From assembly GCF_025165795.1 (NCBI RefSeq), contig NZ_JAJAGO010000003.1, forward strand, positions 434,001-498,000: 64,000 nucleotides of DNA, given 5' to 3'. The number at the start of each line of letters is the position of its first letter. Position 1 is the stretch's first letter. This document shows, piece after piece, positions 1-64,000 of the stretch. The notes beneath the pieces are model-generated. The model worked only from the letters and a program-made list of their open reading frames with translations, did no database searches and was not told where the DNA came from. The DNA is from Streptomyces gossypii. GTDB taxonomy: Bacteria > Actinomycetota > Actinomycetes > Streptomycetales > Streptomycetaceae. Position numbers and translations under genes: made by a program.

Positions 1-2
1 CC

Positions 3-362
3 GCCGCCCTGGCAGGGCGGGCCGGGAAGGACGCGCTGGCCGCCTTCGCGAACGTCTACCGCGACTACGCCCGCGAGCATCCCGGCCGCTACGCCGCGGC
101 CCAGTTGCGCCTCGACCCGGAGGCGGCGGCCGCCAGCGCCGGCAGCAGGCACGCACAGATGACGCGAGCGATCCTGCGCGGATACGACCTGACGGAGCCG
201 GACCAGACGCACGCGGTCCGGCTGCTGGGCAGCGTCTTCCACGGCTACGTCAGCCTGGAGGCGGGCGGAGCGTTCAGCCACAGCACACCCGGTACGCAGG
301 AATCCTGGGAACGGACGCTGGACGCCCTCGACGCCCTGCTGCGGAACTGGCCCGCGACCTGA
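3..362 (+). CDS. TetR-family regulator, C-terminal part only
   Basis: An open frame runs in from the left edge and stops at 362, giving about 119 residues with no start in view. The visible part is all alpha-helical ligand-binding domain. It holds the pattern FHGYVSLE followed by the GGAF step and the run DALLRNW, which is typical of the WHG-type C-terminal domain of TetR regulators. The DNA-binding helix-turn-helix must lie upstream of the window. It is followed after 32 bases by the SGNH hydrolase gene on the same strand and may control it. The family call rests on the C-terminal half only. Confidence 0.7.
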   Translation, partial: AALAGRAGKDALAAFANVYRDYAREHPGRYAAAQLRLDPEAAAASAGSRHAQMTRAILRGYDLTEPDQTHAVRLLGSVFHGYVSLEAGGAFSHSTPGTQESWERTLDALDALLRNWPAT

Positions 363-394
363 GCAGCATCCCGCAGGCGCAGGCAGGGGGAGAC

Positions 395-1597
395 ATGAGA
401 CAGGTTGAGGTAATGCACACCAAGGACAACTGGGTCACCACGCCCGTCACCGCCGGCCTCCTGCGCGGCGCTCTCGACGTGGAGCACACCGAGCACGGGG
501 TGCTGCCGCACCGGCTGCCCGCCAGGGCGCGCGCCCAGTGCGCCGACGCGCAACTGGCCATGGCAGAGAGCCAGCCGTCCGGCGTACGGCTGGTGTTCCG
601 CAGCCGGGCCACCGCCGTCGAGTTGGACGCGCTGCCCACCAGGCGGGTCTACGCGGGTGCCCCGCCTCGCCCGGAAGGCGTGTACGACTTGTTCGTCGAC
701 GGCCGTCTGGCCTGTCAGGCCACTGGGACGGGCGGCAACACCCTGGTCATCGACATGGCCGCCGGGACGACCGAGACGCGGCCCGGCGCCGTCGGCACCG
801 TCCGGTTCACCGGCCTGCCCGACCGCGTCAAGGACATCGAGATCTGGCTGCCGCAGGGCGAGACCACCGAACTCGCCCTCCTGCGCACCGACGCCGCCAT
901 CGAGCCCGCACCGGAGGGGGACCGCCGGGTGTGGCTGCATCACGGCAGCTCGATCAGCCACGGCTCCGACGCCGCGAGCCCCAGTAACATCTGGCCCGCC
1001 CTGGCAGCCTCTCTCGGCGGCGTGGAGCTGATCAACCTGGGCCTGGGCGGCAGCGCCCTGCTCGATCCGTTCACCGCCCGCGCCCTGCGCGACACCCCCG
1101 CCGACCTGATCAGCGTCAAGATCGGCATCAACCTCGTCAACACCGACCTGATGCGCCTGCGGGCCTTCGGACCGGCGGTGCACGGCTTCCTCGACACGAT
1201 CCGCGAGGGGCGGCCCAGCACACCGCTGCTGGTCATCTCACCCGTCCTGTGCCCCATCCACGAGGACACGCCCGGCCCCAGTGCCCCGGACCTCAGCAAC
1301 CTCAGCTCGGGGAAGATCAAGTTTGAGGCCATGGGCGACCCGGCGGAGCGCGCGAGCGGGAAACTGACCCTGGGTGTGATCCGCGAGGAGCTGGCCCGGA
1401 TCGTGCGGCAGCGGTCGGCCGATGATCCGCATCTGTACTACCTCGACGGCCGCGAGCTCTACGGCGAGGCGGACCACGCCGAGCTGCCTTTGCCCGACCA
1501 GCTCCACCCGGACGCCGCCACACACCGCCGCATGGGCGAACGCTTCGCCCGGCTGGCCTTCGCCTCCGGCTGCCCGTTCGCCGCCGAGCGAGGCTGA
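395..1597 (+). CDS. SGNH/GDSL-type esterase
   Basis: Predicted 400-residue serine esterase. The N-terminal ~170 residues look like a beta-sandwich extension. The SGNH fold follows with block I GSSISHG (Ser185 or Ser186), block II GLGGSALLD, block III IGINLVN and block V DQLHPD (Asp368, His371), a full catalytic set. No signal peptide is visible, so it is probably cytoplasmic or exported by another route. The ATG at 395 has the purine-rich AGGGGGA six to nine bases upstream. Another ATG at 413 is possible. Its position among acetylxylan esterase and mannosidase genes suggests it deacylates a plant polysaccharide or its oligosaccharides, which is inference. Confidence 0.75.
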   Translation: MRQVEVMHTKDNWVTTPVTAGLLRGALDVEHTEHGVLPHRLPARARAQCADAQLAMAESQPSGVRLVFRSRATAVELDALPTRRVYAGAPPRPEGVYDLFVDGRLACQATGTGGNTLVIDMAAGTTETRPGAVGTVRFTGLPDRVKDIEIWLPQGETTELALLRTDAAIEPAPEGDRRVWLHHGSSISHGSDAASPSNIWPALAASLGGVELINLGLGGSALLDPFTARALRDTPADLISVKIGINLVNTDLMRLRAFGPAVHGFLDTIREGRPSTPLLVISPVLCPIHEDTPGPSAPDLSNLSSGKIKFEAMGDPAERASGKLTLGVIREELARIVRQRSADDPHLYYLDGRELYGEADHAELPLPDQLHPDAATHRRMGERFARLAFASGCPFAAERG

Positions 1598-1599
1598 AC

Positions 1600-1719
1600 C
1601 CCGGCCGCCCGCTCTGTCCTCGCGGTGCGCGCGGCCGCGTGGAGGGTTTCGCCAGCGGCGCCGCGATCGCCGGGCAGGTGCTGGCCGCCGCCATCGCCGC
1701 GACGATCGCCCTCGTCTGA
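1600..1719 (+). pseudogene. Relic of a ROK-family sugar kinase/repressor gene
   Basis: Read from 1600, this stretch gives about 39 codons to a stop. They include CPRGARGRVEGFASGAAI and then a helix ending in IALV. ROK proteins carry the zinc-binding pattern CxCGxxGCxExxASG at the matching place. Here the second and third cysteines are replaced and no start or kinase N-terminus precedes it. I read it as a decayed fragment just after the SGNH gene. The rest of the 1598-1952 gap holds only the ribosome-binding site GGAGGAG for the next gene. The call is an inference from one motif. Confidence 0.4.
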
Positions 1720-1952
1720 CTCGAGAGGGTGGTGATCGGCGGCGGGGTGCATGCACCGACCCCCGCTGGCGTGGGAGGCCCTGGGGTGCCTCAAGCTCCG
1801 CCTTGCAGCCGCACGCACCAGCATCCGCCAGCACCGCCCTCCGGGTAAACGGCGCTACTTCGAGGGCACCCCTTAGCATCGTGGCACGGCACGGTGGGAT
1901 GCCCTGGACCTGAACTGCACCGGCCGGAGAACCCATTGGAGGAGTCACCCTC

Positions 1953-2933
1953 ATGCCGTTCACCGACCTGCCGCCCGAGCAACTGGAAAGCCTGCGCGAG
2001 GAGATACCGGAGCCGGAGGACTTCGACGCCTTCTGGGAGGAGACTCTGCGGCTTTCCCGCGAGGCAGGCGGCGACCTGCGCGTCACGCCCGTCGAGGACA
2101 CCCTGTTGTCCACCGTCGATGTCCACGACGTGCGGTTCCCCGGCTGGCACGGCCAGCCCGTCGCCGCCTGGCTCATCCTTCCGGCCGGGGCCGGCGGCCC
2201 ACTGCCCACGGTGATCAGCTACATCGGCTACGCGGGAGGACGGGGGCTGCCGACCGACCACCTGGTCTACGCGTCCGCCGGATACGCCCACCTCGTCGTC
2301 GACAGCCGTGGTCAGGGCCACGACACTCCGGACCAGTACGAGGCCAGCGGCCCCCAGTGGGTGCGCGGCTTCATGACGCGCGGTATCCAGGACCCGCGTG
2401 AGCACTACTACCGGCGCTTCATCACCGACTGCGTCCGCGCAGTGGACGCCGCCCGTTCCCTGCCGCAGGTCGATCCGGACCGGATCATCGTCCGCGGCAA
2501 CAGCCAGGGCGGCGGCCTCTCCATTGCCGTTGCCGGGCTGGCGGGCCAGGACGTCGCGGCGGCACTTCCCGATGTGCCCTTCCTCTGCCACTTCAGGCGC
2601 GGAGCACAGGTCGCCACCGAGGGGCCCTACGTCGAACTCGTCGACTATCTGCGGAATCACACGCGGGACGACCCCGAGCGGGCCTTCGCCACGCTCAGCT
2701 ACTTCGACGGTGTGCACTTCGCGCGGCGGGCCCAGGCCCCGGCGCTGTTCAGCGTGGGCCTGATGGACCCGGTCTGTCCGCCGTCCACCGTGTACGCGGC
2801 CTACCACCGCTACGCGGGGGCCACCGCCATCAAGGTCTGGCCTTTCGCCAACCACTCCGGGGGCCAGGGAGGCACCGCTCCGGCGCACCTGCGCTGGCTG
2901 CGGGACAAGGGCCTGTCACCTGCGCCCGGGTAG
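1953..2933 (+). CDS. Acetylxylan esterase / cephalosporin-C deacetylase family
   Basis: A 326-residue alpha/beta hydrolase of the AXE1 family, usually about 320 residues long. It removes acetyl groups from xylan-derived oligosaccharides, and family members also take cephalosporin C. The nucleophile elbow is GNSQGG with Ser184. The acid is the Asp of LMDPVCPP near residue 272, and the histidine is in FANHSGG near residue 301. The family's RGQG loop is present near residue 114. There is no signal peptide, so it acts inside the cell on imported oligosaccharides. ATG 1953 follows a strong GGAGGAG. The neighbours are beta-mannosidase and an SGNH esterase, which fits hemicellulose use. Confidence 0.87.
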   Translation: MPFTDLPPEQLESLREEIPEPEDFDAFWEETLRLSREAGGDLRVTPVEDTLLSTVDVHDVRFPGWHGQPVAAWLILPAGAGGPLPTVISYIGYAGGRGLPTDHLVYASAGYAHLVVDSRGQGHDTPDQYEASGPQWVRGFMTRGIQDPREHYYRRFITDCVRAVDAARSLPQVDPDRIIVRGNSQGGGLSIAVAGLAGQDVAAALPDVPFLCHFRRGAQVATEGPYVELVDYLRNHTRDDPERAFATLSYFDGVHFARRAQAPALFSVGLMDPVCPPSTVYAAYHRYAGATAIKVWPFANHSGGQGGTAPAHLRWLRDKGLSPAPG

Positions 2934-2975
2934 ACGCTGCGGCAGCGGAGACCCCGGAGCTGTGCCTCGTCGCGT

Positions 2976-4007
2976 CTATCCGCGCTTCGGCGCCGCCGTG
3001 GAGCCGCGGGGCGTGAGCGAGGGTGTGGGCACCTGGAGCGACCCGCTGTGCGAGCCGGCGATCACCTCGAACAGGGTGCGCGCGACCTGCTCACCGAAGT
3101 GGTGCACGTCGTGGCTCATCGCCGAGAGGGTCGGATGCGTCAGACGGCACAACTGCGAGTCGTCCCACGCCAGCAAGGACAGGTCGTCGGGTACGACGAG
3201 GCCCATCTCGGCCGCCACCGCGGCGCCTGCGACGGCCATGATGTCGTTGTCGTAAACGATCGCCGTCGGCCGGTCGGGCGACAGCAGCAGGCCGCGCGTC
3301 GCCCGTGCTCCCTCCTCGCCCGCGAATCCGGTGGCCACCTGGCGGTGCCCCTCCAGGCCGAGTTCGGCCATCGTGGACTGGAAGGCGGTCGCCCGGATGC
3401 CGCTGTGGCCGAGCCCCGCGGGGCCGCCGACGCGTGCGATACGGCGGTGGCCCAGCGCGGCCAGATAGCGCACCGCTTCGGCGCTGGCCGTGGCGTCGTC
3501 CGTCCAGACCGACGGGAACGAGCCTGTCAGGGACGGGTGTCCCACGGCCACGGCCCGCAGCCCGACGGCCTCGAGCGCCGGGACGCGCGGGTCGTCCTGG
3601 TGGAAGTCCACCAGGATGGCACCGCCGATCATCTTGCTCTGCCACCAGTTCTGGTAGAGGGCGATCTCCTCGTCGAGGTCACGCACCAGACGCAGCAGCA
3701 GGGAGCACTGCTGTTTGGCCAGGACGCCCTCGATGCCGGAGATGAACTCCATGTAGAAGGGTTCGAGGCCGAGCAGCCGGGCCGGACGGCAGATCGCGAG
3801 ACCGACGATGTCGACGCGCTGGCTGGAGAGGCTGCGAGCGGTCCGGTGGGGGGCCCAGCCGAGTGCGCGGGCGGCTTCGAAGATGCGTTCCCTGGTGGCC
3901 TGTGAGACCCCCGGCCTGTTGTTGAAGGCCATGGAGACCGCACCCTTGGACACCCCTGCCCGAGTGGCGACATCGTTGATCGTGACGCGGGTGGCCGAGG
4001 TCTTCAC
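2976..4007 (-). CDS. LacI-family transcriptional repressor
   Basis: A 343-residue LacI/GalR regulator. The N-terminal helix-turn-helix reads VTINDVATRAGVSKGAVSMA (residues 8-27), followed by the hinge helix and a periplasmic-binding-protein-like sugar-binding domain. Its ATG overlaps the stop of the beta-mannosidase gene by four bases (4004-4007), so the two are translated from one message. The natural target is the mannosidase promoter, where two identical 14-bp palindrome-like sites with a central ACCGGT lie at 6568 and 6688. It probably senses a mannose-containing or related sugar and autoregulates. The ligand is inferred from gene context only. Confidence 0.9.
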   Translation of the reverse strand: MKTSATRVTINDVATRAGVSKGAVSMAFNNRPGVSQATRERIFEAARALGWAPHRTARSLSSQRVDIVGLAICRPARLLGLEPFYMEFISGIEGVLAKQQCSLLLRLVRDLDEEIALYQNWWQSKMIGGAILVDFHQDDPRVPALEAVGLRAVAVGHPSLTGSFPSVWTDDATASAEAVRYLAALGHRRIARVGGPAGLGHSGIRATAFQSTMAELGLEGHRQVATGFAGEEGARATRGLLLSPDRPTAIVYDNDIMAVAGAAVAAEMGLVVPDDLSLLAWDDSQLCRLTHPTLSAMSHDVHHFGEQVARTLFEVIAGSHSGSLQVPTPSLTPRGSTAAPKRG

Positions 4008-6487
4008 ACCGGGTCCACGCTGAACAACGCGGCCCGGACGGCGTCCGTACCGGCGGTGCTGCTGTCGGTGCTGCTGTCGGCTGTGCGGGCATCGGTGTCG
4101 GCGTCGGTGTCGGCGGGCGGCCAGCCGCTCACCCGGATGCGTACCTCTTCACCGGGCAGCAGCGTCCGCAGACCGCAGTCCGCACTTGCCCCGGGAGCGA
4201 GCCGGTCAGCCTGCAGGAGAAGATCCCTCACCAGGGTATGTGCCGTCACCACGACGTCGACCTTGTCTTTTTCGCCCCGCTCGCCGGGCTCCTGCCCGTG
4301 CACCGGCTCCAGCCGGATGTCGAACTGCGGCTGCGGGTAGGCGAACTCCTTGTCGGTCACCGGGAAGTGCACCGCCCGCAGTCCGTCCGCGTCGGCAACC
4401 AGAAACTCCTTGGGCGACCGCTCCGCCGGTGCCAGCTCCGGCGGCACCGGCAGGCGTACGACCGACCGGGGCCCGGCCACCACGTCGAGGACGTCCTCGC
4501 GCACCACGGCACCGTCCGCCTCCAGGCGCCGCAGTGTGACGGCCGTCCGCCACTCCTCGGCCGACTGGTTGATGACGGCGAGCGTGAGCCCGTCGGCTTC
4601 CGGCGCCAAGGTCAGCAGCCGGTCCGCGTACACCCGGCGTACCTCGTGGTACAGCGGCTTCTTCCGGCCGTCACCGTCGATCGCGGCCCAGGAGCTGACC
4701 GGCCAGCAGTCGTTGAGCTGCCAGAAGACGGTGCCCGCGCAGACGGGCCAGTGCGACCGCCAGTGCTCGATGCCGGCGGCGACGGCACGTGCCTGCACAA
4801 CCTGGGTGAGGTAGTGCCAGCGGTCGAAGTCGCCCTCGGGAAGGCCGAAGTGGTGTGCCACGCCGCGGTTCAGCTTCGCGTTGCCGCCCTCGGCCTTCTG
4901 GTGGTGCAGCATCCCGGGGGAGTCGGGGGCGAGTTCCTCGCCGGGCAGCGCTCGGCGCAGGGTGGCCATCGCCGGTGGCGCCTGCCAGCCGAACTCGGCG
5001 ACGAAGCGCGGTACGTCGGCGCGGTACTCCGTGTAGTCCAGGCGGTTCCACACATCCCAGGAGTGGTACGTGCCGTGCTCGGGGTCGTTGGGGTGGTGGT
5101 CCCAGGAGCCGGACCACGGGCTGCCCGCCGCGTACGGTCGGGTGGGGTCGAGTTCCGCGACGACGCGTGGCAGCAGCCCGAGGTAGTACCCCTCTCCCCA
5201 GGAGTCGCCCGCGAGGGCGGGCTCCCACTCCCAGTCGCGGAAGCCCCACAGGTTCTCGTTGTTGCCGTTCCACAGGACCAGGCTCGGATGGGGCATCAGG
5301 CGGACGACGTTGTCACGCGCCTCGGCTTCGATCTCGCCGCGCAGCGGCTGCTCCTCGGGGTAGGCGGAGCAGGCGAAGAGGAAGTCCTGCCAGACCATCA
5401 GGCCGAGTTCGTCACAGGTGTCGTAGAAGGCGTCGTCCTCGTAGATGCCGCCGCCCCACACGCGTACGAGGTCGATGTTGGCTTCGGCGGCCGCGGTGAG
5501 GCGGGCGCGGTAGTCCTCCGGGGTGACGCGGGAGGGCAGCACGTCGTCGGGGATCCAGTTGACTCCGCGGGCGAAGATCCGCACGCCGTTGACGGCGAGG
5601 GTGAACCCGGTGCCGTGTTCGTCGGCGGAGCGGTCCAGCTCGATCGTCCGGAAGCCGATCCGGCGCTGCCAGGTGTCCAGGGTGCCCGCTTCGTCCAGCA
5701 ACGTCAGGTCGAGGTCGTAGCGAGGCTGTTCGCCGTACCCGCGGGGCCACCACAAGTCGGGCTCGGCGACGGTGAGTCGGAGCACGGTCTCGTCGCCGTC
5801 GAAGGACACCTCGGCCTGCGCCCCCGCCAGGCTCGCGCGTGCGATGAGCCCCTTGCCTTCGCCCTGCTCGGTGCGTTGCACCCGCAGGTGGATCTCCACC
5901 CGGCCGGTTCCGTCCTCGTCGACCGTGACCAGGGGGCGTACCCGGGCGATGCGGGCGGTCGACCAGTGCTCCAGCCGTACGGGCCGCCACATGCCCGCCG
6001 TCACCACCGTCGGGCCCCAGTCCCAGCCGAAGTTGGCGGCCATCTTGCGGATGTACTGGAACGGCTCCGGATAGACGTTGGGCCGCTCACCGGTCAGGCT
6101 CCGGACGGCCGAGGCCTCGTCGTAGGCGGAGGCGAAGCGGATCTCCAGCGCTCCGGTGCGTCCGGTGACGTCGAAGCGGTAACCGCGGTGCATGTTGCGC
6201 GTCTTGCCGAGGACCTCACCGGCGAGGGCGATCTCGGCGGCGGTGTCCAGGCCGTCGAACACCAGGTCGGTGCGCTCATGTGCACTCTGCTCGGACAGGT
6301 CCGTGAGGTAAGTCCAGGGGCGCCTGCCGACCCAGGCGACGTCGGTCTCGTTGAGGCCGATGAACGGGTCGGGGATGAGGTGGGCAGCCAGCAGATCGGT
6401 GTGGACGCAGCCGGGAACCTGGGCCGGGAGCAGCGCCTCCTCGTGGCGCAGACTCCAGCCCTCGGCCAGTTGGGTGACGTCCTTCAT
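4004..6487 (-). CDS. Beta-mannosidase, glycoside hydrolase family 2
   Basis: An 827-residue cytoplasmic GH2 enzyme that removes beta-mannosyl units from oligosaccharide ends. It opens with the beta-mannosidase jelly-roll signature PGCVHTDLLAAHLIPDP. The acid/base glutamate is in WNGNNEN near residue 410 and the nucleophile glutamate in VAEFGWQ near residue 498. No signal peptide is visible. The C-terminus ends in a low-complexity ADTD/DSST tail made of short duplicated units. ATG 6487 is preceded by GGAG. It is followed by the lacI-type gene with an ATGA overlap. Regulation is likely through the two operators upstream. Confidence 0.9.
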   Translation of the reverse strand: MKDVTQLAEGWSLRHEEALLPAQVPGCVHTDLLAAHLIPDPFIGLNETDVAWVGRRPWTYLTDLSEQSAHERTDLVFDGLDTAAEIALAGEVLGKTRNMHRGYRFDVTGRTGALEIRFASAYDEASAVRSLTGERPNVYPEPFQYIRKMAANFGWDWGPTVVTAGMWRPVRLEHWSTARIARVRPLVTVDEDGTGRVEIHLRVQRTEQGEGKGLIARASLAGAQAEVSFDGDETVLRLTVAEPDLWWPRGYGEQPRYDLDLTLLDEAGTLDTWQRRIGFRTIELDRSADEHGTGFTLAVNGVRIFARGVNWIPDDVLPSRVTPEDYRARLTAAAEANIDLVRVWGGGIYEDDAFYDTCDELGLMVWQDFLFACSAYPEEQPLRGEIEAEARDNVVRLMPHPSLVLWNGNNENLWGFRDWEWEPALAGDSWGEGYYLGLLPRVVAELDPTRPYAAGSPWSGSWDHHPNDPEHGTYHSWDVWNRLDYTEYRADVPRFVAEFGWQAPPAMATLRRALPGEELAPDSPGMLHHQKAEGGNAKLNRGVAHHFGLPEGDFDRWHYLTQVVQARAVAAGIEHWRSHWPVCAGTVFWQLNDCWPVSSWAAIDGDGRKKPLYHEVRRVYADRLLTLAPEADGLTLAVINQSAEEWRTAVTLRRLEADGAVVREDVLDVVAGPRSVVRLPVPPELAPAERSPKEFLVADADGLRAVHFPVTDKEFAYPQPQFDIRLEPVHGQEPGERGEKDKVDVVVTAHTLVRDLLLQADRLAPGASADCGLRTLLPGEEVRIRVSGWPPADTDADTDARTADSSTDSSTAGTDAVRAALFSVDPV

Positions 6488-6538
6488 CGGGTGGCTCCAA
6501 TCGCCTGACTCGGACCAGGTGGATCTACGACGCAGCTC

Positions 6539-6568
6539 AATCTAGCGTCAGCCCCGACGCGTTGTCCA
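6539..6568 (-). promoter_or_regulatory. Candidate promoter of the mannosidase-lacI operon
   Basis: On the minus strand, TGGACA (6563-6568) and TAGATT (6539-6544) are separated by 18 bases. This is a good match to a vegetative sigma-70-like promoter, about 50 bases upstream of the mannosidase start. The first LacI-type operator abuts and overlaps the -35 hexamer by one base, so a bound repressor would block polymerase. Confidence 0.5.
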
Positions 6569-6581
6569 TAAACCGGTAAAG
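6568..6581 (-). promoter_or_regulatory. LacI-type operator O1
   Basis: The plus strand reads ATAAACCGGTAAAG. The core ACCGGT is palindromic with a central CG, as in LacI/GalR operators. The exact reverse complement recurs at 6688-6701, 120 bp away centre to centre. It sits at the -35 of the mannosidase promoter. Confidence 0.6.
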
Positions 6582-6687
6582 CTGCGTCCAGCTGAAATTG
6601 AGTCCTGCAAATGTTGCCGTTTCACCGAGTTTTGCGATGAAAGCTGGCGCTCAGTGTCATGGTGGGCCATCGCATGGGAAGACAGTA

Positions 6688-6701
6688 CTTTACCGGTTTA
6701 T
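6688..6701 (+). promoter_or_regulatory. LacI-type operator O2
   Basis: The plus strand reads CTTTACCGGTTTAT, the perfect 14-base reverse complement of O1 at 6568-6581. The 120-bp spacing would allow a tetrameric repressor to loop the DNA, as LacI does. It lies just past the stop codon of the Nudix gene. Confidence 0.55.
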
Positions 6702-6709
6702 ATCTGGGA

Positions 6710-7183
6710 TCAGACAAGCGGCTCACGCCAGGGGCCCTCCCGCACCAGGGAAGCGACAGTGGCCCTCAACTGCGGCGGTTCGAGCCGATCCGGCAACGAC
6801 TCCAGTGCGGGCGGCGCGATCCAGGCATGCCGGTCGAGGCTTGCCTCTTCGTCGGGGAGCAGACCGGTACGCACCAGCGCCGGCTGCTCCTCGGTGAAGC
6901 AGGCGAGGAAGAAGCGCTCCGTCCCGACGTACCGCTTGCCCTTCCACCACACGTCACGCTCCACCGGCACCGACCGGTCGATGACCGCGGCCGGGTCCAG
7001 CCCGGTCTCCTCGGCCAGTTCGCGTCGCGCCGCCACCAGCGGCGTCTCGCCCGCCTCGATGCCCCCGCCCGGCGGCTCCCAGAGCCACGACCCGTCGAAC
7101 GGATCACGCCAGCGGAGCAGCAGCAGGCGGTGGGCGGCGTCCAGGCAGATGACCCGCGCGGCGGGCCGAAGCGTCGTGTCCAC
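6710..7183 (-). CDS. Nudix hydrolase
   Basis: A 157-residue single-domain Nudix protein that hydrolyses a nucleoside diphosphate linked to some other group. The Nudix box lies near residues 40-62 (GGGIEAGET then RRELAEETGL) with the metal-binding REL-x-EE residues intact. The substrate cannot be told from the sequence. The start is GTG at 7183 (VDTTLRPAARV). There is no close operon partner: the gene faces away from the methyltransferase at 7331 and is followed by the mannosidase promoter region. Confidence 0.85.
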   Translation of the reverse strand: MDTTLRPAARVICLDAAHRLLLLRWRDPFDGSWLWEPPGGGIEAGETPLVAARRELAEETGLDPAAVIDRSVPVERDVWWKGKRYVGTERFFLACFTEEQPALVRTGLLPDEEASLDRHAWIAPPALESLPDRLEPPQLRATVASLVREGPWREPLV

Positions 7184-7330
7184 ACCCAGGACACTAGTGC
7201 TGCGCCGTGCAGGCTGGTGGAGGACGCAGCACTACCGGCCCGGTGTGCTCCTGCCGTACGCGGCGATCAGCGGGAGCCGCATCGTCGGTACACCGTTCTT
7301 GCCTCAACTGCCCGTGGGATGCTGGCCCGT

Positions 7331-7972
7331 ATGGGAGACCGCGCGCACCACGACTCCGTACGCCGCAGCTACGACACCGTGGCCGAGGAGTACGCGACCA
7401 GGCTGCACGGCGAGTTCACCGAAAAGCCCCTCGACCGGGCGCTTCTCGCCGCCCTGCTGGAGCAGACCGAACCAGGGAGCCCCATCGCCGATCTCGGCTG
7501 CGGCCCCGGCCACTTGGCCGCCTGGCTCGCCGATCGGGGCGCGCGTACGGTCGGGATCGATCTGTCCGCGGGCATGGTCGAGGCCGGTCGCGCCCGGTTC
7601 GCACAGGTGGAGTTCCGAGAAGGCGACCTGCTGGAACTCCCCGCCGAGGACGGCGAATTCGGCTCCGCTGTCGCCTTCTACACGATCATCCACCTGGATC
7701 CCGCCGATCTGCGCCGCGCCGTCGAGGAGGCGCGGAGGGTACTGCGGCCCGCCGGGCTTCTGCTGCTCGCCTTCCATGTCGGTGAGGAAGTCCGGCACCT
7801 GGACGAATGGTGGGGCCACGACGTGGACATCGACTTCCGCTTCCTTGAGCCCGCACATGTCGCGGGACTGCTCGAAGCCGCCGGGTTCGCCGTGGAGATG
7901 CGCATGGAGCGCACGCACTATGCCCACGAGGCCGAAACCCGCCGCGCCTACCTCCTCGCCCGCCGCATCTGA
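7331..7972 (+). CDS. SAM-dependent methyltransferase, class I
   Basis: A 213-residue methyltransferase of the Methyltransf_11/25 type. Motif I is DLGCGPGHLA near residue 56, followed by the acidic ribose-binding end of strand 2 (GIDLS) and EARRVLRPAGLLLLAFH further on. The open frame extends far upstream without a stop, but family alignment starts at MGDRAHHDSVRRSYD, so ATG 7331 is chosen. ATG 7319 is an alternative. The substrate is unknown. Most of 7973-8214 holds no gene I can support. Confidence 0.8.
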   Translation: MGDRAHHDSVRRSYDTVAEEYATRLHGEFTEKPLDRALLAALLEQTEPGSPIADLGCGPGHLAAWLADRGARTVGIDLSAGMVEAGRARFAQVEFREGDLLELPAEDGEFGSAVAFYTIIHLDPADLRRAVEEARRVLRPAGLLLLAFHVGEEVRHLDEWWGHDVDIDFRFLEPAHVAGLLEAAGFAVEMRMERTHYAHEAETRRAYLLARRI

Positions 7973-8181
7973 CGTCCCGCCCCCGGGCCGACGGGGCACC
8001 GTCACGAGCCCGGCCGGTGCCGGGCTCGCATCTTCGGTGACCACGGCTGCCGCGGTGACCTGCCCGATCACGCGGTCGAGCTCCGCTCTGACCTCTGCCA
8101 GATCTTCGATTCCAGGAGGGCGGCGATCGTCCAGGGCCTGGACAGACCCTCGGGGCGGTGCTGTCATGTCCAGGATATTTC

Positions 8182-8189
8182 TAACGTTA
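8182..8189. promoter_or_regulatory. TAACGTTA palindrome upstream of the secreted GH2 gene
   Basis: A perfect 8-base palindrome with central CG sits in an AT-rich island (8173-8194) 26 bases ahead of the GH2 start. It could be part of an operator of LacI or ROK type, or of the -10 region (TATACA follows at 8188). No second copy was found nearby. Confidence 0.3.
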
Positions 8190-8214
8190 TACAACTCTCC
8201 CCCTGGAGGCCCCC

Positions 8215-10584
8215 ATGAGATCCCCCGCACGATTAGCCGCGCCGCCCCCGATCCTGCGGCGAACGCTTTCCCTCCTGCTGCTGAGCGGTCTGCTCGCCAT
8301 GCTGCTGCCCGGCGTCGGCGGCCTGGCACACGCCCGGCCAAGCCCCGCTGCCAGTCCTGACGCCAAGGCCGATACCCAGGCCGACGCGCCCCCCGGCGCC
8401 CAGGCAGCCGAGCTGACCACGCCGTGGACGGCAGAGGTCTCACCGGACAACGCGCTGCCCGAGTACCCCCGGCCGCAGATGACACGGCAGGACTGGAAGA
8501 ACCTCAACGGCACCTGGCAGTGGCAGCCCGCCGCAGAAGGGGAGCAGCCGCCGTTCGGACAGACCCTGGACCGCGAGATCCTCGTGCCCTACCCCGAGGA
8601 GTCGGCCCTGTCCGGCATCCGGGAGAGCCACGACCGCATGTGGTACCGCCGCGCCTTCACGGTGCCGCAGGACTGGCAGGGCCGACAGGTGCAGCTGAAC
8701 TTCGGCGCCGTCGACTGGAAGGCGGACGTCTGGGTCAACGGCACCAAGGTGGGCGCCCACAGCGGCGGCTACGACAGCTTCACCCTGGATGTCACCGACG
8801 CCCTCCGCGCGGGGGACAACGAGTTGCTCGTCGGAGTCCACGATCCCACCGACGGCGGCGGCCAGCCGGTCGGCAAGCAGCGCGACAACCCCGGCGGCAT
8901 CTTCTACACCTCCGCCTCCGGTATCTGGCAGACGGTCTGGCTGGAGCCGACCGCCGCCGCTCACGTCACCAGGCTGGACACCGAGCCCGACGTCACGGGC
9001 GAGCGGCTCGCCGTCACCGCCCGCACCGCAGGCGCCACGGGCACGACGGTCCGGGTGACCGCTCGCGACGGCGACCGGGTCGTGGGATCGGCCACCGGCG
9101 CACCGGGCGAGCCCGTGCGGGTGCCGGTGCCCGACCCGCACCTGTGGTCACCGGACGACCCCTTCCTCTACGACCTGGACGTGGCCCTGGAGCAGGGCGG
9201 CCGGCAGGTCGACAAGGTCACCGGATACTTCGGCATGCGCTCGATCGGCAAGGCGGTCGTCGACGGCGTGCTGCGTCCGGTACTGAACGGCGAACCCGTC
9301 TTCCAGCAGGGGACGTTGGACCAGGGCTACTGGCCGGACGGCATCTACACCGCGCCCACCGACGACGCGCTGCGGTTCGACCTCCAGGCGCACAAGGACC
9401 TCGGCTTCAACACCGTGCGCAAGCACGTGAAGGTCGAGCCCGACCGCTACTACTACTGGGCGGACCGGCTCGGCCTGATGGTCATCCAGGACATGCCCTC
9501 GATGGACGGCGAGCCGACGCAGGATTCGCGTACGCAGTTCGAGCGGGAGCTGCGCGCGATGGTCGACCAGCACCGCAGCTTCCCCTCGATCGTCAACTGG
9601 GTCCCGTTCAACGAGGGCTGGGGCCAGTACGACGGCGCGCGCATCGCGGACATGGTCAAGGGGTGGGACTCCTCCCGGCTGGTTACCGGCGCCTCCGGCT
9701 GGCACGACACCGGCAACGGCGACATCGTGGACTCCCACGTCTACGTCGGGCCCGGCAGGCCCACGCCACCCAGCAGCACCCGCATCTCGGCGCTGGGCGA
9801 GTACGGCGGCCTCGGGCTGGTCGTGCCAGGGCACGAATGGAGTCCGGGCGACGGCTTCGGATACGAGATGGTGGACGACGAGCAGGAACTCACCGACCGC
9901 TACGTCGGCCTGACCGTCGCCGTCCAGCAACTGCAGCGCGGACAGGGCCTGTCCCAGGCGATCTACACCGAGATCACCGACGTGGAGAACGAGGCGAACG
10001 GGCTGTGGACATATGACCGCCGCGAACTCAAGGTCGACGCCGCCCGGGTGAAGGAGGCCAACCGCGCGCTCATCGAGGGCCGACGGGTGGGCGGCTCGGT
10101 CGACCTGCCCCGGGACGCCTACCGCTCGCTGCGTGTCACCACCCCGGGCTTCACCGACCGCTACCTGCGCCACTACGACGCACTCGGCTTCACCGAGCCC
10201 GTCGACGCGGGCAGCCCGGACCTGCTCAAGCAGGACGCGACCTGGAAGATCGTCCCCGGCCTCGCGGACCCGTCGTGCTATTCGCTGGAGTCGCGCAACT
10301 ACCCCGGCGAGTACCTGCGGCACCAGGAGTCGCGCGTCCAGCGTGCCGCGCCGGACGGCTCACTCCTCTTCCGCGAGGACGCCACCTGGTGCGCGGTACC
10401 CGGCCTGAGCGGCACCGCCGACGGAGTGTCCTTCCGGTCGTACAACTACCCGCAGAAGTACCTGCGCCACTACGACACGGAGCTGTGGCTCGCCGGGAAC
10501 GGCGGCTCCACCGCACCGTACGAGACCAGAGCGTCCTTCGCCGACGACGTCACCTGGGCAGTGGAGAACCCCTGGGCGGGATGA
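8215..10584 (+). CDS. Secreted GH2 glycosidase with C-terminal AbfB domain
   Basis: A 789-residue exported enzyme. The signal peptide (residues ~1-42) has Arg residues, the hydrophobic core LSLLLLSGLLAMLLPG and an AHA cleavage site. A GH2 sugar-binding jelly roll (~residues 85-245), an immunoglobulin-like domain and a TIM barrel follow, with acid/base Glu in VPFNEGWGQYD near residue 467 and nucleophile Glu in ALGEYGG near residue 530. The last ~155 residues repeat YLRH and DATW blocks, typical of the arabinofuranose-binding AbfB (CBM42) fold. It should attack arabinose-decorated hemicellulose. Codon 7 (8233-8235) is TTA, so expression should need the bldA tRNA. The RBS is CTGGAGG. Confidence 0.88.
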   Translation: MRSPARLAAPPPILRRTLSLLLLSGLLAMLLPGVGGLAHARPSPAASPDAKADTQADAPPGAQAAELTTPWTAEVSPDNALPEYPRPQMTRQDWKNLNGTWQWQPAAEGEQPPFGQTLDREILVPYPEESALSGIRESHDRMWYRRAFTVPQDWQGRQVQLNFGAVDWKADVWVNGTKVGAHSGGYDSFTLDVTDALRAGDNELLVGVHDPTDGGGQPVGKQRDNPGGIFYTSASGIWQTVWLEPTAAAHVTRLDTEPDVTGERLAVTARTAGATGTTVRVTARDGDRVVGSATGAPGEPVRVPVPDPHLWSPDDPFLYDLDVALEQGGRQVDKVTGYFGMRSIGKAVVDGVLRPVLNGEPVFQQGTLDQGYWPDGIYTAPTDDALRFDLQAHKDLGFNTVRKHVKVEPDRYYYWADRLGLMVIQDMPSMDGEPTQDSRTQFERELRAMVDQHRSFPSIVNWVPFNEGWGQYDGARIADMVKGWDSSRLVTGASGWHDTGNGDIVDSHVYVGPGRPTPPSSTRISALGEYGGLGLVVPGHEWSPGDGFGYEMVDDEQELTDRYVGLTVAVQQLQRGQGLSQAIYTEITDVENEANGLWTYDRRELKVDAARVKEANRALIEGRRVGGSVDLPRDAYRSLRVTTPGFTDRYLRHYDALGFTEPVDAGSPDLLKQDATWKIVPGLADPSCYSLESRNYPGEYLRHQESRVQRAAPDGSLLFREDATWCAVPGLSGTADGVSFRSYNYPQKYLRHYDTELWLAGNGGSTAPYETRASFADDVTWAVENPWAG

Positions 10585-10745
10585 CCCGTCCCGGCTTCGT
10601 CAACGCCCGACCCGTCGGTGGCGGACCGGCCGGACCAGGCGTGTACCGGCAGTTGATCTTCAATGTGGGCGAAGACGGTCGCGGGGGTAGCGCCCGGCGG
10701 CCGTCTTCCCAACACTGGTGCCGTACAGGCGACGGGGGCGCAGAC

Positions 10746-11954
10746 ATGGCGGCGTACACAGAGTCGGCGCAGGCGCCGTTACCGGAGCGGCGGCCGGAGC
10801 TGGACGCGGTCCGGACGCTGGTCGTGATCGGGCTGGTCTTCTTCCACTCGGCGCTCGTATTCGCTGCCGACGACGACTTCTACGTCAAGAACACCGAGAC
10901 CACCGAAGTCATCGTGATCATCGCCGGGTTCGGGGTCGTCTGGGCTATGCCGCTGCTGTTCCTCATCTCCGGCCTCGGTGCCTGGCATTCGCTTCAGCGC
11001 CGCGGCGCGGGCGGCTTCGCCAGCGAGCGGCTGCTGCGGCTCGGTGTTCCACTGGTCTTCGCGACCCTCGCGCTGAACCCGCTGCCCCAGTGGCTGCGGC
11101 TGCGCTCGGCCGACGCCGGCTACCACGAGTCGTACCTCGGCTTCCTGCCCCGCTTCTACGACGTGCACCTGGAGCCCGAAGAGTTCCCCTTCCTCGTCCA
11201 GGGCGAGCACTTCGAGACCGGCCATCTCTGGTTCGTCGTGCTCCTCCTGGCGTTCTCCCTCATGCTGGCGCCGTTCCACCGGTGGTTGCCGCGCGAGCGC
11301 GCCCGCCGCCTCAGCGACCGGGTGGCGGAGGCGACCCTGCACCGGCAGGGCGTCGTGTTCCTGCCGGCCCTCGCCTTCGCGGCGATCTGTGCCTTCGCAC
11401 GGCTGGAAGAGGAGTACGCGGGCTGGCACCGCTGGTCGTACCTGCTGTTCTTCGCTGCCGGTTTCGCCCTCGCCGCCGACGACCGCTTCCGCACCGTGAT
11501 GCGGCGCGACGCCGGGACCGCAGCCTGGCTCGGCGCCTTGCTGTTCGCGGCAGCCGGCCCCGGCTTCGCCCTGGCCGACGAGCCCTTCACGGAGATGACC
11601 GCCCTGGCCACCGCCTCACGGGCGCTGTTCGGTGCGGCCGGATGGTGCCTGGTGGTCGCCATCCCGGGCCTCCTTGACCGTCGGCGGCCAGAGCAACCGC
11701 GTGCGGCGCCGAACCCGGCTCCGACGACGCGCCGACGCGTCTACGGCTATCTCGCCGCAGCCGTGCTGCCGCTGTACGTCCTGCACCAGCCGCTGGTGGT
11801 CGCCGTCGCATACCTCGTGGTCGGCTGGTCGGCGCCGATCCTGGTTGAGTACGCCGTGATCGTGGCGATCGCCCTCCTCCTCACCCTCTCCGCGTACGAG
11901 CTGCTGGTCCGCCGCACGCGGGCGACCCGCTTCCTGTTCGGGATGCGGTCCTAA
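10746..11954 (+). CDS. Membrane acyltransferase, acyltransferase-3 family
   Basis: A 402-residue polytopic membrane protein. The first helix carries LDAVRTLVVIGLVFFHSAL with the family's conserved histidine, and about ten hydrophobic segments follow. These integral enzymes move acetyl or succinyl groups onto sugars, lipids or antibiotics at the membrane. ATG 10746 is chosen because the frame upstream is GC-rich shadow sequence and the family start is close to the PERRPELDAVR block. It is monocistronic, with a strong hairpin starting at the stop codon. Confidence 0.8.
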   Translation: MAAYTESAQAPLPERRPELDAVRTLVVIGLVFFHSALVFAADDDFYVKNTETTEVIVIIAGFGVVWAMPLLFLISGLGAWHSLQRRGAGGFASERLLRLGVPLVFATLALNPLPQWLRLRSADAGYHESYLGFLPRFYDVHLEPEEFPFLVQGEHFETGHLWFVVLLLAFSLMLAPFHRWLPRERARRLSDRVAEATLHRQGVVFLPALAFAAICAFARLEEEYAGWHRWSYLLFFAAGFALAADDRFRTVMRRDAGTAAWLGALLFAAAGPGFALADEPFTEMTALATASRALFGAAGWCLVVAIPGLLDRRRPEQPRAAPNPAPTTRRRVYGYLAAAVLPLYVLHQPLVVAVAYLVVGWSAPILVEYAVIVAIALLLTLSAYELLVRRTRATRFLFGMRS

Positions 11955-11988
11955 GGGCTGTCCCGACAGGGCTGACGGGACAGCCCTT
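11953..11988 (+). terminator. Hairpin terminator after the acyltransferase gene
   Basis: A perfect 13-bp stem (AAGGGCTGTCCCG pairing with CGGGACAGCCCTT) with a 10-base loop begins inside the stop codon. The remaining 170 bases up to the VOC gene show no gene I can support. Confidence 0.65.
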
Positions 11989-12160
11989 GGGGTCTGTCGT
12001 TTGGCCGCCTCGCGGGCGTCCGCCGGAAGCAGCGATGGGGAAGAGTCGACGAACATTCTTCACCGCGACACCATTGGCCAAGGCATCGCCACTCGCCCTC
12101 GCATACCGCGGTTGGTGTGGGTCCTTTGGCGGACTTGCTACGTGACCGGGAGGTCCTGAC

Positions 12161-12556
12161 ATGGCCAGTAAGTTCACCGAGCTTGCGATCGACTGTGCCG
12201 ATCCCGGCGGTCTCGCCCGGTTCTGGTGCTCGGTTCTTGACTACGAGGTGCAAGACGAAGACGAAGAGGAAGGAATTGTCACCATTGGGCCGCCTGTGGA
12301 GCCTGAAGGCAAGAACCCTCGTGGCCCAGTGCCACCGCTGTTGACATTCGCGCACGTGCCCGAGGGCAAGACCGTGAAGAACAGGCTCCACATCGACGTC
12401 AACCCGGCAGACAGGGAGCAAGACGAAGAGGTCCGTCGCCTGGTCGGCCTAGGTGCTCGTCACGCCGACGTCGGCCAAACGGGTGAGGAGAGCTGGGTCA
12501 CACTTTTCGACCCGGAGGGGAACGAGTTCTGCGTCCTTGCGGCCCGCCGCCCCTGA
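12161..12556 (+). CDS. VOC-family protein (glyoxalase-like)
   Basis: A 131-residue single vicinal-oxygen-chelate domain of the glyoxalase-6 type. It opens with FTELAIDCADPGGLARFW and closes with WVTLFDPEGNEFCVL. Such proteins serve as metal-dependent lyases, dioxygenases or drug-binding resistance proteins. The exact role is unknown. ATG 12161 follows GGGAGGTCCTGAC. It is 67 bases upstream of a DinB-family gene on the same strand. Confidence 0.8.
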   Translation: MASKFTELAIDCADPGGLARFWCSVLDYEVQDEDEEEGIVTIGPPVEPEGKNPRGPVPPLLTFAHVPEGKTVKNRLHIDVNPADREQDEEVRRLVGLGARHADVGQTGEESWVTLFDPEGNEFCVLAARRP

Positions 12557-12623
12557 CCGGAGGCCGCTGTCAGCGGTGGAGGAAAGGGGTTGACGGGGAT
12601 CTTGCGGGCAGCAGACTGAGTTG

Positions 12624-13226
12624 ATGACCGCATGGGATGCCAAGGCTGATCTTCGCTTTTATCTGCAGTCCGCGCGTGATGCGCTGGTGTGGAAGCTCGA
12701 CGGGCTCTCGGAGTACGACATTCGCCGTCCGTTGACGCCGACCGGGACGAACCTCCTCGGTCTGGTGAAGCACGTGGCCACCGTGGAGCTGGGCTATCTC
12801 GGCGACACCTTCGGGCGGCCGTCCGGTGAGCTGCTGCCCTGGCTCGAAGACGCTGCCGAGTCCAACGGGGACATGTGGGTCACCGCGGAGGAGTCGCGCG
12901 AGGACATCGTGGGGCTCTACCGCCGGGCGTGGGCGCACGCGGACGCGACGATCGACGCGCTGGCGTTGGACACGGTCGGCAGAGTGCCGTGGTGGCCCGA
13001 CGACCGGGACGAGGTGACCTTGCATCACGCCGTGGTACGCGTGATCGCCGATACGCACCGGCACGCCGGGCACGCCGACATCCTCCGGGAACTCATGGAC
13101 GGTTCCGTGGGGATGAACAAGAGCAACGACAGCATGCCGCCGGGCGACGCGGCCTGGTGGGAGGAGTACCGGAGCCGGCTGGAGCGTGCAGCGCAGGAAG
13201 CCGACCGGCTTTCGTCGGGACACTGA
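12624..13226 (+). CDS. DinB-family protein (DUF664)
   Basis: A 200-residue four-helix-bundle protein of the DinB/DUF664 group, putative metal-dependent thiol transferases. It shows the signature TGTNLLGLVKHVATVELGYL near residue 45 and the metal-site region DTHRHAGHADILRE near residue 150. A paralogue with the same blocks lies at 14623. The start is ATG 12624; a TTG just before it is possible. Function in the cell is unknown. Confidence 0.8.
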   Translation: MTAWDAKADLRFYLQSARDALVWKLDGLSEYDIRRPLTPTGTNLLGLVKHVATVELGYLGDTFGRPSGELLPWLEDAAESNGDMWVTAEESREDIVGLYRRAWAHADATIDALALDTVGRVPWWPDDRDEVTLHHAVVRVIADTHRHAGHADILRELMDGSVGMNKSNDSMPPGDAAWWEEYRSRLERAAQEADRLSSGH

Positions 13227-13231
13227 GACGG

Positions 13232-13825
13232 TCAGGGCTTGGACGGTGCCAGGTGGGCGCGTTCTCCTTGTGCGCCGAAGAGGGCGAGCAGCTCCGCGGG
13301 CTGACTGTCGGCGCTGCCGATCCAGTGCGGTGTGCGGGTGTCGAACTCCGCGGCCTCGCCGACCCCGAGTCGGAACTCCTGCTCGCCGAGCACGAATCGG
13401 ACGTGTCCGTTGAGGATATAGAACCACTCGTAGCCGTCGTGAGTCTGCAGGTTCCTCGTGGATGCTCGACCGGCGGGCGGATAGATCACCTTGTAAGCCT
13501 GGATGCCGCCGGCCCGCCGGGTCAGTGGCACCATCACCAGCCCGGATCGCCGCACGGGTCGCAAGTGGATGCGCGGGTCGCCGGTGGGCGGCGCCGCGAC
13601 GAGATCGTCGAGTGGGACACCGTGCGCCCGGGCAAGCGGAAGCAGCTGCTCCAGCGTGGGGCGGAGCTTGCCGTTCTCCAGCCGGGACAGAGTGCTCGCC
13701 GTGAGCCCGGTTTCGTCCGCCAGCGTCGCCAGCGTGGCGCTCCGCGCCCTGCGCAGAGCACGCAGATGCGGCCCGACTCCGGCCAGAACGTCTCCTGCGG
13801 GTATTTCCATGCTGTCCCTGTCCAT
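13232..13825 (-). CDS. XRE-family regulator with C-terminal cupin domain
   Basis: A 197-residue regulator. An N-terminal helix-turn-helix (residues ~18-72, TLADETGLTASTLSRLENGK) is followed by a cupin barrel with DGYEWFYILNGHVRFVLGEQE, where small ligands bind. These control amino-acid, aldehyde or antibiotic-related genes. ATG 13825 is chosen because the frame upstream lacks family similarity. ATG 13810 is an alternative. It is divergent from the methyltransferase at 13959, and a 12-bp palindrome between them is a likely operator. Confidence 0.85.
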   Translation of the reverse strand: MDRDSMEIPAGDVLAGVGPHLRALRRARSATLATLADETGLTASTLSRLENGKLRPTLEQLLPLARAHGVPLDDLVAAPPTGDPRIHLRPVRRSGLVMVPLTRRAGGIQAYKVIYPPAGRASTRNLQTHDGYEWFYILNGHVRFVLGEQEFRLGVGEAAEFDTRTPHWIGSADSQPAELLALFGAQGERAHLAPSKP

Positions 13826-13835
13826 GCCTCGATAA

Positions 13836-13847
13836 TGCGGATCCGCA
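13836..13847. promoter_or_regulatory. Palindrome TGCGGATCCGCA, candidate XRE operator
   Basis: A perfect 12-base palindrome lies 11 bases upstream of the regulator's ATG, within the divergent promoter. The position fits autoregulation and control of the methyltransferase. Confidence 0.4.
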
Positions 13848-13958
13848 ACTTTTCTTGCAAGGACGGAACAGCGGTGGCGATGCTGTCGGTACATCACCGG
13901 CGGCGAAGGTGCGTATCCGATCACGCTCGGCACGCCGGTCGACGAAGGGGCAACTCTG

Positions 13959-14618
13959 ATGGATTCCACACGCTCACGACCCGACGCCGCCGCAGGCGAG
14001 GAGCCCGAGGTGTTCTGGGAGCGGCACTACCGCACCCAGCGCACCTGGGGCGCACGCGCCAACCCGCTGCTCGCCGAGACCGCCGCGCCGCTGGACCCCG
14101 GCGCCGCCCTGGACCTGGGCTGCGGTGCAGGCGGCGACGCCATCTGGCTCGCCCAGCAGGGGTGGCAGGTCACCGCAGTGGACATCTCCACCACCGCGGT
14201 CGAAGGGGTGCGGGAACGCGCCCGCGAGCTCGGCCTCGCCGACCGGACCACCACCGAGCAGCACGATCTGGCCAGGAGCTTCCCGGCCGACAAGTTCGAT
14301 CTCGTCTCCGCCCAGTACTTCCACACCCCGTTCGCGCTGCCCCGCAGCCGAGTCCTGCGCACCGCAGCACGGGCCCTGCGACCCGGCGGCCTCCTACTGA
14401 TCGTCGACCACGGCTCCACCGCGCCCTGGTCATGGAACCAGGACCCCGACACTCATTACGCCACACCGACAGAGACCGCCGCCGAACTGGACCTCGACCC
14501 CGCGCGCTGGTCCGTCCTGCGCGCCGACATGCCCCACCGCCAGGCCACCGGACCCGCTGGTGAGACCGCCACCGTCATCGACAACGTCCTGCTCGTACAG
14601 TTCACCGGAACGGACTGA
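13959..14618 (+). CDS. SAM-dependent methyltransferase, class I
   Basis: A 219-residue methyltransferase. FWERHYRTQRTWGARANP near residue 20 is typical of the TehB/thiopurine-like subgroup, motif I is DLGCGAGGDAIWLA near residue 52, and LRPGGLLLIVDHG follows. It may methylate a toxic small molecule. The start ATG 13959 has GAAGGGG upstream. It is followed after four bases by a DinB gene, so the two are likely co-transcribed, and it is divergent from the cupin regulator. Confidence 0.85.
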   Translation: MDSTRSRPDAAAGEEPEVFWERHYRTQRTWGARANPLLAETAAPLDPGAALDLGCGAGGDAIWLAQQGWQVTAVDISTTAVEGVRERARELGLADRTTTEQHDLARSFPADKFDLVSAQYFHTPFALPRSRVLRTAARALRPGGLLLIVDHGSTAPWSWNQDPDTHYATPTETAAELDLDPARWSVLRADMPHRQATGPAGETATVIDNVLLVQFTGTD

Positions 14619-14622
14619 CTCG

Positions 14623-15099
14623 ATGCCAGCCAACGCCGGACCTCCGTCGACAGGCGCCGACGAGAAGGCCACCCTGCAAGGCTTCCTCGACTATCTGCGG
14701 GCGTCGGTCGCGGACAAGGTCGCGGACGTGCCGGAACCGCAAGTCCGTACGGGCGGAGTGCCCTCGGGCACCAACCTTCTCGGCCTGCTCAAGCACCTGG
14801 CGTGCGTCGAACGTTTCTACTTCCTCGGTGAGGACGTCGCCAACTGGCCCGCGACCCTGCGGCCGTCAGCAGAGGACACAGCCGACGGCGTGCTCGCCGA
14901 CTACCGGAAGAGCGTCGAGCAGGCGAACCAGGTAATCGACGCCTGCCCGGATCTGGCTCTCCCCGCCCCGCGACCCCCGCGCCGGGGCCAGCCACCATCG
15001 ATGCGATGGGTCCTGGTGCACATGATCGAAGAGACCGGCCGCCACGCGGGCCACGCCGACATTCTCCGCGAGCGGATCGACGGCTCCACCGGCCGCTGA
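14623..15099 (+). CDS. DinB-family protein (DUF664)
   Basis: A 158-residue paralogue of the protein at 12624. Shared blocks are SGTNLLGLLKHLACVERFY and EETGRHAGHADILRERIDG. ATG 14623 lies four bases after the methyltransferase stop, and the longer frame upstream overlaps that gene and is rejected. The histidines of the RHAGHAD block probably bind a metal. Possibly both act in thiol-dependent detoxification, which is inference. Confidence 0.8.
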   Translation: MPANAGPPSTGADEKATLQGFLDYLRASVADKVADVPEPQVRTGGVPSGTNLLGLLKHLACVERFYFLGEDVANWPATLRPSAEDTADGVLADYRKSVEQANQVIDACPDLALPAPRPPRRGQPPSMRWVLVHMIEETGRHAGHADILRERIDGSTGR

Positions 15100-15107
15100 C
15101 GCGTCGG

Positions 15108-15320
15108 CTAACCGCGCGTCTTGACGGCCGTGATGAACGCTGACCAGCTGTGTGTGCCGAAGACGAGTGCGGGGCCGTGCGGGGACTTGGAGTCCCGGAC
15201 GGGGACGCCGGACGGGTGCCCGTCCAGCACCTCGACGCAACTGCCGCCCTCGTTCCCGCTGTAGGACGACTTGCGCCAGCCGGTCAGGGAGGAAGAGAGC
15301 GGTATGGTGCAGTCACTCAT
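15108..15320 (-). CDS. DUF397 small protein
   Basis: A 70-residue protein with the full DUF397 pattern: WRKSSYSGNEGGSCVEV, then PVRDSKSPHGPALVF and WSAFITAV. In Streptomyces these are partners of XRE/DUF5753 regulators, the WhiJ/AbaA-type systems, and may bind them. It overlaps the regulator gene by eight bases and is translated right after it. Confidence 0.88.
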   Translation of the reverse strand: MSDCTIPLSSSLTGWRKSSYSGNEGGSCVEVLDGHPSGVPVRDSKSPHGPALVFGTHSWSAFITAVKTRG

Positions 15321-16113
15321 GACGTTGGTATTCCTTTGCTGTCGCTTGCATCAGGGCAAGGGACTCGTTCAACGGCAGTGCGTCGCCTAGCGCGAGATCA
15401 TAGGCGCCCCGGAGCCGTTCGACGGTGGCCGGGGCATCGTGGATCTTGCCGATCTGCAGGCCCTCAGAGTAGGCAACCGGGGGCTGGTCCTCGAACCACA
15501 TCAGGGTCAACATGCTCTGCATGAGTGGGTGGATGCCCAGCCCGAACGGCACCACGTGTACGCGGACGCGCTCGTCCTCCACCAGGCGGACGAGATGCGT
15601 GATCTGTGCCGCCATGACCTCTGGGCCGCCAGCAGGGCGGCGTAGTACCGCCTCGTCCAGCAGCGCCCACACTACGGGCTGTACTGGGGCGGAAAGGATC
15701 TTCGATCGCTCAAGCCGTGTGACGACGAGCCTGTCACGTTCCTCTTCGCTCAGAGGAGGGAAGCCGACACGCAGAACCGCGCGTGCGTACGGCTCGGTCT
15801 GGAGAATGCCGGGCACGAAAGACAGCGCGAACTCGCGGATTACTGTCGCCTGCTGTTCGAGTAGGCGAGCCGTTTCGAAGTAGTCGGCTACGACCGCGTC
15901 CGTCTGCGGGAGAAAACTGCTCAGCACGTCACCCGTGTTCAGGGCCTTGTCCAGGCGGCGGGCGTCCTCCTTGGAGGGGACGCGCCGGCCCGCTTCGATG
16001 TGGGAGATGTGCGAGCGGGTCATGATGACCGCGTCGGCCAACTCCTGCTGGGTCAGGCCCGTCGTCTCGCGTTGGGCTTTCAGCCATTCCCCATAGGTAT
16101 TACTCACCGTCAA
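15313..16113 (-). CDS. XRE/DUF5753 regulator, WhiJ type
   Basis: A 266-residue protein. The helix-turn-helix is at residues ~8-62 (TGLTQQELADAVIMTRSHISHIEAG), and the C-terminal DUF5753 domain carries FVPGILQTEPYARAVL and AGGPEVMAAQITHLV. Streptomyces genomes hold dozens of such regulators, each paired with a DUF397 gene, and several affect aerial growth or antibiotic onset. The partner gene overlaps its 3' end. GTGAG-type repeats upstream at 16119-16184 are likely operator half-sites. Confidence 0.88.
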   Translation of the reverse strand: MTVSNTYGEWLKAQRETTGLTQQELADAVIMTRSHISHIEAGRRVPSKEDARRLDKALNTGDVLSSFLPQTDAVVADYFETARLLEQQATVIREFALSFVPGILQTEPYARAVLRVGFPPLSEEERDRLVVTRLERSKILSAPVQPVVWALLDEAVLRRPAGGPEVMAAQITHLVRLVEDERVRVHVVPFGLGIHPLMQSMLTLMWFEDQPPVAYSEGLQIGKIHDAPATVERLRGAYDLALGDALPLNESLALMQATAKEYQRHE

Positions 16114-16118
16114 CTCCT

Positions 16119-16184
16119 GTGAGACGAAGGCGTTGTCACATCAAACCCCCGGTGAGCGTAGCCCGACTCGTCTCACTCTGTGAG
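16119..16184. promoter_or_regulatory. Inverted GTGAGACGA repeats and a CTCAC-N3-GTGAG dyad
   Basis: GTGAGACGA at 16119-16127 is mirrored exactly by TCGTCTCAC at 16168-16176. The second copy overlaps the tight dyad CTCAC-TCT-GTGAG at 16172-16184. All lie between the XRE/DUF5753 start and the next plus-strand gene. This is candidate autoregulatory operator DNA. Confidence 0.4.
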
Positions 16185-16299
16185 TGGATTACTACAGCGT
16201 GGTCCGGCCACTCGGCTGGTCGTCCGCACGCGAAAAACCCCGCGACCGCTGCACACGGTCCGGGGCGTGGCCATCAACTAACAGAGTGGAGTTGACGAC

Positions 16300-16557
16300 G
16301 TGCTGAACCTTATCGCCCGTCTCCTGGAGCCGCTGCTGCGCCTCCTGTGGCCCCCGCCCGGCCATCATCGGGCGCTCGAAACCGAGCGCCTCGGCACCCG
16401 GCCGCCACCCGTAACCCCTATGCCGCAGCCTCGCCCAGCGCCCGCGGAACCCGTCCTGCGGGGTGAGGACAGCGCACTCGTACGGCCCTACCTCGTCGCG
16501 TACGAGCGTGAGATGGCGTGCTGGTGCCCCGTTCACGGGGTGGGGGTGCCCGCGTGA
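16300..16557 (+). CDS. Small conserved-looking hypothetical protein
   Basis: An 85-residue protein with an amphipathic N-terminus (LNLIARLLEPLLRLLW), a proline-rich linker and a C-terminal CWCPVHG. Streptomyces have many such small proteins beside XRE/DUF397 pairs. The start is GTG 16300, preceded by GGAG. Its stop overlaps the next gene's GTG, so the two form a small operon. Function is not recognised. Confidence 0.55.
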   Translation: MLNLIARLLEPLLRLLWPPPGHHRALETERLGTRPPPVTPMPQPRPAPAEPVLRGEDSALVRPYLVAYEREMACWCPVHGVGVPA

Positions 16558-16907
16558 TCAGCCATGCAGGGCAGACGGGCGCCCACAACAGCCGACTGCT
16601 GCCGTGGTGCAACCCCGAGGGGAACCCGTGCTACGTCATCGGTGACGGCACCGGGTATATCTCGCGGGTCGCTGACAATGTCGAGAGTGTGCAACTCGAC
16701 ATGGCCGCCGATCTGCTCGACCACGTGGCGGACCTGCTCTCCGACGGCACGGCCACGCCCGAGCAGATCCGCTTCGTCGCGGCGCGCATGACCGAGTCGC
16801 TGCGCGAGGTGCACCGCATCGCGCGGAGCAGAGGCGACCGGATCCCACGTCTTGAGCAGGGGGTGCCCGAGGAGCAGGAGGACGGGAGTGATGTCAGCGG
16901 TGGGTGA
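16554..16907 (+). CDS. Hypothetical protein
   Basis: A 117-residue protein beginning at GTG 16554 in a GTGA overlap with the gene before. It has a mostly helical middle (VQLDMAADLLDHVADLLSDG then FVAARMTESLREVHRIARSR) and an acidic tail. No family is recognised. The last 14 bases overlap convergently with the VOC gene on the other strand. Confidence 0.55.
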   Translation: MISHAGQTGAHNSRLLPWCNPEGNPCYVIGDGTGYISRVADNVESVQLDMAADLLDHVADLLSDGTATPEQIRFVAARMTESLREVHRIARSRGDRIPRLEQGVPEEQEDGSDVSGG

Positions 16908-17241
16908 GTACGTTGATCACTCGGCCGCTGGGGTCGCGGACGAAGAATCGCCGTACGCCCCACTCCTCGTCCTGCAAGGGGTGGACGATCTCCGCGCCGC
17001 TCTTCCGTACGGCCGCATGGACCGCGTCGACGTCGTCCACCTCGACGCTCATGTCGGGGGTGACGGGTGCGGTCTTGTCGCTGGGCATGATGCTCACCTG
17101 GGCCGTCGGGTGGGACGGGGAGGCGAGCGTCATGATCCAGCCGAGGTTCATGACCTCCTGGAAGCCCAGCAGGCCGTAGAACTCCCGGTTCTCCTGCTCG
17201 GCCTCCGACTGGATGTTGGGCACGACACGGCGAACAGACAT
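16894..17241 (-). CDS. VOC-family protein (glyoxalase/bleomycin-resistance fold)
   Basis: A 115-residue single VOC domain: VVPNIQSEAEQENREFYGLL at the start and RRFFVRDPSGRVINVLTH at the end. Role unknown. It reads toward the hypothetical gene at 16554 and overlaps its 3' end by 14 bases. ATG 17241. Confidence 0.8.
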   Translation of the reverse strand: MSVRRVVPNIQSEAEQENREFYGLLGFQEVMNLGWIMTLASPSHPTAQVSIMPSDKTAPVTPDMSVEVDDVDAVHAAVRKSGAEIVHPLQDEEWGVRRFFVRDPSGRVINVLTHR

Positions 17242-17334
17242 TGCTCACTCCAAGCGAGAAGAGATGTGTCCCTGTGATCTCCAGGAGTACCACTGTAGGC
17301 CCTTCATCGCACACAAGTTCGAAGCGGGCGTGTC

Positions 17335-20300
17335 TCAGCAGCGGACGGCCGCCGCTGGGGCGAGGGTCGTGCCCTGCTGGAAGGACTCCGTGAAGGCGGC
17401 TTGGCCGAGGGTCGCGGTCGCAGTGGCCGTGATGCGGTCGACGTCGGCGCGTTCGGCCCGTGGCAGTGGGGCGTTCACGCTGTGGCGGGCGGCGTGCGCT
17501 GCGCCGAGGAGCAGGGCCGCGCGCGCTGCCGCTGCCGGGTCCCCGGCAAGCGCCGCCGCGCCCGCCAGGCCCTCCAGGGAGAGGGCCAGGGCGCGCGGGT
17601 CCCCGATGGAGCGGGCGAGGTCGAGTCCGCGGAGGTGGTGGGCCGAAGCCTGGGCCGCGTCGCCGCGCTGTTCGGCGAGGAAGCCCAACTCGGCGTGAAG
17701 CAGATGGTCGCCCACCGCCGAGGACACCTGGCTGTGGCGGTCGCGGATGTGCAGCAGATGCCGCTCGGCGCCGTCCAGGTCGCCGGAGCGGCGGGCGCCG
17801 AGGGCGAGGCCCATCTCCGCGTGGATCTCGCCATACCGGGAGCCCTGTGTGGCGGCCAACTGCCGTGCCCGCTCGTGCAGTGCGCGGGCCCGGTCCCATT
17901 CGTGGGCGAGCAGCGCCAGGCGGCCGAGGCCGGAGAGGCGGGTGGAGACCTCCGCTTCGAGGCCCAACTCCTCGGCGATGTGCAGACCTTCGCCCTGGAG
18001 GTGTGCGGCCTCCGCGTAGTCGCCCTTGATCTCGGCCAGTGCGGCGAGCGGCTGCACCGTCTGCAACTCACCCCAACGGTCACCGACTTCACGGTGAATC
18101 CCGGCGCTGCGCAGCCCGTCGTACTCCAGAGTGGTGAGATCGCCCCGTGTGAGTGCGTGCATCGCACGCAGACCGAGAGTCGCGGCCGTGCCCCATCGGA
18201 CGTCGGCCGGGTCGGCCGGGTCCGCTGCGTCGGGGGCGCCGCTGGTGAAGAGGTCGAACGCGCGGGCGTTGGCGTCCTCGCTGGCGGCCGGGTCGCCCGC
18301 GTTGAAGAGCCCGTACGCGAAGAGCCAGAGGGAACGGGCGTGCCGCAGGGCGTGGGCCGGTGCCAGGGACGACTGGGGCGCGTCGGCGGCGGGCGCAGAC
18401 GTCCGGTCACCTGTGAGCAGGGCGAACGCCTGGCGGAGGAGGGGAAGTTCGCTACGTACGGCGTCCTCCGGGGCGGCGGAGAGTACGGCCGCAAGGCTGC
18501 GGTGGGCCTCGCTGAGGCGGCCGCGCAGCAGCCACCACCAGGCGAGGGCGGTGGCGAGCCGTACCGCCTCTTCCGTGCCGCCCGCCTCGTCGAGCGCGGC
18601 CCGCAGGTTGGCGGACTCGGCGTCGAGGCGGGCGAGCCATGCCTGCTGGTCGCCGCCGCGAAGACGGGGTTCGGCGCGTTCGGCCAGCTCCAGGTAGTAG
18701 CGCAGATGCCGTACGCGTACGCCGGTGAGGTCCTCCCGCTCGCGCAGGCGCTCCGTCGCGTACGCGGCGACGGATTCGAACAGCCGGTAGCGGGGGGCCG
18801 TACCGGCGGAGCCTCCGTCCACCATGACGACGAGGGACCGGTCGACCAGCCGCGTCACCAGATCGAGGACTTCCTCGCGGGGCACGCCGTCGCCCGCGCA
18901 CACCGCTTCGGCCGCCTCCAGAGTGCAGCCGTCGCGGTGCACGGCGAGGCGGCTCAGCACGACGCGCTCAGGGGTGCTGAGCAGTTCCCAGCTCCAGTCG
19001 ATGACCGCCCGCAGCGTCTGCTGCCGCGCGGGCGCGCCGCGTCGGCCGGAGGTGAGCACCCGGAAGCTGTCGCCGAGGCGGGCCGCCAACTCCCGTATGC
19101 CCAGGCCACGGACGCGGGTCGCTGCCAGTTCGAGGGCCAGCGGGATGCCGTCCAGGCGGCGGCAGATCTCCGCGACGGCTTCCCGTGTCGCGGCCTCGTC
19201 CGGTGCGAAGCCGGGTGCGGAGGCGGCGGCGCGGGCCGTGAACAGCCGTACGGCGTCGGCGGTCTGGAGCGGTTCGACCAGATACACCGCCTCGCCCGTG
19301 AGGCCCAGCGGTTCCCGGCTGGTGGCCAGCACACGCAGGCCGGGTGCGGCGCGCAGCAGGAGTTCCGCGAGTTCGGCGGCCGGGCCGACCACCTGTTCGC
19401 AGTTGTCGAGGACGAGGAGCGTGCGGCGGTCGCGCAGGGCGGCCGCGAGCCGGTCGGCGGGGGCCGGGGGAGCGCCGCCGAGTCCGGGCAGGCCGGAGGG
19501 CGCGTCGTCGCGGACGCCGAGCACGGTGGAGATCAGCTGTACGAGCTCGTCGACGCCGCCCCCGCGCTGACCTGCCAGCTCGACGAGCCACACGCCGTCA
19601 GGGACATCCGCTTCGGCTTCCGCGCCCTGGGCGAGGCGGGTGGCGGCCTCCACGGCGAGCCGCGTCTTGCCGACACCGCCGGGACCGGTCAGCGTGACCA
19701 GCCGCGGCGCCGACGCCGCCGGACCGAGGAGCTGACCGAGCTCGCCCAGCGACCGGTCGCGGCCGACCAGCGCCGTGAGCGAAGCCGGAAGGTTCGAGCG
19801 GGGACGAACGGGGGTGGGCGGTGCCTGCTCCAGGGCGGACGCGGCGACCGGCGGCGGGGCGAGTGACACGTCCTGGCGCAGGATCGCCTGGTGGAGCGCG
19901 GCCAGTTCGGGGCCCGGATCGAGGCCCAGCTCATCCGCCAGGCGCTCCCGCAGTTCCGCGTACGAGGCGAGCGCCTCGTTCTGGCGACCGGCCCGGTAGA
20001 GGGCACGCAGCTGGACGGCGCGCAGCCGTTCCCGTAGCGGATGGTGCGCGACCAGATCGGCCAGTTCCCCGCTGAGCAGGGTGTGGTCGCCCGCCGCCAG
20101 ACGGGCCTCGGCCTGCTCCTCCAGGACGGCGAGCCGCAACTCCGCCAAGCGGTGGGCGGCTGCGCGGACGAACTCCTCGTCCGCGAAGTCGGCGTACGCC
20201 GGGCCGCGCCACATCTCCAGCGCCTCGCTGAGCTGTGCCGCTCGGGCGCCCGGATCGGGCAGGAGTCGGGCGCGGGCCGTCAGGGAGCGGAAGCGGTCCG

Positions 20301-20610
20301 CGTCCACCTCGGCCTCGGTCTCGGGCTGTCCGGCGCCGTCGAGGCGAAGCCGGTAGCCGGGCGGCTGGTGCAGCACGCGGTCGCGGCCGAGGGCGCGGCG
20401 CAGCTGGGAGACCTTGGCCTGGAGCGCGTTGGCGGGATTGCCCGGCGGCTCCCCGCCCCAGAGGTCGTCGATGAGCCGGTCGGCGGAGACGGGCCGCCCC
20501 TCGTGCACCAGAAGATCGGCCAGCAGCGCCCGCACCTTCACCTCGGGAACCCTGACCGGCCGGCCTTCGCCGTCCCACACCGCCAGCGGACCGAGCACCC
20601 CGAACAGCAT
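17335..20610 (-). CDS. AfsR/SARP-type regulator with NTPase and repeat domains
   Basis: A 1091-residue regulator. An OmpR-like winged helix (residues ~1-95, MLFGVLGPLAVWDGEGRPV) is followed by a bacterial transcriptional activator domain (~100-245), an AAA/NB-ARC module with P-loop LTGPGGVGKT near residue 310 and Walker B LLVLDNCEQVV near 402, and a long helical, TPR-like C-terminus. This is the DnrI/AfsR architecture that activates pathway genes from direct repeats. The frame runs 120 codons further upstream but ATG 20610 fits the family start. It is divergent from an MFS pump at 20735, its most likely target. Confidence 0.9.
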   Translation of the reverse strand: MLFGVLGPLAVWDGEGRPVRVPEVKVRALLADLLVHEGRPVSADRLIDDLWGGEPPGNPANALQAKVSQLRRALGRDRVLHQPPGYRLRLDGAGQPETEAEVDADRFRSLTARARLLPDPGARAAQLSEALEMWRGPAYADFADEEFVRAAAHRLAELRLAVLEEQAEARLAAGDHTLLSGELADLVAHHPLRERLRAVQLRALYRAGRQNEALASYAELRERLADELGLDPGPELAALHQAILRQDVSLAPPPVAASALEQAPPTPVRPRSNLPASLTALVGRDRSLGELGQLLGPAASAPRLVTLTGPGGVGKTRLAVEAATRLAQGAEAEADVPDGVWLVELAGQRGGGVDELVQLISTVLGVRDDAPSGLPGLGGAPPAPADRLAAALRDRRTLLVLDNCEQVVGPAAELAELLLRAAPGLRVLATSREPLGLTGEAVYLVEPLQTADAVRLFTARAAASAPGFAPDEAATREAVAEICRRLDGIPLALELAATRVRGLGIRELAARLGDSFRVLTSGRRGAPARQQTLRAVIDWSWELLSTPERVVLSRLAVHRDGCTLEAAEAVCAGDGVPREEVLDLVTRLVDRSLVVMVDGGSAGTAPRYRLFESVAAYATERLREREDLTGVRVRHLRYYLELAERAEPRLRGGDQQAWLARLDAESANLRAALDEAGGTEEAVRLATALAWWWLLRGRLSEAHRSLAAVLSAAPEDAVRSELPLLRQAFALLTGDRTSAPAADAPQSSLAPAHALRHARSLWLFAYGLFNAGDPAASEDANARAFDLFTSGAPDAADPADPADVRWGTAATLGLRAMHALTRGDLTTLEYDGLRSAGIHREVGDRWGELQTVQPLAALAEIKGDYAEAAHLQGEGLHIAEELGLEAEVSTRLSGLGRLALLAHEWDRARALHERARQLAATQGSRYGEIHAEMGLALGARRSGDLDGAERHLLHIRDRHSQVSSAVGDHLLHAELGFLAEQRGDAAQASAHHLRGLDLARSIGDPRALALSLEGLAGAAALAGDPAAAARAALLLGAAHAARHSVNAPLPRAERADVDRITATATATLGQAAFTESFQQGTTLAPAAAVRC

Positions 20611-20734
20611 GCGTGAACCGTACACACGGCGGAGCGGCCTGCTGCGGCCGACCGTCAGCGGACCATCAGCGCCTCCGAAGCGCTCGCGGGCACTGTCGTC
20701 ACCACACCCGGAGCACAGAACGGACACCACAACG

Positions 20735-21994
20735 ATGCGTACCGCAGCGAAGACCGCAGCGAAGACCACCGCACCCACCACCGGTGCCCAGGAACAGGAA
20801 CAGGAACAGGAACAGGAACAGGAACAGCAGAGACTCCCCGTACTGGCGCTGCTGGCGCTGGCCACGGCCGTCTTCATCACCAGCCTCACCGAGACGCTGC
20901 CCGCCGGGCTGCTGCCCGCGATGAGCGCCGAGCTCGGAGTCAGCGAGTCCGCGACGGGGCAGACCGTCACGGTCTACGCGATCGGTACGGCGCTGACCGC
21001 GATCCCGCTGACCGCGGCCACCGCCGCCTGGCGGCGCAAGCGGCTGCTGCTGACGTCGATGGCGCTCTTCGCCGTCGCCAACACCGTCACCGCCTTCTCC
21101 TCCGCCTACCCCCTGACCATGGCCGCCCGCTTCGTCGCCGGGGTGGCCGCGGGCCTCGCCTGGGCGCTGCTGGCCGGATACGCCCGCCGGATGGCGCCCG
21201 CACACCTCCAGGGCAAGGCGATCGCCCTCGCCATGGCGGGCATCCCGGTCGCCCTGGCGCTGGGTGTGCCCGCCGGGACCTTCCTCGGCGAGACGCTGGG
21301 CTGGCGGGTGGCCTTCCTGATCATGACGGTGCTCACGGTCGTACTGCTCGGCTGGATCACGGCGGCCGTCCCGGACTTCCCCGGTCAGCGGCGGGAGGCC
21401 CGTACCCGGATGCTGCCCACGCTGCGCATCCCGGGCGTGGCCCCGGTCCTCTTCGTCACCCTCGTCTTCGTGCTGGCCCACACCATCCTCTACACCTTCA
21501 TCGCCACCTACCTGGACGAGCTGGGCATGGGCGGCTCCACGGACGTCGTGCTGCTGGTCTTCGGTGCCGCCTCGCTGGTCAGCATCTGGGCCGTCGGCTC
21601 CCACATCAACCGCCGGCTGCGCGCGCTGACCCTTGCCAGCACCCTGCTGGTCGGCGTGGCGGCGGCGCTGCTCGCCGTACTGTCCGACAGCCCCGCCATG
21701 GTCTACCTCGCGGTGACGCTGTGGGGTCTGGGCTGGGGCGGCGCCCCCACCCTCCTGCAGACCGCCGCGGGTGACGCGGGCGGTGACTCCGGCGACGCCG
21801 TGCAGGCCATGCTGGTCACCCTCTGGAACGCCGCGATGGCCGGTGGCGGAGTCGCGGGCGGCATCCTCCTCGGACTGGTCGGCACCACGTCCTTCCCCTG
21901 GACGATCCTGCTGCTCCTGGTACCGGTCCTCGCCGTGGTGATCGCCGCACGCACCCACGGCTTCCCCGCCATGCGCGGTAGCGCGATCCGGTGA
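20735..21994 (+). CDS. MFS efflux transporter, 12-helix
   Basis: A 419-residue major-facilitator protein of the DHA1/AraJ-like group with twelve hydrophobic segments. The cytoplasmic N-tail before helix 1 is unusual: after TGAQ it is a run of alternating E and Q encoded by a hexanucleotide repeat. Sugar-efflux or drug-efflux substrates are possible. ATG 20735 is chosen over a much longer frame that is the shadow of the divergent regulator. Its promoter is shared with the AfsR-like gene. Confidence 0.87.
   Translation: MRTAAKTAAKTTAPTTGAQEQEQEQEQEQEQQRLPVLALLALATAVFITSLTETLPAGLLPAMSAELGVSESATGQTVTVYAIGTALTAIPLTAATAAWRRKRLLLTSMALFAVANTVTAFSSAYPLTMAARFVAGVAAGLAWALLAGYARRMAPAHLQGKAIALAMAGIPVALALGVPAGTFLGETLGWRVAFLIMTVLTVVLLGWITAAVPDFPGQRREARTRMLPTLRIPGVAPVLFVTLVFVLAHTILYTFIATYLDELGMGGSTDVVLLVFGAASLVSIWAVGSHINRRLRALTLASTLLVGVAAALLAVLSDSPAMVYLAVTLWGLGWGGAPTLLQTAAGDAGGDSGDAVQAMLVTLWNAAMAGGGVAGGILLGLVGTTSFPWTILLLLVPVLAVVIAARTHGFPAMRGSAIR
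20789..20827 (+). repeat. CAGGAA hexanucleotide tandem repeat, about 6.5 copies
   Basis: The repeat is in frame near codon 19 of the MFS gene and encodes (QE)n. Copy changes keep the frame, so tail length can vary between strains. Confidence 0.9.
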
Positions 21995-22056
21995 GTGACA
22001 CCGGGACGGAATCCCGCGCCGCCCCCCGGCACCGCATCGGCGGCCGGAGAGACGGG

Positions 22057-23319
22057 TTACACGGACTGTTCCGTGCTGGCTGTCCCGTGAGTCCGTGTGC
22101 GAGTACGGCCACCAGGTGGCCGTACTCGCACACGGTCTGACGAGGGGGTGTGCTCCGGGGCGAGGGTGAGCAGGAAGGACAGCAGCATCAGGGCGCCGCC
22201 CGCCAACGGGACGAACCGGATGTCGGCGGTGGCGATGACGATGCCGCCCACCGCCCCGGCCACCCCGGTGCCCAGGTACAGCCCCGAGATGTTCAGCGCC
22301 AGCGCGGGCATGGCGGCCTCGGGGCCCGCCGCGGCCATGATGCTGCCCTGGATCGGCGGGTTGAGTGCCCAGGCGAACACCGACCAGAAGGCGATCAGTA
22401 CGACCAGCACCGCCGGCGCGGCCGTCCCGTCCATGCCGCTGAAGCCGAACGCGGCGGCGAGCAGCAGCGTCAGCGCGTGTCCGCCGATCACCACCCGCAG
22501 ACTCCGCCGGGGCCCGAAGGCGTCGGCGGCCCGGCCTGCCAGCAGCGCGCCCGCCAGGCCCGCGAGGCCGACGACGAGCAGGACGACGGACAGCAGGGTG
22601 CCTGAGCCGGAGGCGGCCTCGGCCACATAGGCGGACAGGTAGGTGTAGAACATCAGTCCTCCACTGCCCGCCAGGAAGGTCACCGCGACCAGCCGCAGTA
22701 CGGCGACGCGGCGCAGCGGAGCGAGCCGTTCGCGCAGCGGCGTGCTCGGGCCGCCCGGCACCGAGGGGGCCGTGGTCAGCAGGCCGATGACGGCGAGGGT
22801 GCCGACCGCGGCGAGAAGCCAGAAGGTGGCGCGCCAGCCCAGGGCGCCGCCCAGCCAGGTGCCCAGCGGGACGCCGGTGAACAGCGCGGCTGTCATGCCC
22901 GCCGTGGCGACGCCGAGGTAGCGGCCCTGCTGGCCTTCCGGGGCCCGCATCGCCACCATCGTGAACGCCGCCGCGGTGACCACGGCCGCGGCCAGGGCCG
23001 CCGCGATCCGGGCCGCCAGCAGCGAGGCGTATCCGGGGGAGAGCGCCGCCGCCACGTTGGCCAGGACGAACACCGCCAGCCCGGCCACCATCACCGGGCG
23101 CCGGGGGAAACGGGCGAAGACCAGCGCGAGCGTCGGTGCGCCCAGCGCGTACACGACCGCGAAGACGGTGACCAGCTGGCCCGCGGCCGAGACGCTGACC
23201 GAGAGGTCCCCGGCGATCTCCCGCAGCACACCCGCGATGATGAACTCGTCGGTGGCGGTGGCCAGCAGGGTCAGGAACAGTACGTACAGCCAGCCGGGCA
23301 GGGCGGCGGATCGCGCCAT
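22057..23319 (-). CDS. MFS efflux transporter
   Basis: A 420-residue twelve-helix MFS protein of the DHA1 family. Helix 1 has LTLLATATDEFIIAGVL with the acidic residue common in multidrug pumps. Downstream of helix 12 the last ~25 codons (VRVRPPGGRTRTRTH) are read through a perfect stem-loop, so this tail may be non-functional. It is transcribed from a promoter whose 19-bp spacer holds a dyad, directly after the MerR gene. The pair looks like a drug-sensing pump unit. ATG 23319. Confidence 0.87.
   Translation of the reverse strand: MARSAALPGWLYVLFLTLLATATDEFIIAGVLREIAGDLSVSVSAAGQLVTVFAVVYALGAPTLALVFARFPRRPVMVAGLAVFVLANVAAALSPGYASLLAARIAAALAAAVVTAAAFTMVAMRAPEGQQGRYLGVATAGMTAALFTGVPLGTWLGGALGWRATFWLLAAVGTLAVIGLLTTAPSVPGGPSTPLRERLAPLRRVAVLRLVAVTFLAGSGGLMFYTYLSAYVAEAASGSGTLLSVVLLVVGLAGLAGALLAGRAADAFGPRRSLRVVIGGHALTLLLAAAFGFSGMDGTAAPAVLVVLIAFWSVFAWALNPPIQGSIMAAAGPEAAMPALALNISGLYLGTGVAGAVGGIVIATADIRFVPLAGGALMLLSFLLTLAPEHTPSSDRVRVRPPGGRTRTRTHGTASTEQSV
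22095..22133. terminator. Perfect 19-bp stem, 1-base loop
   Basis: GTGTGCGAGTACGGCCACC is followed by a single A and its exact complement. It lies 100 bases after the plus-strand MFS stop and inside the last codons of the minus-strand MFS gene, so it probably ends transcription in both directions. Confidence 0.6.
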
Positions 23320-23359
23320 GGGGCACTACCTCCTACGTGGGTCATGGGATCGATCCGCA

Positions 23360-23390
23360 CGCTAGGCAGTGACACCGGTGTCAAGGTCAA
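23360..23390 (-). promoter_or_regulatory. MerR-type promoter/operator for the MFS gene
   Basis: On the minus strand TTGACC (23385-23390) and CTAGCG (23360-23365) are 19 bases apart, the long spacing used by MerR-activated promoters. The spacer holds the 14-base palindrome TGACACCGGTGTCA (23370-23383). It overlaps the end of the MerR gene. Confidence 0.55.
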
Positions 23391-23797
23391 GCGCCGGAGC
23401 GCAGCAGCTCCGAGAAGTGCTCCGTGTCCGCCGCCCCGGCCCGCAGCCGCGCGATGCGCTCCACCAGCTCGGCCCGGTACCGCTGGAGCTGGGCCGCCTT
23501 CGCCTCCACCTCCGCGAGCCGTCCCTCGTACATGGCGAGCGTCCCCTCATCGGGGCTGTCGCAGGCCAGGAAGTCGGAGGTCTTCATCTCCAGGCAGGGC
23601 GCCACCTGGCGGATGTCGTCCAGCAGCAGTCCGGCACGCAGCAGCTCGCGCAGGTTCCGCACCTGGTTGACGGCCCGGTCGTCGTACTCCCGCCAGCCCT
23701 TGCTGGTGCGCCGCGCCTCCAGCAGGCCCTGCTGCTCGTAGTAGCGGATCGAACGGCGGCTCGCGCCGGTGCGTTCGGACAGCTGGCCGATCTGCAT
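23387..23797 (-). CDS. MerR-family regulator
   Basis: A 136-residue regulator. The winged helix-turn-helix at residues ~1-70 reads MQIGQLSERTGASRRSIRYYEQQGLL and is followed by a coiled coil (EVEAKAAQLQRYRAELVERI). A cysteine in APCLEM and another in LACDS could sense a ligand. GGAAGGGAG lies upstream of ATG 23797, so the longer frame is rejected. The MFS gene follows after 67 bases and has a MerR-type promoter, so induction of that pump is the likely job. Confidence 0.88.
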   Translation of the reverse strand: MQIGQLSERTGASRRSIRYYEQQGLLEARRTSKGWREYDDRAVNQVRNLRELLRAGLLLDDIRQVAPCLEMKTSDFLACDSPDEGTLAMYEGRLAEVEAKAAQLQRYRAELVERIARLRAGAADTEHFSELLRSGA

Positions 23798-23900
23798 GCC
23801 GACTCCCTTCCTGTGGCCCGCCGTACGCGGCTCCACACGACGGTACTGCGGGGCTCACGGCGTGGGCAGGGGCCCGGGAACGGGAACGGGACCGGGGCCG

Positions 23901-24662
23901 TCAGACGCGCTCGCCGCCTCCGCGCCGGTGCGGGATGTGCGGGCCCTTCGCGCGGGCGATGACGAGCCCGGATTCGTACGCGGTCATGACCGCCTGTGCC
24001 CGGTCGCGCAGTCCGAGTTTGCGCAGCAGACGGCTCACATGGGTCTTCACCGTCTCCTCGCCCACCACCAGCCGGGCGGCGATCTCGGCATTGGACAGCC
24101 CCTCGGCGATGAGGCACAGCACCTCGGTCTCGCGCGGTGTCAGCTCGCCCAGCGAGGGAGCCACCGGGGGCGGGCGGAGGCGGGTGAACTCGCCGATCAG
24201 GCGGCGGGTGATGTTCGGGGCGAGCAGCGCCTCACCGGCCGCGACGACCCGCACGGCGTCGAAGAGCCGTTCGGCAGTGACGTCCTTGAGGAGGAAGCCG
24301 CTGGCGCCTGCGGCGAGGGCGTCGTACACATGCTCGTCGAGGTCGAAGGTGGTCAGCATCAGGACGCGCGGCGGATCGTCGTGGGCGGTGGCGGCCACGA
24401 TGCGGCGGGTCGCCTCGATGCCGTCGACGGTGGGCATGCGCACGTCCATCAGGATCACGTCGGGGCGCTGGTGGTGGCAGAGCCGGATCGCTTCCGCGCC
24501 GTCGGCGGCGGTGCCGACCACGGTGAGGTCCGGCTGGGTGTCGAGCAGGGCGGCGAATCCGGCGCGTACGACCTGCTGGTCGTCCGCCACGGCGACGCGC
24601 ACGGGACCGAGACCGGGGCCGGGGCCGGGGCCGGGGGAGGAAGCGGGGGAGGAGGCGGTCAT
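23901..24662 (-). CDS. NarL/LuxR-family response regulator
   Basis: A 253-residue regulator. The receiver domain (residues ~21-140) has acidic DD at 27-28, phosphoacceptor Asp73 in VILMDVRMP and the conserved Lys in LLKDV. A LuxR helix-turn-helix follows near 185-245 (LTPRETEVLCLIAEGLSNAEIA). The first 20 residues are a Ser/Pro/Gly tail from a CCGGGG repeat, so GTG at the VRVAVADD block is a possible later start. The ATG overlaps the kinase stop (ATGA). Confidence 0.9.
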   Translation of the reverse strand: MTASSPASSPGPGPGPGLGPVRVAVADDQQVVRAGFAALLDTQPDLTVVGTAADGAEAIRLCHHQRPDVILMDVRMPTVDGIEATRRIVAATAHDDPPRVLMLTTFDLDEHVYDALAAGASGFLLKDVTAERLFDAVRVVAAGEALLAPNITRRLIGEFTRLRPPPVAPSLGELTPRETEVLCLIAEGLSNAEIAARLVVGEETVKTHVSRLLRKLGLRDRAQAVMTAYESGLVIARAKGPHIPHRRGGGERV

Positions 24663-25804
24663 GCGGCGGTTCCTTCCCGCTGGGCGGGACCGGTCTCGGT
24701 GCTGTCGGTGCCCGGTGTGGTGGGCAGGGTGGCCTCGACGAGGAAGCCGCCCACCGGCGCCCGACTGGTCCGCAGTTCGCCGCCCACGGAGGCGGCGCGC
24801 TCGCGCATGCCCAGCAGGCCGTGACCCTGGCTGTCGCCCCGGTTCTCGCCTCTCCGGGCACGACTGGCCGTGGGCCCGGGGCCGTTGTCGCGTACCCGCA
24901 GGTGCAGCGTGTCCGGGCCGTAGACGATCTCCACATCGGCGGCGGCGCCGGGCGCGTGGCGGCGCACGTTGGTCAGCGCCTCCTGGACGATGCGGTATGC
25001 CGTCAACTCCAGCCCCGGATCGAGCGCGGTGACCCGGCCCGTGACGATGAGCCGGGTGCTCGCGCCCGCCGACTCCCGGGTCTCGTCGAGCAGTTCGAGG
25101 AGCTGCTGAAGTCCCGGCTGCGGCTGCCGGGTCGGTTCGGCTCCGGCCCCGGCGTCCTCGCGCAACACCCCGAGCAGCCTGCGCATTTCGGTGAGCGCGG
25201 TCCGGGCGGTGTCGCCGATGGCGAGCAGTTTCTTCGCGCCCTCCTCCGGCATTCCGGGGGTGGTCAGCCGTGCGGTCTCGGCCTGCACCGAGATCATCGA
25301 GATGTGGTGCGCCACCACGTCGTGCAACTCGCGTGCGATCCGGGCCCGTTCGCCGCGCGCGGAGAATTCGAGGAGCCGGTGTTCGATGTCCTGCCGGGAG
25401 GTGTCCCGCTCGGCGGCCTCGGCACGGACCCTGCGCACGCGGCGCCGGGCGAGGACGGTCCAGACGGTGAACAGGGCGACCAGGCCGGTGGCGAGCGGCC
25501 CACGGTGGAGTACTGCGGCGGGGACGGTGGCGGCCGTGATCACCGTCGCGGCGGCCCCGGCGTGGTGGCGGGCGGCGGTCAGCGGTGCCGTACAGCACAG
25601 CCCGACCAGCAGGGCCAGCGGCAGGAAGACGGCGGAGCCGTCGGTCTTGGCCACCGTGGTGCGGAGTACCGTCTCGGCGATCGCGAGCAGCGCGAGCACG
25701 ACCCCGGCCACCAGCATGCCGTCGCGCGCCGCGCCGCCGCCCCTGTCCGCCGGACTCGTCGACGCACCCCCGTAGGGCACCCCCGTCTGCCTCATGGACG
25801 CCAT
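24659..25804 (-). CDS. Sensor histidine kinase, HPK7/NarX-like
   Basis: A 381-residue kinase. Four hydrophobic segments (residues ~28-118) anchor it without a large outside domain, so it likely senses membrane stress. The dimerisation block RIARELHDVVAHHISMISVQ carries phosphoacceptor His161. The ATPase domain near 275-370 has EALTNVRRHA and DNGPG. ATG 25804 is chosen; ATG 25795 is possible. It forms an operon with the response regulator and is divergent from an ABC transporter, a common arrangement in which the kinase responds to the transporter's substrate. Confidence 0.9.
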   Translation of the reverse strand: MASMRQTGVPYGGASTSPADRGGGAARDGMLVAGVVLALLAIAETVLRTTVAKTDGSAVFLPLALLVGLCCTAPLTAARHHAGAAATVITAATVPAAVLHRGPLATGLVALFTVWTVLARRRVRRVRAEAAERDTSRQDIEHRLLEFSARGERARIARELHDVVAHHISMISVQAETARLTTPGMPEEGAKKLLAIGDTARTALTEMRRLLGVLREDAGAGAEPTRQPQPGLQQLLELLDETRESAGASTRLIVTGRVTALDPGLELTAYRIVQEALTNVRRHAPGAAADVEIVYGPDTLHLRVRDNGPGPTASRARRGENRGDSQGHGLLGMRERAASVGGELRTSRAPVGGFLVEATLPTTPGTDSTETGPAQREGTAA

Positions 25805-25960
25805 TGTGACCGCCCGGACGCCGCCCGCGAGTCCCCCGTCACCGGATCGCCGCGTCCCCCGCCAGGGGGACGAGCCCGGCGCCCGTCCCCAGGGCAGGGC
25901 CGCCGGGAATGCCCCCGCACGGTGACGACCCGGCACCCGTCCGGTTCGTAGCCTCCGGGT

Positions 25961-26890
25961 ATGGAAGCAACAATCGAAGTCCGGGGGCTGCGCAAGCGGT
26001 ACGGGCAGACAGTCGCCGTCGACGGACTGTCCTTCATGGTTCGGCCGGGCCAGGTCACCGGCTTCGTCGGCCCCAACGGGGCGGGCAAGTCCACCACGAT
26101 GCGCATGATCATGGGCCTTGACCGGCCCGAGGAGGGCACCGCGCTCATCGGCGGCCGCCCCTACCGGTCGCTGCGCACGCCGCTGTGCGAGGTCGGCGCC
26201 ATGCTGGACTCGGCGGCCGTACACCCCAGCCGGGGCGCCCGTCATCATCTGCTCTGGGTCGCCCACGCCAACGGTCTGCCCGCGCGGCGGGTGGACGAGG
26301 TCATCGACATCGTCGGGCTGTCCGGCGCGGCGGGCAGGTCCGCCGGGGGCTTCTCACTCGGGATGCGGCAGCGGCTCGGCATAGCGGTCGCGCTCCTGGG
26401 CGACCCGCCGGTGCTGATCCTGGACGAGCCGGTCAACGGCCTGGACCCGGAGGGCATCGCCTGGATGCGCGGACTGCTGCGGTCACTCGCGGCGGAGGGC
26501 CGCGCCGTGCTCGTCTCCAGCCATCTGATGAGCGAGCTGGAGGACAGCGCGGACCATCTGGTGGTGGTCGGCCGTGGCCGTCTCGTCGCCGACACCAGCG
26601 TGCGTGAACTGCTGGCCGCGGCCTCGGGCGACCGGGTGCTGGTGCGTACGGCGAGCCGGTCGGAGGCAATGACCGTGCTTGCGGGCGCCGGCGCGGTGGT
26701 GGCCGCCACCGACCGGGAGGCGCTGACCATCGTAGGGATGACCGCCGAGCGGATCGTCGCGCTGCTGGGAGAGGGCGGTGTGCCCTTCTCGGGGGTCGCC
26801 GAACACAGCGCGTCGCTGGAGGAGGCGTACATGGAACTCACCAGGGACGCGGTCGACTTCAGGGGTACGGCGGGGAGCAGCGGTGAGTGA
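25961..26890 (+). CDS. ABC transporter ATP-binding protein, BcrA/DRA type
   Basis: A 309-residue ATPase. Walker A is GPNGAGKS (residues 37-44), the signature FSLGMRQRL near 134, Walker B VLILDEP near 152 and the H-loop in SSHLMSE. The C-terminal ~80 residues are a regulatory extension. It pairs with the two permeases that follow with overlapping starts. This drug-efflux class exports peptides or lipids. The two-component system on the other side of the promoter probably controls it. Confidence 0.92.
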   Translation: MEATIEVRGLRKRYGQTVAVDGLSFMVRPGQVTGFVGPNGAGKSTTMRMIMGLDRPEEGTALIGGRPYRSLRTPLCEVGAMLDSAAVHPSRGARHHLLWVAHANGLPARRVDEVIDIVGLSGAAGRSAGGFSLGMRQRLGIAVALLGDPPVLILDEPVNGLDPEGIAWMRGLLRSLAAEGRAVLVSSHLMSELEDSADHLVVVGRGRLVADTSVRELLAAASGDRVLVRTASRSEAMTVLAGAGAVVAATDREALTIVGMTAERIVALLGEGGVPFSGVAEHSASLEEAYMELTRDAVDFRGTAGSSGE

Positions 26891-28415
26891 CGTGACGGGA
26901 GGGGCGGCGGCACCGGACGCGGCACCGGACGCGGGCGCGGACGCGGGCGCGGCGTCCGCGACGGGAAGTCCAGCGCCGTACCGGAGTTCGGTGCAGGGCG
27001 CGCGGGACGGCTTTCCGCAACTGCTGCTTGCCGAGTGGACCAAGCTCAGGTCGGTCCCTCGCTGGGCACTGACCATGGCGGCGGCCGTCGTGCTGACCAT
27101 CCTGGTCGCCCTGATCACCGCCGGAGGGGCGAACGCCGACCACGCGGGCGGCGACGGCGAGACCAACGCGCGGGCGAGCGTGCTCCGCGACGACCAGGAC
27201 CGGGGCCACCTAGTGCACCGGCCGCTGACCGGGGACGGCACCCTCGTCGCCCGGGTGACCGCGCAGAAGAACAGCGACCCGTGGGCCAAGGCCGGGCTCA
27301 TGCTCAAGGAGAGCAACCAGACGGGGGCTTCGTACGCGGCGGTCGTCCGTACGCCCGACCACGGCGTCCGGATGCAGACGGGCTTCAGCGGCGACACGAC
27401 GGGCACCGCGCGCGGTGCGGACGCCCCGCTGCCCCGCTGGCTGAAGCTGACCCGCGCGGGTGACTCCGTCACCGGCCATGTCTCGGCCGACGGCGCCGAC
27501 TGGCACAGGATCGGCACCGTCGAACTCGGCGGACTGCCCCGTACGGTCAAGGTCGGGCTGTTCGTCGGCTCGCCCGACGACGTGGAGGTGACGCGGCAGT
27601 TCGGCGGCGAGGCCGTCGAGGGGCGCCCCACCGACGGCAAAGCCACCTTCGATCAGGTGCGGGTGGAGGGGCAGGCGGGAGGGCCGCAGTCCGTGCCGTG
27701 GCGCGACCGCGAGCGGACGGCCGGGCACGCGGGAGGCGGCTTCACTCAGGCGGACGGCACCTTCACCGTGACCGGAACGGGTGACATCGGACGGGACGAG
27801 TTCGTCGACGACCTCACCCGGGACACGCTCTCCGGTGTGCTGATCGGGCTGATGGCGGTCGTCGCGCTCGGCGTGCTGTTCATCACCGCCGAATACCGCC
27901 GCGGCATGATCCGCACCACCTTCACCGCCAGCCCGCGCCGCGGACGCGTCCTCGCCGCCAAGGCCGTGGTGATCGGAGCCGCCACGTTCGCCGCAGGGCT
28001 CGTCGCCTCCTTCGGCGCGTTCCTGCTCGCCGCGCCGGTGCTCCGCTCGGGCGGCCGTCAACCCGTGCCGCTCTCCGAGGGCCCTGTCCTGCGCGCGGTC
28101 CTGGGGACGGCGCTGCTGCTGGCCGTCATCGCCGTGTTCAGCCTGGCCGTCGGTGCGCTCCTGCGGCACAGTGCCGCCGCGATCACCACTGTCCTGCTGC
28201 TCGTGCTGCTGCCGCTGATCGTGGCCACCGGACTCCCGCTGTCGGCCGCGACCTGGCTCGAACGCCTGACGCCTGCTGCCGGGTTCGCCATCCAGCAGAC
28301 CGTGCACCGGTACGACACCGTGATCGATCCGTGGGCCGGGCTCGGCGTGCTGTGCGGCTACACCGTGATCGCGCTGGCGCTGGCGGCCCGTCGGCTCCGG
28401 ACACGTGACGCATGA
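26883..28415 (+). CDS. ABC-2 permease with an inserted extracytoplasmic beta-sandwich
   Basis: A 510-residue membrane protein. After a GAD-rich cytoplasmic tail and EWTKLRSVPRWAL, helix 1 lies at ~61-80. About 245 residues outside the membrane follow before helix 2 (~327-344). Within them, residues ~100-255 read like a DUF1349/concanavalin-like sandwich (WAKAGLMLKESNQTGASYAA, then WHRIGTVELGG). The remaining helices form a normal ABC-2 domain with ITAEYRRGMIRTTFTASPRR. GTG 26883 overlaps the ATPase gene by eight bases. The insert may bind a cell-wall or glycan ligand. Confidence 0.85.
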   Translation: MSDVTGGAAAPDAAPDAGADAGAASATGSPAPYRSSVQGARDGFPQLLLAEWTKLRSVPRWALTMAAAVVLTILVALITAGGANADHAGGDGETNARASVLRDDQDRGHLVHRPLTGDGTLVARVTAQKNSDPWAKAGLMLKESNQTGASYAAVVRTPDHGVRMQTGFSGDTTGTARGADAPLPRWLKLTRAGDSVTGHVSADGADWHRIGTVELGGLPRTVKVGLFVGSPDDVEVTRQFGGEAVEGRPTDGKATFDQVRVEGQAGGPQSVPWRDRERTAGHAGGGFTQADGTFTVTGTGDIGRDEFVDDLTRDTLSGVLIGLMAVVALGVLFITAEYRRGMIRTTFTASPRRGRVLAAKAVVIGAATFAAGLVASFGAFLLAAPVLRSGGRQPVPLSEGPVLRAVLGTALLLAVIAVFSLAVGALLRHSAAAITTVLLLVLLPLIVATGLPLSAATWLERLTPAAGFAIQQTVHRYDTVIDPWAGLGVLCGYTVIALALAARRLRTRDA

Positions 28416-29299
28416 GCGCGCGGGAAGACGCGCTGGGCCCGCAGCACGCGGTACGTGCCGGGCACGCGGTACGTGCCGGGCACGCGGTACGTGCCGGGCA
28501 CGCGGTACGTGCCGGGCACGCGGTACACGCCGAGTGGACGAAGCTGCGCACCCTGCCCAGCACCGGCTGGCTGCTGCTCGCGCTGGTCGCTTCGACCGTG
28601 CTGGTGGGCGCCGCGGCCACCGGCACGGTCGGTACGGAGAACTGCCCCACGCCCGCGCAGTGCTTCGAGGACACCGCCGAACTCAGCCTCACCGGCGTAC
28701 GGCTCGGACAGGCCGTGGTCGTCGTACTCGCCGTACTCATGATCAGCGGCGAGTACAGCACCGGGACCATCAGCGTCACCTTCGCGGCGACCCCCCGCCG
28801 GGTCACGCTGCTGCTCGCCAAGGCGGCCGTCGTCGCGGGCGCCGTGCTCGGCGCCGGGGCTCTCGCGGTGCTCGGGTCCCTGGCGGCGGGCCGCGCGCTG
28901 CTGCCCGGCAACGGCTTCACCGAGGCCCACGGCTATCCGCCGCTCTCCCTCGCGGACGGTCCGACGCTGCGGGCGGCAGTCGGGACGTTGCTGTACCTCG
29001 CCCTGGTCGCGCTGCTGGCGCTGGGGGTCGCCGCCGCCGTACGTGACACGGCCGGAGCCCTCACCTCCGTACTGACCCTGCTGTACCTCGCCCCCGTGCT
29101 CTCCGGGCTCATCGCCGACCCGCAGTGGCAGGAACGGATCCAGCGGTACGCGCCGATGCCCGCCGGGCTGGCCGTGCAGGCCACCACGCATCTCGAACGG
29201 CAGCCGATCGGACCCTGGGCGGGCCTGGGCGTGCTCGCCGCGTACGCCGCGGCGGCCCTGCTGGTGGGGGCACTGCTCACCGTACGCCGCGATCCGTGA
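28412..29299 (+). CDS. ABC-2 permease
   Basis: A 295-residue permease with six hydrophobic segments and the ISGEYSTGTISVTFAATPRR block matching its upstream neighbour, but without the large insert. Its ATG overlaps the preceding stop (ATGA). The N-terminal tail contains four exact copies of HAVRAG and a fifth diverged one (HAVHAE) before AEWTKLRTLP, encoded by an 18-bp repeat. With the ATPase and first permease it should form one heterodimeric exporter. Confidence 0.88.
   Translation: MSAREDALGPQHAVRAGHAVRAGHAVRAGHAVRAGHAVHAEWTKLRTLPSTGWLLLALVASTVLVGAAATGTVGTENCPTPAQCFEDTAELSLTGVRLGQAVVVVLAVLMISGEYSTGTISVTFAATPRRVTLLLAKAAVVAGAVLGAGALAVLGSLAAGRALLPGNGFTEAHGYPPLSLADGPTLRAAVGTLLYLALVALLALGVAAAVRDTAGALTSVLTLLYLAPVLSGLIADPQWQERIQRYAPMPAGLAVQATTHLERQPIGPWAGLGVLAAYAAAALLVGALLTVRRDP
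28445..28534 (+). repeat. 18-bp tandem repeat, four perfect copies plus one diverged
   Basis: The unit CACGCGGTACGTGCCGGG encodes HAVRAG in the permease N-terminus. Each unit contains the inverted core GTACGTGC. No spacers separate the copies, so it is not CRISPR. Confidence 0.95.
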
Positions 29300-29422
29300 C
29301 CCCGGAGCGGCGAACGTCCGAGCGGTGAACGTCCGGCTCCGCATTCGGTGTCACCCTGGTGAACCCGCGGGGACGACACCGCGCGCGGAGAGCCGAGAGC
29401 CGAGAGCCGAGAGAGGAACCGG

Positions 29423-30136
29423 ATGAGGGCACGTTTCGAGGAGATCGACTGGCAGCCGACGCCGATGGGGGAGATCAGCCTCCGGCGCCGGGCCGACCCC
29501 TCGTCTGGTGAGCAGGTGTACGAGGTCAAGCTCGGCGACGAGTTCCTGATGTCCAGCATGTTCACGGCAGGGGAGATCGCGCTGGCGCGGCTCGGGCTGG
29601 CGCAGGCGGCGGGCGGGGAGCTGGACGTCGTGGTCGGCGGGCTCGGGCTCGGCTACACCGCCGACGCTGTGCTGGACGACACGCGGGTCCGCTCGCTGAC
29701 CGTCGTGGAGGCGCTGGGGGAGGTCATCGGATGGCATGAACGCGGGCTGGTGCCGCTGGGGGAGCGGCTGGCGGAGGACGCGCGCTGCCGTTTCGTCCAC
29801 GGCGACTTCTTCGCTATGGCCACCCACCCCGACGGCCTCGACCCGGATACCGCCGGGCGCCGCTTCCACGCGGTGCTGCTGGACGTCGACCACTCACCGG
29901 AACATGTGCTGCACCCGAGCCACGCCTCGCTCTACCGCCCCGAGGGCCTGCGGGCGCTGGCGGAACGCCTCTACCCGGGCGGTGTGTTCGCGCTGTGGTC
30001 GAACGACCCGCCGGAGGAGCGGTTCAGCGCCGTGCTCGCGGAGGTCTTCGCGGAGTCGGAGGCGCGCGTGGTCACCTTCGCCAATCCGCTCCAGGAGGGC
30101 ACCGCGACCAACACGGTCTATGTGGCGCGGCGGTGA
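29423..30136 (+). CDS. Spermidine-synthase-like protein
   Basis: A 237-residue Rossmann protein of the spermidine-synthase-like group. The nucleotide-binding GGLGLGYTADAVL is near residue 73, TVVEALGEVIGWH follows, and LLDVDHSPEHVLH takes the place of the DxxD catalytic loop. True aminopropyltransferases have an N-terminal beta domain that is short here, so polyamine synthesis is not assured. GAGAGG precedes ATG 29423. Three GAGAGCC repeats lie just upstream (29388-29408). Confidence 0.75.
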   Translation: MRARFEEIDWQPTPMGEISLRRRADPSSGEQVYEVKLGDEFLMSSMFTAGEIALARLGLAQAAGGELDVVVGGLGLGYTADAVLDDTRVRSLTVVEALGEVIGWHERGLVPLGERLAEDARCRFVHGDFFAMATHPDGLDPDTAGRRFHAVLLDVDHSPEHVLHPSHASLYRPEGLRALAERLYPGGVFALWSNDPPEERFSAVLAEVFAESEARVVTFANPLQEGTATNTVYVARR

Positions 30137-30145
30137 GGGGGAGAC

Positions 30146-31012
30146 TCAGCGGAGGACGCGGCCGAGGAAGCCCCGGATGTAGCCGGTGATGGTGTCGAGG
30201 TCGCTCTCGAGTGCGAAGTGCCCGGCGTCGAGCAGGTGGATCTCGGCATCGGGAAGGTCGCGGGCGAAGGCGCGGGCCCCGTCGGGGACGAAGATCTCGT
30301 CGTTGGCGCCCCAGACGGCGAGCAGCGGCACCTGGCTGGTGCGGAAGTACTCGTGCACCTGCGGATACCGCTCGACGTTCGTCGCGTAGTCGCGGAACAG
30401 CCGGAGCTGCACCGCCTCGTTGCCGGGCCGGTGGACCCTCGCGTGATCGTGCTCCCAGGTGTCGGGGCTGACCAGGCTGGGGTCGGGCACGCCGTGGAGG
30501 TACTGCCAGCGGATGGAGTCGAGTTCGAGCGCGCTTCGCACGGCCGACTCGGTCTCGGGCCCGGGGTTTGCGGCGTAGGCCCAGACCGGCGGCCAGAAGG
30601 ACGCGTCGAAGCCCGCCTCGTAGGCGTTGCCGTTCTGGGAGATGATCGCCGTGATCCGCTCGGGGTGGGCCAGGGCGAGCCGCCACCCGATGGGTGCGCC
30701 GTAGTCCTGCACGTAGAGCGAGTAGCGGTCCACGCCGAGGTGTTCGAGGAAATGGCCGGTGACGCTTGCCAGGGAGTCGAAGGTGTAGTCGAACTCCTCG
30801 ACGGTGGGGGTGCTGGAGCGGCCGAACCCGATGTGGTCCGGTGCGATGACGTGGTACCGGTCGGACAGGGCGGGGATCAGCTCGCGGAACATGTGTGAAC
30901 TGGTCGGGAACCCGTGCAGCAGTACGACGGAGGGGGCTTCGGGGTTGCCTGCCTCGCGGTAGAAGACGGTCTGGCCGTCGACGAGGGCGGTGCGGTGGTG
31001 GATCTTCGACAT
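30146..31012 (-). CDS. Alpha/beta hydrolase, haloalkane-dehalogenase/epoxide-hydrolase-like
   Basis: A 288-residue hydrolase. The oxyanion block HGFPTSSH is at 33-40, the nucleophile is Asp103 in VQDYGAPIGW, the acid is Asp238 in GANDEI and the base is His265 in DAGHFALE. An aspartate nucleophile points to dehalogenase or epoxide-hydrolase chemistry, not an esterase. The start is ATG 31012 with AGGGG upstream inside a long inverted repeat that probably controls the gene. Confidence 0.85.
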   Translation of the reverse strand: MSKIHHRTALVDGQTVFYREAGNPEAPSVVLLHGFPTSSHMFRELIPALSDRYHVIAPDHIGFGRSSTPTVEEFDYTFDSLASVTGHFLEHLGVDRYSLYVQDYGAPIGWRLALAHPERITAIISQNGNAYEAGFDASFWPPVWAYAANPGPETESAVRSALELDSIRWQYLHGVPDPSLVSPDTWEHDHARVHRPGNEAVQLRLFRDYATNVERYPQVHEYFRTSQVPLLAVWGANDEIFVPDGARAFARDLPDAEIHLLDAGHFALESDLDTITGYIRGFLGRVLR

Positions 31013-31015
31013 TTC

Positions 31016-31105
31016 TAACCCCTGTAAATGCTTTGACTGGTTAGCGCTGACGTGATCAGGAGACCATGCCGACGCTAACCTGTCAAACGCATTTAAGGGG
31101 TTAGT
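31016..31105. promoter_or_regulatory. Pair of ~31-base inverted operator-like elements
   Basis: The arm at 31016-31047 is mirrored, with two small indels, by 31074-31105 around a 26-base centre. Each arm is itself bounded by TAACC and GGTTA with an AAATGC-TTTGAC core. The first arm reaches the hydrolase ribosome-binding site. It looks like two regulator sites facing each other in the hydrolase promoter. No regulator gene is adjacent. Confidence 0.5.
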
Positions 31106-31148
31106 TCGCGTGGTGCGCCGCTGCGGCCCATCGGCTGCGGCCCGGCCG

Positions 31149-32696
31149 TTACGGCCTCCCGGCCAGCACCTCCGCCGCCGCCAGGCCAGAGACCCTGGTG
31201 GCCCCGTGCGTGAGCAGGTGCACGGCGCCGGGTGCCAGTCCGTTCGGGACGCCCATCTCGACGACCACCGCGTCCGGGCGGCTGCGCAGCATCCGGTGCA
31301 CCGCGTCCTCCATCCAGGGGTGCCTTGCCGCGTCGCGGACCACGACGACCAGTGGCCGTCCGACCGCGGGTGCCAGCGTGGAGCGCTCCAGCAGGCCGTC
31401 CGCCCCGGCCAGTTCCGTTTCGGCCAGTTCCGTTTCGGTCAGCCGGACGGAGGTGGTGCCCGGCAGCAGTTCGCTCAGCGGGGCGGCCACTCCCCACGGA
31501 GTCACGCCGCCTATGGCGAGGTTCATCGTCGGGGACAGCTCCACGACATGAGGAGCGTCGGGCAGCGGCAGCAGTGATCCGGACCCCGATGCGCCGAGCA
31601 CCCGTACGGCCCGCCGGGCGGCGACCAGTCCGATCTGCGGCCCGGCCACCGCGCCGGTGCCCGGGGCTGCCTCCGCCGCGCGGGTGCGGCTCGCCGACCA
31701 GGCAGCGAAGTGCCGTACCCGGCCCGCCGCTTCGGCGAGCCGCTCGGCGTCCAGCGTGCCGCCCTCCACGGCCTTCACCAGCGCGGCCGAGAGCAGGTCG
31801 AAGGTCGACTCCTCGGCGTCCTCGCCTCCGACGCAGACCGCGTCGACCCCGTTGACCACGGCGCGGACGGTCGCCCCGTCGATGCCGTACCGCTCGGTCA
31901 CCGCGCCCATCTCGATGGCGTCGGTGACCACCATGCCGTCGAAACCGAGTTGGTCACGGAGCAGGTCGACCAGGATGCGGCGGCTGAGAGTGGCGGGCAG
32001 TTCGGCGTCGTAGGCCGGTACCAGCAGATGCGCCGTCATCACCGCCCGTACGCCCGCCTCCATCGCGGCGGTGAAGGGCGGCAGGGCGGTGGCCGCGATC
32101 TCCTGGGCGCTCGCGGTGACTTGGGGCAGGCCGTGATGCGAGTCGACGGCCGTGTCGCCGTGGCCGGGGAAGTGCTTGGCGCAGGCGGCGACACCGGCCT
32201 TCTGGAGCCCGCGGACCCAGGCGGCGGTGTGCCGGGCGACGGCGCCGGTCTCCGCGCCGAAGGAGCGTACGCCGATGACCGGGTTCCTGGGATTGGAGTT
32301 GACGTCCGCGCTCGGCGCGTAGTTGAGCGAGACGCCGACGCTGCGCAGCTCGCTGCCGATGTCGTACGCGACGGCCTCGGTGAGTTCCACGTCGTCGACG
32401 GCGCCGAGCGCGAGGTTGCCGGGCCGGGAGGCTCCCGTCCACGCTTCGAGCCGGGTGACGTCCCCGGCCTCCTCGTCGATGGCGATGATCAGATCCGGAT
32501 TCTCGGCGCGCAGCGAGTCGTTCAGCCGGGCGACCTGCTCGGCATCGACGATGTTCCGCCCGAACAGCACGACGGAGTGCAGTCCTTCGGCGATTCTGCG
32601 GCGCACCCAGTCGGGGGCGGTGGTCCCTTCGAACCCGGGTTGCAGTACGCAGTTGGCCAACTGCGCCGTTTCCCGGCAGCGGCTGTTCGACTCCAT
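31149..32696 (-). CDS. GH3 beta-N-acetylhexosaminidase (NagZ-like)
   Basis: A 515-residue GH3 enzyme. The diagnostic block KHFPGHGDT is at 174-182, the Asp-His dyad loop DSHHGLP at 185-191 (His187 as acid/base, a feature of GH3 hexosaminidases) and the nucleophile is Asp259 in VVTDAIEM. It would release N-acetylglucosamine from chitin or peptidoglycan fragments. No signal peptide is visible, so it acts in the cytoplasm. The C-terminal ~160 residues form the alpha/beta sandwich domain and contain a duplicated LTETELAETELA. Upstream dyads resemble DasR sites. Confidence 0.88.
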   Translation of the reverse strand: MESNSRCRETAQLANCVLQPGFEGTTAPDWVRRRIAEGLHSVVLFGRNIVDAEQVARLNDSLRAENPDLIIAIDEEAGDVTRLEAWTGASRPGNLALGAVDDVELTEAVAYDIGSELRSVGVSLNYAPSADVNSNPRNPVIGVRSFGAETGAVARHTAAWVRGLQKAGVAACAKHFPGHGDTAVDSHHGLPQVTASAQEIAATALPPFTAAMEAGVRAVMTAHLLVPAYDAELPATLSRRILVDLLRDQLGFDGMVVTDAIEMGAVTERYGIDGATVRAVVNGVDAVCVGGEDAEESTFDLLSAALVKAVEGGTLDAERLAEAAGRVRHFAAWSASRTRAAEAAPGTGAVAGPQIGLVAARRAVRVLGASGSGSLLPLPDAPHVVELSPTMNLAIGGVTPWGVAAPLSELLPGTTSVRLTETELAETELAGADGLLERSTLAPAVGRPLVVVVRDAARHPWMEDAVHRMLRSRPDAVVVEMGVPNGLAPGAVHLLTHGATRVSGLAAAEVLAGRP

Positions 32697-32761
32697 GGCA
32701 GAGACCTCCCATGGCGCGCACGGAGGCCCGCCAGTTGGTCGACGCGGTGACAGGGGGGGAC

Positions 32762-32797
32762 TTGGTACAGTCCAATTTGGATGTTGGCGTAGGCCAA
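32762..32797. promoter_or_regulatory. Two TTGG-N6-CCAA dyads, DasR-like
   Basis: TTGGTACAGTCCAA (32762-32775) and TTGGCGTAGGCCAA (32784-32797) are 22 bp apart centre to centre, two helical turns. The Streptomyces DasR site is TGGTCTAGACCA, also TGG-N6-CCA. The first dyad matches 9 of those 12 bases. They sit 66-101 bases upstream of the GH3 start, and the rest of 32697-33008 shows no gene. Confidence 0.45.
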
Positions 32798-33008
32798 TAC
32801 GGGTGTCAAGGAGACCTGTCGCCGTGCTGGGCCTCCGCGTCCAGGGGGCTGGCGACCGTGCTGCCGCACGGTGCCGCCCCCCGGCGCACCGGCGCGGTTT
32901 CAGATGCCGCCGGCCGTTCCCAGGCTGACCCGGCAGGCGCTCAACCGATGATCCCCGAATGGGCGGTTAGGCTGGGTGCCACAGTCCTCGCGAAGGAAGG
33001 AGCGCCCG

Positions 33009-33617
33009 GTGCCCCGGCAATCCGAGACCGACCCGCGGCCGCTGACCGGCGAGCCACTGTCGGTCGACCTGCTCAATACGCGCTGGAAAGACGCCGGCGG
33101 CGCCCACGACCTGCTGGAATCGACCGGCGGCCTGGCCCGCTGGCTCGACGGCTCGCCGCTGCGCAAGGCCCTCGGTGACCGCACCGTCTCCGTCGGCGGC
33201 TCCACCGGCGACGGAGACGGCGCGGTCACCGCCGACCGCGCCACCCTGGACCGGCTGCTGCTGGCGCGGACCGGGCTCGCCTCGCTCATCGACGCCCCGG
33301 CCCCCTGGGAGCCCGGCCTCGCGGACACGCTCAACTCCGTGCTCGACCGGGGACGGCTCCGCCGACTGCTGCCCCCGGACGGCGAGCCGCGCACCGAGGT
33401 CGAGGTGGACGCGGCGTCCTGGCTGCCCGCCTGGCTGGCCGCCGAGGACTTCCTCCGGCTGCTCGCGGACCGCCCCGAGCGCATCCGGGGCTGCACGAAC
33501 GAGGACTGCGTCCTGCACTTCTACGACGTTTCCAAGAACGGCACCCGCCGCTGGTGCTCGATGGCGGGCTGCGGCAACCGCGCCAAGGCCCTGCGGCACT
33601 ACGCGCGGCACGGCTAG
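33009..33617 (+). CDS. ABATE-domain / CGNR zinc-finger protein
   Basis: A 202-residue protein. The N-terminal ABATE-like domain begins LTGEPLSVDLLNTRW. The C-terminus holds the zinc finger CTNEDCVLHFYDVSKNGTRR followed by WCSMAGCGNRAKA, with four cysteines and the CGNR box. Such proteins are thought to be stress-responsive transcription factors. The GTG at 33009 follows GGAAGGAG. No operon partner is clear. Confidence 0.88.
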   Translation: MPRQSETDPRPLTGEPLSVDLLNTRWKDAGGAHDLLESTGGLARWLDGSPLRKALGDRTVSVGGSTGDGDGAVTADRATLDRLLLARTGLASLIDAPAPWEPGLADTLNSVLDRGRLRRLLPPDGEPRTEVEVDAASWLPAWLAAEDFLRLLADRPERIRGCTNEDCVLHFYDVSKNGTRRWCSMAGCGNRAKALRHYARHG

Positions 33618-33733
33618 CGCCGGGTCGGCGGGTCGGCGGGTCGACCGGCGCGTATCGGTCGGTGTGTCGCGTGGTGATCCTCGCTCAGCTGGTCGAGCAC
33701 CGGCCCCAGCCGCGGATCGTCCCGCCGCAGATG

Positions 33734-34774
33734 TCAGCCGTGGGGCAGGATCACCGCGCGGCCGCTCACCTGCCCCTCCTGCAACCGCTCGTACACCTGG
33801 GGAGCGTCGTCGAGCGCGTAGGACTCGACCTGCACTTCGATCACCCCGGTCCGTGCCAGCTCCAGCACCTCGATCAGCTCCGACCGGCTGCCCCAGTACG
33901 GTGCGCGCACCGCCGCGTCGTACGGGGTGATGCCGAAGCCGACGGACGCCGTACCGCCGCCGATGCCGACGACGGACACGTCGCTCTCGACGGCCGCGCA
34001 GCCCGTCGCGATGTCCACGGTCGCCGGGGCGCCGACGAAGTCGAGGACGGCCTCGGCGCCGTGACCCTCCGTCATCTCCAGGATCGCGTCGGGCGCTTCG
34101 AGGTCGGACTGCAGCGCCGCGTGCGCGCCGACCGCACGGGCCAGCCGCAGCTTCTCCTCGGTGACATCCAGGGCGAACACCCGGGCGGGAGTGAGCGCCC
34201 GCAGCAGCTGAATCGCCACATGGCCGAGACCACCGGTGCCGATCACCACGGCGCTGGTGCCCGGGACGAGCTTGGGCAGCGAGGTCTTCACCGCGTGGTA
34301 CGGGGTCAGTCCGGCGTCGGTGAGCGGGACGGCTGTCACCGGGTCCAGTTCCCCGAGCGGCACCAGGTGGCGCGGATCGTCGACGAGCAGGTACTCGGCG
34401 AGGGCACCCGGCGCGCCCAGCCCCGGCGGGTAGATGCCCAGCTCGGCGGCGCGGCGGCAGTAGTTCTCCTGGCCTCGGGCGCAGCTGAGGCAGCCGCCGC
34501 AGCCCCACGGGCCGTACACCGCCACCGGCGTCCCCGGCGGCAGCGTCTCGACGCCCGGCCCAGCGGCCTCGATGGTGCCGGCGCCCTCGTGGCCGAGAGT
34601 CAGCGGCAGCGGGAAGGGCAGGTTCTCCGCCGACCAGCTCATCACGACGACGTCCGAGTGGCAGACCCCGGCGGCGGTCACTTTGAGCAGCACCTGCCCG
34701 GGGCCCGGCTCGGGGGTGGGGACGGTGACCACCTCGGGGGCGGCGCCCACACTCCGGTATTGCACGGCCTTCAT
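33734..34774 (-). CDS. Zinc-dependent alcohol dehydrogenase, NAD(P)-linked
   Basis: A 346-residue medium-chain dehydrogenase. The catalytic zinc ligands are in GVCHSD and GHEG (~residues 38 and 63), and the structural zinc cysteines in CGGCLSCARGQENYC (~92-106). The Rossmann motif is GTGGLGHVAIQLL near 175. It oxidises alcohols or reduces aldehydes. ATG 34774 matches the family start MKAVQY. It is divergent from the double VOC gene. Confidence 0.9.
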   Translation of the reverse strand: MKAVQYRSVGAAPEVVTVPTPEPGPGQVLLKVTAAGVCHSDVVVMSWSAENLPFPLPLTLGHEGAGTIEAAGPGVETLPPGTPVAVYGPWGCGGCLSCARGQENYCRRAAELGIYPPGLGAPGALAEYLLVDDPRHLVPLGELDPVTAVPLTDAGLTPYHAVKTSLPKLVPGTSAVVIGTGGLGHVAIQLLRALTPARVFALDVTEEKLRLARAVGAHAALQSDLEAPDAILEMTEGHGAEAVLDFVGAPATVDIATGCAAVESDVSVVGIGGGTASVGFGITPYDAAVRAPYWGSRSELIEVLELARTGVIEVQVESYALDDAPQVYERLQEGQVSGRAVILPHG

Positions 34775-34959
34775 GGGCGACTCCTGACTCTGGTCGCGAA
34801 GCGGCCCCTCCTCGATTGTCGCCCCGCACCGTCTCCGGCGCAGGCCGGACGCGGCGGTGGCGACGCCGGGCCCGAGGACCCGCGGAGGTGGCGGCCCCGT
34901 CGGCCTGCGGATGTCCGTGGCGGGTGCCACGCTGGTGGCATCGGTATCCGTGAAGGGAA

Positions 34960-35766
34960 ATGATCATGATCACGACTGATTTCGTTCCCGGCTCGCCGTG
35001 CTGGCTGGATCTGGGCGTGCGGGACGCCCGCGCGGCAGCGGCGTTCTACGGTGCGGTGTTCGGCTGGCGGATCGAGCCGTACGAGCCCGCGCCGGACGGA
35101 TTCGGCTTCTTCCAGCTCGACGGCAGGACGGTGGGCGCGCTCGGCCCGCTGAGCGGTGAAGAGGCCCGCTCTTCCTGGATGATCTACTTCAGCACCTCCG
35201 ACGCGGACGCGGCGACGCGTGCGGTGGAGCGGCTGGGCGGCTCGGTCCGCGTCCCGCCGATGGAGGTGGAGGGCGCGGGGCGGCTGGCGCAGTACACCGA
35301 TCCCGTCGGCGCCGAGTTCGCGGTCTGGGAGGCTGCCGGGGTGCGGGGCATCGAGGCGGCGGACGAGGCGGGCACGCTGACCTGGGTCGAGTTGTGCACG
35401 ACGGACGCCTCCGCCGCGCGGGGCTTCTACCGTGGTCTCTTCGGCTGGGAGACCAAGGACGTGGCGATGCCGGGCGACAGCGAGGGGACGTACACGCTGC
35501 TGACCCCGGCGGGCGTCAGCGAGGAGCGGATGCACGGCGGCATGGTCGAGGTGCCTGCCGAGTACCTCCAGATGACCGGCGGCACGCCGTACTGGCACCC
35601 GGTGTTCGGCTCGGACGACTGCGACGCCACGGTGGCCGGCGTCACCGCCCAGCGGGGCACGGTGTCGATGGGCCCGGAGGACGCGCCCGGCGTCGGCCGG
35701 CTGGCCGTCTGCGCCGACCCGTCCGGGGCGGAGTTCGTGGTCCTCACCCCCGCCCCGGGGGAGTGA
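34960..35766 (+). CDS. Double-domain VOC-family protein
   Basis: A 268-residue protein of two tandem VOC domains (~10-125 and ~138-265), each starting with a WLDLGVRDARAAAAFYGAVFGW-like block split over the usual strands and ending in DPVGAEFAVWE or DPSGAEFVVLT. The layout is that of the 27-kDa antigen Cfp30B and related Actinobacteria proteins. The ligand is unknown. ATG 34960 or 34966, after GAAGGGA. Confidence 0.85.
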   Translation: MIMITTDFVPGSPCWLDLGVRDARAAAAFYGAVFGWRIEPYEPAPDGFGFFQLDGRTVGALGPLSGEEARSSWMIYFSTSDADAATRAVERLGGSVRVPPMEVEGAGRLAQYTDPVGAEFAVWEAAGVRGIEAADEAGTLTWVELCTTDASAARGFYRGLFGWETKDVAMPGDSEGTYTLLTPAGVSEERMHGGMVEVPAEYLQMTGGTPYWHPVFGSDDCDATVAGVTAQRGTVSMGPEDAPGVGRLAVCADPSGAEFVVLTPAPGE

Positions 35767-35876
35767 GGACGGCCCACGGCTGGGGCGGCACCGCTCGGCA
35801 CACCCAGGAATGGCTCATTGGGGAGATAACACCCGAGTATTCAGGGGCGAGTTGGTGCTGCGCGGGAATGTGCGGA

Positions 35877-35906
35877 AGAGCCTGATCCAGGATCTGGTCA
35901 GGCTCT
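35877..35906. terminator. Stem-loop in the gap before the biosynthetic cluster
   Basis: AGAGCCTGA pairs with TCAGGCTCT and, past one unpaired T, CCAG with CTGG around a GAT loop. It separates the VOC gene from the cluster. The rest of the 35767-36093 gap holds a direct repeat GGTCACCGCG (35931 and 35949) that may be promoter-linked, and no gene. Confidence 0.45.
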
Positions 35907-36093
35907 GTCGGCGCGGTTAGGCTCCCTCTTGGTCACCGCGTTTCCGGTGGTCACCGCGGCCTTTACCGGGACCATGCGGTAGCGGAGGGTGTGTGCGGCG
36001 AGACTCAGCGCAAGCCGGTGCGGCCGCAAATCCTTCCCGCCGGATCGGGTGTTTCGCGGCATGGCCCGGGTGGGTAGCCAGGAGGGGCGTGTG

Positions 36094-37205
36094 ATGGACG
36101 AGATGAGCTCGGTGTTCGCCGAGGTGGACGCATTGCGGAAAGGGCTCCCGGAGCGTGCCTCGTACCGCTCGGAAGAAACCCTGAAGGAGCTGGCCCGTCA
36201 GATCGAGGGCACCCGGCATCTTTCCCGGCAACCGGCCGCTCAGGCATTCCTGGAGGATATCCGCTCGTTCACTCCCGGTGAGCGTCTGCGGGCCACGAAG
36301 GAACACATCAACAGCCGCCGGGACAACCATCTCTTCTCGCTGTTCGACGCCTCCTACTTCCCGAAGCTGTCGCTGGACTACCTGACCTACGAGGAACTGC
36401 CCGCGGACGCGCATCTGGCCGAGCGGTACGCGAGCAACACCGCCCCGGTGCGCATCACCGGGCGCTCGGCGGGATTCCATTCCCGGGTGGTCGTGGCGCT
36501 CTTTCCGGAGAACCACCTCGACGGGCTCCAGGACCCGGACGACCTCATCTTCTACTTCATCGACAAGTTCGTGGAGCGGCACAACCGGATCACCCGGGGC
36601 ATGATCGACGCGGTGATGGCCGAGGGCAGCTTCCCGCTGATCCAGGGAGCGCCGGACGCGACGGTCGAGCAGGCCTCGTCCTGGTGGGTGCGGCTGCACG
36701 AGTACCACCACCGGCAGGGCGACATGCCCATACCGGACTTCCTCGACGCGAAGAAGTACAAGCCGCTGGCCGGGCTCGAGGAGTTGCGGGTGGACGTCTC
36801 CGCGATGCTCGCCCTGCTGGGCGACGAGAAACTTCCGCGCGAGGAGGCGCTCACCGCCTACGAGTACATCCTCTCGGAACGGCTGCTGCGCTACGCGGTG
36901 GAGGGCATACCGCGGCCGAACTACGACGCGGTGGCGTCACAGCTGCTCTTCGGATATCTGGAGCAGCACGAAGGTATCCGGGTCAAGGACTCGGTCATAC
37001 AGCTGAGTCCGGAGATCCCCGAGGTGCTGGCACGGTTCCTCGCCGAGATCCACGCAATCGAGGCGCACATACGGGAGGAGCCGGTGGCGGCGGTTCGCAA
37101 GCGACTGCTCGCACTCACCGACAAGTACACCGACTACGACCCGGTGGCCCGTGACTACCGCTACGTGCCGTTCTTCGCCGAGGTCAAGAAGAAGCTGGGC
37201 ATCTA

Positions 37206-37206
<1 letters not shown>
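36094..37206 (+). CDS. Zincin-like cluster protein (HExxH), possibly DUF6421
   Basis: A 370-residue protein with no signal peptide. It carries HEYHH at residues 202-206 and then GLEELRVD, so that Glu230 lies 24 residues after His206 and Asp234 four further on. This HExxH plus ExxxD layout is that of gluzincin metallopeptidases. It may therefore cleave or modify a peptide, or act as a zinc hydrolase in the pathway. From memory it resembles proteins labelled DUF6421, unchecked. AGGAGGGG six bases ahead supports ATG 36094 over upstream ATG 36061. It is the first gene of the cluster. Confidence 0.6.
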
Positions 37207-38115
<909 letters not shown>

Positions 38116-38128
38116 GCGGGGAAGACCA

Positions 38129-39079
38129 TTGGAGGTCGTCGACCGATACGGTCTCGCGCTGGCACTGATCGAGGCCAGGGAACTGGCGGACGAGCCCTGG
38201 CTCGGCGCGGACCGGCCGGTTGACGTCGTCCGGGTGCCGGATCCGCCCGCGGCGAGCTGGGCCGAGCTCGCCGAGCGGGGCTTCGTCCACAAGCCGTCCG
38301 TGCTCACCTGGGTGTCCGCGCTGGGTCCCGACGAGGACACCCACCTGGCCGGGCTGAACCGCACGGCGCGCAGGTCCGTACGGTGCGCCCGCCGTGAGGC
38401 GGCCGCGGCCGGGCTGCGGGAGGTGGTGGAGGATCCGGTGACGCCGGATTCGCTCGACCGGTTCTTCGCGCTGTACCAGGACCGGGTGTCCGAGATGCGT
38501 TTCGGCGTGCCCTTCGCGCTGGACTACCGGGACGTGGTGCTGCACGGGCCGCGGAAGTTCTTCGGCGTCTTCAGCTATGAGGGTGACGAAATGGCGGGCG
38601 GCGTTCTGCTGCTGGAGTGCCCGGCCGTCGACCTGGTGGTGCTCCGCTTCTCCGCGGTCAGCGCCCGGTGGCGCCGCTCCAGCCTGGCCCGCCCGCTCTA
38701 TCTCGCGGCGATGCGGGCCGGGCGGGAACGCGGATACAGTAGGGCCTCCATGGGGAACGAGCCGAACCTGCTGGGCCATCTCACCCAGCCGGGGCTGCTG
38801 CGCTTCAAGACGGCGCTGGGCTTCCGGGCGGTGCCCTCGCAGGAGTGTGCAGATCCGCAGGGCGGCGACGAGGCGGATCTGGTGCTGCGGCTGGACGCGC
38901 TGAACGACCCGACGCTGATCCTCGGCTACGCCGGGCCTGCCGCGGGCCGGCCCGGCCGGAGCCTGGCGGGCCATCTGTTCTGCGAGGCACTCGTCGACGC
39001 CGAGCTCTACCACGCGCCGTTCCTGGAGTCCCTGACCGTACGGGCCCCTGGGGGCCCTGGCCGCACGCCACCGGCGTGA
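38129..39079 (+). CDS. FemAB/GNAT-like acyl or aminoacyl transferase
   Basis: A 316-residue protein with the GNAT-fold pattern of the FemAB/CelD group: LNRTARRSVRCARREAAAAG, FFALYQDRVSEMRFG, FFGVFSYEGDEMAGGVLLL and the final RFKTALGFRAVPSQ. FemAB proteins attach amino acids from aminoacyl-tRNA to peptides, and GNAT relatives use acyl-CoA. Either would fit a peptide-like product. The chosen start is TTG 38129 with GGGGAAG ahead; no ATG or GTG suits. It follows the diiron-type gene by 13 bases. Confidence 0.65.
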   Translation: MEVVDRYGLALALIEARELADEPWLGADRPVDVVRVPDPPAASWAELAERGFVHKPSVLTWVSALGPDEDTHLAGLNRTARRSVRCARREAAAAGLREVVEDPVTPDSLDRFFALYQDRVSEMRFGVPFALDYRDVVLHGPRKFFGVFSYEGDEMAGGVLLLECPAVDLVVLRFSAVSARWRRSSLARPLYLAAMRAGRERGYSRASMGNEPNLLGHLTQPGLLRFKTALGFRAVPSQECADPQGGDEADLVLRLDALNDPTLILGYAGPAAGRPGRSLAGHLFCEALVDAELYHAPFLESLTVRAPGGPGRTPPA

Positions 39080-39201
39080 CCCGGCACGGGGTTGTTCGCA
39101 CGAGACCGTGGACCACGTGCGGGCCCTCCAGCGCCGCCGCGCCGGTCTCCGTCCGGCCGCCCCGCCTGCGCGTCGCGCACGGTGGCTCCGCTCTCCGCGG
39201 G

Positions 39202-40092
39202 TCAGGCCGCCGCGGTCCGCTCCTCGACCCAGTCGTACACCCCGCCCAGCACCTGCCGGTGCTGCTCCCGCCCCATCAGGGCGAGGAAGCCGGGGATGGG
39301 GTTGACCTCGAGGATCAGATAGCCGTCCCGGGTCGGCAGGACGTCCAGCCCGGAGAGTGTCATCCCCATGGCGCGGGTGGCGCGCAGGGACAGGTCGACC
39401 AGCTCCTCGGGGGCGTCGAAGCGCTCGTAGCTCGCACCCTCCATCGTCTTGCAGCGCCAGGAACCGGCGGCCGGCAGCTTGAGGAGGTTGAGCGGGGTGG
39501 CGTCGCCCGCCACCACGATCCGGTACTCGCCGCCCTCGGTCGGGCAGTACGGCTGGCACACCAGGGTCGGGAAGCGGGCGAGCAGGTCCTCCACGACCGC
39601 CTTGTCGGCGCTCGGGTCGACGATGCGCTCCACATCCATCCCGCGGTAGCCGAAGGACGGTTTGAGGATCACCGGCCCCCACGCGGCACAGGCCGACTCG
39701 ACGTCCGCGAGCGACATCACGGACCGGATCGGTGGTATGGGCAGCCCGGCCGCGGCCAGCCGCTGTGCCATCAGAAATTTGCTGTAACCGGTGACCCAGG
39801 CGTCCGCGGGGTCGAAGAGACTGACGCCTGGGACGTTGCTGAGCATGGTCAGCCGCTCGACCCGGTCCTGCCAGTCGTCACCGTAGAGCTTGCACCTGTT
39901 GATGATGGCCTGAAACGACTCTGCGGGCTCACCGCGGAGCGTCAGTGAGGGGCCCTCGGGTCCCGGGTGGTAGGCGATGTCCTCCAGCGTGAAGAAGGAG
40001 GTCTCGTGCCCGCGTTCGCGGCCGTAGTCGACGAGGTGGTGGCCGTCGGGATCGATTCCGGAGTAGTCCCAGCCGAGCACGCCGATCTTCAC
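39202..40092 (-). CDS. ATP-grasp ligase, RimK type
   Basis: A 296-residue ATP-grasp enzyme. It has the N-terminal pre-ATP domain VKIGVLGWDYSGIDPDG, the ATP-binding lysine in VILKPSFGYRG, acidic EYRIVVAGD and the magnesium site LILEVNPIPGF. It joins a carboxylate to an amine through an acyl phosphate, so it could build a dipeptide bond that the single-module NRPS cannot make. It is the only cluster gene on the minus strand and shares a 238-bp divergent promoter region with the acyl-CoA synthetase. The start is GTG 40092 after GGGAGG. Confidence 0.85.
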   Translation of the reverse strand: MKIGVLGWDYSGIDPDGHHLVDYGRERGHETSFFTLEDIAYHPGPEGPSLTLRGEPAESFQAIINRCKLYGDDWQDRVERLTMLSNVPGVSLFDPADAWVTGYSKFLMAQRLAAAGLPIPPIRSVMSLADVESACAAWGPVILKPSFGYRGMDVERIVDPSADKAVVEDLLARFPTLVCQPYCPTEGGEYRIVVAGDATPLNLLKLPAAGSWRCKTMEGASYERFDAPEELVDLSLRATRAMGMTLSGLDVLPTRDGYLILEVNPIPGFLALMGREQHRQVLGGVYDWVEERTAAA

Positions 40093-40330
40093 GCTGCCTC
40101 CCAGAACTGACGTGCCGCGCTGCACGCTCGTCGCACTCACGTGCTGTTCGGGTGAGCCTGACCTGCACCCGAAGCGTTGTCAAGGGGGCAAGCACCGCCG
40201 GGAGTTGGGTTCTGCAAGTGACTAAACGGTGCTCGCGCACGGGGCTTCCGCGAGCCTTCGGTCATCCTCTAGGCTCAGCCGCTCGGTTGGGTTGCTCAGG
40301 TGGAGTTGCTCGCGTAGGAGAGGTGCCGCA

Positions 40331-42028
40331 GTGGGTAAGTGGGACACACTGGTCTTGCCGGAGCCCGAGCGGGCCGCCGCGTACCGGGCGGCCGGCTGGT
40401 GGCGCGAAACCACCTTCCTGGACGACCTGTCGGCCGCGGCCCGCGACCGGGGGGACCACCCCGCCGTGATCGCGTACGAGGACTCTGCCCCGGCTCGGGA
40501 ACTGAGCTATGCCGACCTCCAGTTGTACGTCGAGCGATTCGCAGCTGCACTGAGCGAACTCGGGGTAGGCCGCGGTGATGTGGTCGCGCTCTACCTGCCG
40601 AACCGCTGGGAGCTGACGGCCCTGTACCTGGCCTGCTACCGGATGGGCGCCGTCGCCACTCCGGTGATCCCCGCCCTGGACGTGCGCGAGCTGGGCCATG
40701 TGCTGCGGGAGAGCGAGGCGCGGGTCTGCGTGACCGTTGACCGCTTCCAGGACATCGACTACGGCGCCCGCCTCCAGGAGGCCGCCCCGCAGACCCTCGC
40801 GCACCGGGTGGTGTGCGGCGACGCCGAGGCGACCGGCGCGCTCGGCTTCGACGCCTTCTTCGTCCGTACGCCCTGGGAGGAGCGCAGCAGCGTCGACGAG
40901 GCGGACCGGCTGGGCCCCGACGACCCGGCGCTGCTGCTCTACACCTCCGGCACCACCGGGCGGATGAAGGGCGTGGTGCACAGCCAGAACACCCTGCACG
41001 CGGCAGTGCTCGCGGTCTCCGTCCCGCACCGGCTCACCGGCGACGACGTCATCTCCATCCCCAACTTCGCCACCCACATGGCGGGGCTGTCGTACGCCTG
41101 CTTCATGCCGCTGCTGCTCGGCGCGACCTGCGTCGTGCAGGACACGAACCGCGACATGGAACTGCTGCTCGACCTCATCGCGCGGCACGGCATCACCTGG
41201 GCGTACGCCTCGCCCGCCTATCTCCTCGACATGCTGGACGCGCAGGGCAAGGAGCCCCGGGACACCTCCAGCGTGGTGCAGATCGTCTCCGGATCGGCGC
41301 CGATCCAGCCGCAGTTGATCGCCCGGATGCGGGAGGTCTTCGACATCCCGGTGCGGGCCCTGTGGGGGATGACGGAGAACGGCGCGGTCACCGTCACCCG
41401 GGACGACGACCCGGAGGGGTGGGCGGGGCACAGCGACGGGCGCGCGGAGCCGTCGATGGAGGTGCGGATCGCGCCGGAGACGGGCGCCGAGGAGGCCGGG
41501 GGCCCGGCCGGCACCGGCGGGGACACGGACGCCGGCGGCGGGCGGCTGCTGGTGCGCGGCGCCTCCCAGTGCCTCGGCTATCTCGGCCAGCGCGACGTCT
41601 ACGAGGCGTGCCTGGACGAGGACGGCTGGTTCGACACCAGCGACCTGGCCCGCGACGACGGCCGCGGCGGCATCCGTATCGTCGGCCGGTCCGTGGACCA
41701 GGTCACCCGGGCCAGCGGCCAGAAGGTCTCGACGCTCGAGGTGGAGTCCGTGCTGATCCGGCACCCGGGCGTGCGGGAGGTGGCGCTCGTCGGCTACCCG
41801 GACCCGCGCGTGCCCGTCGCGGAACTGGTCTGCGCCGTGGTGGTGGCCGAGGGGGAACCGCCCACTCTGGAGGAGCTGCGGCGCCATCTGGCGGAGGAGA
41901 GGATGGCCGAGGTGCTCTGGCCGGACCGGGTGCAGTTCGTCTGGGAGCTGCCCAAGAACTCCCTGGGGAAGGTCCTCCGGCACCCGCTGCGTCAGCGTCT
42001 CCAGATCGAATACGCCACCCACCGATGA
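40331..42028 (+). CDS. Acyl-CoA synthetase / AMP-dependent ligase
   Basis: A 565-residue ANL-superfamily enzyme that activates a carboxylic acid as acyl-AMP and then passes it to CoA or a carrier. The P-loop is LLLYTSGTTGRMKG, motif A5 ALWGMTENG, and the catalytic Lys is in PKNSLGKVLRH near the C-terminus. The acid is unknown; the pocket resembles cyclohexane- or aryl-carboxylate ligases only weakly. The start is GTG 40331 with AGGAG 11-15 bases upstream. The next gene starts within its stop (ATGA), so transport and activation are coupled. Confidence 0.85.
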   Translation: MGKWDTLVLPEPERAAAYRAAGWWRETTFLDDLSAAARDRGDHPAVIAYEDSAPARELSYADLQLYVERFAAALSELGVGRGDVVALYLPNRWELTALYLACYRMGAVATPVIPALDVRELGHVLRESEARVCVTVDRFQDIDYGARLQEAAPQTLAHRVVCGDAEATGALGFDAFFVRTPWEERSSVDEADRLGPDDPALLLYTSGTTGRMKGVVHSQNTLHAAVLAVSVPHRLTGDDVISIPNFATHMAGLSYACFMPLLLGATCVVQDTNRDMELLLDLIARHGITWAYASPAYLLDMLDAQGKEPRDTSSVVQIVSGSAPIQPQLIARMREVFDIPVRALWGMTENGAVTVTRDDDPEGWAGHSDGRAEPSMEVRIAPETGAEEAGGPAGTGGDTDAGGGRLLVRGASQCLGYLGQRDVYEACLDEDGWFDTSDLARDDGRGGIRIVGRSVDQVTRASGQKVSTLEVESVLIRHPGVREVALVGYPDPRVPVAELVCAVVVAEGEPPTLEELRRHLAEERMAEVLWPDRVQFVWELPKNSLGKVLRHPLRQRLQIEYATHR

Positions 42029-43503
42029 CCACGGACGGAGCCCGGCGGCGGGCGATCGCGCTCGCCGTCATCTCCGTGGCCCAGCTGATGTTCCTGCTGG
42101 ACGCCACCATCGTCAATGTCGCGCTGCCCAGCATCCAGGAGTCGTTGCGGCTGAGCGGCTCCGACCTGGAATGGATCGTCGCCTCCTTCTCCGTCGCCTT
42201 CGGCGGGCTGCTGATCCTCGGCGGCCGGGTCGGGGACATCCTGGGGCGGCGCCGGATGTTCACGGCGGGTGTGGTGCTGTTCACCGCCGCCTCGCTGCTC
42301 GGCGGGTTCGCGGAGGAGCCGTGGCTGCTGATCGTCTGCCGTACGGCGCAGGGGGTCGGTGCCGCAGCCGCCTCGCCCGCCGCGCTGTCGCTGATCGCGG
42401 TGACCTTCCCGGAGGGCCCGGAGCGCAACCGGGCGGTGGCCTGGTACACCGCCGTGGCCACGGCGGGCGGCGGCGTGGGGCTGCTGGCCGGGGGCGTGAT
42501 CACCGCCTATCTGTCCTGGCGCTGGGTGATGTTCGTGAACGTCCCGGTCGGCGTCGTCGTTCTCGCCCTCTCCCGGCGGGTGCTGCGCGAGACGCCCCGC
42601 CAGCACGGCACGTTCGACGTGGCCGGGGCGCTCACCGGCACGCTGGCCGCACTGCTGCTGGTGCACGGCCTGATCAGCGGGGCCTCGGAGAGCGGCCAGT
42701 GGAGCGACCCCTCCGTGCTCGCGGCGCTGGGTGCGGCGGCCGTGCTGCTCCCGGCGTTCGTGGTGATCGAGAAGCGCGGGAGCCAGCCGCTCGTGCCGCT
42801 GCGGCTGTTCGCCGACCGCACCCGCTTCGGCACGTACGCGGTGCTGGCGCTGACCAACACCGCGATGTTCGGCATCTTCTTCTTCCTCACTCTCTTCCTC
42901 CAGCAGGTCTGGGACTACAGCCCGCTGGAGACCGCGCTCGTCTACATCCCGCTGACCTGCCTGCTCGTCGTCGGCGCACGGGCCAGCTCCCGCCTCGTCA
43001 CGCTCGTCGGCGCCCGCAGGCTGGTGTGCTGCGGCCTGCTGACCGCCACCGTCGGGATGCTGTGGCTGTCCCGGATCGGCGAGTCCGGGGGTTACGCCAC
43101 CGGGATGCTGGTGCCCACCGTGCTGACCTACGCCGGGCTCGCGGTGACCGGCGTGCCGCTGACGCTGGCCGCGCTGGCGGATGTGGCCGACGAGGACTCG
43201 GGCGCCGCCTCCGGACTCCTCAGCATGGCCCGGCAGATCGGCGGCGCGACCGGGCTGGCCGTGCTCGGCACCGTCGTCTGGTCGACGGTCGGCTCGGCGG
43301 CCGATACCACCTCCGCCGAGGACGCGCTCGCCACGGGCATCGGCCGGGGCTTCCTGGTCGCGGCCGGAGTCGCCGCGCTGTCGCTGCTGGTGGCGTACCT
43401 GACGATGCCCCGGGACGCGGCGCGCTCCGGCGGCACGGCCGTGCCCGGCACGGCCGTGCCCGATTCCGCCGCGGCCGACACCGCCGCGCCCGGGAAGGGG
43501 TGA
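42025..43503 (+). CDS. MFS exporter, DHA2 (14-helix) family
   Basis: A 492-residue transporter with fourteen hydrophobic segments. Helix 1 shows LMFLLDATIVNVALPSIQ, the family motif of the DHA2 drug:proton antiporters such as QacA and the actinorhodin exporter. It is the likely product exporter and self-resistance function of the cluster. ATG 42025 overlaps the synthetase stop. The C-tail repeats GTAVPGTAVPDSA. Confidence 0.9.
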   Translation: MTTDGARRRAIALAVISVAQLMFLLDATIVNVALPSIQESLRLSGSDLEWIVASFSVAFGGLLILGGRVGDILGRRRMFTAGVVLFTAASLLGGFAEEPWLLIVCRTAQGVGAAAASPAALSLIAVTFPEGPERNRAVAWYTAVATAGGGVGLLAGGVITAYLSWRWVMFVNVPVGVVVLALSRRVLRETPRQHGTFDVAGALTGTLAALLLVHGLISGASESGQWSDPSVLAALGAAAVLLPAFVVIEKRGSQPLVPLRLFADRTRFGTYAVLALTNTAMFGIFFFLTLFLQQVWDYSPLETALVYIPLTCLLVVGARASSRLVTLVGARRLVCCGLLTATVGMLWLSRIGESGGYATGMLVPTVLTYAGLAVTGVPLTLAALADVADEDSGAASGLLSMARQIGGATGLAVLGTVVWSTVGSAADTTSAEDALATGIGRGFLVAAGVAALSLLVAYLTMPRDAARSGGTAVPGTAVPDSAAADTAAPGKG

Positions 43504-43508
43504 ACGCG

Positions 43509-44690
43509 GTGTCCGGGAGATACGGCACCAGCCCCGGCACGGCCCGCGGTGCGGCGGACTTCCTGGTCGTCGGCGGCGGCATCGCGGGTGCTGCGGCAGG
43601 CTACTTCCTCGCCCGGCACGGCCGCGTCGTCCTCCTGGAGGCGGAACGGTCCCCGGGTCTGCACGCCACCGGACGGTCCGCCGCGCTGTTCTCCGAGTAC
43701 TTCGGCAACCCCACCGTACGGGCGCTGACCATAGCCGCACGGGGCTTCTACACGGCCCCGCCCGACGGCTTCACCACCGCCCCGCTGCTCACCCCGCGCG
43801 GCGTGCTCGCACTGGAAACCCCGGGCACCGCCGCGCAGTTCGAGGCCGCCAAGGTGTCCGGGGCCACCGCCCCGCAGCCGGTCGTCGAACTCGACGAGGA
43901 GCGCGCCCTGGATCTCTGCCCGGCGCTGCTGCCCGGGGCGTTCGGCCGCGCGCTGTACAAGCCGGGCGCCTGCGACGTCGATGTGGACGCCACCCACCAG
44001 GGCTTCCTGCGGGGCCTGCGCGCCGCCGGCGGCAGCGTGGTGACCGGCGCACGGGTACACGCCCTCCGCCGGGACGCCGGGGAGTGGCAGGTGTCCACGG
44101 CGGTGGGGGAGTTCGCCGCCCCGGTCGTGGTCAACGCCGCCGGCGCCTGGGCCGATGAGCTGGCACGGCTGGCGCGGTCGGCGGGCGTACGGGCGCTGGG
44201 GCTCGTGCCGCGCCGCCGCACCGCCGCACTCGCCCGGACACCGGACGGGGCCGATGCGTCCAGCTGGCCGATGGTCTCCGACGTCGCGGACACCTTCTAC
44301 GCCAAACCGGAGTCCGGCGGCCTGCTGCTCTCCCCGGTGGACGACACCCCCGAGCCGCCCGGCGACATACGGGCCCGCGACCTCGACGTCGCCACCGCCG
44401 TCCACCGCTTCGAGCAGGTGAGCACCCTGCGCCTGCGGCACGTCGGCCACATCTGGGCCGGGCTGCGTACCTCGACCCCGGACGACACACCCGTCATCGG
44501 TACCGACCCCCGGGCCCCCGGCTTCTGCTGGCTGGCCGGTCTGGGCGGCTACGGAATCCAGACGGCCCCCGCGGCCGGCGCGCTGCTGGCCGCGCTCGCC
44601 ACCGGAAACGCGCCGCCGCCCGCGCTCGCCGCGCTGGTCCCGGGCCTCACCCCCGCCCGCGACCACGGACCCGATCGCGAGGAGCCGTGA
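43509..44690 (+). CDS. FAD-dependent amine/amino-acid oxidoreductase (DAO family)
   Basis: A 393-residue flavoprotein. The dinucleotide-binding motif FLVVGGGIAGAAAGYFLARHG is followed by acidic LLEAE, the FAD-contact block HATGRSAALFSEYFG and the C-terminal WLAGLGGYGIQTAPAAG. This pattern resembles D-arginine dehydrogenase and glycine-oxidase-type enzymes, which turn amines into imines. It may oxidise an amino-acid building block. The start is GTG 43509, eight bases after GGGG; GTG 43500, in a GTGA overlap, is the alternative. Confidence 0.8.
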   Translation: MSGRYGTSPGTARGAADFLVVGGGIAGAAAGYFLARHGRVVLLEAERSPGLHATGRSAALFSEYFGNPTVRALTIAARGFYTAPPDGFTTAPLLTPRGVLALETPGTAAQFEAAKVSGATAPQPVVELDEERALDLCPALLPGAFGRALYKPGACDVDVDATHQGFLRGLRAAGGSVVTGARVHALRRDAGEWQVSTAVGEFAAPVVVNAAGAWADELARLARSAGVRALGLVPRRRTAALARTPDGADASSWPMVSDVADTFYAKPESGGLLLSPVDDTPEPPGDIRARDLDVATAVHRFEQVSTLRLRHVGHIWAGLRTSTPDDTPVIGTDPRAPGFCWLAGLGGYGIQTAPAAGALLAALATGNAPPPALAALVPGLTPARDHGPDREEP

Positions 44691-44739
44691 ACCCACCTCC
44701 CCGCGCCCCCACCCTGTCACCCGCAGAGAGGTCGGAGAC

Positions 44740-47700
44740 ATGTCGGAAACCATCTGGCAGACCGCCGGCAGCCGTGTCGACCACGGCCCGTACCGCCCCG
44801 TGCACAGGCTGATCGAGGAACAGGCCGACCGGACACCGGACCGCATCGCCCTGATCCACCGGGGAACCGCCCAGACGACCCTGACCTACGCGGAGTTCGA
44901 CGCGCTCGCCAACGGCCTGGCCGCCGAACTGGCGGCGGCCGGTGTCGGCCCCGGCGCCATGGTGCCCGTCGTCACCGGCAACAGCGTCGAACTCCCGCTG
45001 TGCATGGTGGCGCTGATGAAGGCGGGCGCGGCCTTCGCGCTCTGTGACCCGGCCTGGCCGGACGAGCGGCTGCGCTCCGTGCTGGAGGAGCTGGACCCGC
45101 CGCTGGTGCTTACGACCCTGTCGGCGACAGCCAGCGGGCTCACGGCGGCCGGCACGTCGCCTGTCGCCGACAGGGTCGTCACCTCCGGGCCGCTGGTCCG
45201 CACGGACCGGCCCGCGCTGGTCGTCTCGGCCGGGCGGATCACGCCGAGCACCGTGCGCCCCCGTCCGACGCCGGGCCCGGAGCAGCCTGTCTACGGGGTG
45301 TTCACCTCGGGCACGACGGGGACGCCGAAGTGCGCCGTGAATCTGCACGGGGGACTGACCAACCGCTTCCGCTTCATGTCCCGCTACTTCGGCGCCACCG
45401 GCGAGGAGGTGGTGCTCCAGAACAGCCGCCACACCTTCGACTCGGCGATCTGGCAGCTGCTGTGGCCGCTGACGACCGGTGGCCGCACGATCATCCCCGA
45501 GCAGGGCGAGTTCCTGGATCTGGAGCGGACGGTCGAGGCGATCCACCGCTACCGGGTCACGGTCACCGACTTCGTCCCGGCGATCCTCGGCATGCTGCTG
45601 GCCTTGCTGGAGGCCGAGCCCGCGGCGGTGCGCAAGGTGACCTCGTTGCGTCATCTGGTCGTCGGCGGCGAGGAGATCATCCCGCACGCCGTGCACCGGC
45701 TGCGCGCCCTGCTCCCCGGCCTGGAGATCACCAACGGCTACGGCCCGTCCGAGACGTCCATCGGCGTGGTCTTCCACCGGATCGACGGCAGCGAGGGCGA
45801 CCACATCCCGCTCGGGCGCCCCATCGACAACTGCTACGCCGTCGTCATCGACGAGCAGCTGCGCCCGCTGCCCGCGGGCACCACCGGCGAGATCGTGATC
45901 GGCGGCGCCTGCGTCGGCGCCGGCTACCTTGGGGACCAGGCGCGCACCGCCGAGGTGTTCGTGCCCAACCCGTTCCCGCGGATACCCGGCGACACCCTCT
46001 ACCGGACCGGTGACCTGGGCTGGTTCGACCAGGCCGGACTGCTGCGCTTCACCGGCCGCCGCGACCGGCAGACCAAGGTGGACGGCGTACGGATAGAACT
46101 GGCCGAGATCGAGACCACCGCCGAAGGCTGCCACGGCGTCATCCAGGCCAAGGCCCTGACTCTCCGGCGGCACGGGCGCAACCGGCTGGTGGTCGCGGCG
46201 GCGGCCGAGGAGGGAACCACCCCGGCGGCGCTCCGCGCCCACCTGGTGGCCATGCTGCCGCGCATCCAGGTGCCGCAGCACTGCTTCGTGGTGGAGAGCC
46301 TGCCGCTCTCCGACAACGGCAAGGTCGACCTGCGGGCGCTCCGGCTGCTCGCCGAGGAGAAGCTGGAGTCGGAGGCGCGGCCCGTCCCGCCGGCCGGCCC
46401 GGCCGCCGCGGATGACCCGGAGGCCCCCGCCGCCTCGGTGCCCCGGCCCGGCGGCTCCCTCGCGGAACGCATCGCCGAGGTGATGCGTACCGTCCTCGAC
46501 CTCCCCGCCTTCGGGACGCGGGACGACTTCCTGCTGCGCGGCGCCGACTCGCTGACCGCGCTGAGCGCGATGCTGCGGATCAGGGAGAGCGCGGCACCGG
46601 GGACACGGGCGGTGGGTCTGGCCGAACTGTACGAGCACCGCACCCCGGAGGCCCTGGCGGCGGTGCTGTCGCAGGCAGGGACACGAACCGGGCCGGACGC
46701 GGGCGGCGGGGACGCGTCCGTCGTGGCCTCCCTCATGGAGCGCGACTCCGGCCTGCCCGCCGATCTCGCCGAACTGGCCGCCCGCGCCCAGCGGTTCACG
46801 GGCACCGGCACCGGCACCCCGGTGGCGCTTCCGCCACGCACCGTCCTGGTCACCGGCGCCACCGGCTTCGTCGGGGCGAGGACCCTGCACCGGCTGCTGT
46901 CGGCAACCCCGGCCCGTGCCGTGTGCGTCGTACGGGCCCGCGACGACGCCCACGCCCGGGACCGGATCGTACGGACGCTGCGCGCCCAGGGCCTGTGGGA
47001 GGAGTCCCTCGGGGAACGCCTCGACGCACGCGCCGGCGAACTGGGCGCCCCCCGGTTCGGCTGGGCGCGGGAGACCTGGGAGACGTACGCCGCCAGCTGT
47101 GACGCCGTGCTGCACATCGGGGCCCTTGTCAACTTCCTCCTCGACTACCGGGCCCACCGCGCCGCCAACGTCACCGGCACGGCCGAGGTGCTCCGCTTCG
47201 CGCTCTCCGTGCGGCCCAAACCGCTGCACCACGTCTCCACCCTCGGGATCCTCGAACAGCACGCCTCCCGTACCCCGGGCCGCCTCCGGGAGGACTTCGA
47301 CCCGGCCACAGCCACCGCACCGAACAGCGGGTACAGCCGCTCCAAGTGGGTGGCCGAGCGGCTGCTCACCGCCGCCCGGAGGCGGGGCGCGCCGGTGACC
47401 CTCTACCGGCTCGGCGAGGTGATGCCCGCCGCCGACAACGGCGTGCCCAACCCGAGGGCGCTCACCCATCTGCTGCTGTCCGCCGTGCTCCGGCTCGGCA
47501 TCCGGCCCGACGTGCCGATGCGGTCCGACTACACGCCGGTGGACGAGGCGGCCGCTCGGCTGGTCGCCGGGCTCGCCGAGCCTTCCGACGGCGCCGTCTA
47601 CCACGTCTTCCGGGACGGCAGCGTGGACTTCGCCGCGCTCGACCTGGGGGGCGGTCCGGAGCGTGGGGGCGCCCTGCGTACGGTGCCGCCCGCGGAGTTC

Positions 47701-47961
47701 ATGGCCGCGCTGCGGGAGAGGGCGGCCGGGGGCGGGGAGCCCGCCGTGGCCGTGCTGCACGGTCTGCTGACGGCGCTCCCGGCCACCGGGCCGGGTGGCG
47801 TACCGGACTTCCGGCGGCTGCTGGCGGACAACCCCGGGTTTTTCACCAAGGAGGCGTGCGCCGCCCTGGACGCGCGGCACGGCTTCCGGGAACGGCCGCT
47901 GGAGGCGGCCCTCCACGCCTACAGCACCACGCTCACCGCTGGAGAGCCTGCCGGGCTCTGA
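44740..47961 (+). CDS. NRPS-like A-T-R protein with thioester reductase
   Basis: A 1073-residue single-module enzyme. The adenylation domain (~20-530) has VFTSGTTGTPK, NGYGPSET, YRTGDLGW, the GRRDRQTKVDG hinge and final Lys in NGKVDL; FDSAIW in motif A4 keeps the Asp that grips an alpha-amino group, so the substrate is an amino acid. The carrier domain has phosphopantetheine Ser604 in GADSL. The reductase (~700-1073) has GATGFVG at 706-712 and catalytic Tyr865/Lys869 in YSRSK. With no condensation domain it should release an amino aldehyde or alcohol. ATG 44740, well-spaced RBS AGAGAGG. Confidence 0.9.
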   Translation: MSETIWQTAGSRVDHGPYRPVHRLIEEQADRTPDRIALIHRGTAQTTLTYAEFDALANGLAAELAAAGVGPGAMVPVVTGNSVELPLCMVALMKAGAAFALCDPAWPDERLRSVLEELDPPLVLTTLSATASGLTAAGTSPVADRVVTSGPLVRTDRPALVVSAGRITPSTVRPRPTPGPEQPVYGVFTSGTTGTPKCAVNLHGGLTNRFRFMSRYFGATGEEVVLQNSRHTFDSAIWQLLWPLTTGGRTIIPEQGEFLDLERTVEAIHRYRVTVTDFVPAILGMLLALLEAEPAAVRKVTSLRHLVVGGEEIIPHAVHRLRALLPGLEITNGYGPSETSIGVVFHRIDGSEGDHIPLGRPIDNCYAVVIDEQLRPLPAGTTGEIVIGGACVGAGYLGDQARTAEVFVPNPFPRIPGDTLYRTGDLGWFDQAGLLRFTGRRDRQTKVDGVRIELAEIETTAEGCHGVIQAKALTLRRHGRNRLVVAAAAEEGTTPAALRAHLVAMLPRIQVPQHCFVVESLPLSDNGKVDLRALRLLAEEKLESEARPVPPAGPAAADDPEAPAASVPRPGGSLAERIAEVMRTVLDLPAFGTRDDFLLRGADSLTALSAMLRIRESAAPGTRAVGLAELYEHRTPEALAAVLSQAGTRTGPDAGGGDASVVASLMERDSGLPADLAELAARAQRFTGTGTGTPVALPPRTVLVTGATGFVGARTLHRLLSATPARAVCVVRARDDAHARDRIVRTLRAQGLWEESLGERLDARAGELGAPRFGWARETWETYAASCDAVLHIGALVNFLLDYRAHRAANVTGTAEVLRFALSVRPKPLHHVSTLGILEQHASRTPGRLREDFDPATATAPNSGYSRSKWVAERLLTAARRRGAPVTLYRLGEVMPAADNGVPNPRALTHLLLSAVLRLGIRPDVPMRSDYTPVDEAAARLVAGLAEPSDGAVYHVFRDGSVDFAALDLGGGPERGGALRTVPPAEFMAALRERAAGGGEPAVAVLHGLLTALPATGPGGVPDFRRLLADNPGFFTKEACAALDARHGFRERPLEAALHAYSTTLTAGEPAGL

Positions 47962-48010
47962 GCACGCTGCGCGGCTACCGCGCAGACCCGTACGAAACGA
48001 GAGGACGACC

Positions 48011-49009
48011 GTGCACTACCGCACCATGGGACGACTGGGCTGGCAGGTCAGCGAGATCGGCTACGGCATGTGGGGGATCGGCGGCGGCCCCGGAGGATTC
48101 ACCGGCTGGGACTACGACGTGGCCCCGGACTGCCTGGACCTCGCGGTCGAGGACGGCTGCACGTTCTTCGACACCGCCTGGGCCTACGGCCGGGGTATCA
48201 GCGAACAGATGCTGGGCGCCCTCCTCCGGCGGCACGCCGACCGCACCGGCAGCGAGCGGCTGCGGGTGGCGACCAAGGTCCCGCCGCTGAACCGGGAATG
48301 GCCGCCCGGCCCGGACGACACGCTGGACGACGTCTACCCCGCCGCCCACATCCGCGAGTACGTCCACCGCAGCCTGGAGAACTTCGGGACCGACCGGATC
48401 GACCTGCTCCAGTTCCATGTCTGGGAGGACCGCTGGAGCGGCGAGGAGAGCTGGCAGCGGGTGGTCGCCGACCTCAAGGCGGAGGGTGTGATCGACGGCT
48501 TCGGCCTCAGCGTCAACCGCTGGGAACCGGTCAACTGCCTGCGGGCACTGGACACCGGCCTGGTCGACGCCATCCAGGTGATCTACAACATCTTCGACCA
48601 GGCGCCGGAGGACGAGCTGTTCGCACGCGCGCTGCGCGACGACATCGGCATCATCGCCCGCGTCCCCTTCGACGAGGGCGGCCTCACCGGCACCCTCACC
48701 CGCGACACCGTCTTCCCCGAGGACGACTGGCGAGCCGTCTACTTCGGCCCGGAGAACCTCGGCCCGACGGTGGAGCGCGCCGAACGGCTGAAGAAGGTGC
48801 TGCCCGAGGGCATGTCGCTGCCGGAGCTGAGCCTCCGCTTCATCCTGCACCATCCCGCCGTGAGCACGGTCATCCCGGGCATGCGCAGGCCCGAGCACGT
48901 ACGCGCCAACCTGGCGGTCTCCGGGGCGGCGCCCGCGCTCGACCCCGCCCTGCTGGACGAACTGCGCGGCCACCGCTGGGACCGGCTGCCCACGGCATGG
49001 TCGATGTGA
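48011..49009 (+). CDS. Aldo/keto reductase
   Basis: A 332-residue TIM-barrel oxidoreductase using NADPH. The catalytic tetrad is visible as Asp and Tyr in FFDTAWAYG, Lys in RVATKVPP and His in LLQFHVW. The C-terminal cofactor block is STVIPGMRRPEHVRANL. It would reduce the aldehyde set free by the NRPS reductase domain or a related carbonyl. GTG 48011 follows GAGAGGAC. The 3' end overlaps the next gene by 13 bases. Confidence 0.88.
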   Translation: MHYRTMGRLGWQVSEIGYGMWGIGGGPGGFTGWDYDVAPDCLDLAVEDGCTFFDTAWAYGRGISEQMLGALLRRHADRTGSERLRVATKVPPLNREWPPGPDDTLDDVYPAAHIREYVHRSLENFGTDRIDLLQFHVWEDRWSGEESWQRVVADLKAEGVIDGFGLSVNRWEPVNCLRALDTGLVDAIQVIYNIFDQAPEDELFARALRDDIGIIARVPFDEGGLTGTLTRDTVFPEDDWRAVYFGPENLGPTVERAERLKKVLPEGMSLPELSLRFILHHPAVSTVIPGMRRPEHVRANLAVSGAAPALDPALLDELRGHRWDRLPTAWSM

Positions 49010-49770
49010 CCGTCATCGCCCTGTGGGCCCACCCGCGTGCGGTCTCCACGGCATTTCTGCGGATGATGGCCGAGCGCGGTGACGTCACGGTGGTGCACGA
49101 GCCGCTGGTGCTGCTCACCGACCACGGCGAGGTCACCGTTCCCGCTGTGGACGCTGTGGACGCTGTGGACGCTGTGGACGGTGCGGAGGGCGCGGAAGGG
49201 CGTACGGTCACCGTCCGCACGCCCGCCGAACTGCTGTCCCAGCTGGCGGAACTGGGCACCCGGAAACAGGTCTTCTTCAAGGACACGCTGGAGTACCACT
49301 ACCAGCATCTCTTCGACCACCCGGAGCGGATCGCCTCCTTCACCCACACCTTCATCGTCCGCGAACCGGCCCGTACGATCGCCTCCCACCACGCGGTAAA
49401 GCCCGAACTGGCCTGCCACGAGATCGGCTACGAGCACCAGTACGCGCTGTTCGAGCTGGCCTGGAAGGCGACTGGCCGGCGCCCCGTGGTCGTCTCGGCC
49501 GAACGACTGCTGGCGGACCCGTCCGCCGTGGTCGCCGGCTACTGCGAGCGCGTCGGCCTGCCCTTCCTGCCCGAGGCGCTGACCTGGCGGCCGGGCGAAC
49601 GCCCCGAGTGGCGCCAGAACGAGCGCTGGCACCGGGACGCGAGCGCCAGCTCGGCCTTCCGTGCCCCGGCGCGGGAGTACGAGGTCACCGTCGAGAACGA
49701 CGCGCGGCTGCGCGGCTTCTACGAGCACCACCTCCCCTTCTACGAGCAGCTCATCGCGCATGCCTACTGA
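48997..49770 (+). CDS. Sulfotransferase-like protein
   Basis: A 257-residue P-loop protein. LWAHPRAVSTAFLRMMAERGDVTVVHEP near the N-terminus matches the phosphosulfate-binding loop of sulfotransferase-like proteins often mis-annotated as aminotransferases, and FIVREPARTIASHHA is the 3'-phosphate block. It may sulfate a hydroxyl of the product. Sulfotransferase genes recur in family 3 encapsulin clusters. ATG 48997 lies within the AKR gene; GTG 49006 (GTGA overlap) is possible. A 9-bp repeat inserts (AVD)4 near residue 50. Confidence 0.75.
   Translation: MVDVTVIALWAHPRAVSTAFLRMMAERGDVTVVHEPLVLLTDHGEVTVPAVDAVDAVDAVDGAEGAEGRTVTVRTPAELLSQLAELGTRKQVFFKDTLEYHYQHLFDHPERIASFTHTFIVREPARTIASHHAVKPELACHEIGYEHQYALFELAWKATGRRPVVVSAERLLADPSAVVAGYCERVGLPFLPEALTWRPGERPEWRQNERWHRDASASSAFRAPAREYEVTVENDARLRGFYEHHLPFYEQLIAHAY
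49144..49179 (+). repeat. 9-bp tandem repeat, four copies
   Basis: GCTGTGGAC repeated four times, in frame, encodes AVDAVDAVDAVD in the sulfotransferase-like protein, in a likely surface loop. Confidence 0.95.
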
Positions 49771-49807
49771 GCAGTTGCGGCACCGGACCCAGACCCAGGA
49801 GACCTCC

Positions 49808-50677
49808 ATGACGAGCACGACACCGGCCACCCCGGGCGAGGAGTTCGCCCGCGCCTATCTCGCCGACCCCGAGAAGGCCGAGGTGCACTTCCAGTTCACC
49901 CTCACCGAGGCCTTCGCGGTGGGCAAGCAGCGGCCGCGGATGACGGCCCGCAACCTCTTCCGCGCCCAGCGGGCCGACACCGAGCAGGTGCGCTCCTGGC
50001 ATGAGACCAGGCCGGACGGGACCAGGCCGGACGGGACCAGGCCGGACGGGACCAGGCCGGACGGGGCGACTGCGGCCGGGGAGCAGCGCGAGGGGCGGCT
50101 GCGGGAGGAGAACTTCCGCTTCTCGCTGGCCGAGTACGGCATCGAGCCGATCACCGCCTGGGCGCAGATCCCCGAGGGCCTGGCAGCCGAACCGGAGGGC
50201 CTGGCCTCGTTCATCGACCGCAGGCTCATGGTGCGGCTCGGCACCGCCGAGAACCGGGCGCTCACCCTCGACGTGCTCCGGCACCCGGATGTGGCGCGGC
50301 TTCCCTACACCGGCTCCTACACCGACGGGGTGCTCGCCGCCTTCAACGAGATAGAGCAGACGGGCGGCACCGGCCGCGCCCTGATGGTGAACCCACGCGA
50401 CTACTACGCCGAACTGGTGGGCGCGGGGAGCCTGCTGGCGGATCTCGACCGCGAGGACGTGCAGATCTGCCGCCACCGTCATGTGGCGCCCGGCTGCGCG
50501 CTGGTGGGGGACTTCGCCATGGCCGCGCGGCTGCTCGAATCCGGCCAGTCGGTGATCAAGGTCGCGGAGCCGCCGGAGGGCACCTTCGACCGGCCGGGCA
50601 CGGCGGTGTGTGCGCAGGTGCACGAATCCGTCGCCGTCCAGCTGCCCACGCACTTCTTCCACGTGGTCCCCGCCTGA
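49808..50677 (+). CDS. Encapsulin-type (HK97-fold) shell protein, family 3
   Basis: A 289-residue protein. The region FRFSLAEYGIEPITAWAQ then LASFIDRRLMVRLGTAENR reads like the P-domain spine helix of HK97-fold capsid proteins, and GCALVGDFAMAARLLESGQS followed by HESVAVQLPTHFFHVV matches the A-domain end of HK97 gp5 (LVGDFSM then RAEERLAL). No portal, protease or tail gene is near, so this is not a prophage. Family 3 encapsulins are known from Streptomyces biosynthetic clusters. An N-arm insert of four TRPDG units (67-86) is encoded by a 15-bp repeat. ATG 49808 follows CAGGAG. Confidence 0.8.
   Translation: MTSTTPATPGEEFARAYLADPEKAEVHFQFTLTEAFAVGKQRPRMTARNLFRAQRADTEQVRSWHETRPDGTRPDGTRPDGTRPDGATAAGEQREGRLREENFRFSLAEYGIEPITAWAQIPEGLAAEPEGLASFIDRRLMVRLGTAENRALTLDVLRHPDVARLPYTGSYTDGVLAAFNEIEQTGGTGRALMVNPRDYYAELVGAGSLLADLDREDVQICRHRHVAPGCALVGDFAMAARLLESGQSVIKVAEPPEGTFDRPGTAVCAQVHESVAVQLPTHFFHVVPA
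50006..50065 (+). repeat. 15-bp tandem repeat, four copies
   Basis: ACCAGGCCGGACGGG four times in frame gives (TRPDG)4 at residues 67-86 of the shell protein, between the N-terminal arm and the FRFSLAEYG block. Confidence 0.95.
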
Positions 50678-50777
50678 CATGTGAGTCCCGCCTGACCGGC
50701 CGGTGGCGGGCCGCAGGTGGAGGCGTGTCTGCCCGGTAGGCCGTAGTTGCCAGGAAGACTGGCCTACTCTGGCGCGT

Positions 50778-51170
50778 ATGCAGTCCTACACCATTGGTCA
50801 GGCGGCGCGGCTGCTCGGCGTCAGCCCCGATACCGCGCGGCGCTGGGCGGATGCCGGGCGGGTCGCGACGCACCGGGACGACGCCGGGCGCCGGGTGATC
50901 GACGGCAGGGACCTGGCCGCCTTCTCGGTCGAGGCAGGCCAGGGCGGCGCCGAGGACGAGCCGTCCTACACCTCGGCGCGCAACGCCTTCCCCGGCATCG
51001 TCACCGCGGTCAAGCTCGGCGATGTCGCCGCCCAGGTGGAGATCCAGGCGGGGCCGCACCGCCTGGTCTCACTGCTGACCAGGGAGGCGGTGGAGGAGCT
51101 GGGGCTGGAGGTCGGCATGCGGGCGACGGCCCGGGTGAAGTCCACCAGCGTCCATATCGACCGCACCTGA
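50778..51170 (+). CDS. Excisionase-like HTH plus TOBE (molybdate-binding) protein
   Basis: A 130-residue protein. The N-terminal MerR/excisionase helix-turn-helix reads YTIGQAARLLGVSPDTARRWADAG. The C-terminal ~65 residues are a TOBE/Mop domain (SARNAFPGIVTAVKLGDVAAQVEI ending ARVKSTSVHI), the fold that binds molybdate or tungstate. It is probably a small molybdate-responsive regulator. ATG 50778 begins at the HTH; the longer frame is rejected. It need not belong to the cluster before it. Confidence 0.85.
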   Translation: MQSYTIGQAARLLGVSPDTARRWADAGRVATHRDDAGRRVIDGRDLAAFSVEAGQGGAEDEPSYTSARNAFPGIVTAVKLGDVAAQVEIQAGPHRLVSLLTREAVEELGLEVGMRATARVKSTSVHIDRT

Positions 51171-51188
51171 CGGCATGTCCGCCTCGCG

Positions 51189-51686
51189 TCAGCCGCTGGC
51201 GACCTCACTGTCGGCGGGGACGACGACAACGGGAAGATGCGCGTGATGCACCACCTCGGTGCTTGTCGACCCGAGTGTCAGCCTGCCCCACATGCCGGAG
51301 CCCCGGGAGCCGACGACGAGCAGACCGGCGTCACGGCTCACGTCCAGCAGCACCTCCGCCGGCCGGCCGGGCTCGGCCATGATCTCCACGTCCACCGTGG
51401 GGCCGCCGATCCGCTCCTTCAGCCGGGTTACCGATTCGTGCGCCTCCGCGAGAGCGTTGTCCCGAAGCTGTGTGTACAGGCTGCCCTCCGGGTCCGGGAC
51501 GGTCATCCAGCCGTACGTCGTGTAGCGGTCAGGGGTGTAGAAGTACGCGCAGACGGCCCGCAGGCCGACCCCGCGCAGCTGGGCCTCCCGGAGCGCGAAG
51601 AGCACGGCCTTGTCGGCGTGCGGCGAGCCGTCCGTACCGACGACGATCGGACGGGCTTCTGCGGGGGGTCGAGGCGTGCCGGTCAT
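51189..51686 (-). CDS. Universal stress protein (UspA family)
   Basis: A 165-residue single Usp domain. Strand 1 is [20 protein letters not shown], and the ATP-binding G-2x-G-9x-G-(S/T) motif appears as [21 protein letters not shown]. Its ATG overlaps the stop of the cytochrome oxidase gene (51683-51686), so both come from one message. GGAGGG lies upstream. The link with a terminal oxidase suggests a role in low-oxygen or redox stress, as for Usp proteins of the mycobacterial dormancy regulon, by analogy. Confidence 0.9.
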
Positions 51687-53404
51687 GGTGCCCTCCTGGT
51701 GTCGGTTTCCCCAAGTCCCGTGACCAGGCGCTGGTGCCTGGCCTGCGGGGTCAGCTCGATATCCGGGCGGTGCAGGTCGAGCGCAGGGGATTCGGAACGG
51801 ATGCGCGGCAGTGCGCGGAAGTTGTGCCGTGGCGGCGGACACGCAGTCGCCCATTCGAGTGAACGCCCGTAGCCCCACGGATCGTCGACCTCGATCTTCT
51901 TGCCGTACCGGCCCGTCTTCCACACGTTGTACATGAACGGCAGCATGGAAAGCCCGAGCAGAAACGAGCTGACCGTCGACACCGTGTTCAGAGCCGTGAA
52001 GCCGTCGGCCGCCAGATAGTCCGCGTACCTGCGCGGCATCCCTTCCACTCCCAGCCAGTGCTGGACGAGGAAGGTGCCGTGAAAGCCGGTGAAGAGCGTC
52101 CAGAAGGTGATTTTCCCGAGCCGTTCGTCGAGCATCTTCCCGGTGAATTTGGGCCACCAGAAGTGGAACCCGGCGAACATCGCGAAGACGACCGTGCCGA
52201 ATACCACATAGTGGAAGTGGGCGACCACGAAATAGGTGTCGGACACCTGGAAGTCCATCGGCGGCGACGCCAGGATCACCCCGGTCAGACCGCCGAAGAG
52301 GAAGGTCACCAGAAAGCCGATCGACCAGAGCATCGGTGTCTCGAAGGAGAGCGACCCGTGCCACATCGTGCCGATCCAGTTGAAGAACTTCACGCCGGTC
52401 GGTACGGCGATCAGAAACGACAGAAGCGAGAAGAACGGCAGCAGCACACTGCCGGTGGCGAACATATGGTGCGCCCACACCGTCGCCGAAAGGCCCGCGA
52501 TGGCGATGGTGGCGCCGATGAGACTGATATAACCGAAAATCGGCTTACGGCTGAAGACGGGCACGATCTCGGAAATGATGCCGAAGAACGGCAGCGCGAT
52601 GATGTACACCTCGGGATGTCCGAAGAACCAGAACAAATGCTGCCACAGCAGTGCGCCGCCGTTCGAGGCCTGGAAGACGTGCGAGCCGAATTGCCGGTCC
52701 GACTCCAGCATCAGCAGCGCGGCAGCCAGTACCGGGAAGGCCAGCAGCACCAGCACGCCGGTCAGCAGCACGTTCCAGACGAAGATCGGCATCCGGAACA
52801 TCGTCATGCCCGGGGCGCGCATGCAGATGATGGTGGTCAGAAAGTTGACGGTGGTGAGGATGGTGCCGAAGCCGGAGAAGGCCAGCCCCATGATCCACAT
52901 GTCGGGACCGACGCCCGGTGAGAACGACTCGCTGTTCAGCGGCGCGTAGGCGAACCAGCCGAAGGAGGCGGCCCCGTCCGGGGTGAGGAGGGCGCCGACG
53001 ACGATGAGCGAGCCGAAGAGGTACAGCCAGTACGACAGCATGTTCAGCCGAGGGAACGCCACATCCGGAGCACCGATCTGGAGCGGCATGATCCAGTTGG
53101 CGAAGCCCGCGAACAGGGGAGTGGCGAACATCAGCAGCATGATCGTGCCGTGCAGCGTGAAGGCCTGGTTGAACTGTTCGTGCGAGACGAGCTGGATGCC
53201 CGGCCGGGCGAGTTCGGCGCGCATGATGAGTGCCAGCGCCCCGCCGAAGATGAAGAAGGCGAAGGTCGTCACCAGGTAGAGGGTGCCGATCGTCTTGTGG
53301 TCCGTGGTGGTCATCCACTGGATGACCTTCCTCCCCGGACTCGTCGGGACCGGCCCCGGCCGCTCCCGCGGTGGCTCCGTCTCTGTGCTGCCGGTGGTCG
53401 TCAC
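51683..53404 (-). CDS. ctaD: Cytochrome c oxidase subunit I (CtaD-type)
   Basis: A 573-residue aa3-type oxidase core subunit in the membrane, with twelve helices. Heme and copper ligands are visible: His85 in FTLHGTIM, the His-Tyr pair in [11 protein letters not shown] in WAHHMF and two His in [11 protein letters not shown]. The lysine-channel and loop motifs are intact. Subunits II and III (ctaC, ctaE) are not beside it, so this is probably a second, stand-alone copy. GTG 53404 follows GAGGAG. It is co-transcribed with the universal stress gene. Confidence 0.93.
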
Positions 53405-53608
53405 GGCGACAACTCCTCGCCTCGATGGTCGTGCGCACCGCACCGGACCACAATGGTCCTTTCTGGTTGCTTAACAGCTGTATTGCGGCACGGCGAGTCG
53501 AGTGCCCCGACGGCCGTGGCAGCGCCCGGCGTACCCCGTGGACGTGCGCACATGCCGGTGAGCCTCTCGGCTATGGCCCGGCGCGCGGGCCAGGGCTGTA
53601 CTGGACAC

Positions 53609-54451
53609 ATGACACCGGACAACGCGAACCCTCAGCAGGCCGCACAGCGGAACACACTCGTCATCGGCGGCACCGGCAAGACCGGCCGCCGCGTCGCCGA
53701 ACGGCTGACCGCACTCGGCCGCCCCGTACGGATCGGCTCACGGTCCGCCGAACCCCCGTTCGTCTGGGAGGACCCGGCCACCTGGGAGGCCGCGCTGGAA
53801 GGTGCCGGCGCGGTCTACCTCACCTACTATCCGGACCTCGCCTTCCCCGGCGCCGCCGAAGCCGTGGGCGCGTTCTCCGAGTTCGCCGTCAGCAAGGGAG
53901 CACGGCGGCTGGTGCTGCTCTCCGGCCGGGGCGAGGAGGGCGCGGAGGCGAGCGAGCGCGCCATGCGGGACTCCGGAGCGGACTGGACGGTTCTGCGCGC
54001 CAGTTGGTTCAACCAGAACTTCAACGAGAGCTTCTTCCTGGAGCCGGTGCGCGCGGGCGAACTCGCGCTGCCGACCGGCGAAGCAGCCGAGGCGTTCATC
54101 GACGCGGACGACATCGCGGACGTCGCCGTCGCCGCGCTGACCGAGGACGGCCACGTCCAGGAGGTGTACGAGCTGTCGGGGCCCCGGCTGCTGAGCTTCC
54201 GCCAGGTGGCCGCGATTCTCTCCGAGACGACCGGCCGCGAGGTGCGCTATGCGCCGGTCAGCGCCGACGAGTTCCGGGCGGAGCTGAAGCGACAGGGCCT
54301 GCCGGAGGACTTCGCCGCCCTCTTCCAGCTGATCCTGGACGGCCGCAACGCGCATCTCACCGACGGTGTGCAGCGCGTGCTGGGGCGGGAGCCGCGGGAC
54401 TTCGCCGACTTCGCCCGGGACGCGGCGGCCACCGGCGTATGGGACGCCTGA
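53609..54451 (+). CDS. NmrA-like NAD(P)-binding protein
   Basis: A 280-residue Rossmann protein of the atypical short-chain group. It has VIGGTGKTGRRVAERL with the glycine motif, then RLVLLSGRGEEGAE and DWTVLRASWFNQNFNE, as in NmrA and QOR2-like quinone reductases. It may act as a redox sensor or an ergot-type oxidoreductase. Start ATG 53609 is inside a longer shadow frame. Confidence 0.85.
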   Translation: MTPDNANPQQAAQRNTLVIGGTGKTGRRVAERLTALGRPVRIGSRSAEPPFVWEDPATWEAALEGAGAVYLTYYPDLAFPGAAEAVGAFSEFAVSKGARRLVLLSGRGEEGAEASERAMRDSGADWTVLRASWFNQNFNESFFLEPVRAGELALPTGEAAEAFIDADDIADVAVAALTEDGHVQEVYELSGPRLLSFRQVAAILSETTGREVRYAPVSADEFRAELKRQGLPEDFAALFQLILDGRNAHLTDGVQRVLGREPRDFADFARDAAATGVWDA

Positions 54452-54564
54452 ACGAGGAGGGTGCCTCCGGCGCGCCGGAGCCTGGGCGGTGGCGTCCGGA
54501 GCGGTGGCGGCCCGGGGCCGAAAGCGCTGTGCGCAGCGCCGATCCGGCGTCTACGCTCCGTTGC

Positions 54565-55563
54565 ATGGACAGCTTCACGGGACTGCTGGACGGACCCAAG
54601 GCGAGCGGGGCCTTCCTGCTCCGGTCGATCCTGAATCCGCCCTGGGCCCTGCGCATCGAGGACGGGGCACCGCTCTCACTGGCGACAATGGTGCGCGGCG
54701 AGGCATGGGTGCTGCCGGACGGCGGCAGCCCCGTGCGGCTGCGGCCGGGGGACGTCGCGCTGATGCGCGGGCCCGCCCCGTACACCCTCGCCGACGACCC
54801 GGGCACACCCGTCCAGGTCGTCGTCGGCCCCGACCAGCGGTGCAGCACGGGAGCGGGGGAGGACGTCACGGATGCGAGGGCGCTGGGCGTCCGCACCTGG
54901 GGCGACGACTCCGGCGGGGCCGCCGTGCTGCTCAGCGGGACGTACCAGCTGGACCGCGAGATCGGCCGACGGCTCCTCGGTGCGCTCCCCCCGCTGCTGA
55001 TACGTCCCGCGGGCTCCGGTGAGACGGCACTCGTGGGGCTGCTCGCCGAGGAGATCGGCCGGGACGAGCCGGGGCAGGAACTGGTGCTGGACCGGCTGCT
55101 GGATCTGCTGCTCGTCAACATCCTGCGGTCCTGGCTGGCGGGCCCGGACTCCGGCGCACCCGGCTGGTACCGGGCGCAGGGTGACCCGGTGGTCGGCCCG
55201 GCGCTGCGGCTGCTGCACGGCAGCCCGGCGCATCCGTGGACGGTGGCGGCGCTGGCCGCCCGAGTCGGCGTCTCCCGGGCGGCACTCGCCCGCCGCTTCT
55301 CCGAACTGGTGGGCGAGCCGCCGATGACGTACCTGTCGGGCTGGCGGCTGGGGCTCGCCGCGGACCTGCTGCGGGAGCCGGACGCTACCGTGGCCCGGGT
55401 CGCCCGGGAGGTGGGCTACAGCAGCGCCTTCGCGCTCAGCACCGCCTTCAAACGGCTGCACGGCGTCAGCCCGCAGGAGTACCGGAAGAGGGAACGCGGC
55501 ACCGCGCCCAGAGTGGGCACGCCGCCGAGCCCGCTCACGGGCCCCGCCGTGCTGACCGGTTGA
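54565..55563 (+). CDS. AraC-family regulator with N-terminal cupin
   Basis: A 332-residue activator. The cupin_6-type sensor domain (residues ~10-200) has WVLPDGGSPVRLRPGDVALM, and two helix-turn-helix motifs lie near 235-320 (VAALAARVGVSRAALARRF, then VAREVGYSSAFALSTAFKR and SPQEYR). It lies 114 bases after the NmrA-like gene and just before a VOC gene; this trio could be one detoxification unit. ATG 54565; no strong RBS. Confidence 0.88.
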   Translation: MDSFTGLLDGPKASGAFLLRSILNPPWALRIEDGAPLSLATMVRGEAWVLPDGGSPVRLRPGDVALMRGPAPYTLADDPGTPVQVVVGPDQRCSTGAGEDVTDARALGVRTWGDDSGGAAVLLSGTYQLDREIGRRLLGALPPLLIRPAGSGETALVGLLAEEIGRDEPGQELVLDRLLDLLLVNILRSWLAGPDSGAPGWYRAQGDPVVGPALRLLHGSPAHPWTVAALAARVGVSRAALARRFSELVGEPPMTYLSGWRLGLAADLLREPDATVARVAREVGYSSAFALSTAFKRLHGVSPQEYRKRERGTAPRVGTPPSPLTGPAVLTG

Positions 55564-55569
55564 CCACCA

Positions 55570-55589
55570 GTATGTACATGCGTACATAC
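55570..55589. promoter_or_regulatory. GTATGTAC-N4-GTACATAC inverted repeat
   Basis: Perfect 8-base arms around ATGC, 21 bases before the VOC start and 6 bases after the AraC stop. The shape and size fit an operator for a dimeric regulator such as TetR, GntR or MarR. Confidence 0.5.
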
Positions 55590-55610
55590 GTGCCAGGAAG
55601 AGGTACCACC

Positions 55611-56000
55611 ATGCGTGTTGTCGCGTTCGATCATGTCGTGCTCAACGTCGCGGACGCCGAGCGTGCGCTCGACTTCTACTGCGGGCCGCTCGGGCTGGAG
55701 CCCGTGCGCGTCGAGGAGTGGCGGGCGGGCAAAGCGCCCTTCCCGTCGGTGCGGGTGAGCCCCACCAGCATCATCGATCTGGTGGAACAGCCCCGGGGCG
55801 AGACCAACGTGGACCACATCTGCCTGACCGTCGAGCCGCTGGACTGGCAGGAGGTGGTGGATTCGGGAGTCTTCACCGTGCTGGACGGCCCCGGCCGCCG
55901 CTTCGGCGCCCGGGGCACAGGGGAGTCCCTCTACATCGGTGACCCGGACGGCAACACCGTCGAACTGCGCTGGTACCCGCAGGACGCCGAGGACTCCTGA
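55611..56000 (+). CDS. VOC-family protein
   Basis: A 129-residue VOC domain: FDHVVLNVADAERALDFYCG, metal-site NVDHICLTVEPLDW and YIGDPDGNTVELRW. The two His/Glu sites for a metal are preserved, unlike in some drug-binding relatives. GGAAGAGG precedes ATG 55611. The inverted repeat just upstream should control it. It converges with the TetR gene, which ends 11 bases away. Confidence 0.85.
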   Translation: MRVVAFDHVVLNVADAERALDFYCGPLGLEPVRVEEWRAGKAPFPSVRVSPTSIIDLVEQPRGETNVDHICLTVEPLDWQEVVDSGVFTVLDGPGRRFGARGTGESLYIGDPDGNTVELRWYPQDAEDS

Positions 56001-56010
56001 CGGGCCGCCG

Positions 56011-56652
<642 letters not shown>

Positions 56653-56673
56653 GGCACCAGGGTAGCGCACAGG

Positions 56674-56695
56674 CGAGACGCGACGGTCCGTCTTG
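56674..56695. promoter_or_regulatory. TetR operator copy 1
   Basis: The pattern is CGAGACG-N8-CGTCTTG, nearly identical to the copy at 56734 and exactly 60 bp from it. It lies directly upstream of the TetR start, which fits autorepression. Confidence 0.6.
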
Positions 56696-56733
56696 ACGCG
56701 AGGATCGAGGCGGGACTAACGTCAGCATCGTGA

Positions 56734-56755
56734 CGAGACGCGACGTACCGTCTCG
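56734..56755. promoter_or_regulatory. TetR operator copy 2
   Basis: A perfect dyad CGAGACG-N8-CGTCTCG, with CGACGTAC as spacer, 37 bases before the SDR start. Together with copy 1 it would let the repressor control both divergent genes. Confidence 0.6.
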
Positions 56756-56791
56756 TTGTTCACCGTCCTGCCTTCCCAGCCAAGGAGTGAC

Positions 56792-57643
56792 ATGCTCACC
56801 AACACCAACACCAACACCAACAGCAGCGCCGGTTCCCGCGTCTGGTTCATCACCGGCGCCTCGCGCGGTCTGGGCCGCGCCCTGACAAGGGCGGCGCTGG
56901 CCGGGGGCGACCGCGTCATCGCGACGGCACGCGATGTCTCACCGCTCGCACCGCTCACCGCCGAGTACGAGGGCGCTCTCGTCACCTTCTCGCTCGACGT
57001 CTCCGACCGCGCGGCGGTGTTCGCCGGGGTGGAGCGCGCCGTCGCCGTGTTCGGGCGGCTGGACGTCGTGGTCAACAACGCGGGCGGGCTCCTCTTCGGG
57101 ATGACGGAGGAGGTGACGGAGGCGCAGGCCCGTGCACACTTCGACACCAACTTCTTCGGCGCGCTGTGGGTCAGCCAGGCCGTCGTGCCGCAGTTGCGGG
57201 AGCAGGGCTCGGGGCATCTCCTGCAGATGTCTTCCATGGGCTCCGGCAGCGGCTTCGCCTCCGTCGCGCTGTACGGCGCGGGCAAGGCGGCGCTGGATTC
57301 GATGAGTGAGGGCCTGGCGATGGAGCTGGAGCCCTTCGGAATCAAGGTGACCATCCTGCAGCCGGGCGGATATGCCACCGGCTTGTTCACCCAGGGCACG
57401 ACGGCGACGGCGGAGCGGGAGGAGTACGCACAACTGCGCGCCAAGCTGGCCGCGATGTGGGCGGACACCGTCGATCCGAACCCAGAGGAGGCCGCCCCGG
57501 TGATACGCGAGGTGGTCGCCATGGAGCGTCCGCCCAATCGGCTCGTCCTCGGCGGGCTCGCCTATGACCAGGTGTGTCAGATGGCGGAGGCCCGTAGTGA
57601 GGAGCTTGCGCGAGGGGAGGCGATGAGCCGCCGGGCGGGCTGA
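56792..57643 (+). CDS. Short-chain dehydrogenase/reductase (SDR)
   Basis: A 283-residue classical SDR. It has the cofactor motif TGASRGLGRA, NNAG, MSSMGSG with catalytic Ser, and YGAGKAA with Tyr and Lys. It would use NADP (Arg in the glycine motif). The substrate is unknown; the divergent TetR suggests it detoxifies an inducing aldehyde or ketone. A (NT)4 stretch encoded by an ACCAAC repeat (56798-56821) lies at codons 3-10. AAGGAGTG lies ahead of ATG 56792. Confidence 0.88.
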   Translation: MLTNTNTNTNSSAGSRVWFITGASRGLGRALTRAALAGGDRVIATARDVSPLAPLTAEYEGALVTFSLDVSDRAAVFAGVERAVAVFGRLDVVVNNAGGLLFGMTEEVTEAQARAHFDTNFFGALWVSQAVVPQLREQGSGHLLQMSSMGSGSGFASVALYGAGKAALDSMSEGLAMELEPFGIKVTILQPGGYATGLFTQGTTATAEREEYAQLRAKLAAMWADTVDPNPEEAAPVIREVVAMERPPNRLVLGGLAYDQVCQMAEARSEELARGEAMSRRAG

Positions 57644-57730
57644 GGGCCTGTCGGGTGCGGCGCGGAATAGTCAATGAGCCTGGGTTCCCGTGTATTGCCG
57701 GGGAGGGTGGGGAGCCCCAAGCTGTGCCAC

Positions 57731-58720
57731 ATGGATCTGGAGCTGCGGCACCTGAAGACGATCCGGGCCATCGCCGACGCGGGCAGTCTCACTGGGGCTG
57801 CTACGGCACTCGGAGTGGCGCAGCCCGCGCTCAGCGCACAGCTGAAGCGGATCGAACGGACCCTCGGCGGGGAGCTGTTCCAGCGGAGCCGCCAGGGTGT
57901 GCGGCCCACGGCACTCGGCGAGATGGTGCTGGAGCGGGTCCGAGTCCTGCTGCCGACGGTGCGTGAACTCCAGGAGGAGGCCGTGCGGTTCACCCAGGCG
58001 ACGCAGGGGATGCCGCGCTTGCGGCTCAGCGGCACACATGGGCCGCTGCTCGGCGGCGTACTGGACCGGCTGGCCGGCAGCCATCCTTCCGCTCCGGTGA
58101 CGACACACACCTCCTGGTCGGAGCGGGAGATCGCGTCGATGGTGATCGAGGGGCGGGTCGACTTCGCGTTGATCGGCGCCTGCGGGCAGAGCCTGCCGCC
58201 GGAGGCGGACCGGCTGGTGTGGCGGGAGATCGGGATCGACCCGGTGTTCGTGATGCTGGGCAACGGCCATCCGCTGGCCGGGCGTACGGAGATCGATCTG
58301 CACGAACTGGCGGGTGAGTCGTGGGCCGACGTACCGGGTGACGGCTGCTTCGCGGACTGCTTCGCGGCGGCCTGCGCTCGCGCCGGGTTCACCCCCGCCT
58401 CGGTGTACGAGACGGACACCGCGTCGTGTGTGCATCTCGTACAGGTGGGGCGGGCGGTCGGGCTGTGCCGGGCGACCTTTCCGCCGACGCCCGGGATGGT
58501 GACCGTACCGCTGGCCGGAGTGCCGTTGAAATGGCGGCACTTGATCGGCTGGCACTCCGAAGCCCCGGCGGCGGAGGCGGCTCCTGAGGTAGTCGCCCAT
58601 GCACGGGCGGCTCACGCGGAGGCCGCGGAGCGCAGCGTCAGCTATGCCAAGTGGCTGGCGGCACATCCGGACGAGGAGGGGGGAGGAGGGGGTCATAACG
58701 CGAGGGCAGGGGCCGACTGA
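57731..58720 (+). CDS. LysR-family regulator
   Basis: A 329-residue LysR protein. The HTH is in MDLELRHLKTIRAIADAGSL and AATALGVAQPALSAQLKRIE (residues 1-60), and the C-terminus is a two-lobed effector domain. A cysteine pair in GDGCFADCFAAACARAG could be redox-active. ATG 57731 matches the usual LysR start, although the frame opens at 57674. The C-tail ends in GGGGG. Its target is unclear, as no divergent gene is present. Confidence 0.87.
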   Translation: MDLELRHLKTIRAIADAGSLTGAATALGVAQPALSAQLKRIERTLGGELFQRSRQGVRPTALGEMVLERVRVLLPTVRELQEEAVRFTQATQGMPRLRLSGTHGPLLGGVLDRLAGSHPSAPVTTHTSWSEREIASMVIEGRVDFALIGACGQSLPPEADRLVWREIGIDPVFVMLGNGHPLAGRTEIDLHELAGESWADVPGDGCFADCFAAACARAGFTPASVYETDTASCVHLVQVGRAVGLCRATFPPTPGMVTVPLAGVPLKWRHLIGWHSEAPAAEAAPEVVAHARAAHAEAAERSVSYAKWLAAHPDEEGGGGGHNARAGAD

Positions 58721-58784
58721 CAGCTCCTCCGGAGGCCGTACCCGCCGCTACGGTTTCGGCACCCCCGAAACCAAGGAGATTCGC

Positions 58785-60125
58785 ATGCTCCACAGACGTG
58801 TCATGGGTGCGTGTTCCGCCGTGGTGGCGGTCGGCGCACTCGCGCTGGCCGGACTGCCGGGCACGGCAGCCGCACGGCCCGCAGAATCGCCACCCCCCTC
58901 GGCGTCCGCTCATGCGCCGGAGGTGTCTCCCGGAATGCTCAAGGCCATGAAGCGGGACTTGGGCCTCAGCACCGCAGAGGCCAAGACCAAGCTCGTGAAC
59001 GAGCGGGAGGCGGGTGCCACCGCGGGCAGTCTGCGGCTCGCGCTCGAGGGCGATTTCGGTGGTTCGTGGGTCAGCGGTGACACCTCGAAGCTGACGGTGG
59101 CCACCACCGACGCCTCGGCCGTCTCCCGCATCGAGGGCCAGGGCGCCCGCGCCAAGGTGGTCAAGCACAGCCTGGCCGAGCTGGAGGCCGCGAAGTCCGC
59201 CCTGGACCGCGCGGCGAAGCGGCACGCGCCGGACGCCACCCCCGTCTGGTACGTGGAGGTGCGCACCAACACCGTGGAGCTGCTCAGCTCCAAGCCGTCC
59301 GAGGCGAGAACCTTCGCCGAGGACGCGGGTGTGGCCGCGGACGCCGTCTCCGTGAAGCGGTCGCACGCCAAGCCCCGCGCGCTCTACGACATCCGCGGTG
59401 GCGACGCCTACTACATAGGCAGCGGCAGCCGCTGTTCGGTCGGCTTCTCCGTGACGAGGGGCGGCCAGTCCGGCTTTGTCACGGCCGGCCACTGCGGTCA
59501 GCCCGGCCAGACCACCACCGGCTCCAACCGCCAGGCGCAGGGCAGCTTCACCGGCTCCAGCTTCCCCGGCAACGACTACGCCCATGTCGCGGCCAACAGC
59601 CAGTGGACCTCCACCCCCACGGTGAACAGCAGCCCGCAGCAGGTGGCCGGGTCCACGGTGGCACAGGTCGGCTCCTCGATCTGTCGCTCCGGTTCCACCA
59701 CCGGCTGGCACTGCGGCTCCGTCCAGCAGCTGAACACCAGCGTCACCTACCCGCAGGGCACGGTCTCGGGCGTCACCCGCACCAATGTCTGTGCCGAGCC
59801 CGGTGACTCCGGCGGCTCGTTCATATCGGGAGATCAGGCCCAGGGCATGACCTCCGGCGGTTCCGGCAACTGCACCTCCGGCGGCACCACGTACTTCCAG
59901 CCGGTGAACGAGGCGCTTCAGGTCTACGGCGCCACACTCACCACGACCGACGACGGCGGCGGTCCTGACCCGGAGCCGCCGGGCGGCACCTGGGCGGCGA
60001 GCACCGTCTACCAGCCGGGTGACAGCGTCACCTACGGCGGCGTCACCTACCGATGCCTCCAGGGCCACCAGGCCCAGGCAGGCTGGGAGCCCCCGAACGT
60101 ACCCGCGCTCTGGCAGCGCGTCTGA
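58785..60125 (+). CDS. Secreted S1-family protease, streptogrisin-C-like
   Basis: A 446-residue exported serine protease. A signal peptide (residues ~1-33, AVVAVGALALAG then AARP) is followed by an alpha-lytic-type propeptide (~45-195) and the mature chymotrypsin domain with His236 in TAGHC, Asp264 in GNDYAHV and Ser342 in GDSGGS. A linker DDGGGPDPEPPGG leads to a carbohydrate-binding type 5/12 (chitin-binding) domain, TWAASTVYQPGDSVTYGGV. This order is that of SprC of Streptomyces griseus, though the assignment as orthologue is not tested. It should digest protein on chitin surfaces. AAGGAG lies ahead of ATG. Confidence 0.92.
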   Translation: MLHRRVMGACSAVVAVGALALAGLPGTAAARPAESPPPSASAHAPEVSPGMLKAMKRDLGLSTAEAKTKLVNEREAGATAGSLRLALEGDFGGSWVSGDTSKLTVATTDASAVSRIEGQGARAKVVKHSLAELEAAKSALDRAAKRHAPDATPVWYVEVRTNTVELLSSKPSEARTFAEDAGVAADAVSVKRSHAKPRALYDIRGGDAYYIGSGSRCSVGFSVTRGGQSGFVTAGHCGQPGQTTTGSNRQAQGSFTGSSFPGNDYAHVAANSQWTSTPTVNSSPQQVAGSTVAQVGSSICRSGSTTGWHCGSVQQLNTSVTYPQGTVSGVTRTNVCAEPGDSGGSFISGDQAQGMTSGGSGNCTSGGTTYFQPVNEALQVYGATLTTTDDGGGPDPEPPGGTWAASTVYQPGDSVTYGGVTYRCLQGHQAQAGWEPPNVPALWQRV

Positions 60126-60291
60126 TGTAGCGCCGGCCTCTTCACCCCCGCCTCCCCCCTCGCGTGCCGGCGGGCACCGTGGCCCCGGCGGCCGGAGCGC
60201 ACCTCCCGCGCGTCCGGCCGTCGGGTTCGTCGGGGTCGTCGGCAATGGATTTCGCATTCGGTCAGGCGTGCCGTAGAGTTCATTTCAACGA

Positions 60292-60365
60292 CGCGGGGTG
60301 GAGCAGCTCGGTAGCTCGCTGGGCTCATAACCCAGAGGTCGCAGGTTCAAATCCTGTCCCCGCTA
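60292..60365 (+). tRNA. tRNA-fMet (CAT), initiator
   Basis: Seventy-four bases fold as a full cloverleaf. The acceptor stem CGCGGGG pairs with CCCCGC, leaving position 1 (C) against 72 (T) unpaired. The anticodon stem has CTGGG/CCCAG, giving the three GC pairs of initiators, with loop CTCATAA, and the T-arm loop is TTCAAAT. Both initiator marks are present, so this is tRNA-fMet, not elongator. CCA is not encoded. Confidence 0.93.
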
Positions 60366-60371
60366 CTGCAT

Positions 60372-60405
60372 AAGAAGGCCCGGCAGCCAGCTGCCGGGCC
60401 TTCTT
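60372..60405 (+). terminator. Terminator after tRNA-fMet
   Basis: AAGAAGGCCCGGCAG pairs perfectly with CTGCCGGGCCTTCTT over 15 bp around a CCAG loop, followed by TTCTTGCTG. It may also serve the minus-strand gene that ends at 60415. Confidence 0.85.
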
Positions 60406-60414
60406 GCTGTTCTC

Positions 60415-60738
60415 TCACCAGGCGACGAGGCGGGGGTCGATCCTCGGGTCCGGTCGGCCGGGCGGCGCCAGGGGCAGGGCTGCGGGGATGCGGGCCGCCT
60501 GCCGGATCCACCGCGCGACGCTGGTCACCGCGCTCTCGTCCAGCTCCGCGAGCGCTTTGATGGTCCGCAGATCGCCGGGGTGCGGCGGCACACCCGCCCG
60601 GATCAGCTCCGTGTGCAGCCGCATCCGGTGCTGATCGGTGAGACCTCGGGCGCCGAGTGCGGCCGCACCCTCGGTCACCGGAGGAGGCAGCGCGGGCAGC
60701 TGAATCACCGGCACCGTGATGGCGTGCGGGTCGGCCAT
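60415..60738 (-). CDS. Hypothetical helical protein
   Basis: A 107-residue protein starting MADPHAITVPVIQLPALPPP. Its middle (RGLTDQHRMRLHTELIRAGV) and the block DLRTIKALAELDESAVTSVARW are helical. No family is recognised. ATG 60738 was preferred over a longer frame that runs through a proline-poor Arg-rich shadow. It is convergent with tRNA-fMet. Confidence 0.55.
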   Translation of the reverse strand: MADPHAITVPVIQLPALPPPVTEGAAALGARGLTDQHRMRLHTELIRAGVPPHPGDLRTIKALAELDESAVTSVARWIRQAARIPAALPLAPPGRPDPRIDPRLVAW

Positions 60739-60912
60739 CGTCGATCGCCTCAATCTGTATCTGTACGGACTCCACGGAGACAGCAGCACCAGGTCGGTCA
60801 CTGTTGGTGACGAATGGCGGCCCGTTGTGGTTACGGTCGCGCGGGGCGTGTCACCCCATTGGCGGCGTGGGCGGCCGGTGCGCCGGGTCGGCGTGAAGCG
60901 GGCATCCGAGGC

Positions 60913-60940
60913 TTGGCTAGATACCCCCTTGGGGTATACG
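60913..60940 (+). promoter_or_regulatory. copA promoter with CsoR-type operator
   Basis: ATACCCC-CTT-GGGGTAT (60921-60937) is the usual copper-repressor CsoR site. It fills the 16-base spacer between TTGGCT (60913-60918) and the -10 TATACG (60935-60940), so bound CsoR would block copA until copper is present. The csoR gene is not in the window. Confidence 0.7.
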
Positions 60941-60983
60941 TTGTCGTCAACAGGCGCACCAGTCGGCACTCAGGGAGCACGGT

Positions 60984-63314
60984 ATGACCACCGCATCGCC
61001 CGTCGTCCAGCATGAGGTGGAGCTCGCCATCGGCGGGATGACCTGCGCCTCCTGCGCTGCCCGCGTCGAGAAGAAGCTCAACCGGATGGAGGGCGTGCAG
61101 GCCACCGTCAACTACGCCACCGAGAAGGCCAAGGTCACCTTCGACGCGGCGGCGGAGGTCGCGGTGGACGACCTGGTCGCCACGGTCGAGGCGACGGGCT
61201 ATTCGGCCACCCCGCCCGCCCCGGCCCGTCCGGACGGCACGCCCGGTCCGCCCGGCGGCGACCATCCGGGGGCCGAAGCCGCCGATGTGCTGGCCCCCCT
61301 GCGGCAGCGGCTGATCACGGCGGCGCTGCTGGCGGTCCCGGTGATCGCGATGGCGATGGTCCCGGCCTGGCAGTTCGAATACTGGCAGTGGCTCTCGCTC
61401 ACCCTCGCCGCCCCGGTTGTCACCTACGCGGCCTGGCCCTTCCACCGTGCGGCGTTCACCAACGCCCGGCACGGCGCGGCGACGATGGACACGCTGGTCT
61501 CGGTGGGCACCTCGGCGGCGTTCCTGTGGTCGCTGTGGGCGCTGTTCTTCGGGACGGCCGGGACACCCGGGATGACGCACGGCTTCGAGCTCACCGTCAC
61601 CCGCAGCGACGGGGCGGGGAACATCTATCTGGAGGCGGCAGCCGGGGTCACCGCGTTCATCCTGGCCGGGCGCTACTTCGAGGCGCGCTCCAAGCGCACC
61701 GCCGGTGCCGCTCTGCGCGCACTGATGGAGCTGGGTGCGAACGAGGTGACGGTGCTGCGTGGCGGCCGCGAGGAGCTGATCCGCACCGAGGACCTCACCG
61801 TCGGCGAGCGCTTCGTCGTACGGCCGGGGGAGAAGATCGCCACTGACGGGCGGGTGATCGAGGGCAGTTCGGCAGTGGACGCCTCCATGCTGACCGGTGA
61901 GTCGGTGCCGGTAGAGGTCGCGGCCGGTGACCCGGTGACCGGCGCCACCGTCAATGTCGGCGGCAGGCTGCTGGTCGAGGCGACCGGCGTCGGGGCCGAC
62001 ACCCAGCTGGCCCGGATGGCGAAGCTGGTGGAGGACGCGCAGAACGGCAAGGCGTCGGTGCAGCGGCTCGCCGACCGGATCTCGGGCGTCTTCGTGCCCG
62101 TCGTCATCGCACTGGCGCTCGGCACCCTCGGCTTCTGGCTGGGCAGCGGCGCGGGCTGGACGGCCGCGTTCACCGCTGCGGTGTCCGTGCTGATCATCGC
62201 CTGCCCCTGCGCGCTCGGTCTGGCGACGCCCACCGCACTGATGGTCGGCACCGGCCGCGGCGCCCAGCTCGGCATCCTGATCAAGGGGCCCGAAGTACTG
62301 GAGACCACCCGCAGCGTGGACACCGTGGTGCTGGACAAGACCGGCACCGTCACCACCGGCACCATGACACTGCTTGCCGTGCGCACGGCCGCCGACGGGC
62401 AGCGGGGTGACGCGGGCGCCCAGGAGGAGCTGGTGCTCCGGCTGGCCGGTGCGCTGGAGCACGCCTCCGAGCACCCCATCGCCCGTGCGGTGGCCCGTGG
62501 TGCCGAGGAGCGGGTGGGTGCGCTCCCTGCGGCGGAGGACTTCAGAAACGTCCCCGGCCTCGGCGTGCAGGGCATCGTGGAGGGCCACGCGGTGCTCGTC
62601 GGACGGCAGCGGCTGCTGCGGGAGTGGGCGATGGAGTTGCCCCCGGTGCTGCGGCGCGCTGCCTCGGAGGCGGAGGCGGCGGGCCGTACGGCGATCGCGG
62701 TGGCCTGGGACGGCGAGGCCCGCGCGGTGCTGGAGGTGGCGGACGCGGTCAAGCCCGGCAGTGCGGAGGCCGTCCGCCGCCTGCGTGAACTGGGGCTGAC
62801 CCCGGTTCTCCTGACGGGGGACAACAAGGCGGTCGCCGAGTCCGTCGCCGCCGAGGTCGGTGTCGAAGAGGTGATCGCCGAGGTGATGCCCGAGGAAAAG
62901 GTCGACGTGGTGAAGCGCCTGCAGGCGGAGGGCCGCAGTGTCGCCATGGTCGGTGACGGGGTGAACGACGCCGCCGCCCTCGCCCAGGCCGATCTCGGGC
63001 TGGCGATGGGCTCCGGCACTGACGCCGCCATCGAGGCGGGTGACCTCACGCTGGTAAGGGGAGACCTGCGGGTGGCCGCGGACGCCATCCGGCTCTCCCG
63101 GCGCACGCTGGGCACCATCAAGTCCAACCTGTTCTGGGCCTTCGCCTACAACGTCGCCGCGCTGCCGCTCGCCGCCGCCGGGCTGCTCAACCCGATGCTC
63201 GCCGGTGCGGCCATGGCCTTCTCCTCGGTGTTCGTCGTCGCCAACAGCCTGCGGCTGCGGCGCTTCCGGTCGCTCACCCCGACCGAGGAGCCGGCAGGCA
63301 CCGTGGGCGCCTGA
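60984..63314 (+). CDS. copA: Copper-exporting P1B-type ATPase
   Basis: A 776-residue copper pump. The N-terminal heavy-metal domain has GMTCASC (residues 18-24), then eight helices with the membrane CPC (407-409) in [11 protein letters not shown]. The phosphorylated Asp451 is in DKTGT, and [16 protein letters not shown] closes the P domain. This is the P1B-1 (Cu+) motif set. ATG 60984 follows GGGAG. A copZ-like chaperone is not next to it. It is induced through the CsoR-type operator upstream. Confidence 0.94.
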
Positions 63315-63332
63315 ACCAGCCGAGCCCGCTGA

Positions 63333-63371
63333 CCGGTCCCCCGTCTGGAGTAATTTGCGGCGGGGGACCGG
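63333..63371 (+). terminator. Hairpin after copA
   Basis: CCGGTCCCCCG pairs with CGGGGGACCGG over 11 bp with a 17-base loop, 18 bases after the copA stop. The remaining 63372-63647 shows no gene I can support. Confidence 0.6.
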
Positions 63372-63647
63372 CCCTTGTCCTGCCGGGCCTCCAGATGATT
63401 GCCCAAGGCGCCCGTCTCGTCCGAACTGCCTCCGAACCGCCCGCCGTAACGTGCTTCACACTCCGCTCCATACCGCTTCCGACCAGCATCGCAGCAGCGT
63501 ACGAAGGTGCGCGCGGAGCAGCCTCCCGCCATGGCAGGAAGTGGACAAAATCTGATAACCGAATCGCTGGCACACAGGGCTTATGGGAGGCACTATCGGC
63601 GGTAAGAACAACTGGGTCCGCCCCCTGATTGGCATCTGGAGGAACCC

Positions 63648-63836
63648 ATGCGCGCATCCTGGACGGCGATGGTCCGTGTGTGCAGGGAAGTGGCTTACGG
63701 CATCGATTCGATGAACGCGGTGTGGCACGGCAAGCATCCGTCCCCACCCCCGTATACGTCACGGTCAGTTCACAGCGTCCCGATGTCCCTGACAACTACT
63801 CCGCAACCTCAGCGCATGCGCCAGCCCAGCGCCTGA
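63648..63836 (+). CDS. Small hypothetical protein
   Basis: A 62-residue frame beginning MRASWTAMVRVCREVAYGID with strong GGAGGAA ahead of ATG 63648, then NAVWHGKHPSPPP and a Ser/Gln/Pro tail. No family is recognised. A hairpin follows 19 bases later, which supports a real message. Confidence 0.4.
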   Translation: MRASWTAMVRVCREVAYGIDSMNAVWHGKHPSPPPYTSRSVHSVPMSLTTTPQPQRMRQPSA

Positions 63837-63855
63837 CGCCGGCTGCGGACCGAAC

Positions 63856-63896
63856 CGGAGGCGTGGTGTCCAGCTCCCAGCTGGCCCACGCCTCCG
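63856..63896. terminator. Stem-loop between the small gene and the right-edge gene
   Basis: CGGAGGCGTGG pairs with CCACGCCTCCG, and inside it CCAGCT pairs with AGCTGG around CCC. It is placed where both flanking genes would end. Confidence 0.6.
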
Positions 63897-63913
63897 CCGC
63901 GTTTTCCGGGCCG

Positions 63914-64000
63914 TCAGGGCTTCTGGACTGTCAGGGCGTTCTGGGCTGTGGAGGCGTCCGGGCTGTGCGGGCTGTGCGGGCTGTGCGGGCTGTGCGGGCT
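63914..64000 (-). CDS. C-terminus of a minus-strand gene (partial)
   Basis: Read leftward from the edge, an open frame gives repeated SPH units, then SPDASTAQNALTVQKP and a stop at 63914-63916. Only about 28 residues are in view, and no function can be assigned. A terminator-like hairpin follows on this strand, which is the main support. It is also possible that the repeat is non-coding. Confidence 0.35.
   Translation of the reverse strand, partial: SPHSPHSPHSPHSPDASTAQNALTVQKP
63960..64000. repeat. 9-bp tandem repeat at the right edge, more than four copies
   Basis: GGGCTGTGC repeats in exact tandem and runs off the window. On the minus strand it would encode SPH units. Confidence 0.9.

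Follow-up and report, generated by a model that had tools for sequence, protein, structure and literature searches.

A conserved Streptomyces gene cluster at positions 36094-50677 of the 64,000-nucleotide stretch of Streptomyces gossypii DNA analysed here (the window) opens with a gene of the DUF6421 family that has the PolE fold and a conserved metal site, continues with a gene for PolF, and closes with a gene for an HK97-fold protein (Table 1). The first gene most likely belongs to the established PolE (DUF6421) kind, and its reading as a peptidase is unsupported. By analogy with the characterised homologues, it is very probable that this PolE would carry out the Fe(II)- and pterin-dependent 3,4-desaturation of L-isoleucine, and that PolF would then form an azetidine that is built into the product of the cluster.

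Table 1. Genes of the cluster, with their positions in the window and the evidence for each assignment.
Feature	Position	Strand	Evidence
PolE, putative DUF6421 Fe(II)/pterin-dependent L-isoleucine 3,4-desaturase	36094..37206	+	PDB match 4.5e-161; PF19985, 51.1 bits; fold Z 50.9; conservation 23/23
PolF, putative DUF6202 haem-oxygenase-like diiron oxidase (azetidine/polyoximic acid synthase)	37264..38115	+	Pfam PF19705 3.3e-139; PDB matches
GNAT/FemAB-like transferase (Acetyltransf_6)	38129..39079	+	Pfam 4e-05, 24.2 bits (cut-off 22); kept in sister clusters
RimK-type ATP-grasp ligase	39202..40140	-	Pfam RimK 8.5e-13; conserved in sister clusters
Acyl-CoA/AMP ligase	40331..42028	+	Pfam AMP-binding 2.5e-77
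MFS exporter	42025..43503	+	Pfam MFS_1 2.2e-52
FAD-dependent amine/amino-acid oxidase (DAO)	43500..44690	+	Pfam DAO 1.1e-50
NRPS-like adenylation-thiolation-reductase (A-T-R), putative aldehyde release	44740..47961	+	AMP-binding 6.2e-75; NAD_binding_4 8.9e-51
Aldo/keto reductase (AKR)	47990..49009	+	Pfam 1.4e-48; identity 83-86% in five sister clusters
Sulfotransferase (probable start, from the reading frame)	48997..49770	+	Pfam Sulfotransfer_5 4.2e-14; kept in five sister clusters
HK97-fold capsid-like protein, putative Family 3 (natural product) encapsulin type	49808..50677	+	HK97 gp5 profile match 2.8e-15; fold Z 16.1

Translation of the first gene yields 370 residues, with HEYHH at 202-206 (H202, E203 and H206), E230 and D234 exactly where the preliminary description had placed them. 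When this protein was shuffled 200,000 times, HExxH arose in 3.9% of the sequences, HExxHx23E in 0.33% and HExxHx23ExxxD in 0.028%, and by the latter two rates the motif with its spacing is improbable by chance. HExxH was counted six times among the 332 stop-to-stop frames of at least 100 residues in the window, and the x23E extension is found only in the PolE frame. In an alignment of the window protein with the products of 22 of the 28 PolE loci obtained by contig search (54-79% identity to the window), H202, E203, Y204, H205, H206, E230, R232 and D234 are invariant in all 23 rows, so that the motif marks a genuine conserved metal site. It corresponds, with a spacing of x23 kept in every row, to the published motif of the DUF6421 family, HE/DxxHx(21-23)E (Du et al., 2025; PMC12614342). 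In the AlphaFold2 model of the window protein (pLDDT 90.5), residues 202-206 lie within a helix (188-208), as does Glu230 (223-243). By analogy with the family, H202, H206 and E230 are the predicted iron ligands.

The closest solved structures are those of PolE itself. A PDB sequence search retrieved, over nearly the full length, SmPolE (9j3g, E 4.5e-161) and SnPolE (9j2e, E 1.8e-157), the identity to solved PolE chains being 64-65%. The fold is that of PolE over its whole length, the model superposing on SnPolE with Z 50.9 and 1.3 Å over 368 residues (64% identity), and the solved PolE relatives returned by Foldseek bear the entry title 'Fe2+/pterin-dependent'. Over 373 residues, SnPolE has the same sequence as the PolE encoded at locus L026 (Streptomyces sp. 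NTH33). The SnPolE residues F140, Y157 and Y280, mutated according to the entry titles, correspond by alignment offset to F137, Y154 and Y277 of the window protein, which are likewise invariant in all 23 rows; the Y157A deposit is titled as a complex with L-Ile. The Pfam scan returned DUF6421 (PF19985) and no other family, as a partial match that covers residues 188-321 (51.1 bits; cut-off 25), while NCBIfam gave no match for PolE or PolF of the window and PHROGs none for PolE.

A second DUF6421 protein is encoded in the same genome (G000:C47:44069-45373; locus L029); it is canonical, with 742 bits over profile positions 1-436, and window PolE scores far below it. Among 392 genomes of the genus, PolE was found in 15 (E 1e-60). 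Note also that PolE stands without PolF in the fetched stretches of ten loci (L013, L014, L016, L018-L021 and L026-L028), nine of which, all except L018, contain an NRPS-like adenylation match; dehydroisoleucine may be used directly there.

The chemistry of the family has been described for the PolE of polyoxin biosynthesis, a DUF6421 protein that converts L-Ile to E-3,4-dehydroisoleucine in a reaction strictly dependent on Fe2+, O2 and BH4, acts specifically on free L-Ile (turnover on L-Val and L-Leu is <5% relative to L-Ile), and loses its activity in soluble mutants of the motif (Du et al., 2025; PMC12614342). That enzyme helps PolF, the diiron maker of the azetidine polyoximic acid, and is helpful but dispensable, since strains lacking polE still yield about 10% of the polyoxin A (PMC12614342). 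Window PolE, whose Fe/pterin chemistry and substrate are carried over here from these published homologues, would be a mononuclear non-haem iron, pterin-dependent oxidase built on a DPP III-like scaffold, with Fe(II) held by the two histidines of HExxH (H202 and H206) together with Glu230. Reduced pterin and O2 would generate an iron-based oxidant that takes hydrogen from L-isoleucine, giving E-3,4-dehydroisoleucine, and PolF would then join the amino group to C4 to form polyoximic acid. The enzymes encoded downstream would carry this azetidine into the cluster product, probably through formation of an amide bond, reductive release, reduction of the aldehyde and sulfation. As for the pterin, one pterin-4a-carbinolamine dehydratase is encoded in the genome, which speaks for the preferred reading, and a search of the same genome gave no match to 6-pyruvoyl-tetrahydropterin synthase; because of the latter result, it is doubtful that this organism makes BH4 in the classical way.

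The preliminary description had taken the same residues as the signature of a gluzincin, and had proposed a metal-dependent peptidase or hydrolase with the product or a carrier as its substrate, a reading that we now regard as very improbable. M2 peptidases combine HExxH with ExxxD at a similar spacing, and this M2 (ACE) type of arrangement is present in the window protein as HEYHH, E230 and D234. Among solved structures other than PolE, the one closest to the model in fold is DPP III (family M49; Z 18.8, 3.6 Å, 335 aligned residues, matches extending down to Z 10.4), at 13% identity and with a Foldseek value of 2.0e-07 to 6eom (TM 0.61 by query length). The gluzincin-like fold was thus correctly anticipated; the comparison with M2 comes from the spacing of the motif, with DUF6421 alone in the Pfam scan and one weak M2-related structure among the listed fold matches (9mv0_A, an ACE2 complex; Z 2.2, 6.9 Å, 177 aligned). 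Although the M49 fold is shared, the pentapeptide HEYHH, with no inserted residue, replaces the hexapeptide HExxGH that forms the zinc motif of DPP III. The structural resemblance of PolE to DPP III was also pointed out by Du et al., according to whom neither HExxGH nor the catalytic His of DPP III (His578 in yeast) is conserved in DUF6421 (PMC12614342). Since the nearest non-PolE fold is DPP III and the close homologue of known chemistry oxidises free L-Ile with iron and pterin, the gluzincin look reflects a shared scaffold and not a shared function. A metallopeptidase was rejected on these two grounds, the absence of HExxGH and the oxidase activity of the homologue.

Two other readings would keep an iron oxidase. 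In the first, the same Fe/pterin chemistry would act on another substrate or with another outcome (another amino acid such as L-Val, hydroxylation in place of desaturation, or a carrier-bound substrate). The remaining genes of the cluster, which are unlike what we take to be the polyoxin set, are compatible with this, as are the size of DUF6421, with about 10,000 homologues, and the acceptance of L-Val as well as L-Ile by PolF (PMC12614342). However, the level of identity to the solved PolE chains, the retention of all three mutated pocket aromatics, the poor turnover of L-Val and L-Leu by polyoxin PolE (PMC12614342) and the position of PolF directly beside PolE make such a departure unlikely. 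In the second, the protein would be a 2-oxoglutarate/Fe oxygenase with HExxH, like those reported by Morishita et al., 2024 (as cited in PMC12614342). The motifs are similar, but the model of PolE is without the basic residues that bind 2-oxoglutarate and the dependence on BH4 is strict (PMC12614342), so that this reading is scarcely credible. The pterin-dependent desaturation of L-isoleucine is retained as the preferred reading for window PolE.

The adjoining gene agrees with it. Window PolF matches over its full length the solved SaPolF (9j27, 3.7e-121), SzPolF (9j28, 3.4e-116) and PolF (9prr, 3.7e-101), and its residue 63 is a Thr that was equated, via a printed alignment and the chain offsets, with the substrate-facing Thr62. 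The crystallised SzPolF agrees at all of its 289 residues with PolF from a sister cluster (locus L011, Streptomyces sp. Z26), and an enzyme of the window cluster type has thus already been crystallised. Work by Gong and colleagues from 2025 may be the origin of the SnPolE and SzPolF entries, and may treat the window cluster. PolF occurs in 9 of the 392 genomes (E 1e-30). By analogy with the solved enzymes, window PolF would make the azetidine from the product of PolE.

The genes that follow form a conserved neighbourhood. The genome set referred to below as window-type comprises L001-L012 and L015, of which L007 and L010 were assigned on PolF (and GNAT) alone. PolF, the GNAT gene, RimK and the AMP ligase occur together in 11 of the 28 PolE loci, that is, in all window-type loci apart from L010, where PolF and the GNAT gene are present, and L007, where the contig runs out after PolF. 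The AKR, the sulfotransferase and the last gene are kept in all six clusters that were read to the end (the window, G228, G214, G391, G248 and G184, where G214, G391 and G248 are probably the same as L002, L003 and L009). When ten genes flanking the cluster were compared with 16 related stretches, which contain between 0.6 and 24 kb of DNA ahead of PolE and among which three pairs are probably identical, two matches were obtained: a VOC gene directly upstream in L006 (60%), and in G214 an ORF of the universal-stress type (149 residues at 40%, E 2.5e-11), five stretches (13-17 kb) reaching far enough for the comparison downstream of the last gene. As the flanking genes scarcely recur, the boundaries of the cluster were placed at 36094 and 50677. 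The earlier view of PolE as the first gene holds as far upstream as these stretches reach, the VOC gene being the only one of five upstream genes to recur, in one of the 16 stretches. Between the GNAT gene and RimK, 13 of the 16 stretches carry a further aldo/keto reductase gene (the L002 copy has a Pfam match of 5.2e-65), which was not found in L012, L015, G184 or the window at E 1e-30.

Some assignments need qualification. A TTG start at 38129 is proposed for the GNAT gene from the starts of its relatives. In the A-T-R protein, the PP-binding match (0.001, 19.7 bits) falls just below the cut-off of 20.8, and NCBIfam recognises a thioester reductase domain (8.7e-70); its adenylation specificity code, compared by eye with the GrsA positions, pointed to no recognisable substrate. 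Judging from domain names, an amide bond would be made by RimK, the AMP ligase or the GNAT protein, the A-T-R would release an aldehyde, the AKR would reduce it, and sulfation would follow. None of the scanned window genes is among what we take to be the polyoxin nucleoside genes, and a polyoxin pathway was rejected because the scanned neighbours are unlike these. Short tandem in-frame expansions were seen by eye in three proteins of the window, encoded at 49808-50677, 48997-49770 and 28412-29299 (TRPDG-, VDA- and AGHAVR-type, respectively).

The last gene encodes a protein that, by itself, matches no Pfam family and no PHROGs family. A profile built from ten relatives matches the HK97 gp5 capsid protein (2.8e-15), and Pfam Phage_capsid is matched by two of these ten rows (best 4e-05), the window row being unmatched. 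The model has an intermediate pLDDT of 69.7, with residues 53-105 below 50; its fold matches the HK97 prohead (Z 16.1; Foldseek 4.2e-08), the virus-like particle of Pyrococcus furiosus (12.9) and chains titled encapsulin (at most 12.7). The TRPDG run is found in the window protein and is absent from the other nine aligned rows. According to Pfam, the gene sits among biosynthetic genes and not in a prophage, and a sulfotransferase gene adjoins it in all six fully covered clusters. Family 3 'natural product' encapsulins are HK97-fold proteins whose genes lie in biosynthetic clusters, in which sulfotransferase and NRPS genes are common, and a role in sequestering reactive aldehydes or ketones has been suggested for them (Andreas and Giessen, 2021; PMC8346489). 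The last gene, as modelled, appears to fit this family well, and its product may assemble into a shell. When both termini of ten cluster proteins were inspected by eye, in up to nine clusters, no common tail of the cargo-peptide type was apparent.

The window type of cluster and the last gene are associated across genomes. At E 1e-8 or better, the last gene has a match in 14 of the 28 PolE genomes, namely in 13/13 of the window type and 1/15 of the others, the test not being blind as the type labels for the tree were set after the last-gene matches were known; the single exception is L024 (37% identity, E 7.2e-25). In a 30-row PolE tree with a very long outgroup branch, the 14 window-type rows form one side of a branch with support 90/86 (90% of 200 bootstrap trees). 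The last gene lies about 13-17 kb downstream of PolE, apparently on the same contig, in nine of the 13 window-type genomes (L002-L006, L008, L009, L011 and L012), and on another contig in L001, L007, L010 and L015. The PolE contig ends early in L001 and L007; in L010 and L015 the two genes may be truly apart, or may seem so because a different version of the assembly was compared.

The encapsulin half of the cluster can also stand without the azetidine genes, as seen in G105 (L083), where DAO, A-T-R, AKR, sulfotransferase and the HK97-fold gene are present and PolE, PolF, GNAT, RimK and AMP ligase are absent from the 20 kb read. This counts against tight coupling, and the encapsulin half may form a module of its own. 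In G145, a broken-looking remnant is found. The last gene occurs in 17 of the 392 genomes (E 1e-8), nine of them belonging to a distant group with 31-35% identity. A second group of HK97-fold relatives, also of 31-35% identity (L072-L080, L085 and L086), includes L073, where a sulfotransferase gene follows the HK97-fold gene (Pfam 2.7e-11), and L085 and L086, where sulfate-activation genes (CysN/APS kinase-like, by eye) lie near it. We tentatively put forward, as a possibility that we would not favour at present, a compartmentalised azetidine pathway, in which a Family 3 encapsulin shell, derived from a domesticated phage capsid, would house the joining of polyoximic acid from PolE and PolF to another unit, the release of an aldehyde by the A-T-R, its reduction, and sulfation. 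If so, the aldehyde, being reactive, would be kept inside the shell, and no azetidine metabolite before this one would have been linked to an encapsulin.

These results correct a plausible peptidase call, HExxH on a DPP III-like scaffold here most likely marking an oxygen-activating iron site, and show that the PolE-PolF azetidine cassette, itself described only recently, also occurs outside a polyoxin context, beside an encapsulin-type gene. The role of Family 3 encapsulins in natural product pathways thereby becomes testable via enzymes of known chemistry, and the encapsulin-associated azetidine pathway is the part worth following. In a literature search largely without subscription papers, none among the matches listed joins PolE or PolF to encapsulins, and a search for the word DUF6421 in the same literature matched only PMC12614342, the searched text of which is without the word encapsulin. 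The main text of the survey of Family 3 encapsulins likewise contains none of the words 'azetidine', 'DUF6202' and 'DUF6421' (PMC8346489); the window cluster may be among its 132.

Compared with known systems, window PolE shares its scaffold with DPP III (Z 18.8 over 335 residues) and differs from it in having HExxH instead of HExxGH, in its length (370 residues against chains of 524-725) and in belonging to an oxidase family. With polyoxin PolE and with SnPolE and SmPolE, it has in common the full-length sequence, the fold, the metal triad and the pocket aromatics. The polyoxin pathway likewise includes PolF as well as PolE, and window PolF, known here from its sequence, is a full-length homologue of the azetidine synthases SzPolF, SaPolF and 9prr. 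Differently from polyoxin, as we take its gene set to be, the window neighbourhood has an NRPS-like reductase, a sulfotransferase and an encapsulin-type gene and is devoid of nucleoside genes. With Family 3 encapsulins, finally, the last gene has in common the HK97 fold, the location in a biosynthetic cluster, and the adjoining sulfotransferase and NRPS-like genes (PMC8346489).
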